Notes under the pieces: generated by a model | What the model saw: the letters and a program-made list of their open reading frames with translations, nothing else | Told to the model about the DNA's origin: nothing | The model's database searches: none | Assembly (NCBI GenBank): GCA_026709085.1 | Contig: JAPOTR010000019.1 | Coordinates: 1 to 36,638, forward strand | Direction: 5' to 3' | DNA: 36,638 nucleotides | Source of the DNA: Cyanobacteria bacterium MAG CAR3_bin_5 | GTDB taxonomy: Bacteria; Cyanobacteriota; Cyanobacteriia; PCC-6307; Cyanobiaceae | Program-made: the position numbers and the translations under genes | Part shown: piece by piece, positions 1 through 36,638 of the stretch | Layout of the letters: every line of letters begins with the position of its first letter | How positions within the stretch are numbered: the stretch's first letter is position 1

Positions 1-55
1 TGTGCTGGTGTGCTGGTGTGCTGGTGTGCTGGTGTGCTGGTGTGCTGGTGTGCTG
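1..55. repeat. 8-bp tandem repeat (tgtgctgg)n at window edge
   Basis: Six perfect copies of the 8-mer tgtgctgg are followed by a seventh lacking only its last base. The array is cut by the window edge, so its real length is unknown. Because 8 is not a multiple of 3, any reading frame through it repeats every 24 bases, and no convincing protein uses it. The unit contains gctggtg, one base short of the E. coli Chi octamer GCTGGTGG, but nothing shows that this organism recognises such a site. Confidence 0.9.
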
Positions 56-384
56 CGCCTTCTATCCACAAACCCGGCTGATGTTTTTCCACCACACTCC
101 CGCCCATCCGCTTCCCTGGGGCCATGGAGACTTTTCCGAATTTGCCCGGCAGCCGTGATTGAAATGGGCACAGAGAGAAAGGCTACTTTATCTGAGAGGA
201 TTCTACAACCTGACCAACCGATCCGTCAATCATCGTTCCGTTTTCCCTCCAGAGCTTCAGGATTCTTAATACCTTACCTGCCGCCATATGGGCTTCCCGC
301 TTGATCCGAGCCATGGGGACAGGGAGCCAATAGGGCCGGACATCGTTCTTTGGGCCTGGCGGACGGGCCAGGCCGAGGCACGCT
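56..384. other. Non-coding stretch upstream of the CsgG-like gene
   Basis: About 330 bases with no recognisable gene. An open frame crosses it from the tandem repeat to about 304, but it starts in the repeat and its translation resembles nothing I know. No tRNA or clear terminator is visible. It presumably carries the promoter of the gene starting at 385, but I cannot point to a confident -10/-35 pair. Confidence 0.5.
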
Positions 385-1230
385 ATGGTGCAGTCGCTGA
401 CGGTGGTTGGAGCCATGGGCACAACATCCATCTTTTCCCTGATCCTGACCGTGATGGTGGGGAGTCTGGGGGGTTGGGCTGCGGCCAGGCCCACCGTTGC
501 CGTTCCCGACTTCAAGAACGAGGTGGCCGACGTTCCCTGGTGGAACGCAAGCGTAAGCACACAGCTTGCCGATGCATTGGCCAACGAACTGGCGGCCGGC
601 GGTGGCTTGCAGGTTGTGGAGCGGCAGAACGTCCAGACTGTTCTCTCGGAGCAGGAGATGGCCGAACTGGGCATTACCCGGTCCACGGAAGGGAGCTTTG
701 GCGGTGACCGGATGACCAGGGCCCAATATCTGGTCCTGGGTCGGGTGAGTGGCTATGAGGCTGGTGTGGAGACCAGGGAGAACGAGGAAAGCATGAGTTT
801 TCTGGGATTCGGCAACCGGGAAGGTGTTGCGGAGGCAAAGGCCTACGTCGCCATTGATCTCAGAATTGTGGATAGCGCCACGGGAAACATGCTCGGATCC
901 ACGACAGTTGAGGGAACAGCAACGAACACTACCCGGGTGAACCGGCAGGAGGGCTCACTGGAGCCGTTGGCAACGGTCATCGGCGGTACGGTAGGGAACG
1001 AACGGGGCGCCGGCACCCTGTTTCTTGGTGTTGCCAAAACCTTTAATTACAGCAAAGACTCCAGCGAGAGCGAGACGGCGCCGGCGGCCAAAGCCATCCG
1101 GGCAGCCTTGGTTGCGGGATCAGACTATGTGGATTGCCTTCTTGTGCAACAGGGCCAATGCCTTGATGAGTACGCTGCCAGGGATACTGCGCGCCGGAGA
1201 AGTACGCAGGAGATCCTGAACCTCGATTGA
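385..1230 (+). CDS. CsgG/HfaB-family exported protein
   Basis: A 281-residue protein with a hydrophobic export signal (about residues 11-34, ending GGWAAA), then the CsgG-like start PTVAVPDFKNE. The family hallmark ERQNVQTVLSEQEMAELG follows at about residues 86-103. CsgG family members are outer-membrane lipoproteins of curli and holdfast secretion. Here the signal lacks an obvious lipobox cysteine, so a periplasmic or outer-membrane role without lipid is possible. The ATG at 385 has a GAGG six bases upstream; the in-frame ATG at 415 gives a tidier signal peptide but its GGAG is too close. No curli genes are nearby, so the substrate is unknown. It converges on sir with only 11 bases between the stops. 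Confidence 0.75.
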   Translation: MVQSLTVVGAMGTTSIFSLILTVMVGSLGGWAAARPTVAVPDFKNEVADVPWWNASVSTQLADALANELAAGGGLQVVERQNVQTVLSEQEMAELGITRSTEGSFGGDRMTRAQYLVLGRVSGYEAGVETRENEESMSFLGFGNREGVAEAKAYVAIDLRIVDSATGNMLGSTTVEGTATNTTRVNRQEGSLEPLATVIGGTVGNERGAGTLFLGVAKTFNYSKDSSESETAPAAKAIRAALVAGSDYVDCLLVQQGQCLDEYAARDTARRRSTQEILNLD

Positions 1231-1241
1231 GTGAGATGAAA

Positions 1242-3035
1242 TCACCGCTGGTCTATGCCGGGCGCAGCCCCCAGCAGATCTCGTAATTCCTCGGTGGTGT
1301 AGTCCTGACAGAAGGCGCCAAAGCTTTTGGTAGCTGCGGTCTGGACCCAGCGGCTCAACACCGGGCGCAGGACAGCTTCCAGATCCGCCAGGGGCAGACG
1401 ATCCAGGACAGGACGGGCCAAGGTGGTGAGCCCAGGGGCGCCCCCCAGCCAGAGTTGATAGTGGCCTGCTGCACTGCCCACCAGGCCCACCTCGGCCATG
1501 TAGGGCCGGCTACAGCCGTTGGGACAACCGGTCATGCGCACCAACAGGGGTTGTTGAATGCCCAGGCTCCGGCCCAGTGCGTCAAGGCGAGCCAGCACGT
1601 CGGGAAACGTGCGCTCCGATTCGGTGATGGCCAGACCACAGGTGGGCAGGGCAGGGCAGGCAATCCCGTGGGAGGCGGTGGGCTCCCCCATGGCTGATTG
1701 TTGCAAGCCAATGGCGTCCAGTTGGTCCTGAATGTCCTGCTTCTGGTTGGGGGCAATGCCGCAGAGCAGAATGTCCTGATTGGGGGTGACGCGCAACTCC
1801 AAGCGGTAACGCTGCACCAACGCCCGCAGGGTGTCCTTGAGGGGGCCGGCCACACGACCCGTCATCACGGGCAGGCCGACAAACCACAGACCGTCCCCCT
1901 GCCGTTGCCAGCCCAGATAGTGCTCCAGCCTGGGGACGGGCTCGTTGCGCAGCGGCCGGACGTCCCCATGGAAGTAGTTGGCGAGGCTGGCCTTGAGCCA
2001 GTCCAGGCCCCGGTCGTGAACCAGGTACTTGAGGCGGGCGTGGCGGCGGCTCTGGCGGTCGCCGTGGTCCCGCTGCAGGGCCACGACGGCCTTCACCAGG
2101 GCCAGCAACTGATGTCCTTGCACATACCCCAGAGGATCCCCGGTGCGGGCGAAGGTGTCCTCCTTGTTGTGGGTGCGTCCCATACCGCCACCCACGTAGA
2201 CGTTGGCTCCCGACAACCTGCCGATGGTGTCGGTGAAGACCACAAGCCCCAGGTCCTGGGTCAGGACGTCAATGGAGTTATCCCCCGGAACCGTGACCCC
2301 CACCTTGAATTTGCGCGGCAGATAGCGACTGCCGTAGAGCGGCTCCTGCTCGTCACCGCTATGGACCGCCGCAGGAGACGGCTGGCGGTTGACTTTCCTG
2401 ACCTTGGGCGTGGGGCGGAAGCGGTAGGCCATGTCCCCGTCCACCCATAGATCCAGATAGGCCCCCATGGCCGCCCGGGGTGTGAGCAGTGCGGCAACGT
2501 CATCCGCCAGCCGTCGTGCGGCGGGGTAGCCCCCGGTGGTGTAGGGAGCCGCCGGCGCCATGACGTTGCGATTGATATCGCCACAGGCGGCGAGCGTAGA
2601 GCCCAGATTGCGCACAATGGCTCCCAGGACGGTGCGCAGATCCTGCTTGGGAATACCGTGCAGTTGAAACGTCTGGCGGGTGGTGGCCCGCAGGGTGCCG
2701 TTGCCGTAACGATCCGCCAGCTCGTCAAGGGCCAGATAAAGCTGGGCAGGAACGCGCCCACCGGGGGAGCGCAACCGCAGCATCATGCTCCAGTCCCTTT
2801 GCCGCTGGTCGCGATTGGTTTGCTGATAGCTCCCGTGAAACTTCAGGATTTGAACAGCCCCGTTGCTGAAGTGGGGCTCATCGTTCTCCAATTCGCTGGC
2901 CAGGGGCTCCCGCAAGTGATCACTCGCAAGCTTGAGGGCCTCCACCTTGGCCATCTTCCTGGCGCCGTTCTCGCTTAGCAGGCCCCCTGCCGTCGGCGCA
3001 TCATGGGCCAGGGGAGCAGTTTCCACAGCACTCAT
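1242..3035 (-). CDS. sir: Ferredoxin-dependent assimilatory sulfite reductase
   Basis: A 597-residue protein of the nitrite/sulfite reductase haem family that reduces sulfite to sulfide with six electrons from ferredoxin, in the cytoplasm, for cysteine synthesis. The siroheme/4Fe-4S ligands are visible as C-X5-C (CPALPTC, about residue 460) and C-X3-C (TGCPNGCSR, about residue 505). The substrate-site pattern near GTLRATTRQTFQLHG and the double ferredoxin-like half-domains are in the usual order, and the length matches cyanobacterial Sir. The start is ATG at 3035; an adjacent GTG at 3038 is equally possible. It stands alone and converges on the CsgG-like gene. Nitrite reductase is the close paralogue, but the length and lack of neighbouring nitrate genes favour Sir. 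Confidence 0.92.
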   Translation of the reverse strand: MSAVETAPLAHDAPTAGGLLSENGARKMAKVEALKLASDHLREPLASELENDEPHFSNGAVQILKFHGSYQQTNRDQRQRDWSMMLRLRSPGGRVPAQLYLALDELADRYGNGTLRATTRQTFQLHGIPKQDLRTVLGAIVRNLGSTLAACGDINRNVMAPAAPYTTGGYPAARRLADDVAALLTPRAAMGAYLDLWVDGDMAYRFRPTPKVRKVNRQPSPAAVHSGDEQEPLYGSRYLPRKFKVGVTVPGDNSIDVLTQDLGLVVFTDTIGRLSGANVYVGGGMGRTHNKEDTFARTGDPLGYVQGHQLLALVKAVVALQRDHGDRQSRRHARLKYLVHDRGLDWLKASLANYFHGDVRPLRNEPVPRLEHYLGWQRQGDGLWFVGLPVMTGRVAGPLKDTLRALVQRYRLELRVTPNQDILLCGIAPNQKQDIQDQLDAIGLQQSAMGEPTASHGIACPALPTCGLAITESERTFPDVLARLDALGRSLGIQQPLLVRMTGCPNGCSRPYMAEVGLVGSAAGHYQLWLGGAPGLTTLARPVLDRLPLADLEAVLRPVLSRWVQTAATKSFGAFCQDYTTEELRDLLGAAPGIDQR

Positions 3036-3186
3036 CACAGGCGGAAAGCAGGCAAGCGGACGAAGGGGCAGTCCAACCTAGGATCCAGCCCATGATCAAG
3101 CTACAAGAGCATGGTCAATCTGTTACAGGCTATGGGCGGACCCACCCACAGACAACACGTCAACTCCCTGTTCCAGGGGATCCTGA

Positions 3187-3624
3187 ATGGCGAACCCGAG
3201 GATTCGCCCTCTTCGTGCCGGTGATGAAGCGGACTGGCGCCAGCTTGGACCCTGTATCCGAAACACTACAAAACCTCTGTGCCGGAAGGCGTCTATCAGA
3301 CCACCTGGCAGCGTCTCCTCTCCGGCGCCAAACACGAGTCCCGCGGCTTGACGGCTTTTCAGGGGAATTGTGCTGTGGGACTGGCCCACTACCTTCACTG
3401 CTGGAGTGTTGAGAATATTTGCTACCTGCAGGACTTGGTGGCGTGAGTGGATCGATGCAGTCAGGGCATTGGCCGGGCACTGATGGAAGCGGTATACGCT
3501 GCTGCTGATGGGGAAGGCTGTCCCAAGGTGTACGGGCTGACCCAGCATTAACGGGGCGGGGCCCAAACTCTATGACCGCGTCGGCGCGTTGACGCCCCTT
3601 GCTCGCTGCGACAGGAAGGGCTGA
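3187..3624 (+). pseudogene. GNAT-family N-acetyltransferase, frameshifted
   Basis: An acetyltransferase can be rebuilt only by joining frames. It begins ATG at 3187 (MANPRIRPLRAGDEADW). A shift near 3241 gives WTLYPKHYKTSVPEGVYQ continuing to YLQDLVA, which runs into a TGA at 3444. The acetyl-CoA motif then reads GIGRALMEAVYAAADGEGCP, broken again by a TAA at 3549. The tail GAGPKLYDRVGALTPLA ends at TGA 3622-3624. The order and length (about 145 residues) fit a complete small GNAT enzyme with at least two indels and one stop. It is not functional as written. A second copy of the core lies at 15654-15772. Confidence 0.8.
3435..3550 (+). repeat. Dispersed 116-bp repeat, copy A (GNAT core)
   Basis: This stretch matches 15655-15770 over 116 bases with no gaps and roughly ten mismatches. 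It covers the acetyl-CoA-binding part of the GNAT pseudogene. The similarity stops at about the same points in both places, so it behaves as a duplicated gene fragment rather than a full paralogue. Confidence 0.85.
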
Positions 3625-3695
3625 GGTGATCAGCCGCCCAGGCCGGCCCTTGGGTTGACGCCGGGTTGATCCATGGGGCCCCGTGATCCGGGGCG

Positions 3696-4181
3696 TTAGC
3701 GGCAACCGAGGGTGTCCCGGGTTGACCGGCCGGTGCTTGGGTTGGTCCCTTCGGCCCGACGGCAGAGGGCGCGGAGTTGATCCTTGCGCAGGATCACGTT
3801 GGTGAAGTCGGCGCCGGTGATGTCCACGTCTTCAAACCGTGCATTGAAGGCAAACGCGTCCTCCAGTCGGGCGTCCCGTAGATCCGCCCGCCGCAGGATG
3901 CCGGAATCCAGGGTGGCCTCCCGCAGATCGGCCCCCCGCAGGTTGGCGTCTTGAAGCTTGGCCCCGAAGAGACTGGTCCCCCGCAGGTCCGCCTCGCTGA
4001 AATCCGCCTCCCGCAGATTGGTCAGGTTAAAGGTGGCGCCCCGCAGATCCTGCCCGTGGAAATCAGCGCCGATGAGGGACTGCTTGGCATAGTCCATGGC
4101 GCCCCAAAGGGGAGGCGGGGCTGTCAGGCTCACCATCAAGCCAAGAGCCACAACCAGCAGACCACCCAGCAGCGATCCCAT
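3696..4181 (-). CDS. Exported pentapeptide-repeat protein
   Basis: A 161-residue protein. Residues 1-27 form a hydrophobic signal ending near PPPLWGA. The rest is a pentapeptide solenoid of A(D/N)LXX type, about 20 repeats including GADFHGQDLRGATF, LREADFSEADLRG and ANLRGADLREATL. It closes with a short Cys/Arg-rich tail (LRALCRRAEG, DTLGCR) that may form a disulfide. Such proteins are common in the cyanobacterial thylakoid lumen, where most have no assigned function. The start is ATG at 4181. It is divergent from rpaA, with 187 bases between them for both promoters. The lumenal location is inference from the signal alone. Confidence 0.85.
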   Translation of the reverse strand: MGSLLGGLLVVALGLMVSLTAPPPLWGAMDYAKQSLIGADFHGQDLRGATFNLTNLREADFSEADLRGTSLFGAKLQDANLRGADLREATLDSGILRRADLRDARLEDAFAFNARFEDVDITGADFTNVILRKDQLRALCRRAEGTNPSTGRSTRDTLGCR

Positions 4182-4293
4182 CCCTGTTCTCCAGCAGCCA
4201 GGCCAGCCTAGCGCCCTGCAGGTGCGCCCCCAGTCTTTGTAAGTCTCTTTGCCAACCCGAATCTCTCTGATGCGGCAACAATTCCCAGCCTTC

Positions 4294-4314
4294 CCCGGCC
4301 GGGACCACTAGAAT
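4294..4314 (+). promoter_or_regulatory. Possible rpaA promoter with palindrome
   Basis: TAGAAT at 4309-4314 resembles a -10 hexamer 55 bases before the rpaA start codon. It is preceded by the perfect 10-base palindrome CCCGGCCGGG at 4294-4303, where an operator could lie. No good -35 is visible at the normal spacing, so this is a weak call. Confidence 0.3.
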
Positions 4315-4368
4315 GATTCCTCAGAGAAAAATCCTGGTCCACTCCTCTCAATCTCTTCCAACCCACTT

Positions 4369-5202
4369 ATGAAGCCTAGCATTCTCTTCATAGAAGACGA
4401 CTGTGATATGCGCCGGTTGGTGGCGGGAAGTCTCAAGCAGGCTGGCTTTGAGGTGCAACTCGCCGAAGATGGCGTGAAGGGTCAGGCCCTGGCCATACAA
4501 AGCATTCCTGACCTGATCATCCTGGATCTGATGCTGCCCCTGGTGGATGGCCTCACCCTTTGCCAGCGTCTGAGACGGGATAGCCGCACCGCCCAGGCGC
4601 CCATCCTCATGCTCACGGCTTTGGCCGGCACCAAGGACAAGGTGAGCGGCTTCAACTCCGGCGCTGATGACTACCTCACCAAGCCGTTTGATCTGGATGA
4701 GTTGCTGGCCCGGATCAAGGCGTTGTTGCGGCGTAGCGACCACGCCCCATTGTCCGCCAGGAGTACGGAAATCCTGAGTTTCGGTCCCCTCACCCTGGTC
4801 CCGGAACGGTTCGAGGCCCTCTGGTTTGAAAAGCCCGTGCGCCTCACCCACCTGGAGTTTGAATTGCTCCACTGCCTCTTGCAGCGTCACGGCCAGACGG
4901 TGGCCCCCTCCCTGATTCTCAAGGACGTGTGGGGATACGACCCGGACGACGACATTGAGACCATCCGCGTCCATATCCGCCATCTGCGCACCAAGCTGGA
5001 GCCCAACCCCCGTAAACCCACCTACATCAAGACCGTCTACGGGGCCGGTTACTGCCTGGAACTCCCTGGAGACTCCGGCGCCATGGAACGGTATCGGAAC
5101 GAACTCGCCTTGACCCAGACGACGGACGCCGAAGGCGCCAGCAACAAGGAGGCAGCGCCCATCTCCGGTTTCAGTGCTTCGCCAGTGGGCCCAGGAGGGT
5201 AA
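4369..5202 (+). CDS. rpaA: OmpR-type response regulator RpaA (circadian output)
   Basis: A 277-residue two-domain regulator. The receiver (about 1-122) has the acidic pair E9-D10-D11, phospho-acceptor D53 in ILDLMLP, T83 in MLTAL and K105 in LTKPF. The winged-helix DNA-binding domain (about 135-237) carries the RpaA-like stretches [14 protein letters not shown] and [13 protein letters not shown]. In Synechococcus RpaA is phosphorylated through SasA under Kai clock control and drives dusk genes. A roughly 40-residue C-terminal tail is longer than usual (family about 250 residues) and encodes across the 3' end of holB, which it overlaps by 32 bases on the opposite strand. The receiver and DNA-binding sequences match RpaA better than the related RpaB. 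Confidence 0.9.
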
Positions 5203-6148
5203 CCTCCCAGGCCAGTCGCGGCTGCACATGGCTCCTGAGTTGTCGGTGAAGACGCTCCAGCGCCCACACCTTCCCCCGGGTCAGGGACGGTTGCCTACAT
5301 CCCTGTCTCCACAGGCGCTGCTGCCACCAGCCAATGAGCCAGAGTTGTTGTTCGATGTCCAGGCATTCCGCAATGTCTCTGGCCAACGTCAAGGCCTGAC
5401 GAGGAGTCTGCAGGGGTTGTTCCAGTAACGTCTGTGGGCCGGGGTCCAGGGCTTGCAACTGCTGGCGGTGGCGGAGCAACTCCCCCGGGCTGCCGGCCGC
5501 CAGGGCCAGGAGTTCCGGGGGGTCTTCCTCCCCGGTGCGCCCCAGCCCCAGCAATACCTGCTGCAGCGTTGCCGGCGAGAGGGCGCGGAACTGGACCACC
5601 TGGCACCGGGACCGGATGGTGGAGAGAACATGATTCCGACTGGGGGCCAGCAACACCAGGAGACCGCCGCCGGGTTCCTCCAGGGTTTTCAGCAGAGCAT
5701 TGGCCGCTGCCTCGTTGAGATGCTCCACCCCGTCCAGCAGCGCGCAGGAGCGTTGCCCCTCCAGAGGCTTGCGGGCCAGAAAACGACCCACGTCCCGCAC
5801 CTGCTCCAGACGCAACTGGGGGAGACTCCGTTTTTTGAGGCCCTGACTGTCCGCCTCTGCAGGGGTCAGCAGGCGGCCCTGGCTGCTGTAGGTGGGTTCC
5901 ACCAACAACAGGTCCGGGTGGTTGCCCTTCTCCAGTCGGCGCCGCTGGCCGGGATTCCCTTGCAGACGGTCCCCAAGGATGGCTTCCAGAAACCGTAGGG
6001 CCGTTCGGCGGCGACCCACCCCGTGGGGACCACAGAACAGATAGGCCGGCGCCAGGCGTTGTTTGTCCAGACTGGCCTGCAGCAGGTCCACAGCCTGCGC
6101 CTGGCCAATCACATCGGCAAATACGGTTCCACGGACTGATGCGTTCAT
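5171..6148 (-). CDS. holB: DNA polymerase III subunit delta'
   Basis: A 325-residue AAA+ clamp-loader subunit. It opens with [18 protein letters not shown], then a degenerate Walker [11 protein letters not shown] (about 40-49), in which the catalytic Lys is replaced by Arg, as expected for non-hydrolysing delta'. The sensor region [26 protein letters not shown] gives the conserved SRC motif. The zinc-finger cysteines of tau/gamma are absent, which separates it from DnaX. It sits six bases downstream of tmk, so the two are probably co-transcribed and coupled. Its end overlaps rpaA on the other strand. The adjacency of tmk and holB is common in bacteria and supports both names. Confidence 0.88.
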
Positions 6149-6154
6149 CCTGCT

Positions 6155-6781
6155 TCAGTTGGCAAAGGTGCTGCGGCAGGCCGCCTGAACGGCAGCCTCC
6201 ACCACGGCCCAGGGCTCCCCGGCCGGGATCCGCCACCAGCCGCGCTCCATGGCCAGTTTCCGGAAGCCGTGGGCCACCCGTTGGGCAAACTCCAATCCGG
6301 CGCCTTCAAAGCGGTCCTGCTGGCTGGGGGGCTTGCGGGCGCGGGCTTGCTGGGGGGTCAAGTCAAACCAGAGGGTGAGATCCGGTGTCAGGCCACCGGT
6401 GGCCACCTGCTCCAAAGTGTGGATGAGTTCCAGGTCGCAACCACGACCATGGCCTTGATAGGCCACGGTGGACCCGCTGAAGCGATCACTCAACACCCAG
6501 TGCCCCTCCTGGAGGGCAGGACGGATTCCGGTCTCCACGTGTTGAGCCCTGTCGGCTGCAAACAGCAGCAGTTCCGTACGGCTGTGGAGTGTCAAGCCGG
6601 AGTTGCGCAGGATGGGATAAAGCTGCTCACCCAACGGGGTTCCACCGGGTTCCCGGGTCACCAGAAGCCTGGCTCCGGGGGGCATGAGTCCGGAGCGGGG
6701 CAGCCAGTGGCGCAGGCGCTCCACCTGGCTGGACTTGCCAGACCCGTCAATGCCTTCCGCCACCAAAAAGCGACCAGTCAT
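6155..6781 (-). CDS. tmk: Thymidylate kinase (dTMP kinase)
   Basis: A 208-residue P-loop kinase that phosphorylates dTMP to dTDP for DNA synthesis. Walker A is GIDGSGKSS at residues 10-18. The DR(Y/F) substrate motif appears as VLSDRFSGSTVAYQGHGRG, and TREPGGTPLGEQL gives the dTMP-binding arginine loop. The length is normal for TMPK. The lid region (FEGAGLEFAQRV) lacks an obvious extra Arg cluster, which would place it with either class. The start is ATG at 6781. It is the first gene of a tmk-holB unit, and the broken symporter lies just upstream in the same orientation. Confidence 0.93.
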   Translation of the reverse strand: MTGRFLVAEGIDGSGKSSQVERLRHWLPRSGLMPPGARLLVTREPGGTPLGEQLYPILRNSGLTLHSRTELLLFAADRAQHVETGIRPALQEGHWVLSDRFSGSTVAYQGHGRGCDLELIHTLEQVATGGLTPDLTLWFDLTPQQARARKPPSQQDRFEGAGLEFAQRVAHGFRKLAMERGWWRIPAGEPWAVVEAAVQAACRSTFAN

Positions 6782-6829
6782 GGAGCGGTCCTACCCCTGG
6801 GATTGAAGCGCAATGACCTGGGCTGTCAA

Positions 6830-7382
6830 TCAGCCAGGCCACCTTCCCCGTTCAGTAGCCGACCAACCCCTGTCCCGACGAAGGAGGCCAAGGTACAGGA
6901 GCGCCGTTGCAAACATGATGAGGCTATAGGCGGCGGCCGGAACAATGGCAAGGCCGCCATCAAAAAGAAGCACCCCCACAGCGATGGCCATGGCGCCGTT
7001 TTGCAGTCCGCATTCAATGGTGACGGCAATGCGCTGCCTGGGGCCGGACGCCAAGCCACGGGCAATGGTCCAGGCCGCAACCATCATCACCACGTTCAAG
7101 ACCAGTATTACCAGACCGGCCTGCGCAAAGTAGGGAACAACCTCCTCCCGGGCCTCAGCCACCGCCCCACCAACACCAGGACAAACAGCACCATGGAGAG
7201 GGTGTGGGCCCGTGCAGTCGTCGGGCGGCAGGCTTGGCAAACTGGTGGGCAAGCACGCCAAGCATCATCCCAAGCGCCAACTCCGGCGCCATCGGCCACG
7301 TGCCGGCCAAGGCAAAGCCAACAATCGGCAGGAGGACCACCTGGGAGCAGATGCCCACAAGAACGTCCCTTGGCTGCCCCAT
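6830..7382 (-). pseudogene. Bile acid:Na+ symporter (BASS) family, broken
   Basis: Pieces of one BASS transporter in three frames. The N-part from ATG 7382 reads PRDVLVGICSQVVLLPIVGF and ELALGMMLG. It then jumps directly to the late-family segment GVLAHQFAKPAARRLHGP, continues in another frame as LSMVLFVLVLVG, and ends in a third with AEAREEVVPYFAQAGLVIL, QRIAVTIECGLQNGAMAIA and a final helix. The family is about 300 residues. Here the N-terminal helices and the central segment between LGMML and the seventh-to-eighth helix region (where the PGG-ASN motif should be) are missing. So it has N-truncation, an internal deletion and at least two frameshifts. It is not functional; neighbours tmk and the S9 peptidase are intact. 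Confidence 0.75.
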
Positions 7383-7489
7383 TGCCCTGCCCTCCCCTGT
7401 GGCGCGGCCCTACCCCTTCGCTTCATGAAGACGAGGGAGGAGTGTTCCTGCCGTTCTGAGGGGCAGTGGCATTTTGCCGAATCCTGAGC

Positions 7490-9391
7490 CTAGAGGTGCT
7501 TCCGGAAAAAGGCTTCCGTGCGCAGGAGAACCTCCTGCTGCACCCCGCCGTCCCGGAATCCATGGCCCTCTTCCGAGTAGGTATGCATCTCCACGGTGAT
7601 CCCCTGCTGGCGCAGTGCGGCGGCCATGCGCTCCGTCTGCTCCGGCAGGACCACCTGATCCTTCATCCCCTGGAACAGCACCACCGGGCCTTGTCCAGGG
7701 CGGATCCGATACAGGGGCGAACGGTCCCGATAGCGTTGGGCCGCCGCCGGCCATGATCCCACCAGGCTCTCCGTATAGCCCCTCTCGAAGCGATGGGCGC
7801 CCTGGGCGAGGGCCGCCAGATCCGTGACCCCGTAGCGACAGGACCCCACCCGAAACATGTCACTGCGGGAGAGACAGCCCAGGGCCGTGAAGCCGCCGGC
7901 ACTGCCGCCGCTGACGGCCACCCGTTCCGGGTCCACCCAACCGGCTGCCGCCACAGCCCTGGCCCCGGCTGTGCAGTCCTCCACGTCCACCACACCCCAG
8001 GCCCCGTCCAGCCGCTGGCGGTAGGCGCGACCAAACCCGCTGGAACCTCCGTAGTTCACGTCCAGCACGGCCCAGCCCCGGCTGATCCAGAATTGGGTCT
8101 CCGGGCTGAAACAGGGGCGCGCCATGGCGGTTGGGCCACCGTGACAGCGCACCAGCAGGGGCGGCAGGCCTGTGGAGCCACCAACAGGGCGATACAGCCA
8201 GCCGTGGGTGCGGCGGCCGCCGTGGCCCGGAAACCAGAAGGCCTCGGGCGCGCTGATGGGGGCTGTGCCCAGGGCATTGGCGCCGGCGCCAATGCAGGGA
8301 CCAGTGTGCCGCCAACGGCCATCCACCAGGTCCACCTCCAGCAAGCCGCTGGGCTGCCGGGGTCCGGCGGCAAGGGCAACGGCCCGCCGACCGTCAGCCC
8401 GCAGGTTGGAGATCTCTGTAAAGGGCAGCTTCAACATCTGCCAACGGGGGCTGTGGCCGGATGACCACTGAAGCTGGCCCAGCCCCCAGCAACCGTGGCG
8501 GCAGTAGGCAGCCACCAGCCCCGTCTCTCCCACGGCCGTTGTGCTCATCCCCGCCACCCATTGGGGCAGACCGAAATCCGCCGCCATGGGCAACAGGGGC
8601 TTCCACGGGGGCTGGGGGCTGTTCAGGTGGTCCGGGGCCAGATGGCGCAGGTTCCAGTACCCACTCCGGTCGCTGGCCATGACCACTCCCCCGTCCGGTA
8701 GCCATTGGGGCTGAAAGACCGATTCCGGGGCGCCGTCAGCCCCCGCCAGGCATCGGGGCTCCTCCAATGCTCCGTCCTCCCCCAAACGGGCCAGCCAGAG
8801 GCGGCTGCGTTGCCATGGCATGGCGGGGAGATTCCATTCCAGCCACAACAGGCGCCGTCCATCGGGCGAGAGGCTGGGGCTGCTGCAAAAGTCCGCCTCG
8901 GCCCGCAGGGGCCGGCTGACGCCGGTGTGAAGACAGACCCGGGTGAGCACGTCCCGGCGCTCCTGCTCCCAGATGCCGATCCAGAACCGACCCTCCTCAT
9001 GGAGGCAGCCGTCTCCCATGGCCACCACGTCGGGTTGGCAAAGCCGGCGCGGCGGGGTGACGCCGTTCAGGTTCAGGAGCCAGAGGGTGGAACCGGTCCC
9101 GGTCCGGTTCACAAGAACGGCGTGACGCTGGCCAAAGGCCACGGGCGCTCCACCAAAACCATGGAGGGATGTGCGCAGATTCCAGTCCCCCGGGGTCAGT
9201 TCCCGCCGTCGACCGTCCGCCTGGGTCATCAAGGTGGTGCGGCCCTGTTCCCAGGGGCGCTGCTCCAACCAGAACAAACGCCGACCCACCAGCCATGGCT
9301 CTTTCCAGTTGGGCACAGTGCCGACAACCGTGTCGGCCGGCAGTGGTTGGGCGGGATCCAACACCATTGCGGGACGCCATGTCTCCTTCAT
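7490..9391 (-). CDS. S9 family prolyl oligopeptidase-type peptidase
   Basis: A 633-residue serine peptidase. The first 370 residues or so look like a beta-propeller, with repeated blades such as LSPDGRRLLWLEW and FQPQWLPDGGVVMASDRSGY. The C-terminal alpha/beta hydrolase carries the nucleophile in GGSAGGF (Ser about 497), Asp in GMKDQVV (about 576) and His in EEGHGF (about 609). The oxyanion/structural stretches VRCHGGPTAMA and DVNYGGSSGFGRAYR are typical of the acylaminoacyl/dipeptidyl peptidase S9C branch. No signal peptide is visible, so it is probably cytoplasmic and trims small peptides. The start is ATG at 9391. It is divergent from def with 49 bases between start codons. Confidence 0.9.
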   Translation of the reverse strand: MKETWRPAMVLDPAQPLPADTVVGTVPNWKEPWLVGRRLFWLEQRPWEQGRTTLMTQADGRRRELTPGDWNLRTSLHGFGGAPVAFGQRHAVLVNRTGTGSTLWLLNLNGVTPPRRLCQPDVVAMGDGCLHEEGRFWIGIWEQERRDVLTRVCLHTGVSRPLRAEADFCSSPSLSPDGRRLLWLEWNLPAMPWQRSRLWLARLGEDGALEEPRCLAGADGAPESVFQPQWLPDGGVVMASDRSGYWNLRHLAPDHLNSPQPPWKPLLPMAADFGLPQWVAGMSTTAVGETGLVAAYCRHGCWGLGQLQWSSGHSPRWQMLKLPFTEISNLRADGRRAVALAAGPRQPSGLLEVDLVDGRWRHTGPCIGAGANALGTAPISAPEAFWFPGHGGRRTHGWLYRPVGGSTGLPPLLVRCHGGPTAMARPCFSPETQFWISRGWAVLDVNYGGSSGFGRAYRQRLDGAWGVVDVEDCTAGARAVAAAGWVDPERVAVSGGSAGGFTALGCLSRSDMFRVGSCRYGVTDLAALAQGAHRFERGYTESLVGSWPAAAQRYRDRSPLYRIRPGQGPVVLFQGMKDQVVLPEQTERMAAALRQQGITVEMHTYSEEGHGFRDGGVQQEVLLRTEAFFRKHL

Positions 9392-9440
9392 TCTCCTTAA
9401 GATCGCAGATCTACGCCCTGTTCAAAAAGGAGTTCCCCCC

Positions 9441-10049
9441 ATGGCTGGAGCCAGCTTCGCCAGCCTTGCCCACCGCGCTGCTCGGCGTGAGGCCTCGGTG
9501 ACGGTCGAGAAGCAGGTGGGTGGGCCGGCTCCCCTCGCCATCCACCACCTGGGGGACCAGGTGCTGCGTCAACCCGCACGGCGGGTGTCCAGGGTGGATC
9601 ACAACATCCGTCAACTCTGCCGGGACATGCTGCGCAGCATGTACAGCGCCCAGGGCATTGGTCTGGCGGCAACCCAGGTGGGTGTTCACAAGCAGGTGCT
9701 GGTCATTGACCTGGACCCTGAAAACCCCAGCACGCCGCCCCTGGTGCTGATCAACCCGGAGATTACCGCCTACGGCGCCTCTGTGGACTCCCGGGAGGAG
9801 GGCTGCCTCAGCATTCCCGGAGTCTATCTGAACGTGGTGCGGCCCACGGTGGTGGAGATGACGTTCACCGATGAGCTGGGACGCAAGCAGCGGCGCAAGG
9901 CGGATGGCCTCCTGGGTCGTTGTATCCAGCACGAGATGGACCACCTCAGCGGGATTCTGTTTGTGGATCGCGTCCAGGACGCGGAGGCGCTGGAGCGGGA
10001 ACTGAATCACCACGGCTTTGTCCCCGGCGCGGTCCACGCCGTTGTGTAG
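9441..10049 (+). CDS. def: Peptide deformylase
   Basis: A 202-residue metal-dependent enzyme that removes the N-formyl group from nascent proteins. All three motifs are present: GIGLAATQ (about 72-79), EGCLS (about 119-123, the metal-ligand Cys) and HEMDH (about 164-168, two His ligands and the catalytic Glu). The frame is open far upstream, but AAGGAG at 9426-9431 ten bases before ATG 9441 decides the start. The N-terminal roughly 25 residues before the conserved domain resemble those of other cyanobacterial PDF1B-type enzymes. A small membrane protein follows 27 bases downstream and may share its transcript. Confidence 0.95.
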   Translation: MAGASFASLAHRAARREASVTVEKQVGGPAPLAIHHLGDQVLRQPARRVSRVDHNIRQLCRDMLRSMYSAQGIGLAATQVGVHKQVLVIDLDPENPSTPPLVLINPEITAYGASVDSREEGCLSIPGVYLNVVRPTVVEMTFTDELGRKQRRKADGLLGRCIQHEMDHLSGILFVDRVQDAEALERELNHHGFVPGAVHAVV

Positions 10050-10076
10050 CTTGTGGCCCTTGTTGCATCTGGCGCC

Positions 10077-10277
10077 ATGCCCATGAAACCGCTTGCGGGG
10101 CTGTTGCTGGCCCTGTCCTGCCTGCTGGGCATTGCGGCCACGGGATCGGTATTCGAGTTGGCCTACGGGGATCCCCGGTTGGGGACGGTCCCTACCACGA
10201 TCATCCTGGCGGTGAGTGCGCCGGGGACCGTGCTCACCCTGCTCATGGCCACGGCCTGGAACAGTCGGTCCTCCTGA
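10077..10277 (+). CDS. Small two-helix membrane protein, unknown
   Basis: A 66-residue protein that I do not recognise. It has two hydrophobic segments (about residues 6-26, LAGLLLALSCLLGIAATGS, and 40-60, TTIILAVSAPGTVLTLLMAT) joined by a short loop with one acidic patch, as in a small membrane hairpin. Start candidates are GTG 10053, ATG 10077 and ATG 10083; the ATG pair sits directly before the Lys and first helix, as expected. It lies between def and rpsU on the same strand with short gaps. The composition matches the neighbours and the frame is clean, so I judge it real. Confidence 0.55.
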   Translation: MPMKPLAGLLLALSCLLGIAATGSVFELAYGDPRLGTVPTTIILAVSAPGTVLTLLMATAWNSRSS

Positions 10278-10303
10278 GGACTACACTGTTGTCTAGCCTG
10301 TTT

Positions 10304-10313
10304 TGTCCGGACA
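10304..10313. promoter_or_regulatory. Palindrome upstream of rpsU
   Basis: The perfect 10-base palindrome TGTCCGGACA lies 11 bases before the rpsU start codon, flanked by T-runs (tttt before, tttt shortly after). A possible -10 (TACACT, 10282-10287) precedes it. It could act as an operator or a small leader hairpin on rpsU. Function is inference. Confidence 0.25.
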
Positions 10314-10323
10314 CCTTTTCTGC

Positions 10324-10494
10324 ATGGCTCAAGTCACTGTTGGCGAAAACGAAAGCATCGAGTCCGCCCTGCGCCGGTTCAAGCGCCAGGTATCGAAGGC
10401 GGGAATTTTTGCAGAGTTGAAGCGCCTGCGTCACCATGAAAACCATTTCGAGAAGGCCAAGCGCAAAGCCATGCAGCGCCGCCGCCGCCGTTGA
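10324..10494 (+). CDS. rpsU: 30S ribosomal protein S21
   Basis: A 56-residue basic protein beginning [19 protein letters not shown] with [20 protein letters not shown] and ending in five arginines, the standard bacterial S21 layout. S21 sits on the small subunit near the anti-Shine-Dalgarno end of 16S rRNA and aids initiation. The length is usual for cyanobacteria. The start is ATG at 10324. It heads a same-strand series that includes a small unknown ORF, rpsN and pnp. Confidence 0.95.
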
Positions 10495-10549
10495 AGTCTT
10501 GCTTAAGTTTCTGGGAGCCATAGGGCCACCCGCTCCATCCTGCAGCACC

Positions 10550-10729
10550 ATGGCCATAGGTTTCTCTCCTGATGCCGTGAACAACTCTTCCCTGATGGGC
10601 AAGCTGCGCCGTTGGTTTGCAGAAGGACTTGCCCATTCCTTTGGCGAACCCGAGCAGGAGCACCGCCTTGAGCCGCCTCGCATCGGGGTGCAGCCCTTCC
10701 ATGACGATCCCCGCCGGTCCCGGGCTTAG
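10550..10729 (+). CDS. Small hypothetical protein with conserved-looking tail
   Basis: A 59-residue ORF between rpsU and rpsN. The core from Met 16 reads MGKLRRWFAEGLAHSFGEP, an amphipathic helix rich in Arg and aromatic residues. It is followed by EPPRIGVQPFHDDPRRSRA, a short motif reminding me of small proteins in marine picocyanobacteria, but I cannot name a family. Starts at ATG 10550 or ATG 10595 are both possible; the latter gives a compact 44-residue protein. It has no hydrophobic segment, so it is probably cytoplasmic. Confidence 0.5.
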   Translation: MAIGFSPDAVNNSSLMGKLRRWFAEGLAHSFGEPEQEHRLEPPRIGVQPFHDDPRRSRA

Positions 10730-10798
10730 CGCCGGTCACGAGCCAACCCGATTGGGACCATGATGGGTTAAGGTTTCCTTCTATCAACAGCGGTTTTG

Positions 10799-11101
10799 AT
10801 GGCAAAGAAATCGATGATTGCCCGTGACGTGAAGCGTCGCAAGTTGGCGAAGCAGTTCCGGGCCAAGCGTGAAGCACTGAAGGCCGCCTTTGTCGCTGCG
10901 GAGGATCCCATGGAAAAGCTGGAGGTCCACTTCAAGCTGCAGCAGCTTCCCCGCAACAGCGCCCCCAATCGCCAGCGCAACCGCTGCTGGGCCACCGGCA
11001 AGCCCCGTGGGGTGGTGCGTGATTTCGGGCTCTGTCGCAATCAACTGCGCCAGAAAGCCCACGCCGGGCTTCTACCCGGCGTGGTCAAATCCTCCTGGTG
11101 A
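10799..11101 (+). CDS. rpsN: 30S ribosomal protein S14
   Basis: A 100-residue S14 of the long zinc-free type: [20 protein letters not shown] at the start and the signature [20 protein letters not shown], then [12 protein letters not shown]. There is no CXXC pair, so it is the C-minus form. It assembles into the head of the 30S subunit. The ATG at 10799 follows an in-frame TTG at 10796; the ATG is preferred. A strong hairpin follows 19 bases after the stop, and the pnp leader follows that. Confidence 0.95.
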
Positions 11102-11119
11102 GACCTGGATGGCAGGTAT

Positions 11120-11143
11120 GCTTGGATTGCGCAATATCCAAGC
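11120..11143 (+). terminator. Hairpin after rpsN
   Basis: GCTTGGAT (11120-11127) pairs with ATCCAAGC (11136-11143) around an 8-base loop that is itself nearly self-complementary (tgcgcaat). There is no T-run after it, so it is either an imperfect terminator, an mRNA 3' stabiliser, or the left-end hairpin of the mobile-element relic that follows. Confidence 0.4.
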
Positions 11144-11149
11144 GCCGTC

Positions 11150-11304
11150 GCCGCTAGGCTGGTGGAGACGCAAAATCGCCCGCTGAGTTGGCAGGTTGAC
11201 GGGTTCTCCCGCGTCCGGCCACGAAGCAGGAACCCACCTGAAGGACGAGGCATGTGCCGGATCCAGGAAGGAATCCCCGACCTTCAGGACGGGGAGGAGG
11301 TCAA
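11150..11304 (+). mobile_element. IS200/IS605-type right end, omega-RNA-like relic
   Basis: The sequence ending at 11304 has the right-end form seen at cyanobacterial IS605/TnpB elements: GGAATCCCCG, a short loop, then CGGGGAGGAGGTCAA. The stem is CCCCG 11275-11279 with CGGGG 11290-11294, plus an inner CC/GG around ttca. Upstream are blocks I associate with the structured RNA at the end of such elements: CTAGGCTGGTGGAGACGCAA, CGCCCGCTGAGTTGG, CGGGTTCTCCCG and CACGAAGCAGGAACCC. No tnpA or tnpB is present: rpsN ends at 11101 and the pnp start codon is 30 bases after the right end. It is therefore an orphan end or a non-autonomous element. The family identification rests on remembered patterns and should be searched. 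Confidence 0.65.
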
Positions 11305-11334
11305 AACAAACCACAAACTGAGGAAACAACAAGC

Positions 11335-13452
11335 GTGCAAGGAGAAAGTCGGTCATTTTCCTTCGATGGACGTGAGGTTCAACTGACCATCAACCGGTTT
11401 GCCCCCCAGGCGGGTGGATCAGTGATGCTGGAGTGCAGCGGCACAGTGGTTCTTGTGACCGTTACCCGCTCGGCAGCCCGGGAGGGGGTGGATTTCCTGC
11501 CCCTCCTCTGTGACTATGAAGAGCGCATGTATGCTGCAGGGCGCATCCCCGGCAGCTATCAACGACGGGAAGGTCGCCCTCCGGAGCGGGCGATTCTCAC
11601 TTGTCGGTTGATGGATCGTCCCTTGAGGCCCCTGTTCCCCGGTTGGCTGAGGGACGACATTCAAGTGGTGGCCACATGCCAGGCCCTGGATGAGCGGATG
11701 CCCCCTGACGTCCTGGCGGTCACCGGCTCATCCATGGCAGCCCTTCTGGCGCGCCTCCCCTTTGCCGGGCCCATGGCGGCCGTGCGGGTTGGCCTCCTGG
11801 GAGACGACTTTGTCATTAACCCCAGCTTCCGGGAAATTGAGCGCAGCGATTTGGATCTGGTGGTGGCCGGCACCCCCCATGGGGTGGTCATGGTCGAGGC
11901 CGGAGCCAAGCAGCTTCCCGAGCATGACGTGATCGAGGCCATTGACTTCGGCTACGAGGCGGTGCTTGATCTCATCAAGCACCAGCAGGACATCCTCAAG
12001 GATCTGGACATTGGCCCCGTGCGGGTGGAACAGGAAACCATCAACGAGGTGGTGTTGAACTATCTGGAGACTCAATGCTCCGCCAGCATTCGCGCCGTGC
12101 TGGCGGAGTTCGATCTCAGCAAGGCGGACCGGGACAACAAGCTCAGCATCATCAAGTCCCATGTGGCCAGTGGAATCCTGAACCTGAACGAGGATCATCC
12201 CGTGCGCATCGCTGTGGCCAGAAACATCAAGCTTTTCGGCGCCAGCTACAAGGCCCTCACCAAAAAGCTGATGCGGGGCCAGATCCTCGCCGAAGGCAAG
12301 CGGGTGGATGGTCGTGGGCTGGACGAGGTGCGTCCCATTTCCTCGGCTGTGGGCATTCTGCCCCGCAAGGTGCATGGCTCGGCAGTGTTTCAGCGGGGCC
12401 TCACCCAGGTGCTCTCCGCCACCACCCTGGGCACCCCCAGTGATGCCCAGGAGTTGGATGATCTCAATCCGTCCAGCGAGAAAACCTATCTGCACCATTA
12501 CAACTTTCCTCCTTTCTCCGTAGGCGAGACCCGCCCCCTCCGTTCTCCCGGTCGTCGGGAAGTCGGCCATGGCGCTCTCGCTGAGCGGGCGCTGATACCC
12601 GTGTTGCCCCATAAGGAAGACTTCCCCTATGTCATCAGGGTGGTGTCCGAGGTGCTCAGTTCCAATGGCTCCACCTCCATGGCCTCCGTCTGCGGTAGCA
12701 CCATGGCCCTGATGGATGCCGGAGTGCCCATCAAGGCTCCCGTGGGTGGGGCAGCCATGGGGCTGATCAAGGAGGGGAGCGATGTGCGCATCCTCACGGA
12801 TATCCAGGGAATCGAGGATTTCCTGGGGGATATGGACTTCAAGGTGGCGGGCACGGAGAAAGGCATCACGGCCCTGCAAATGGACATGAAGATTACCGGC
12901 TTGCCCATGGCCACCATTGGTGAAGCCATCCACAAAGCGCAACCGGCCCGGCTGCATATCCTGGGGGAGATGCAAAAAACCATCGACAAACCCCGGGAAG
13001 ACCTGTCACCCCATGCCCCACGTCTGCTCACCTTCCGCATCAGTCCCGAGTTGATTGGCACGGTGATTGGTCCTGGTGGTCGCACCATCAAGGGCATCAC
13101 GGAACGCACCAACACCAAAATTGACATCGGCGACGAAGGCTTGGTGACCATCGCCAGCCATGACGGCACTGCTGCCCGGGAGGCTCGGCGCATTATTGAC
13201 GGCTTGACCCGCAAAGTTCATGAAGGGGAGATGTTCCGCGGAACCGTCACCCGCGTCATTCCCATTGGCGCCTTTGTGGAAATTCTCCCCGGTAAAGAAG
13301 GTATGATCCACATCTCCCAACTCTCGGAAACGCGGGTGGAGAAAGTGGATGATATTGTCAAAGTGGGGGATACGGTCACGGTGCGGGTGCGGGAAATTGA
13401 TAGTCGTGGCCGCATTAACCTCACCATCCGTGGTGTTCTCCAGGAAACGTGA
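11335..13452 (+). CDS. pnp: Polyribonucleotide nucleotidyltransferase (PNPase)
   Basis: A 705-residue phosphorolytic 3'-5' exoribonuclease and RNA-tailing enzyme. The domain order is complete: RNase PH 1 (about 10-150), the alpha-helical linker, RNase PH 2 (about 325-550, with [13 protein letters not shown] and [20 protein letters not shown] giving the catalytic Asp residues), KH (about 570-630, [11 protein letters not shown]) and S1 (about 630-703, [19 protein letters not shown]). The frame is open back to GTG 11254, but the upstream part is transposon-like; GTG 11335 starts [18 protein letters not shown] like other PNPases, with AGGA at 11321. Its leader therefore contains the IS605-like end. 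PNPase commonly autoregulates through its leader in other bacteria, so this could matter for expression. Confidence 0.93.
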
Positions 13453-13500
13453 CCGGACTGGAATTGTAGCTGCAGCCAAACTCTGGTTGCCAGGATCATT

Positions 13501-13530
13501 GGGCCACTGCCGAATTCTTGGCAGTGGCCC
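13501..13530 (+). terminator. Strong hairpin after pnp
   Basis: An 11-base-pair perfect stem, GGGCCACTGCC (13501-13511) with GGCAGTGGCCC (13520-13530), and an 8-base loop, 48 bases after the pnp stop. No T-run follows on either strand, as is common for cyanobacterial 3' ends, so it is either a terminator or a structure that fixes the mRNA 3' end. Confidence 0.6.
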
Positions 13531-14185
13531 TACATCTCTGCTGGAGTCGCTCAATTGCTTCTCAAAACCTTTCGTCTCCTGGCTTGCCATTTGATGGTGG
13601 ACTCCAGCCGATCCATGGAGCGTACTGGGCAGGAGCCTTTCTGAGAATTGTCAAGATGGAAATGGAGGAAAACAGAAAGCGGTTGGTGTGTCGCCATTGG
13701 CAAAAGCATACAGATCAGCAAGACGCTGCTCAAGCTGTTCAGTCGATGGTGGCCTATAGACGGCTCTCCACACAAGTCCACCACAACCACTGGGCAACGA
13801 CGAGATGACCACCGCCGCCCTCTGGCAGGTATGATACCACGACCCGGAAGCCTGTTTGCGCCTGGCCACCCACGGTCAACGCCTGCAACGTCTCGGCAAC
13901 CACGACGGGGGTTTCCGCTGCTGCGCCGCCGTCAACAGCCTGGCGGTGGCACCCACCCAGGTGGGCCCTGGGTGGGTTGAGGGGGATCCCCATGGGCTCG
14001 ATTGGTGCTCTCTAGCCAGAGTTGTGGTCTCTCTGATTAGAGCAAGATGGCTTTGCGAGGTGTCCTGGCGCCAACACGGACCCCACTCCTGTGGGTGACC
14101 TCATTGAGGTGGTCCTCGAAGTACTGATGGAATACCTGGTTCTCGGTTTCAAGTGGCCTGGCCGATTTTTTCAATAGCCTCTTAG
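13531..14185. other. Decayed intergenic stretch, possible FGE-like fragment
   Basis: About 650 bases with no intact gene. On the plus strand at 13830-13960 one frame reads [14 protein letters not shown] then [12 protein letters not shown]. This resembles the C-terminal end of formylglycine-generating-enzyme-type (FGE-sulfatase) domains, where a GFR motif ends the fold, but stops surround it. The minus strand has short unrecognised open stretches, such as STEQLEQRLADLYAFANG near 13700. I regard the block as gene remains. Confidence 0.3.
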
Positions 14186-15624
14186 TCATTGTCTGAAGGT
14201 TTGCTGACAAAGAATAAACTGACCACTTTCTTTTTGGCAACTCCAGCCTCGGGCCTGAACATGATTGATAGTGGCCCTGATATGTTGTTGACTAAGCCAT
14301 CCTGGGCTATCAGGATTCATTAAAATAACATCTAACCTAGCTAGTTGTTCTGCCGTTGGCAGCCCATCACGACTTAATCGTTGTATCAAGGGTCGATGAC
14401 TCAAATGGGGAATAAGGTGATCATGTGTTAAAACTGCAGAATTGTCAGGAATCTTGGAAATAACTTCCCAGGAAGATTTAATATGGTCCATTCTTGATAG
14501 ATAGCGGCCAAAGAAGTAACCCGGCTTAGTCATCAGTGCCCAAGACAGGGCTGCCCATAAGTAGCATAACCACATCCGCCGCGCCAACCAGTGTCGCCCC
14601 TGGCGTAGGTCAGAAACCAAGCCATCCATGCTGCCTACAACCAAAAGAACAGCTAAAGGTAGATTATAATGATGGGCCACGTCTTGCTGCGATCCCCAAG
14701 AGGAAAGTGCATTGGTCACCAGTAAAGGTAATGTTGCAACAAGCAGGGGTAGGGAAGAACGACGCCAATAGAAGGCTAGGGGTAGGCTGAGCAGGAACAA
14801 GTAGAAAAGAATGTTTACCCAGTCCAAGGACCCGAGAAAATTCAAGGGATTAAATAGGGCATTGTGTATAATGCTGCCAACACTATCGCCAAGATGCTGA
14901 TAACGCCCAAGTGCAGCAGGTCCAAATCCGTTATTCAGGAATGGATAAAGGATCTTGGCCAAAAACAAGAGCCACCCCCCCCTAGCAACAGCGCTTCCGC
15001 CGCCCAGCGCCAGCGTCGACGGTAGGCCTGCTCTAAGGCCAGGCCAATCACAATCAGGCCCAGCCCATCTCGGCAGCCCATCATAACAAACAGGGAGAGG
15101 AGCCAAAGCCAGCGCTGCTCAGCACGGTTGGCCCAAATGGCCAAGGCCAACAGGGGCATGGCCCAGGTTTCTGGGCGGAAGTCAACAAAAAAGTTGGCAT
15201 TAAACACCACCGGCTGAAGCCACCACAATCCACAGATCAACCATCGTTCCCGTGGCCGCAAGCCTGCCTGCGCTGCCAGATGCCACAAGGGCCAAGCGGT
15301 GAGAATCAGCCCCAGCGCCTGAGTAAGGAACAGCCAATGAACGGACGGTACCAGCCAGTAGAATGGCGCAATGGCATAGAACATCCAAGCGCCATGGTTG
15401 CCCATGTGGTGGAGACCAAGCAGTGTGGAGCGTGGCTCAAGCCCTTGACTCATTTGCCAGGCCACTTGATCGTAGATGCCCAGATCCCAGCCGGCGCTAT
15501 GGAGCAAGATGTGCCGGAGCGCCTGCAGACCATAAAATAGACCAACCAGCAGTGCGGAGACGAACCAGAATAAGCGGGGGACTTGGAAGCTCATGGGGGC
15601 AGGGTTTGCCTGAGGCTTTGTCAT
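14186..15624 (-). pseudogene. DUF2079 membrane protein split at a C8 tract
   Basis: Two frames together make one multi-helix membrane protein of about 480 residues. The N-part from ATG 15624 (or ATG 15594) includes GWDLGIYDQVAWQMSQGLEP, HHMGNHGAW and FVDFRPETWAMPLLALAIW, hallmarks I associate with DUF2079. It runs to a tract of eight C (14975-14982; eight G on the coding strand). Beyond the tract the sequence continues one frame over as GWLLFLAKILYPFLNNGFGP and on to a normal end at 14186. Nine or six G would restore one frame, so a single slippage event explains the break. It may be a pseudogene, a phase-variable gene or a base-calling error. A GNAT fragment lies 30 bases upstream of the start. 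Confidence 0.75.
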
Positions 15625-15653
15625 TGATGTAACGGGAAATGAATCCAGCGGGA

Positions 15654-15772
15654 TTGGTGGTGCGAGCGGATCGACGCAGTCAGGGCATTGGCCGGGCACT
15701 GATGGAAGCAGTATGCGCTGCTGCTGATGGGGAAGGCTGTCCCAAGGTGTACTGGCTGACCCAGAACTTTAG
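15654..15772 (+). pseudogene. GNAT acetyltransferase core fragment (repeat copy B)
   Basis: This is the second copy of the 116-bp GNAT core (15655-15770 matches 3435-3550). It reads GIGRALMEAVCAAADGEGCP then KVYWLTQNF before a stop. It lacks the N-terminal half and the tail seen in the other copy. It keeps two family residues that copy A has lost (W for G in YWLTQ, and no frame-breaking TAA), so copy A is not its parent. It lies upstream of the DUF2079 gene on the opposite strand, where that gene's promoter would be. Confidence 0.75.
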
Positions 15773-15810
15773 TTGACGTCCTGTCCTTTGGGTCCATCGT
15801 CCAGTTCCCC

Positions 15811-17655
15811 TCATTCCGCTTTGTTTGGAAGGCCCTTGACCAAATCCCGACCGACCGAATCCTGAACAGGAGCCGTTGTGCCCTGGTACTGCTCCACCAC
15901 GGCGCGGAACTGATCCCCGCCAATGGTTTCCTCCTCAACGAGTTGATTGGTCAGTTCATCCAGCAGGGGGCGATGTCCCGCCAGCAGGGAGCAGGCGGCG
16001 GCCAGGGCCTCTTTGGCCAGCTTCTGCACCTCCGCGTCCAGGGCTTTGGCCGTGTCTTTGGAATAGGTGGGGCGTTGTTGCAGCCAGTCCCGGCCAATGA
16101 ACACCTCCGCCTGGTCCCCCTCCCAGGCCACCGGCCCCAGGGAAGAGAAGCCGTAGCGGGTCACCATCTCCCGGGCCGTGGCGGTGACGGCCTCGATATC
16201 CCTGCTGGCCCCCGGGGTGATCTCCTGTCTGCCAAAGACCACCAACTCCGCAGCCCGGCCCCCCATGCTCACCGCCATGCGGGCCTGAAGCTTGGCCCGG
16301 CTCACCAGGCCGGAATCCACCACCTCCTCGTCAGGAGTGAAGCGGGCAAAGCCGCCTACGCCGCCGCTGCGGGGCAGCAAGGTCACCTTGTCCAGATCAT
16401 CCGCCTGATGCAGCAGGGTGGCCACCAGTGCATGACCCACCTCATGATAGGCGATGAGCCACTTCTTGCCGCTGTTCTGGAGGGGAGCGGCGGGCAGGCC
16501 CATGGTGACCCGCTCCAGGGCGTCCATGATGTGGTTGTCCTCGATGAACTGCTTCCGCGCCCGGGCCGTGAGAATGGCGGCTTCATTCAACAGGTTGGCC
16601 AGATCAGCACCGGAGAAGCCGGGGGTGCGGCAGGCCCAGGCGGCAAGGTCCACGTCCGGGGCCATGGGCCGGGTGCGGGCATGGACGTTGAGGATGGCCT
16701 CCCGGCCAGGACGATCCGGCAGGTCCACCAGCACCCGCCGATCAAAGCGGCCCGGTCGCAGCAGAGCGGTATCCAGCACGTCGGGGCGGTTGGTGGCCGC
16801 CAGCAGGATGATGCCGGAGTTGTCTTCAAAACCGTCCATTTCCGTGAGCAACTGGTTGAGGGTCTGCTCCCGCTCGTCGTTGCCGCCGCCGATGCCCGCC
16901 CCCCGCTGGCGGCCCACGGCGTCGATCTCGTCAATAAACACGATGCACGGGGCCTTCTGCTTGGCCTGACGGAACAGGTCCCGCACCCGGCTGGCCCCCA
17001 CCCCCACAAACATCTCCACAAACTCACTGGCGGAGATGGAGAAGAACTCCACCCCCGCCTCCGCGGCCACGGCGCGGGCCAACAGGGTTTTGCCGGTTCC
17101 CGGCGGCCCCACCAGCAGCACGCCCCGGGGAATGCGGGCGCCAATGCTGGTGAACCGGTCCGGCTGTTTGAGGAAGGCCACCACCTCCTGGAGTTCATCC
17201 TTGGCCTCGTTGATCCCGGCCACGTCCTCAAAACATACCCTGATGTCGTTTTCCGCACGGAGGCGGGGTTTGCTGCGACCGAAGCCCAGGGCCCGGTTGG
17301 CCGCCTTGGCGGAGCGGCGCAACAGGAAGCCGAGGCCCACCAGGATCAGCGCCACCAATAGCAGGTTGACCATCAGCCCGGCCCATGCCTCCTGCTGATG
17401 GCTGTCCTCAATGGTGAGGGGCACCCCGGCAGCGTCCGCCTCCTGAATCAGCACAGGATTCTCGGGGAACACGTCCACCACGCTCTGGCGGCCGTCCAGC
17501 AGAGTGACCCGCACCTTGCGCAGGTCGGGATTCCAGAGCAACTCCTGCGCCTGGCCATTGCGGACGGCCTCCACAAGACCGCTATAACCGAGCGGCTCCC
17601 GGTCCGGCTGGCCCAACGCCGGCGCAAATATGGTGATGTGGCGCTGATTTGCCAC
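15811..17655 (-). CDS. ftsH: FtsH-type membrane AAA metalloprotease
   Basis: A 614-residue ATP-dependent zinc protease that removes damaged or unassembled membrane proteins, in cyanobacteria notably photosystem subunits. It has one clear transmembrane helix (about 91-112), Walker A GPPGTGKT (183-190), Walker [10 protein letters not shown] (237-245), the second region of homology [21 protein letters not shown] (288-307), the pore motif FVEMFVG and zinc site HEVGH (404-408). The third ligand Asp is in ASRDIEAV. The start is GTG 17655. FtsH normally has an N-terminal helix before the small lumenal domain. Here the protein begins within that domain and no hydrophobic segment is found in frame upstream, which is odd. 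Confidence 0.9.
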
Positions 17656-17768
17656 GGGACGTTCCCTTCTGGGGGTAACTGTAGCCAGATCCCTGCCCCC
17701 AATGGTTTGACGTAGCGCCGGGCCATGGCAAGAATGGAAGCTTCATGGTCCTGTGCTGCTGCAATCCA

Positions 17769-17951
17769 ATGGCTGTCCCCAAGAAGAAAACCTCCAACCG
17801 GAAGCGGAATCAGCGCCGCGCCACGTGGAATCGCAAGGCGCACCTGGCTGCCCAGCGGGCCATGTCCCTGGGCAAGGCCGTCCTCAGCGGGCGGGCCAAG
17901 GGTTTCCACTACCCCATTGACGACGATGGGGACGACGAGGAGGAAAGCTGA
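17769..17951 (+). CDS. rpmF: 50S ribosomal protein L32
   Basis: A 60-residue protein, [20 protein letters not shown] at the start, the usual L32 beginning. It continues with [20 protein letters not shown] and a very acidic tail ([10 protein letters not shown]). The zinc-binding cysteines found in some L32 proteins are absent, as is common in cyanobacteria. It is a component of the large subunit. It is divergent from ftsH (113 bases between starts), and its last 43 bases overlap the 3' end of the glycerate kinase gene on the other strand, which accounts for the acidic tail opposite that gene's Ser-rich tail. Confidence 0.93.
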
Positions 17952-19021
17952 GCCGGTGCGGGCCAACCGACGGTTCCAGGCGGTCCCACGTCCACCAGCC
18001 GGCGCCGACCGTCCAGACTGACCACCATCAGCACCGGCGGCGCTCCATCTCCGGGGGGCTGGGGGGGGTGCAAGGCGCGATGGGGTGGAACCGAGGCCCA
18101 GAAACAGCGCAGCAGCCGCTCCAGTTGCACCCCGCTGAGGGCCCCCTTGCCGCGGCGGCGTTGCCGCGCCTCCGCCTGGAGCCGCCAGCGCAGGCTGTGG
18201 CGCCACTGCCGGGGAAGCACCAGCACCAGCCCATGAAGCCGCTTCCATGTGCCGGTGTAGTCCGCCAGCACACGGCTGCAACGGGCACACCAAGCCCGCT
18301 CCGCGGCGGAGGCCCCGGGATGGGGGTCGTCCGGCCCCACCGGAAACGTGCGGGCCCCCACCATCCAGCCCTCCAGCAGAAAGACGTCCCCCCTGTGCTC
18401 CGCCTGGCCGCTGCGGTCCCCCCGTCCCCCGGCCAGGCCCTTATCAAAACGGGGAATAGAACACCGGCCCATGGCGGCGAAGTCGTCCAGGGAGCGGTTC
18501 AGCCAGATCAGGTCATGGCTGCCGGGGGGACCGCGATCAATGGCGAAGGGGTTGGCGGCCATGGCCGCGGCCCGGATGGGGAGGGGCAGATAGTAGTCGT
18601 CAATGGAGGCCACAATGGGGGAAAAGCCGTAGGCCCGGCCCAGCACGGCCATGGCCAGACCCAGAGTGGTTTTGCCGGCGCCCGGCACACCAACCAGGCC
18701 GATGCGGGGCAAGGGATTGGTCTGTTGCAATCTCCCCATGAGTTGCGCCATGGGGATCCACAATCCCCAGAGAACACCGGGATGGTGGGGAATTGCGGCC
18801 AGCGCGTCCACAACGGCGACCGTGCTCAGCGCCTCCAACTGCTGATCCAGCCAGGTCGTCACCGCCCCTTCTTCCAGATCCAGGATGATGCGCCAGCCGC
18901 TGTGGCAGGCCAACTGGTGGGCCAGTCGTCGCCGCTGGGCCGGCGCGTCCAGCACCGTCTGCAGGGTGAGGTGGTCATCAACCTGGAACGCTGGCGGGAA
19001 CATCGGCCCTGGGCAAGACAT
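17909..19021 (-). CDS. Plant-type D-glycerate 3-kinase
   Basis: A 370-residue P-loop kinase that returns photorespiratory glycerate to 3-phosphoglycerate. Walker A is GVPGAGKTT (about 112-120), the following acidic motif is SIDDYYLP, and the family stretches [24 protein letters not shown] and [15 protein letters not shown] are present in order, matching the GLXK family of plants and cyanobacteria rather than bacterial GlxK/GarK. ATG 19021 was chosen over an open extension to 19075 that would overlap ycf20. The C-terminal end ([13 protein letters not shown]) is low complexity and lies opposite the rpmF tail. ycf20 stops ten bases upstream, so the two are probably one unit. Confidence 0.85.
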
Positions 19022-19031
19022 GGACACCAAC

Positions 19032-19466
19032 TCAGGACCCCAACTTGAACGCCTCCAGCACAACCGAGAAGACAAGGCCGATGCGGATGTTGTCCACAGC
19101 GTGCTGCAGCAGAGGAGGAGGGGCGGCGGCGGCCTTCAGGCTGCGGAGCCGCACCAGAACCTCGGCCACCGCCAGCACCAGTAAGGCTCCCAGGTCGCTG
19201 TCACCAAGCAGGGGAAGCTTCGTCAACAGGGGAATCCCCAGTTGGCCGAGGAAAAAGCCGCCGGTGAGGCCGAGAATCAAGACCACCCTGCGCCGCCATG
19301 GGGTCTCCAGCAGGTCCAGAAGCCAGCGACCCACACCGGCGGAAGCACTCTGAAGACGGGTGTGTTGTGAGCTCAGGATCCAGGCGGGGCGGGGCTGACG
19401 GGGAAAGGGCTCCCCTGCGGATGCAGGAGCCCTTCCAGGTAGGCAAGATCCACGTGGGGCTGACAC
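19032..19466 (-). CDS. ycf20: DUF565 / Ycf20-like membrane protein
   Basis: A 144-residue frame whose last 105 residues or so have the Ycf20 layout: WLLDLLETPWRRRVVLILGL, a GGFFLGQLG helix, a second helix (LGALLVLAVAEVLVRL), and the closing DNIRIGLVFSVVLEAFKLGS. Ycf20 proteins occur in plastids and cyanobacteria; an Arabidopsis relative affects non-photochemical quenching, but the cyanobacterial role is unclear. The only standard start in frame is GTG 19466, which overlaps the upstream phosphatase gene by 94 bases and adds about 35 atypical residues. The true start is probably nearer ILSSQHTRLQ (about 19380), where only non-standard codons are available. Confidence 0.78.
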   Translation of the reverse strand: MSAPRGSCLPGRAPASAGEPFPRQPRPAWILSSQHTRLQSASAGVGRWLLDLLETPWRRRVVLILGLTGGFFLGQLGIPLLTKLPLLGDSDLGALLVLAVAEVLVRLRSLKAAAAPPPLLQHAVDNIRIGLVFSVVLEAFKLGS

Positions 19467-20185
19467 CCCAGGGCAGGCCCTGTCAAAACAGTAGCGGGTT
19501 GTTGCGGCCCGTCACCCAGATGGTCCACCACCGCCGCGGCCCCGGTCAACCTCCCTCTCCCCGTAAGACGGCTTGGGGTCACCAGGCAGCGGAGCCCGGC
19601 GCGGCGGGCCGCCTCCACACCATGGGGGGAATCCTCAAGGGCCACCACCTGACGGGGGGGTAGGCCCGATTGGCCCAAGGCCATGGCGTAGGCCTGGGGA
19701 TCGGGTTTCTTACGGGTTACGTCCTCGCCACAAATCCAGCCGCAAAAGGCGGATCCCAGGGGTTGGAAGGGCTGGGTAGACAGCAGCGCCTCCACCGCCC
19801 GACGGCGGCTGGTGGTCACGATCCACTGTCGCCACCCTGCCGCTGCGGCGTCTTGAATCAGGCGCACCACCCCTGGCCGGGGCGCCAGACCGCCAGCGGC
19901 AACAATGCGCCCATAGTGGACCTGCTTGCGCTCTTGAAGCTCCGCCGCCATGGCCCACTGCCCGGCCTGATCCCCCGGGGCGCCAGGGGGGGCCATGGCC
20001 AACCAGTGGCGAAGACGTTCTTCTCCGCCACTGATTCGCAACAACTCTCCATAATCAGCCATGGCCCAGCGCCACGGCAGACCCCGTTCCGCAAAAGCGG
20101 CATTGAATGCCCGGCGGTGACCGTCCCCCTCGGTCTCCGCCATGGTGCCGTCTACGTCCCAGAACAGACCAAGGGCGGAGGGCAT
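19373..20185 (-). CDS. CbbY-like HAD-superfamily phosphatase
   Basis: A 270-residue HAD hydrolase, subfamily IA. Motif I is FWDVDGTMAETEGDGHRRAF (nucleophile Asp about 10). Motif II is the VTTSRR region, motif III the Lys of RKKPDPQAY, and motif IV LEDSPHG. The cap between about 20 and 95 resembles CbbY/phosphoglycolate-type enzymes. CbbY in photosynthetic bacteria dephosphorylates xylulose-1,5-bisphosphate, a Rubisco inhibitor; that role is likely but not proven by sequence. The C-terminal roughly 50 residues after TPSRLTG are unusually long and overlap ycf20. The order cbbY-like, ycf20, glycerate kinase groups two photorespiration or Calvin-cycle clean-up enzymes. Confidence 0.82.
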   Translation of the reverse strand: MPSALGLFWDVDGTMAETEGDGHRRAFNAAFAERGLPWRWAMADYGELLRISGGEERLRHWLAMAPPGAPGDQAGQWAMAAELQERKQVHYGRIVAAGGLAPRPGVVRLIQDAAAAGWRQWIVTTSRRRAVEALLSTQPFQPLGSAFCGWICGEDVTRKKPDPQAYAMALGQSGLPPRQVVALEDSPHGVEAARRAGLRCLVTPSRLTGRGRLTGAAAVVDHLGDGPQQPATVLTGPALGCQPHVDLAYLEGLLHPQGSPFPVSPAPPGS

Positions 20186-20289
20186 GGGCGGGTTGGCTTT
20201 TACGGAAAGGTATCACCGCCGAGATGAAGGGGCTTGCCCTTTAAGGAAGGGTTCGGGACACTGTGGAAGATTTTCAGATTCAGCCCGTC

Positions 20290-20898
20290 ATGGGAAAGGC
20301 CAAGGAAACCCATGCCGCTGCACTGGCCTTGCTGTTATCGGGCGGCGGATTCATTCCCGCTCAGGCCCATTGTCCCACACTCACTGATTCCTATTGCAAG
20401 TGTGCAATGCCGCCAGCGCCGCCGGCACTGCCGAATGCAAAGATAACACAACAACTGGAAGACCTGAGGCAAAGTCCCAGGCCGGATCCAGGAGCGCCTG
20501 GGGAAGACTGCAGCGTTGCCAAGACCCCTGCACCTGCTTCTATCCTGGCGACGGCACAGGGATTGCCGCCGCCGCCCGCCCCGCCGGCACTGCCGGAAGG
20601 AGAGGCAACACAACAACTGGAAGACCTGGGGCAGGATCCCAAGCCGGATTCAGGAGCGCCTGGCAAAGACGGAGCACTGGGGCAACAAGGCGCCACCACC
20701 GACCTGGCCATAGTCCTGGGCTCCCTGCCCAGGCCCCGTGTTGCGGGCTGGGCCGTTTCCACCTCCGTCACCAGCGTCGGGTCCGTAGCCGTGGGCCTGG
20801 CCCATCTTGTGGAGGACGAGAGCCGGTCCGTCAGCCTTGGCGTAGGCACGGACTGGAAGCACGCTCAAGGGGTGGCGGTGGTGAGTCTTCAACTCTGA
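20290..20898 (+). CDS. Candidate miniature trimeric autotransporter (YadA-like)
   Basis: A 202-residue exported protein. Residues 1-26 are a signal peptide ending IPAQA. Two similar units follow (about 39-74 and 91-127), each PPAPPALP, then TQQLEDL, then PD-GAPG-D. Residues 122-136 give five collagen-like Gly-X-Y triplets (GAP GKD GAL GQQ GAT). The last 66 residues, LAIVLGSLPRPRVAGWAVST then SVAVGLAHLVEDESRSVSLG and VGTDWKHAQGVAVVSLQL, look like four amphipathic beta strands after a short helix, as in YadA membrane anchors. If correct it is a very short type Vc surface protein. GTG 20263 is an alternative start. No passenger head domain is visible. The family call is inference from pattern. 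Confidence 0.5.
   Translation: MGKAKETHAAALALLLSGGGFIPAQAHCPTLTDSYCKCAMPPAPPALPNAKITQQLEDLRQSPRPDPGAPGEDCSVAKTPAPASILATAQGLPPPPAPPALPEGEATQQLEDLGQDPKPDSGAPGKDGALGQQGATTDLAIVLGSLPRPRVAGWAVSTSVTSVGSVAVGLAHLVEDESRSVSLGVGTDWKHAQGVAVVSLQL
20400..20665 (+). repeat. Two imperfect in-gene repeats (Pro-rich/TQQLEDL units)
   Basis: Bases from about 20406 to 20508 and from about 20565 to 20665 repeat with high similarity: gccgccggcactgccg, acacaacaactggaagacct and caggagcgcctgg occur in both, about 159 bases apart (in frame). They encode the PPAPPALP...TQQLEDL...GAPG units of the candidate autotransporter and show growth by tandem duplication. Confidence 0.75.
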
Positions 20899-20949
20899 CT
20901 GGATTGAAGGAAGCCGATGACGCGCCCGCCATCCGGAACCAGGCTGGTT

Positions 20950-21590
20950 TCAAGGTGGCCGTCTTGGCTGTTGTGATTCCGGCTGGAGATCTTGTGGGGA
21001 TATAAAGAGAATATAGAGGAAATAAAGTCGGTTAGGAAACCGATAGCCACCGCGAATGGTTGGGTCTTACGCAGGGTGCCCAGCTTTCTCATGCGTTGCA
21101 AAAAGATATCGAAAACCTTGATTTCCTCTCTGGTCAGATCCTTGGTCATCTCTGAGCGACGAAAACAATTAACTAATTCATGGCGCATCATTTTCTTAAG
21201 AACTGATCGATACTTTCCACTACGGATCGCATCAAATACCTGCTGATTCAGGAATTTTCGTCCAATGATTTCAATGGCGTCAATAATCTCACCAATCACC
21301 GCATTTTATCAATTTCCAAGATTTTAGCCCTGCGCCAGGCTGAATCTCCCAATTCATAGGCAAAGACGGGTAATCTACCAATATACTCAAAAAGCAACTT
21401 CAAGTCTTTTATGGAGATTCGTACCTCTGCAGAGACGAAGATTTCCGTGTAGAATTCATGTATCTCATCTCTGGACCAGATTTCTATATTCAACATACTA
21501 AACACACGAGCCAGTGATTCCTGATGTTGAATCAGGGCTTGGCGCCGTTCTTCCAGACCCCAAGGATCAGGATGCAGAGACGAGTTTCTG
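20950..21590 (-). pseudogene. AAA ATPase, C-terminal remnant with frameshifts
   Basis: Three frames in series give the end of one protein. From about 21590 it reads DPWGLEERRQALIQHQESLA then IEIWSRDEIHEFYTEIFVSA and YIGRLPVFAYELGDSAWRRA. After a stop at 21296 the next frame gives VIGEIIDAIEIIGRKF to DLTREEIKVFDIFLQRMRKL GTLRKTQ. A last shift gives GGYRFPNRLYFLYILFIS, ending at TGA 20950. The order (ATPase lid, then a winged helix ending G-YRF-NRLY-LY) is what I expect from Cdc6-like/archaeal-type AAA ATPases found near mobile genes. No Walker motifs remain and an upstream TGA blocks further extension. The region is visibly more AT-rich than its surroundings, suggesting transferred DNA. Confidence 0.6.
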
Positions 21591-21930
21591 GCTGAGATAT
21601 GAATAGCTCATCAATCGTGCTTTTGATCTAATGGGCAACCTGTGCTGAACCTTGAAGCCCCCGGTGGGACACCATCACCTGCGACATAGGAGCGGCGGCA
21701 CCGCCACCTGGAGGCAATCCCTCGCCATGTGGCCAACTCCATGGCCATGGAAGGGGAGCCATAGATGAAGCCTGGATTCGGGAAGGGCTTGCCCGCCATA
21801 TTATGGCCCGCTCTCCCTCGCCATCGCAACCGCCACAGGCATCCTGAACCGGGTGTCCTGGGGGTAGCTGAAGGCTGGACGACAGCTGAACGCTGGGCCT
21901 GGCCCAGGTCTCAACCATCCCTTCCGCGAG
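21591..21930. other. Non-coding stretch in the accessory island
   Basis: About 340 bases between the AAA ATPase remnant and the small membrane protein. Short open frames exist on both strands but none has a recognisable product, a good start or a family-like pattern. The local composition returns to GC-rich from about 21650. I see no RNA gene or repeat here. Confidence 0.5.
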
Positions 21931-22227
21931 TCATTCACGGGCTCGCTCCTTCTTTTGCGCTGGTGGGTCTTCCGCTGAATGACGGCGCTTGGGAGCAACG
22001 AGGAACACCAACGTCACACCAGGGATCTCCCAGCCTGAAGCATCAATAGCAAGAAAACCTGCCACGACCAAGAAAACCAGGAGAAATGCCCTCCTCATCC
22101 CAAACTCAGCCCAGGACTGTTGGCGCCTGTGGTCTTGGTCACGGTCTGCGCGGTCCTCTTGCCGCTGAGCTCTCCAGTCTCTCTCCTGTGGAGAGTCGGC
22201 CCACTGTGGGCGGTGCCGGGTAGCCAT
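21931..22227 (-). CDS. Small single-helix membrane protein, unknown
   Basis: A 98-residue ORF. The first 42 residues are very polar, rich in Arg, Gln and Asp (PQERDWRAQRQEDRADRDQD), and probably helical or coiled. A hydrophobic stretch follows (about 47-62, AFLLVFLVVAGFLAID), a second moderately hydrophobic one (GVTLVFLVAPK), then a charged tail (KKERARE). The layout recalls small DUF2335-like membrane proteins of accessory regions, but the match is too weak to name. ATG 22227 is preferred over an upstream start at 22287. Nothing nearby suggests a role. Confidence 0.4.
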   Translation of the reverse strand: MATRHRPQWADSPQERDWRAQRQEDRADRDQDHRRQQSWAEFGMRRAFLLVFLVVAGFLAIDASGWEIPGVTLVFLVAPKRRHSAEDPPAQKKERARE

Positions 22228-22344
22228 GAATCTCCTAACTCTAGTCATGCTACTAAGACACTTAGAGATATTCTGCAACATGAGCATTCCCGCTCATGCT
22301 CATCCGTTTGAGGCCGGGGCGCATGCGCACCCCGGTAGGTCCTC

Positions 22345-22586
22345 ATGGCGGCTTTCAAGCCGGCAGACCACAAGCCCGCAGAGCAGGGGAGCGCCATACC
22401 GCGCCTCGCGCCGTAGTGCATGGGTGGCGGCAATGGCTGGCCCCGGGTGTGGTGGTGGCCGTGGTTCTGGCCATGGGCTCTTTGCAACGGGCTGACCTTC
22501 AGGCGTTCAGGGCTGAAGGTCAGTCGGACATTGGCGTGGTTAATGACCGCCTGGATCAGGTTGACGCCCGCCATCACCCACGGTAA
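22345..22586 (+). pseudogene. Membrane-anchored coiled-coil protein, frameshifted fragment
   Basis: Two frames fit one small protein: MAAFKPADHKPAEQGSAIPR from ATG 22345, then after a shift near 22410 WRQWLAPGVVVAVVLAMGSL, a transmembrane helix, followed by QRADLQAFRAEGQSDIGVVN and DRLDQVDAR, a heptad-like helix. The frame stops at 22584. Proteins of this plan (short N-tail, one helix, long coiled coil of repeated DIG/LRT-type units) are frequent in bacterial accessory regions, so the C-terminal coiled coil appears lost. The second frame alone is open from 22296, so a short functional product cannot be excluded. Confidence 0.4.
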
Positions 22587-22783
22587 AAATGGCGAGAACA
22601 AGCATAACTGACGATCCCGGACCCATGACCCGCCAAGCTCGAGACTCGTAACCGGAAGACGACGGCGCCCCCCCAGGAGGACAGCAGAGAGAAAAAACAT
22701 GGGCATCTATGGCTTCCCCGTTGATAACGACCGACTCACCCCGGTGATGACATTGGGACCCTCTCCCCTATAGTTTGGTTCTC
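22587..22783. other. Intergenic stretch before the GNAT gene
   Basis: No gene recognised. A 24-codon frame starting at ATG 22699 (MGIYGFPVDNDRLTPVMTLG) is open but too short to judge. TATAGT at 22769-22774 could be a -10 on the plus strand, but no plus-strand gene follows. Confidence 0.4.
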
Positions 22784-23281
22784 TTAATCGCTTTTGAGAA
22801 TTTTATACATAACGTGGGCATCCACAAAGCCCAATCGCCGGTGGTGAAACGCACCGGGCAACGTTCCGACAACGACCATGCCGTTGTGTTGCCAGGCCTG
22901 CACTGCAGCAGTGTTGGTGGACACAACCAGGTTAAACTGCATCGCCCGGAACCCCAACGCCAGGGCCTGATCCTGGGAATGGGAGAACAACAGACTGCCA
23001 ATTCCCTGCCGTCGCGCCGTGGCGGCAACCACGTAGCCGCAGTTGCACACATGGGCCGCCAGGGTGGGGCCGTTGGGCTTGATGTGGTAGGTGCCCAGCA
23101 CCCCACCATCCGCCGCCACCGCCACAAAGGCCTGCAGAGCGGCTTCCACCCAGACGGCATGGCCCCCCTCGGCATCCATGGCGGGGTCGAAGGGGAGGGT
23201 CTCACCGGCCCGCACCACCGGCTCCATGATCCGCCATGTGGCAGGCCAGTCCTCCGGTTGCAGGGGGCGAATCCGAACCAT
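22784..23281 (-). CDS. GNAT-family N-acetyltransferase
   Basis: A 165-residue intact acetyltransferase. It begins MVRIRPLQPEDWPATWRIME and has the acetyl-CoA loop RRQGIGSLLF (about 90-99), preceded by the strand CNCGYVVAA and followed by LGFRAMQFNLVVSTNTAAVQAWQHNGM, the motif B region. The end, HRRLGFVDAHVMYKIL, is also typical. The substrate cannot be read from sequence. ATG 23281 is preferred; the in-frame ATG 23323 would begin six bases after the msrB stop, giving direct coupling. It follows msrB on the same strand. It is unrelated in detail to the GNAT pseudogene at 3187-3624. Confidence 0.88.
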   Translation of the reverse strand: MVRIRPLQPEDWPATWRIMEPVVRAGETLPFDPAMDAEGGHAVWVEAALQAFVAVAADGGVLGTYHIKPNGPTLAAHVCNCGYVVAATARRQGIGSLLFSHSQDQALALGFRAMQFNLVVSTNTAAVQAWQHNGMVVVGTLPGAFHHRRLGFVDAHVMYKILKSD

Positions 23282-23329
23282 GAGGCGGTGGCGCCGGGAG
23301 GTGCGCTGATCCCCTTGGTTCACCGGTGT

Positions 23330-23839
23330 CTACGCTGCATCCGCCGGGACAAAGGCAAGGGCCACGCCGTTGTTGCAATAGCGCTTGCCGGTGGGCTGGG
23401 GACCGTCGTTGAATACATGCCCCTGGTGCCCGCCACAGCGACGGCAATGGTACTCCGTACGGGGAAGAAACAGCTTGAAATCCAGCTTGGCGCCGATACT
23501 GTCGGGGAGCGGCTCCCAGAAGCTGGGCCAGCCGGTGCCGCTCTCGTACTTGGCCGCGGAGGAAAACAGGGGCAGTCCACACCCTTTGCACACAAACACG
23601 CCGTCCCGCTTTTCCTCCAGCAGGGCGCTGGTGAAGGGGCGCTCCGTCCCTTCCCGCCGCAGGACGTTAAAGGCTTCCGGGGAGAGCCGCTGGCGCCATT
23701 CGGATTCACTGAGATCCCAGGCGGGTTCCCCTGCAGGGGATGCTGCGCTGGCCATGGATGGCTTCAAAACAACCACCATAGAAGTGGCCAGCCCCAGCAG
23801 CAGGGTGCGACGGCTCATGGAGCTGAGCAGTGACGCCAT
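23330..23839 (-). CDS. msrB: Exported peptide methionine-(R)-S-oxide reductase
   Basis: A 169-residue MsrB that repairs R-methionine sulfoxide in proteins. The zinc pairs are CKGC (84-87) and CRRC (132-135), the substrate stretch is YESGTGWPSFWEP, and the catalytic Cys155 lies in RYCNNG (usually RYCxNS). The N-terminus SRRTLLLGLATSMVVVLKPS ending MASA is a signal with a twin-arginine pair at 10-11, so export as a folded protein by Tat is likely, into the lumen or periplasm, protecting extracytoplasmic proteins from oxidation. The Ser-to-Gly change after the catalytic Cys is mild. The downstream GNAT gene is probably in the same operon. Confidence 0.92.
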   Translation of the reverse strand: MASLLSSMSRRTLLLGLATSMVVVLKPSMASAASPAGEPAWDLSESEWRQRLSPEAFNVLRREGTERPFTSALLEEKRDGVFVCKGCGLPLFSSAAKYESGTGWPSFWEPLPDSIGAKLDFKLFLPRTEYHCRRCGGHQGHVFNDGPQPTGKRYCNNGVALAFVPADAA

Positions 23840-23872
23840 GGTGTTGTGATCCCCGGTTCAAAGGCCCATTCT

Positions 23873-24904
23873 ATGACCCCCGTCACCTGTCACGCCAGCC
23901 ATCCCCGGTTACCGTCATGCCCCTCAGCCCTGGGGCGTCACCCCTTCAGCGTAGCGCCGATGCTGGACTGCACCGACCGGCATTTCCGGGTGCTGATGCG
24001 TCACATCAGCCGTGGGGCCTTGCTCTACACGGAGATGGTGGTGGCCCAGGCGCTCCACTACGGCCACCGGCGGCGCCTGCTGGATTTCAATCCCGTTGAG
24101 CGCCCCCTGGCGCTCCAGGTGGGGGGGGACGATCCCCTGTTGCTGGCGGAAGCGGCCCGCATGGCCGAGGTGTGGGGCTACGACGAACTCAACCTGAACC
24201 TGGGCTGTCCCAGTGAACGGGTGCAGGCGGGACGTTTTGGCGCCTGCCTCATGGCGGAACCCGACCACGTGGCCCGCTGCATCGAGGCCATGGCCACCAG
24301 CAGCGGCCTGCCGGTCACCGTCAAACACCGCCTGGGCATTGACCATCAGGCAAGCTACGACCGGCTCCTGGCATTCGTGGACACCACGGCGGCGGCGGGG
24401 GCCCAGCGCTTCATCATCCATGCCCGCAAGGCCTGGTTGCAGGGCCTCAATCCCAAACAGAATCGCACCATCCCCCCTCTGCGCTACGACTGGGTGGCGC
24501 GCCTCAAGCAGGAACGTCCCCACTTGTCCGTTGTCCTCAACGGGGGGCTCGCCACCATGGCGGATTGCCGCCAAGCTCTGACCATGTGCGACGGCGCCAT
24601 GGTGGGCCGCGCCGTCTATGACCACCCCCTGCGCTGGGCTGACGTGGATGGGGTCTTTTACGGCCGTGCTCCCCAGCAACTGCGGCCGTCCGCCATTGTG
24701 GCGGCCATGATTCCCTATGCCGAGGTCCACATGGCCCAGGGGGGACGCCTCTGGGACGTGGCCCGCCACCTCTTGCAACTGGTGCAGGGTGTTCCCGGGG
24801 CGCGGGCCTGGCGTCGTCGCCTCGGTGAAGGAGCCATGGTCCGCGGCGCCGGCCTGGGGGTGCTTCAGCAAGCTGCCGAGGCATTGATGGGGCGGGGATG
24901 GTGA
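23873..24904 (+). CDS. dusA: tRNA-dihydrouridine synthase (DusA type)
   Basis: A 343-residue flavoenzyme that reduces uridines in the tRNA D-loop with NADPH and FMN. It has FSVAPMLDCTDRHFRVL at the start of the TIM barrel, NLGCPSERVQAGRFGACLM with the catalytic Cys, KHRLGID, IIHARKAWLQGL, VVLNGGLATMAD and MVGRAVYDHP for phosphate binding. A C-terminal helical domain follows. The GRFGAC and AWLQGLNPKQNR stretches favour DusA over DusB/C. ATG 23873 is chosen; ATG 23846 adds nine residues and is also possible. It is divergent from msrB with a very short gap. Confidence 0.9.
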   Translation: MTPVTCHASHPRLPSCPSALGRHPFSVAPMLDCTDRHFRVLMRHISRGALLYTEMVVAQALHYGHRRRLLDFNPVERPLALQVGGDDPLLLAEAARMAEVWGYDELNLNLGCPSERVQAGRFGACLMAEPDHVARCIEAMATSSGLPVTVKHRLGIDHQASYDRLLAFVDTTAAAGAQRFIIHARKAWLQGLNPKQNRTIPPLRYDWVARLKQERPHLSVVLNGGLATMADCRQALTMCDGAMVGRAVYDHPLRWADVDGVFYGRAPQQLRPSAIVAAMIPYAEVHMAQGGRLWDVARHLLQLVQGVPGARAWRRRLGEGAMVRGAGLGVLQQAAEALMGRGW

Positions 24905-24956
24905 TGGAGGGGGCCTTGGGGCGCATCCTCCTTCGTTGAGTCTCTTAATCTTCTAT

Positions 24957-25826
24957 TTATGAATCCTGGCCCTGGGAACCGGGGGTCTGGAGAAGCTGAA
25001 ACACCCGCTCCGGGACCAACTCGGTGGTGGCGCCGACAACGGCGTCAGCGCCAGCGGCCAACAACTGGTGGTGGTAAGCGACCCGCACCGTCTCGTCGGC
25101 AGCGGCCACATGGGGCGGCGCCACGGCCAGGGCCTTGCAGCGAAGCCGGGGCTGTTGCCGCCGGGCGCGAACCACCGTGAGCACGTCCGCAACGGTATCC
25201 CCCACATACCCCATGGGCAGGTGGGCGAGGGGGACGTGGGCCCTGGCGGCCAATGCCTCGGCCAACTGGAGAAGACCCGTGGGATCCGGTTTATCCGGGG
25301 CATCCCCCATGGCCACCAGGGGGGGCTGAAGCAGGCCCAGGCGGTCCTCCAGCACGTGGCGGGCGCTGGGGGGTTCAGCCCCGCTGACAAAGCCCCAGCC
25401 AATGCCGGCGCCGCTGAGGGCGGCAAAAAAAGCCCTGTTCACCAACAGGGGCTCCTGGCGGATGAGGCCGGTCCACCGCCGGGGCTCACGGCTCACGGCG
25501 CCCCCGTCGTCCCGCCCGAAATACAACCCGGAGAACACTTCCACCACCGCCGTCCGTGAAGGCAGGGACAGGTTCGGCTGCCGGGAGCGGCGGCGGCGCA
25601 GCAACTCCAGGCTGGCATCCCAATCGTTGTTCCAGCGGCCGTCCGCCTTGAGGGCGTCAATGGTCTCGGGTGTGGGCCGCCAGCCGCTGAAGTGGGCCAC
25701 GGTTTCCGCCACGGCGAGGCGATAACTGCCCCCAACGTCACGGATCACACCGTCGATATCAAACAGCAGCAGGGCGCGAAGCGGGGGCAGGACGAGTTGC
25801 CGGGGGCCTGTTAAGCTAATCCCCAA
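24957..25826 (-). CDS. HAD-superfamily hydrolase, TIGR01548-like
   Basis: A roughly 289-residue HAD IA hydrolase. Motif I is [20 protein letters not shown], motif II FVSGAE, motif [11 protein letters not shown] and motif [12 protein letters not shown]. The long cap with [18 protein letters not shown] is typical of the cyanobacterial subfamily described under TIGR01548, whose substrate is unknown. There is no ATG before motif I. TTG 25826 is the best standard start; the frame is open to 25973, but that would overlap PSRP-3. With TTG 25826 the gap to the divergent PSRP-3 start is only 24 bases, so one or both starts may be wrong. Confidence 0.8.
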
Positions 25827-25850
25827 CAGCCAAAGACGTCTCCCCCCATC

Positions 25851-26288
25851 TTGAGCGAAACCACCACCGCCCCTTTTCCCGAAACCAGCCAGCCCAACCC
25901 CGGCAGTAGCTCCATGTCCACCCCGGCCCGTTCCGAGGACAGGCCCGAACCCTCCGTGGCCACCTCCGGCCACACGCCCCGCCCTGACGAGGGGCGATTT
26001 CTTCTCAAGATTCTGTGGCTGCCGGACAACGTGGCCCTGGCTGTGGATCAGATTGTCGGGGGTGGCCCCAGTCCGCTGACCAGCTATTACTTCTGGCCCC
26101 GGGACGATGCCTGGGACACGCTCAAATCCGACCTGGAACGAAAGAAATGGATTACCGACAACGAGCGGGTGGAAATCCTCAACCAGGCCACGGAAGTGAT
26201 CAACTACTGGCAGGAGGAGGGCAAAGGGAAAGGCCTGGAGGACGTGAAACTCAAGTTCCCCAAAGTCACCTTCTGCGGTACGGCCTGA
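25851..26288 (+). CDS. ycf65: Ribosomal protein PSRP-3 / Ycf65
   Basis: A 145-residue protein whose last 100 residues are the PSRP-3 domain: [40 protein letters not shown], and [18 protein letters not shown]. It is a cyanobacterial and plastid-specific component of the 30S subunit. The first 45 residues are a Pro/Ser-rich disordered tail. TTG 25851 gives 145 residues; ATG 25914 gives 124 and may be the better start, also leaving more space for a promoter. It is followed by the GTPase gene on the same strand, a sensible ribosome-assembly neighbour. Confidence 0.9.
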
Positions 26289-26341
26289 AGGGGGGTTGTC
26301 CTTAGGATTCCGGCTCCAACGGATGTAGCCCCACCACCGGC

Positions 26342-27220
26342 ATGGCGTCCCCCAGCATCCAGTGGTACCCCGGTCACGTGGCCCGGGCGGAGAGGCAACT
26401 GCGCCACCAACTGGACCGCGTCGATCTGGTGCTGGAGGTGTGTGACGCCCGCATCCTGCAGGCGAGCCGGCACCCGTGCCTGGGGCGCTGGGCGGGGAAC
26501 AAGCCCCGGCTGCTGGTGGTAAACCGGCGGGACATGATCCCCCCGCCCGCCCGCAGCAGTTGGCAGCGGTGGCTTCAGCGTCATGGGGAGGCCCCCATCT
26601 GGTGCGACGGGCGCCGGGGCGGAGGCAGCAAGGCGCTCCTGCAGGCGGCCGTGGAGGCCGGCAGCGCCCTCAATGCCCGTCGTCAACGGCGGGGCCTGCG
26701 CCCGCGGCCGGTGCGGGCCCTCATGCTGGGCTTCCCCAACGTGGGCAAGTCCGCCCTGATCAATCGGCTGGTGGGCCGCCGGGCCGTGGCCAGCGAACGG
26801 CGGGCCGGCGTCACCCGCTCCCTCCAGTGGGTGCGCATGGGCGGCCATGTGGATCTTCTGGATGCCCCCGGCATCCTGCCCCCCCGCCTCCAGGATCAAC
26901 AGGCTGCTCTGCTGCTGGCCATCTGCGATGACATTGGTCAGGCCGCCTATGACCATGAACCGGTGGCCCAGGTGTTGCTTCAGCGCCTCGCCACCCTGGC
27001 GCCACCCCATGTGAACCAACCGCTAACGGATCTTCTGGCGGACCGCTACGGCGTCACGGTGGATCCACGGATGGCCCATCAATGGCTGCAGGCCGCCGCC
27101 GCCGAGCACACCAGCGGTTGCACCGCCCCCATGGCCCGGCGGCTGCTGGAGGACTTCCGCAAGGGGCGCCTGGGCGCCATTGCTCTGCAAGAAGCACCCC
27201 AACCATCGCCACAGGGGTGA
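26342..27220 (+). CDS. rbgA: YlqF/RbgA-type circularly permuted GTPase
   Basis: A 292-residue GTPase of the YlqF/YawG family, which in Bacillus finishes assembly of the 50S subunit. The motifs are in permuted order: G4-like NRRD (61-64) first, then G1 GFPNVGKSALINRL (about 130), G2 region RRAGVTRS, and G3 DAPGI (about 174). The N-terminus IQWYPGHVARAERQLR and CDARILQASRHP match the family. G4 is NRRD instead of the usual NKxD, a conservative change. The C-terminal helical domain ends with RLLEDFRKGRLGAIALQEA. The start is ATG 26342. It is followed by the pseudouridine synthase, probably in the same transcript. Confidence 0.92.
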   Translation: MASPSIQWYPGHVARAERQLRHQLDRVDLVLEVCDARILQASRHPCLGRWAGNKPRLLVVNRRDMIPPPARSSWQRWLQRHGEAPIWCDGRRGGGSKALLQAAVEAGSALNARRQRRGLRPRPVRALMLGFPNVGKSALINRLVGRRAVASERRAGVTRSLQWVRMGGHVDLLDAPGILPPRLQDQQAALLLAICDDIGQAAYDHEPVAQVLLQRLATLAPPHVNQPLTDLLADRYGVTVDPRMAHQWLQAAAAEHTSGCTAPMARRLLEDFRKGRLGAIALQEAPQPSPQG

Positions 27221-27266
27221 GGTGGGGCAGCAATCCTCCTGCTCGTCAGAGGCCGGTGGTGGGGCC

Positions 27267-28214
27267 ATGTTCGGCCATGGCGTCGGCCAACTGGTGCGTC
27301 TCACCTACGACAAACCCCACCCCATGCGCCTTGACCGGTGGCTGGCGCAGCAGCGGCAGGAGCAGAGCCGGGCCCGGATTCAGAAGCTCATCGCCCAACA
27401 CCTGGTGCGGGTGAACGGCGCAACAATCCCCCGGGCCAAAACACCCTTGCGCCCCGGGGACCGGGTGGAACTGTGGTTGCCGCCACCGGAACCGCTGGAC
27501 TACCTGCCGCCCCAGCCCATGGACCTGGACATTCTCCATGAGGACGCCGAGATCATCGTTGTCAACAAACCCGCCGGCCTCACGGTTCACCCTGCCCCCG
27601 GCCACCGGGACGGCACCCTGGTGAACGGGTTGCTTGCCCACTGCCCCGACCTGCCCGGCATCGGCGGCAAGATGCGCCCCGGCATTGTTCACCGCCTGGA
27701 TAAGGACACCAGCGGTTGCATGGTGGTGGCCAAAAGCCAGGCCGCGCTCATGAGCCTGCAACGGCAAATCGCCCAGCGAAGCTGCAGCCGCCGCTACCTG
27801 GGGCTCGTCCATGGTGTGCTGGCCCATGAGGAAGGCGTATGGGACGGTCCCATTGGCCGTCATCCCGTGGACCGGCGCCGGTATGCCGTTGTGCAGGGGG
27901 AGAGCGGGCGGCAGGCCCGGACCCATTGGCGGGTGCTGGAACGGCTGGGGGATTACTCCCTGGTGCGCTTCCAGCTTGAGACCGGCCGCACCCATCAGAT
28001 CCGCGTCCATTGCAGCCATGGGGGACACCCCATTGTGGGGGATCCTCTCTACAGCCGCTGTCGCCGCCTGCCCATGGCCTTGCCCGGTCAAATGCTCCAC
28101 GCCGTTGAACTGGGTCTGGATCATCCCCTCACTCAGGAGCGCATTGTCTGCTCGGCGGAACCGCCCCCGTGCTTTCAAGGGCTGTTGCGGCGGCTGCGGA
28201 CGCCAGGCTCCTGA
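27267..28214 (+). CDS. rluD: RluD-type 23S rRNA pseudouridine synthase
   Basis: A 315-residue RluA-family enzyme that isomerises uridines in 23S rRNA, probably helix 69. The S4 RNA-binding domain (about 15-75) contains MRLDRWLAQQRQEQSRARIQ and LVRVNGATIPRAKTPLRPGD. The catalytic domain has VVNKPAGLTVHPAPGH and HRLDKDTSGCMVV (Asp about 144), then RYLGLVHG, RTHWRVLERLG and ETGRTHQIRVH. ATG 27267 was chosen; a frame open back to 27180 would overlap the GTPase gene. The last 40 bases overlap the 3' end of cobB on the other strand. Within the RluA family, assignment to RluD is by overall plan only. Confidence 0.88.
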   Translation: MFGHGVGQLVRLTYDKPHPMRLDRWLAQQRQEQSRARIQKLIAQHLVRVNGATIPRAKTPLRPGDRVELWLPPPEPLDYLPPQPMDLDILHEDAEIIVVNKPAGLTVHPAPGHRDGTLVNGLLAHCPDLPGIGGKMRPGIVHRLDKDTSGCMVVAKSQAALMSLQRQIAQRSCSRRYLGLVHGVLAHEEGVWDGPIGRHPVDRRRYAVVQGESGRQARTHWRVLERLGDYSLVRFQLETGRTHQIRVHCSHGGHPIVGDPLYSRCRRLPMALPGQMLHAVELGLDHPLTQERIVCSAEPPPCFQGLLRRLRTPGS

Positions 28215-29611
28215 GCACGGCGGGCCGCGGCCACCAACCTCCGGGGCATCCGGGGCTGACCACTCCAGTGGAGATGCAGCCAACTGGCATGGAGTCTGCC
28301 GTGGGCCAGGCCCTCCCTGCGGGTGGGGACACCCCATCCGCTCAGTTGCCAGAGGGGGCGCAGAGGCGGGGCGGGTTTGGCGCCCGGATCCCGGAGGGTG
28401 CGGGCGGGCGCCACCTGCCAGTGGTGGAATTCATGCCCCACCACCTGCTCACGGGGGCGCACCACGGGACTGGCGCCGCAGGCCGATGCCCTGCGGTAAC
28501 CCAACTGGAAGGCGCCGCGGCAGGCGGCGCCGGGAAGGATACCCGCCATGGGCCAGGGCCGGTTTTCCGGATCATGGAGGGTGCGCAGCAGCAACAGCAT
28601 CCCCCCGCACTCGGCATAGATGGGCAGGCCACGGCCATGGGCCGCCCGCAATGCCCCCAGGCTGCGGGCGGCCTGGGCCAGGGTGGCGCCGTGGAGTTCG
28701 GGATAGCCCCCGGGCAACACCAACCCTGCCGTCCCCCGGGGCAGGGGTTGATCCGCCAACGGCGACCAGCCCTGGATTCGCGCCCCGTAATACTCCAGCC
28801 ACTCCCGCTGCTCGGGATAGAGGAAGCAGAAGGCCCGGTCCCGGGCAATGGCCAGCACGGGACCGGGGTCTGCGGCCGGCCGGGGGACATCCGTGGGGCT
28901 GACGACCAGGAAGGGGGATGGTCCGGGGCCGCCGCGACTGGCTTGCAGGTGGGGCAGGAGGCGGTCCACGTCAAGGTGGCGCAGCGCCACGGCCGCCAAC
29001 TGCCGGCAGCGGGCCTGGAAGTGGTGGATTTCCCCTGGCGGCAGGAGCCCCAGATGCCGTGAGGGCAGGGCCATGGCTTCACTGCGGGGCAGTACGCCCA
29101 GCACCGGCAGACCCGTCGGCTCCAGGGCCGCCGTCAGCAATTGCCGGTGCCGTCGGCTGCCCACGCCGTTGAGCACCACGCCGCACCACGGCAACTCGGG
29201 AGCCTGATCCCGGAAGCCCGCCGCCAGGGCGCGGATGGAGGCCCCCTGGCGGGCGGCATCCACAACGAACAGCAGGGGGAGATTGAGCAGGCGGGCCACG
29301 TGGGCGGTGCTGCCCTCCTGGCTGGGGCCGAGGCCGTCATACAGGCCCATGACCCCCTCCACCAGACAGGCGTCCGTGGCGCGCCCCCAATGGTGGAACG
29401 CCGCCAGCAGCCATGGCTTCCCACAGAGGAGGGGATCCAGGTTGCGGCAGGGGCGGCCGCTGAGGGTCCCCAGGAGTTGGGAATCCAGGTAGTCCGGCCC
29501 CACTTTGAAGGTCTGCACGGTGAGACCCCGCTGGCTCAGGGCCGCCGTCAGACAGAGGCTCAACAGGGTTTTGCCGGAGCCGCTCCGGGGTGCGGCGATG
29601 ATGAGGCCCAA
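28175..29611 (-). CDS. cobB: Cobyrinic acid a,c-diamide synthase
   Basis: A 478-residue CobB/CbiA amidotransferase of cobalamin (pseudocobalamin in marine cyanobacteria) synthesis, adding amide groups to side chains a and c using ATP and glutamine. It has the N-terminal P-loop APRSGSGKT (7-15), VGPDYLDSQLLG and VEGVMGLYDG. The C-terminal glutamine amidotransferase half has LVLPGGYPELHG and nucleophile Cys in YAECGGMLLL (about 334), closing with GHEFHHWQV. The start is TTG 29611, the only standard codon before the P-loop. It follows opcA by 16 bases and so ends the petH-zwf-opcA-cobB run. The C-terminal overlaps rluD on the opposite strand. Confidence 0.92.
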   Translation of the reverse strand: MGLIIAAPRSGSGKTLLSLCLTAALSQRGLTVQTFKVGPDYLDSQLLGTLSGRPCRNLDPLLCGKPWLLAAFHHWGRATDACLVEGVMGLYDGLGPSQEGSTAHVARLLNLPLLFVVDAARQGASIRALAAGFRDQAPELPWCGVVLNGVGSRRHRQLLTAALEPTGLPVLGVLPRSEAMALPSRHLGLLPPGEIHHFQARCRQLAAVALRHLDVDRLLPHLQASRGGPGPSPFLVVSPTDVPRPAADPGPVLAIARDRAFCFLYPEQREWLEYYGARIQGWSPLADQPLPRGTAGLVLPGGYPELHGATLAQAARSLGALRAAHGRGLPIYAECGGMLLLLRTLHDPENRPWPMAGILPGAACRGAFQLGYRRASACGASPVVRPREQVVGHEFHHWQVAPARTLRDPGAKPAPPLRPLWQLSGWGVPTRREGLAHGRLHASWLHLHWSGQPRMPRRLVAAARRAQEPGVRSRRNSP

Positions 29612-29627
29612 GGAGGGAGCGCAGTGG

Positions 29628-30929
29628 TCAGACCTGGCTGGCCGCCGTCAGCATCCGGTCCGCCAGTTGGGCCGTGGTGGCCAGCAGGGGATTGGTGGTG
29701 TCGTGGCCGCCGGTGAGGACACGGGTTTCCTGCACCTCCAGAGATCTCTCGATCAGCGGGACGATTTCTTCCACCAGATCCCGGGAGGAAACGTCCCCCC
29801 CCTCCAGCCGCATGCAGCCACTGGCTTCTCCGCAGAGCACCACGCAGAGTTCCCGGCTGTCGGGGGGTTGACACAACAGGCGCAGGCCCAGAACGGAGCC
29901 GGCATGGGGTTTTGGGAAACCCACGGGAACCGCCACCAGGCGCAAATCCACCATGACCCCGTCCGGGCGCCGGAAGCGGTAGACGCTGCTGTCCCGTTGC
30001 TGGCAGCCTGTCTGCAGCGACCACTGGAGGCGGCCGGCGATCCATGCGGCCAGCAGCAGACCTTGGCACAACTGGTCCCCCTCCACGTCAATATCCACCT
30101 GCGCCACATGGCTGAGGGCGGTGCGTCGGTCCTGGGCGTCAAAGGCCATGGCCAGGGATTCCCGCCACCCCCCGAGGCGGTACCAGTTCAGATCGGAGAC
30201 CGCCTGACCGGCGGCAATGCGCTGGGCCAGAATCCTGAGGGAAGGCCCGGTTTCCCCCAGGGCGGTATCTACAATCAGCCGTCGCGGCGCCGTCGCCAGC
30301 CGTTCAAAGATGTCCATGTGTTCCCCGAGGGCCCCTTCCCAGAGCACCCAGCAGGGCAACTGAGGGGGGATCAACCGGGGCAGCAGGTCCAGTTCCGCGG
30401 CAATGGACGCCGCCCCGCCACGGAGCACCAGCACGTCCCCGCACACACTGCCACCCGCACTGTTCTCCTCCGGCAGGGAGCAATAGGCGGCCACCAGGGC
30501 ATCCAGGGCCTGCTCCCCGTCAATGGTGGGGGCCAGGGTGATCATGCGGTGGGGCTGGAGTTCGCTGATGCTGCTTTCAATGGCCTGGCCCCGCAGATCG
30601 TCGTAGGCCCCGTTTTCCCCGGTTTGGGCGGCCAGTGTCCGGGCCAGGGTGTTGGAGAGGGGCGCGGTGGCGGCGGGGAGACCGTAGGCGCCAATGGCGC
30701 GACGGGCGGCATCCACCAGACAAGGGCGCTGCATTCCCATGACCGCATCCTGCAGCAGGCCGAGGCGGGACAGGTGCTGCTCCAGCCAGGCCGGCTCCCA
30801 CACCACCAGGGTAAAGGTGGCGGAGCTGTTGGCGCCCTCTTCCGGATGCTCCCAAAGCTGTTTCAGGTGGTCGATCACCGCATCGGGCGGCAGCTTGAGG
30901 GGGGCTTGCAGGGTGAACTGGGGAACCAT
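29628..30929 (-). CDS. opcA: Glucose-6-phosphate dehydrogenase assembly protein OpcA
   Basis: A 433-residue OpcA. In cyanobacteria it activates and assembles Zwf, linking the oxidative pentose phosphate pathway to redox state through thioredoxin. Family-like stretches are TFTLVVWEPAWLEQ, MITLAPTIDGEQAL, DLNWYRLGGWRESLAMAFD and AAWIAGRLQW in order. Several cysteines are present (for example CLVDAARRAIG and VCGDVLVLRGG) but I cannot say which would be redox-active. The ATG at 30929 (MVPQFTLQAPLKLP) is the family-like start, although the frame stays open to 31121 inside zwf. The gap from the zwf stop is 28 bases, which supports co-transcription. Confidence 0.92.
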   Translation of the reverse strand: MVPQFTLQAPLKLPPDAVIDHLKQLWEHPEEGANSSATFTLVVWEPAWLEQHLSRLGLLQDAVMGMQRPCLVDAARRAIGAYGLPAATAPLSNTLARTLAAQTGENGAYDDLRGQAIESSISELQPHRMITLAPTIDGEQALDALVAAYCSLPEENSAGGSVCGDVLVLRGGAASIAAELDLLPRLIPPQLPCWVLWEGALGEHMDIFERLATAPRRLIVDTALGETGPSLRILAQRIAAGQAVSDLNWYRLGGWRESLAMAFDAQDRRTALSHVAQVDIDVEGDQLCQGLLLAAWIAGRLQWSLQTGCQQRDSSVYRFRRPDGVMVDLRLVAVPVGFPKPHAGSVLGLRLLCQPPDSRELCVVLCGEASGCMRLEGGDVSSRDLVEEIVPLIERSLEVQETRVLTGGHDTTNPLLATTAQLADRMLTAASQV

Positions 30930-30957
30930 GGCGAGGCTGAGGGGAGGGGCGTGGGAA

Positions 30958-32481
30958 TCAGGGGCGGCGCCAGAGCAGACCGTCACGGGCCAGCAACTCG
31001 TCCGATGCCGCTGGTCCCCAGGTGCCGGCCTCGTAGGGGTGGACGGGGAAGCGATCCGGGGACTGCTTGAGCCCCTCCAGGATGGGGGTGTAGAGCCGCC
31101 AGGCGGCTTCCACCTCGTCACTGCGGGTGAAAAGGGTGGGATCCCCCAGCATGGCGTCCGCCAGGAGTCGCACGTAGCCCTCGTCGGAGGGTTCCCCGAA
31201 GGACTCGTCGTAGGAGAAGTTCATGGAGATGGGACGGCTGCGCATCCCGGAGCCCGGCGCCTTCACCTCGAAGCGGAACGTGGCCCCTTCGTTGGGCTGG
31301 ATGCGAATCACGAACTGGTTGGCGCTCACCCCACCCGCTGCGGCATCAAAAAGACGCACCGGGGCATCCCGGAAGGTGAGGGCCACCTCACTGAGGCGTT
31401 TGGCCAGATGCTTGCCGGTGCGCAGGTAGAAGGGCACCCCCTGCCAACGCCAGTTGTCAACGAACAGCTTGATGGCCACGTAGGTTTCCGTGGTGCTGTC
31501 GGGGTCCACACCGGGTTCATGGCGGTAGCTGGCCATGGGATGCTCCGCCGTGCCGCCGCTGCCGTATTGTCCGCGCACGCAACAACTCCAGGGTTGCTCC
31601 GGGCTGGCCAGTCGGGCCGCCTGCAGCACCTTGGCCTTCTCGTTGCGGATGGATTCCGGCTCGAAGCGCCCCGGCGGCTCCATGGCGGTCAGGGCCAGCA
31701 TCTGGGTCAGGTGGTTCTGCACCATGTCCTTCAGGGCGCCGGACTGCTCGTAGTAACTGGCCCGCTGCTCCACCCCCACGGTTTCCGCGGCGGTGATCTG
31801 CACACTGCTGACGTGGTTCCGGTTCCAGAGGGGCTCGAAGATGGTGTTGGCGAAGCGCAACACCATGATGTTCTGGACCGTTTCCTTGCCCAGGTAGTGG
31901 TCGATGCGGAAAAGCTGGTTCTCCCGGCCGCAGCTTCTGACCACCCGGTTGAGCTGCTGGGCGCTGGCGTAGTCCGTGCCGAAGGGCTTTTCAATCACCA
32001 GGCGGCTCCGTTGCCGATCCGCCAACAGGCCCGCTCCCGCCAGGGCCCGGGCGCCGGAGCCGTAATAGGCAGGCGAGACGGAGAGATAGAACGTGCGCTC
32101 ACCCCGGGTGGCCCGCTGGCGATCCACCTGCTCCAACCGCTGGGCCAGCCGCGCCAGGTGATCCGGCTGCTGCAGGTCCACGGGTTCATAGAAGAGCCCC
32201 TGGCTGAACTGCTCCCAAGCCTGGGGATGGGCGGCGATGGCGGGCTGGAGTCGCTCCGCCATGGTCTGGCGGAACACCTGGTCGCTCCAGGGGCGCCGGG
32301 CACAACCCAGCACCGCAAACTCACTGGAGAGGCGCCGCTGAAGGAACAACTCGAACAGGGCGGGGATCAACTTGCGGTGCGTCAAATCACCGGACGCACC
32401 GAAGATGATCAGGCATTGGGGGGGAATCACCCGCTCCTGGCGCAGGCCAACGCGCAGGGGATTGGTCAAGGTGGCGGCCAT
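30958..32481 (-). CDS. zwf: Glucose-6-phosphate 1-dehydrogenase
   Basis: A 507-residue enzyme of the oxidative pentose phosphate pathway that makes NADPH in the dark. The coenzyme motif is FGASGDLTHRKL (27-38), the active site RIDHYLGKE (about 192-200, with the catalytic His and Lys), and EKPFGTDYASA precedes it. The C-terminal domain contains TETYVAIKLFVDNWRW and VPFYLRTGKHLAKR. The length matches cyanobacterial Zwf. ATG 32481 is chosen; the open extension to 32613 overlaps petH. petH ends 71 bases upstream and opcA follows, a cluster that joins the two main NADPH sources. Confidence 0.96.
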   Translation of the reverse strand: MAATLTNPLRVGLRQERVIPPQCLIIFGASGDLTHRKLIPALFELFLQRRLSSEFAVLGCARRPWSDQVFRQTMAERLQPAIAAHPQAWEQFSQGLFYEPVDLQQPDHLARLAQRLEQVDRQRATRGERTFYLSVSPAYYGSGARALAGAGLLADRQRSRLVIEKPFGTDYASAQQLNRVVRSCGRENQLFRIDHYLGKETVQNIMVLRFANTIFEPLWNRNHVSSVQITAAETVGVEQRASYYEQSGALKDMVQNHLTQMLALTAMEPPGRFEPESIRNEKAKVLQAARLASPEQPWSCCVRGQYGSGGTAEHPMASYRHEPGVDPDSTTETYVAIKLFVDNWRWQGVPFYLRTGKHLAKRLSEVALTFRDAPVRLFDAAAGGVSANQFVIRIQPNEGATFRFEVKAPGSGMRSRPISMNFSYDESFGEPSDEGYVRLLADAMLGDPTLFTRSDEVEAAWRLYTPILEGLKQSPDRFPVHPYEAGTWGPAASDELLARDGLLWRRP

Positions 32482-32552
32482 GAAGGCGTTGGAGCCGTCG
32501 GTCTGCCCTTCTTTAGCCACAACGGCGGTGTTTGGGGAGCCTGGAGGATGCC

Positions 32553-33779
<1,227 letters not shown>

Positions 33780-33813
33780 TTAAGGGCGCCAGGGCCGAGT
33801 CCAGGCGCCAGCC

Positions 33814-33819
33814 TATAAT
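33814..33819 (+). promoter_or_regulatory. Consensus -10 (TATAAT) for the M48 protease gene
   Basis: A perfect TATAAT 50 bases before GTG 33869. It overlaps the apparent ATG at 33818, which argues that this ATG lies upstream of the transcript start and is not the initiation codon. No good -35 is visible at 17-base spacing. Confidence 0.5.
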
Positions 33820-33868
33820 GCTCTCCTGCCATCAGGCTATCCTTTCATCAGCAGTGGAAGGGCCAGGG

Positions 33869-34711
33869 GTGACGGGGAGGGGATTCCAAGACCGTATCCG
33901 GGCATGGGGCCGCTGGCTTCTCGTTGCGGCGCTGCTGACGGGCTGCAGCACCAGCCCCACGGGCCGACAGCAGTTCATGCTGGTGTCCCCCGACGCCGCC
34001 ATCTCCATGGCGCAAGCCGCCTACATGGACACCTTGCGGCAGTTTGCCCGTCGTGGAAAGCTGATGAACGATCCGCTGTTGGCGGAGCGCATGGGTCGGA
34101 TCACGGGGCGGTTGGTGGCTGTGGCCGTCCAGGAGTATCCCCATACAGCCGGTTGGGAGTGGAGCGTGGCCCTGGTGGATGATGCCGACGTCATCAACGC
34201 CTGGGCCATGGCGGGGGGCCGCATGGCCGTTTTCCGGGGACTCGTTGAGAAGCTGCGGCTCAGCGACGATGAAATCGCCCACATCATGGGCCATGAAATT
34301 GCCCACGCCATTGCCAATCACCATGCGGAACGCATGTCCATGGTGCTGGCCCAGAATCTGGCGGTCTCCGTGGTGGGGCAGAACGCGGAGGAGGGTTCTC
34401 AGGCCGCGCCCATCGCCAACACCGTGGCCACCGTTGCCCTCGCCCTCCCCAACAGCCGCAGTGGCGAGGAGGAGGCGGACAGTCTGGGCATGAGGATGGC
34501 TGTCAAGGCGGGCTACGATCCCCTGGCGGCGGCGACCCTGTGGCAAAAGATGGTCCAGCACGGGGGACCCAGGCCGCCGGAATTCCTCAGCACCCATCCG
34601 GATCCGGCCAGCCGCATGAGGGCGCTGGCCGCCCTGGTGGACGACGTTCAGCATCTTCGGCCTGCAGCGCCGCCCGAGCCCCATAGGGTGCGGATCTATA
34701 TGCAGCAATGA
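33869..34711 (+). CDS. M48-family metalloprotease, lipoprotein
   Basis: A 280-residue zinc protease of the Oma1/LoiP-like M48 group. The signal peptide (RAWGRWLLVAALLTGC) ends in a lipobox with Cys26, so it should be a lipoprotein facing the periplasm. The zinc site is HEIAH (142-146) with the third ligand in SGEEEADSLG (about 200). GGRMAVFRGLVEKL and FLSTHPDPASRM are family-typical. Related enzymes degrade misfolded envelope proteins. GTG 33869 with GGAAGG seven bases upstream is preferred over ATG 33818, which lies inside a -10 sequence. The gene ends at 34711 and is followed by decayed DNA. Confidence 0.87.
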   Translation: MTGRGFQDRIRAWGRWLLVAALLTGCSTSPTGRQQFMLVSPDAAISMAQAAYMDTLRQFARRGKLMNDPLLAERMGRITGRLVAVAVQEYPHTAGWEWSVALVDDADVINAWAMAGGRMAVFRGLVEKLRLSDDEIAHIMGHEIAHAIANHHAERMSMVLAQNLAVSVVGQNAEEGSQAAPIANTVATVALALPNSRSGEEEADSLGMRMAVKAGYDPLAAATLWQKMVQHGGPRPPEFLSTHPDPASRMRALAALVDDVQHLRPAAPPEPHRVRIYMQQ

Positions 34712-34909
34712 AAGCGGTGGATAAAGGCGGTGGCTATGCCCGTCAGGTGGATCTAAATGCTGTGCCCTTGGCAGGATCTGGCGACCCTCTCAACTGTCCG
34801 TGCTCCAGGGAATCCCTGAACAACAAGAAGATATCCGGTAACATCTATCATTCTTCATGCATCACCTGTACCAAGTCGAAAAGCGCCCACTCGCAGCAAG
34901 CAGAAGGAT
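34712..34909. other. Non-coding stretch after the M48 gene
   Basis: About 200 bases with an open frame that lacks any recognised protein pattern. It is less GC-rich than the protease gene and marks the start of the decayed region. No terminator with a T-run is visible. Confidence 0.45.
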
Positions 34910-35376
34910 CCTGTTCAAACTTATTTCGAGTGCATGGCCGAGATCCGCAGTACCGGCGGCGCCACCAGCGAGACATCCTACTATGCAGCAAGAACGCCCC
35001 GAGAACTGGCCAGTGGGCAATTCCAGAACGAGGTGTCGTTGAAGTCAAGTCTCCTGCCAACAGTATCTCGAACACGGTAGGAGATGAGCAGGCAACGAGG
35101 TACTGGAATCGGTATCGTCCGGCTCTCGTGACTAACTATTGGGAGTTTATCCTCATTGGCGAGGACAACAACAGCAAGCTGGACGAGCGCGAGTCTTTCA
35201 GCCTGGTTGATAATGAGCAAGCCTTCTGGGCAATGGCAGGCGATCCAGTGAAAGCAGTGCGACTAATAGGAAATCGGTTTAGGGAGTTTCTACAGCGCAC
35301 CATGATGAACTTGGCGTCACTCACTCAACCAGAGGACCTTTCCTATTTTCTCGCATCATATGCTCGTGCTACCTGA
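34910..35376 (+). pseudogene. Restriction-modification enzyme N-terminal domain remnant
   Basis: The start of a type ISP/IIG-like restriction-methylation protein in two frames. The first part reads PVQTYFECMAEIRSTGGATS ETSYYAA, then RELASGQ. One frame over it continues IPERGVVEVKSPANSI, then TRYWNRYRPALVTNYWEFIL IGEDN and PEDLSYFLASYARAT before a stop at 35376. In the complete family about 60 residues separate YYA from the PERGVVEVK segment, and they are missing here. The VEVKS is the nuclease active-site region (E-x-K). The helicase, methylase and target-recognition parts are absent. So it is a deletion plus frameshift relic, and it abuts the Calx-beta repeats directly. Confidence 0.65.
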
Positions 35377-35383
35377 AGTCGCT

Positions 35384-36638
35384 GGATGGGCAGGATCAAC
35401 AGCAGCCGGAGGTGAGCATCAGCGGCGGCAGTGGGGTGACGGAGGGGGTAGCGCCAGCTTCACCCTGAGCGCCAGTCCGTCCCCGTCAGCGTCGCTGGCT
35501 GTGAGTGTGACAGTGGCACAGAGCGGGGAGTACGGGGTGAGCACGGGCCAGCGCACGGTGACGGTGTCCACTGGCGGCAGTGTTGTATTCACGGTAGGCA
35601 CGACGGACGACTCAACCGATGAGGCGGATGGATCGGTGACGGCCACCGTGGGTGGGGGCAGCGGCTACAGGGTGTCCACGTCCCAAGGAGCGGCGACGGT
35701 GAGCGTGGCGGAGATGATGTTGCGCCCACCCCGCAGGTGAGCATCAGCGGCGGCAGTGGGGTGACGGTGGGTGGGAGCGCCAGCTTCACCCTGAGCGCCA
35801 GTCCGTCCCCGTCAGCGTCGCTGGCTGTGAGTGTGACAGTGGCACAGAGCGGGGAGTACGGGGTGAGCACGGGCCAGCGCACGGTGACGGTGTCCACTGG
35901 CGGCAGTGTTGTATTCACGGTAGGCACGACGGACGACTCAACCGATGAGGCGGATGGATCGGTGACGGCCACCGTGGGTGGGGGCAGCGGCTACAGGGTG
36001 TCCACGTCCCAAGGAGCGGCGACGGTGAGCGTGGCGGAGATGATGTTGCGCCCACCCCGCAGGTGAGCATCAGCGGCGGCAGTGGGGTGACGGTGGGTGG
36101 GAGCGCCAGCTTCACCCTGAGCGCCAGTCCGTCCCCGTCAGCGTCGCTGGCTGTGAGTGTGAGCGTGTCACAGAGCGGGAAGTATGGGGTGAGTACAGGC
36201 CAGCGCACGGTGACGGTACCCACAGCGGGCAGCGTCGTGTTCACGGCAGGCGCCACGGACGACTCGACCGACGAGGCGGACGGGTCTGTGACGTCGACGG
36301 TGGGTGCCGGCAGCGGCTACAGGGTGTCCACGTCTTAAGGAGCGGCAACGGTGAACGTGCCGATAATGACGCACTGACCCCGGAGGTGAGCATCAGCAGC
36401 GACAGTGGGGGTGACGGAGGGGGTAGCGCCAGCTTCACCCTGATTGCCACGCCCTCACCAGTGGCGTCGCTGGCTGTGAGTGTGACAGTGGCGCAGAGGG
36501 GTGAGCACGGGCCAGCGCACGGTGACGATTCCCACAGGCGGCAGTGTCGTGTTCACGGTAGGCGCCACAGAGACTCGACCGATGAGGCGGACGGTTCCAT
36601 CACGGCCACGGTGGGCGGGGGCAGCGGCTACAGGGTGT
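35384..36638 (+). pseudogene. Broken Calx-beta repeat surface protein (cut by window end)
   Basis: Four tandem Calx-beta-like units, each about 107 residues: VSISGGSGVT, SASFTLSASPSPSASLAVSV, GEYGVSTGQRTVTV, DDSTDEADGSVTATVGGGSG YRVSTSQGAATVSVA. Frameshifts separate them. Unit 1 lacks one G in a G-run (near 35446). Units 1 and 2 share a 1-bp deletion in the linker (GCGGAGATGATG for an expected GCG GAC GAT GAT). Unit 3 has CAA changed to TAA (36336-36338). Unit 4 has several indels. Such domains build long secreted adhesins; no signal or sorting domain is in view. The first linker frame reads DGQDQQQPEVSIS at 35384-35422. The rest lies beyond the window. Confidence 0.75.
35412..36638 (+). repeat. 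Tandem ~325-bp repeats (four units)
   Basis: Units start at 35412, 35737, 36063 and 36386 (each at gtgagcatcagc), giving periods of 325, 326 and 323 bases; the last is cut by the window end. Units 1 and 2 are identical by eye except for about five positions near 35440-35450. Units 3 and 4 are more diverged. Confidence 0.92.

Follow-up and report, generated by a model that had tools for sequence, protein, structure and literature searches.

The segment directly in front of pnp in this cyanobacterial genome is, as judged from sequence and covariance, a true IS200/IS605 right end of the kind that carries an omega-RNA (reRNA) scaffold, and this copy is very probably immobile transposon debris without a dedicated function. 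Its identification is secure, while transcription and TnpB binding are putative and claims of a function are not supported. The window analysed here is the whole 36,638-nt stretch of contig JAPOTR010000019.1 from Cyanobacteria bacterium MAG CAR3_bin_5, in which the element occupies the gap between rpsN and pnp:

10799..11101, + strand: rpsN (ribosomal protein S14), the upstream gene.
11115..11304, + strand: left-truncated miniature IS200/IS605 insertion, absent from the empty alleles of six congeners in the alignment of filled and empty alleles; left boundary accurate to about ±4 nt.
11120..11143, + strand: palindrome GCTTGGAT...ATCCAAGC, internal, flanked by the scaffold and the lost left end.
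11146..11304, + strand: omega-RNA/reRNA scaffold, i.e. the IS605 right end, derived from the right end together with the 3' end of tnpB (105.3 bits and E 7.8e-26 with model R1; Rfam HgcC, 30.6 bits).
11270..11304, + strand: terminal right-end hairpin GGAATCCCCGACCTTCAGGACGGGGAGGAGGTCAA, preceded by GAAT and ending at the right boundary ...GTCAA; read from the sequence, with the same end in tnpB-linked copies.
11305..11320, + strand: AACAAACCACAAACTG, the natural 16-nt guide position of such an RNA (position as in PMC8612924).
11319..11326, + strand: TGAGGAAA, possible pnp ribosome-binding site; ancestral sequence, to which we assign this role by inference.
11335..13452, + strand: pnp (polynucleotide phosphorylase), GTG start at 11335.

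A first-pass annotation had read 11150-11334 as an orphan, omega-RNA-like IS605-type right end forming the leader of pnp. The insert reaches beyond this interval, starting about 35 bases further left, at about 11115. The end of the terminal hairpin at 11304 was correct and its start at 11271 was off by one base. The distance of 30 nt between the right-end boundary and the pnp GTG was reproduced exactly. As expected of an IS200/IS605 right end, the element boundary directly follows the terminal hairpin, and the GTCAA at this boundary is also the exact footprint end of two sister copies. The palindrome at 11120-11143 is probably not a terminal hairpin, because the matching stretch at another locus (L037, G002:C70) sits within an element with a left-end motif. 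Promoter and terminator scans found none on the + strand near pnp. A PreQ1-III match at 11017-11150 (E 7.5, Rfam) was taken as chance.

To identify the segment we used a covariance model, R1, of 13 aligned right ends, each following a tnpB gene or a piece of one in this genome or its relatives; the pnp copy was left out of the model. The best match in the window was 11146-11304 (105.3 bits, E 7.8e-26), and the runner-up place reached 11.1 bits. Rfam reported HgcC at 11150-11312 (30.6 bits, E 1.4e-4, under its gathering score of 50) and sot0042 marginally, so that a search at the Rfam gathering cut-offs would have overlooked this right end. These sub-threshold scores would speak for a native pnp leader hairpin, unrelated to IS605 ends and similar to them by chance. 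Such a coincidence has next to no probability and is already refuted by the R1 E-value of 8e-26, by 22 further matches in the same genome and by a clean insertion polymorphism. The right-end identification thus draws on the covariance model, the copies elsewhere and the comparison of filled with empty alleles. A covariance model of TnpB right ends and a search of the own genome, both proposed with the annotation, bear it out; the two findings it had named as fatal, no similarity to any IS605 end or a leader conserved in all relatives, were not made, since IS605 similarity is present and not all relatives have the leader.

Comparison of the rpsN-pnp site across ten congeneric genomes revealed three filled alleles (G000, the genome studied here, G009 and G002), six empty alleles and one genome without a match (G001). 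The empty leader reads ...GATGGCAAGGTTGGCAAAAC AACAAACCACAAACTGAGGAAACAACAAGCGTG, and the filled leader ...GATGGCAGG [TATGCTTGG ... GGAGGAGGTCAA] AACAAACCACAAACTGAGGAAACAACAAGCGTG. Candidatus Synechococcus spongiarum SH4 has a filled allele; LMB bulk15M and SB0662_bin_14 have empty ones. The guide-position sequence at 11305-11320 is ancestral pnp leader, nearly identical in empty alleles, and TGAGGAAA persists in the filled alleles and in almost every empty allele of the alignment. G009 and G002 are the genomes closest to G000 at the pnp locus, and this closeness fits one insertion, so that a single event probably lies behind the three filled alleles. TTGAC in one empty allele, at the place of TTGGC in most others, would agree with insertion at TGAC. 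Since TTGAC/TTGGC is separated from the right junction by five bases (AAAAC), however, this does not prove which site was the original target. Some flanking bases have gone along with the left end of the pnp copy.

Searching this genome at the DNA level returned about 15 clear copies, mostly spanning the equivalent of 11198-11304. With R1 at E <= 0.01, matches numbered 23 in this genome, 40 in G002, 30 in G005, 10 in G009, 7-10 in G006, G007 and G008, two each in G003 and G004, and none in G001. Under filters stricter than those for the congeners, the scaffold was found in only 9 of the 151 genomes of a family sample. Many tnpB-less copies retain a left-end motif (approximately GGGACACAAGCCC) 176-264 nt ahead of the right-end terminus, and several show a trace of the final 30-50 tnpB codons. 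For two copies, at loci L009 and L002, relatives preserve the exact empty site, and the comparison defines an element of 215-216 nt, inserted 3' of TGAC, ending in GTCAA and without target duplication. We took the left end from these footprints; a loose fuzzy-pattern search for left ends yielded mostly noise. Retained left ends in tnpB-less copies and the footprints of two copies together establish that the sister copies are a miniature IS200/IS605 family with target TGAC, several members of which are intact at about 216 nt. The family has many copies, varies in presence at orthologous sites and leaves no target duplications, as is expected of mobile miniature elements; the pnp copy shares the presence/absence pattern. 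In contrast to its sisters, it has no left-end motif or subterminal hairpin after TGAC, and having lost its left end it cannot move.

No tnpA or tnpB was found in the window, as the annotation had stated, which rules out an autonomous IS200/IS605 element at pnp. The lone OrfB_IS605 (PF01385) protein of this genome is encoded on another contig (C40), and the 3' end of its gene carries a right end of this type. No Y1 transposase (PF01797) protein was detected in this genome, and G008 is the sole congener of the ten to encode any. The resident tnpB lacks the first zinc-finger cysteine (QVRSVCG against QTCSACG in an intact relative), and, by eye, it has a stretch of some 25 residues out of register. 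With this cysteine lost and the stretch garbled, the gene is probably dead. No tnpB was seen in G009 (89% complete). In G002, which shares the pnp insertion, at least two TnpB frames preserve the RuvC D-E-D positions and the full set of four zinc-finger cysteines; such frames, accompanied by matching right ends, lie at L048 (G002:C149) and L054 (G002:C63). G005, with 30 scaffold matches against two OrfB_IS605 matches, one below the cut-off, is a second genome rich in orphan scaffolds.

The last 16 nt or so of the ISDra2 reRNA come from flanking DNA and serve as the guide, and the adjoining 5' TAM is identical to the site that the transposon targets (PMC8612924). A TnpB made elsewhere might bind the RNA of the pnp copy and be guided by the pnp leader, for example towards empty pnp alleles entering the cell. 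The scaffold fits the model well in three species (105-120 bits), intact-looking TnpB frames are encoded in G002, and the ISDra2 protein and RNA have also been made from separate plasmids (PMC8612924). However, the guide AACAAACCACAAACTG matches only its own locus in this genome (at most 2 mismatches), and TGAC is not beside the protospacer, where filled alleles have GGTCAA and empty alleles CAAAAC. With the tnpB of this genome damaged and none seen in G009, use in trans is improbable for two of these species and may occur in the third, G002. Overall, we regard a guide acting in trans as very improbable.

The omega-RNA fold could instead survive as a structured 5' leader tuning the stability or translation of the pnp mRNA, for example by offering a cleavage site for PNPase feedback, by analogy with E. 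coli pnp. Its position 30 nt before the start codon and the retention of the terminal hairpin in all three orthologues are consistent with such a role. Pair counting in these three orthologues gave 87.8% of cells paired, in an alignment that had been fitted to the model, and three modelled pairs changed on both sides, a number matched by 35 of 500 shuffles; given the low power of three sequences, these double changes are suggestive at most of structural constraint. Against this stand the absence of the leader from six congeners, the rarity of the scaffold in the family sample and the folding of the 259-nt leader RNA, which is no better than that of shuffles (z -0.97). Jukes-Cantor (JC) distances of the insert were 0.109 (G000-G009), 0.141 (G000-G002) and 0.122 (G009-G002), compared with 0.112, 0.174 and 0.181 at pnp fourfold sites in the same pair order. 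Two other orthologous dead copies gave 0.121/0.228/0.186 and 0.109/0.122/0.090. The insert is below the fourfold sites in two of the three comparisons (ratios of about 0.8 and 0.7), and the three alleles compared leave room for weak structural constraint. Across these filled alleles, the insert diverges approximately as fourfold sites and dead copies do, which does not support co-option as a pnp leader; neither conservation across relatives nor constraint above neutral, as expected of a regulatory leader, was observed. We therefore consider co-option unlikely.

Among the three fates that the annotation had offered, harmless debris thus fares best, given the lack of extra constraint, the six congeners without the leader, the lost left end and the damaged sole tnpB. 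Retention for PNPase control and use by a TnpB supplied elsewhere both went without positive evidence in this analysis. On the debris reading, a non-autonomous miniature element, consisting of a left end, a tnpB 3' remnant and a right end encoding the scaffold, with target TGAC, would have entered the rpsN-pnp gap in the common ancestor of three genomes of the Ca. Synechococcus spongiarum group. Deletion of the left end and a few flanking bases would then have immobilized it, and the roughly 190 nt of extra pnp upstream sequence would now be drifting, presumably without a dedicated function. It is quite unlikely that the scaffold is still folded and processed in part of this group, with the pnp mRNA doubling as an omega-RNA source or the fold setting PNPase levels.

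Other repeats were observed alongside this family. Beside right-end copies at L003 (about 1200-1300) and L011 (after 1585) lies a second, related-looking repeat, CAGGCGCTGCAGGGAGCC... with CTGAAG..CTTCAGGAATCC...CTCTCAGGGCG, which is possibly another IS605-derived subfamily. In the window, 111-nt direct repeats (3435-3545 and 15654-15764, 94% identical, 12 kb apart) perhaps belong to another dispersed family, and 100-nt direct repeats (20409-20508 and 20571-20670, 84% identical) lie within a small repetitive ORF. The contig starts with a perfect 8-nt tandem repeat, TGTGCTGG (1-55, 6.9 copies). At the other end, about 3.8 tandem copies of a 326-nt unit (35406-36638, 89% matches) run off the window and encode repeated VSISGGSGVTVGGSASFTL-type protein modules.

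The locus is a clean case of omega-RNA scaffolds arriving in front of genes. This sponge-symbiont clade has many scaffold copies per tnpB, as well as filled and empty alleles of one leader, a natural experiment on the effect of such an insertion upon the gene behind it, although the pnp copy itself looks like debris. The family target TGAC furthermore provides a TAM prediction for the intact-looking TnpB proteins. A literature search on orphan TnpB guide RNAs in MITEs, and on HgcC with tnpB, found no paper.

The family resembles the stand-alone IscB omega-RNA loci of Ktedonobacter racemifer in having many guide-RNA scaffolds per nuclease gene; those RNAs belong to IscB, whereas the present ones are of TnpB type and have transposition footprints. 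Rfam HgcC (RF00062) and sot0042 (RF02656) share with the pnp copy their layout and an almost identical terminal hairpin (GGAAUCCCCGnCCUUnAGGnCGGGGAGGAGGUCA in HgcC and the pnp copy), but the scores remain under the gathering cut-offs (30.6 against 50 and 14.3 against 88). In the ISDra2-type right end (PMC8612924), a scaffold of about 160 nt similarly overlaps the tnpB 3' end and stops at the transposon boundary, and the guide would likewise derive from flanking DNA. In contrast to ISDra2, the pnp copy has no tnpB in cis, has lost its left end and is followed by a gene start, and its family targets TGAC, not TTGAT. Also close are the PATEs of Haloquadratum, palindrome-associated elements from IS605-type transposons (PMC3119063), which are likewise transposase-free, core-deleted, multicopy IS605 derivatives, although here the host is a cyanobacterium and the pnp copy has been shortened further and cannot move. 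The pnp copy is thus a truncated relic of an already known, PATE/MITE-like kind of element that bears an omega-RNA.
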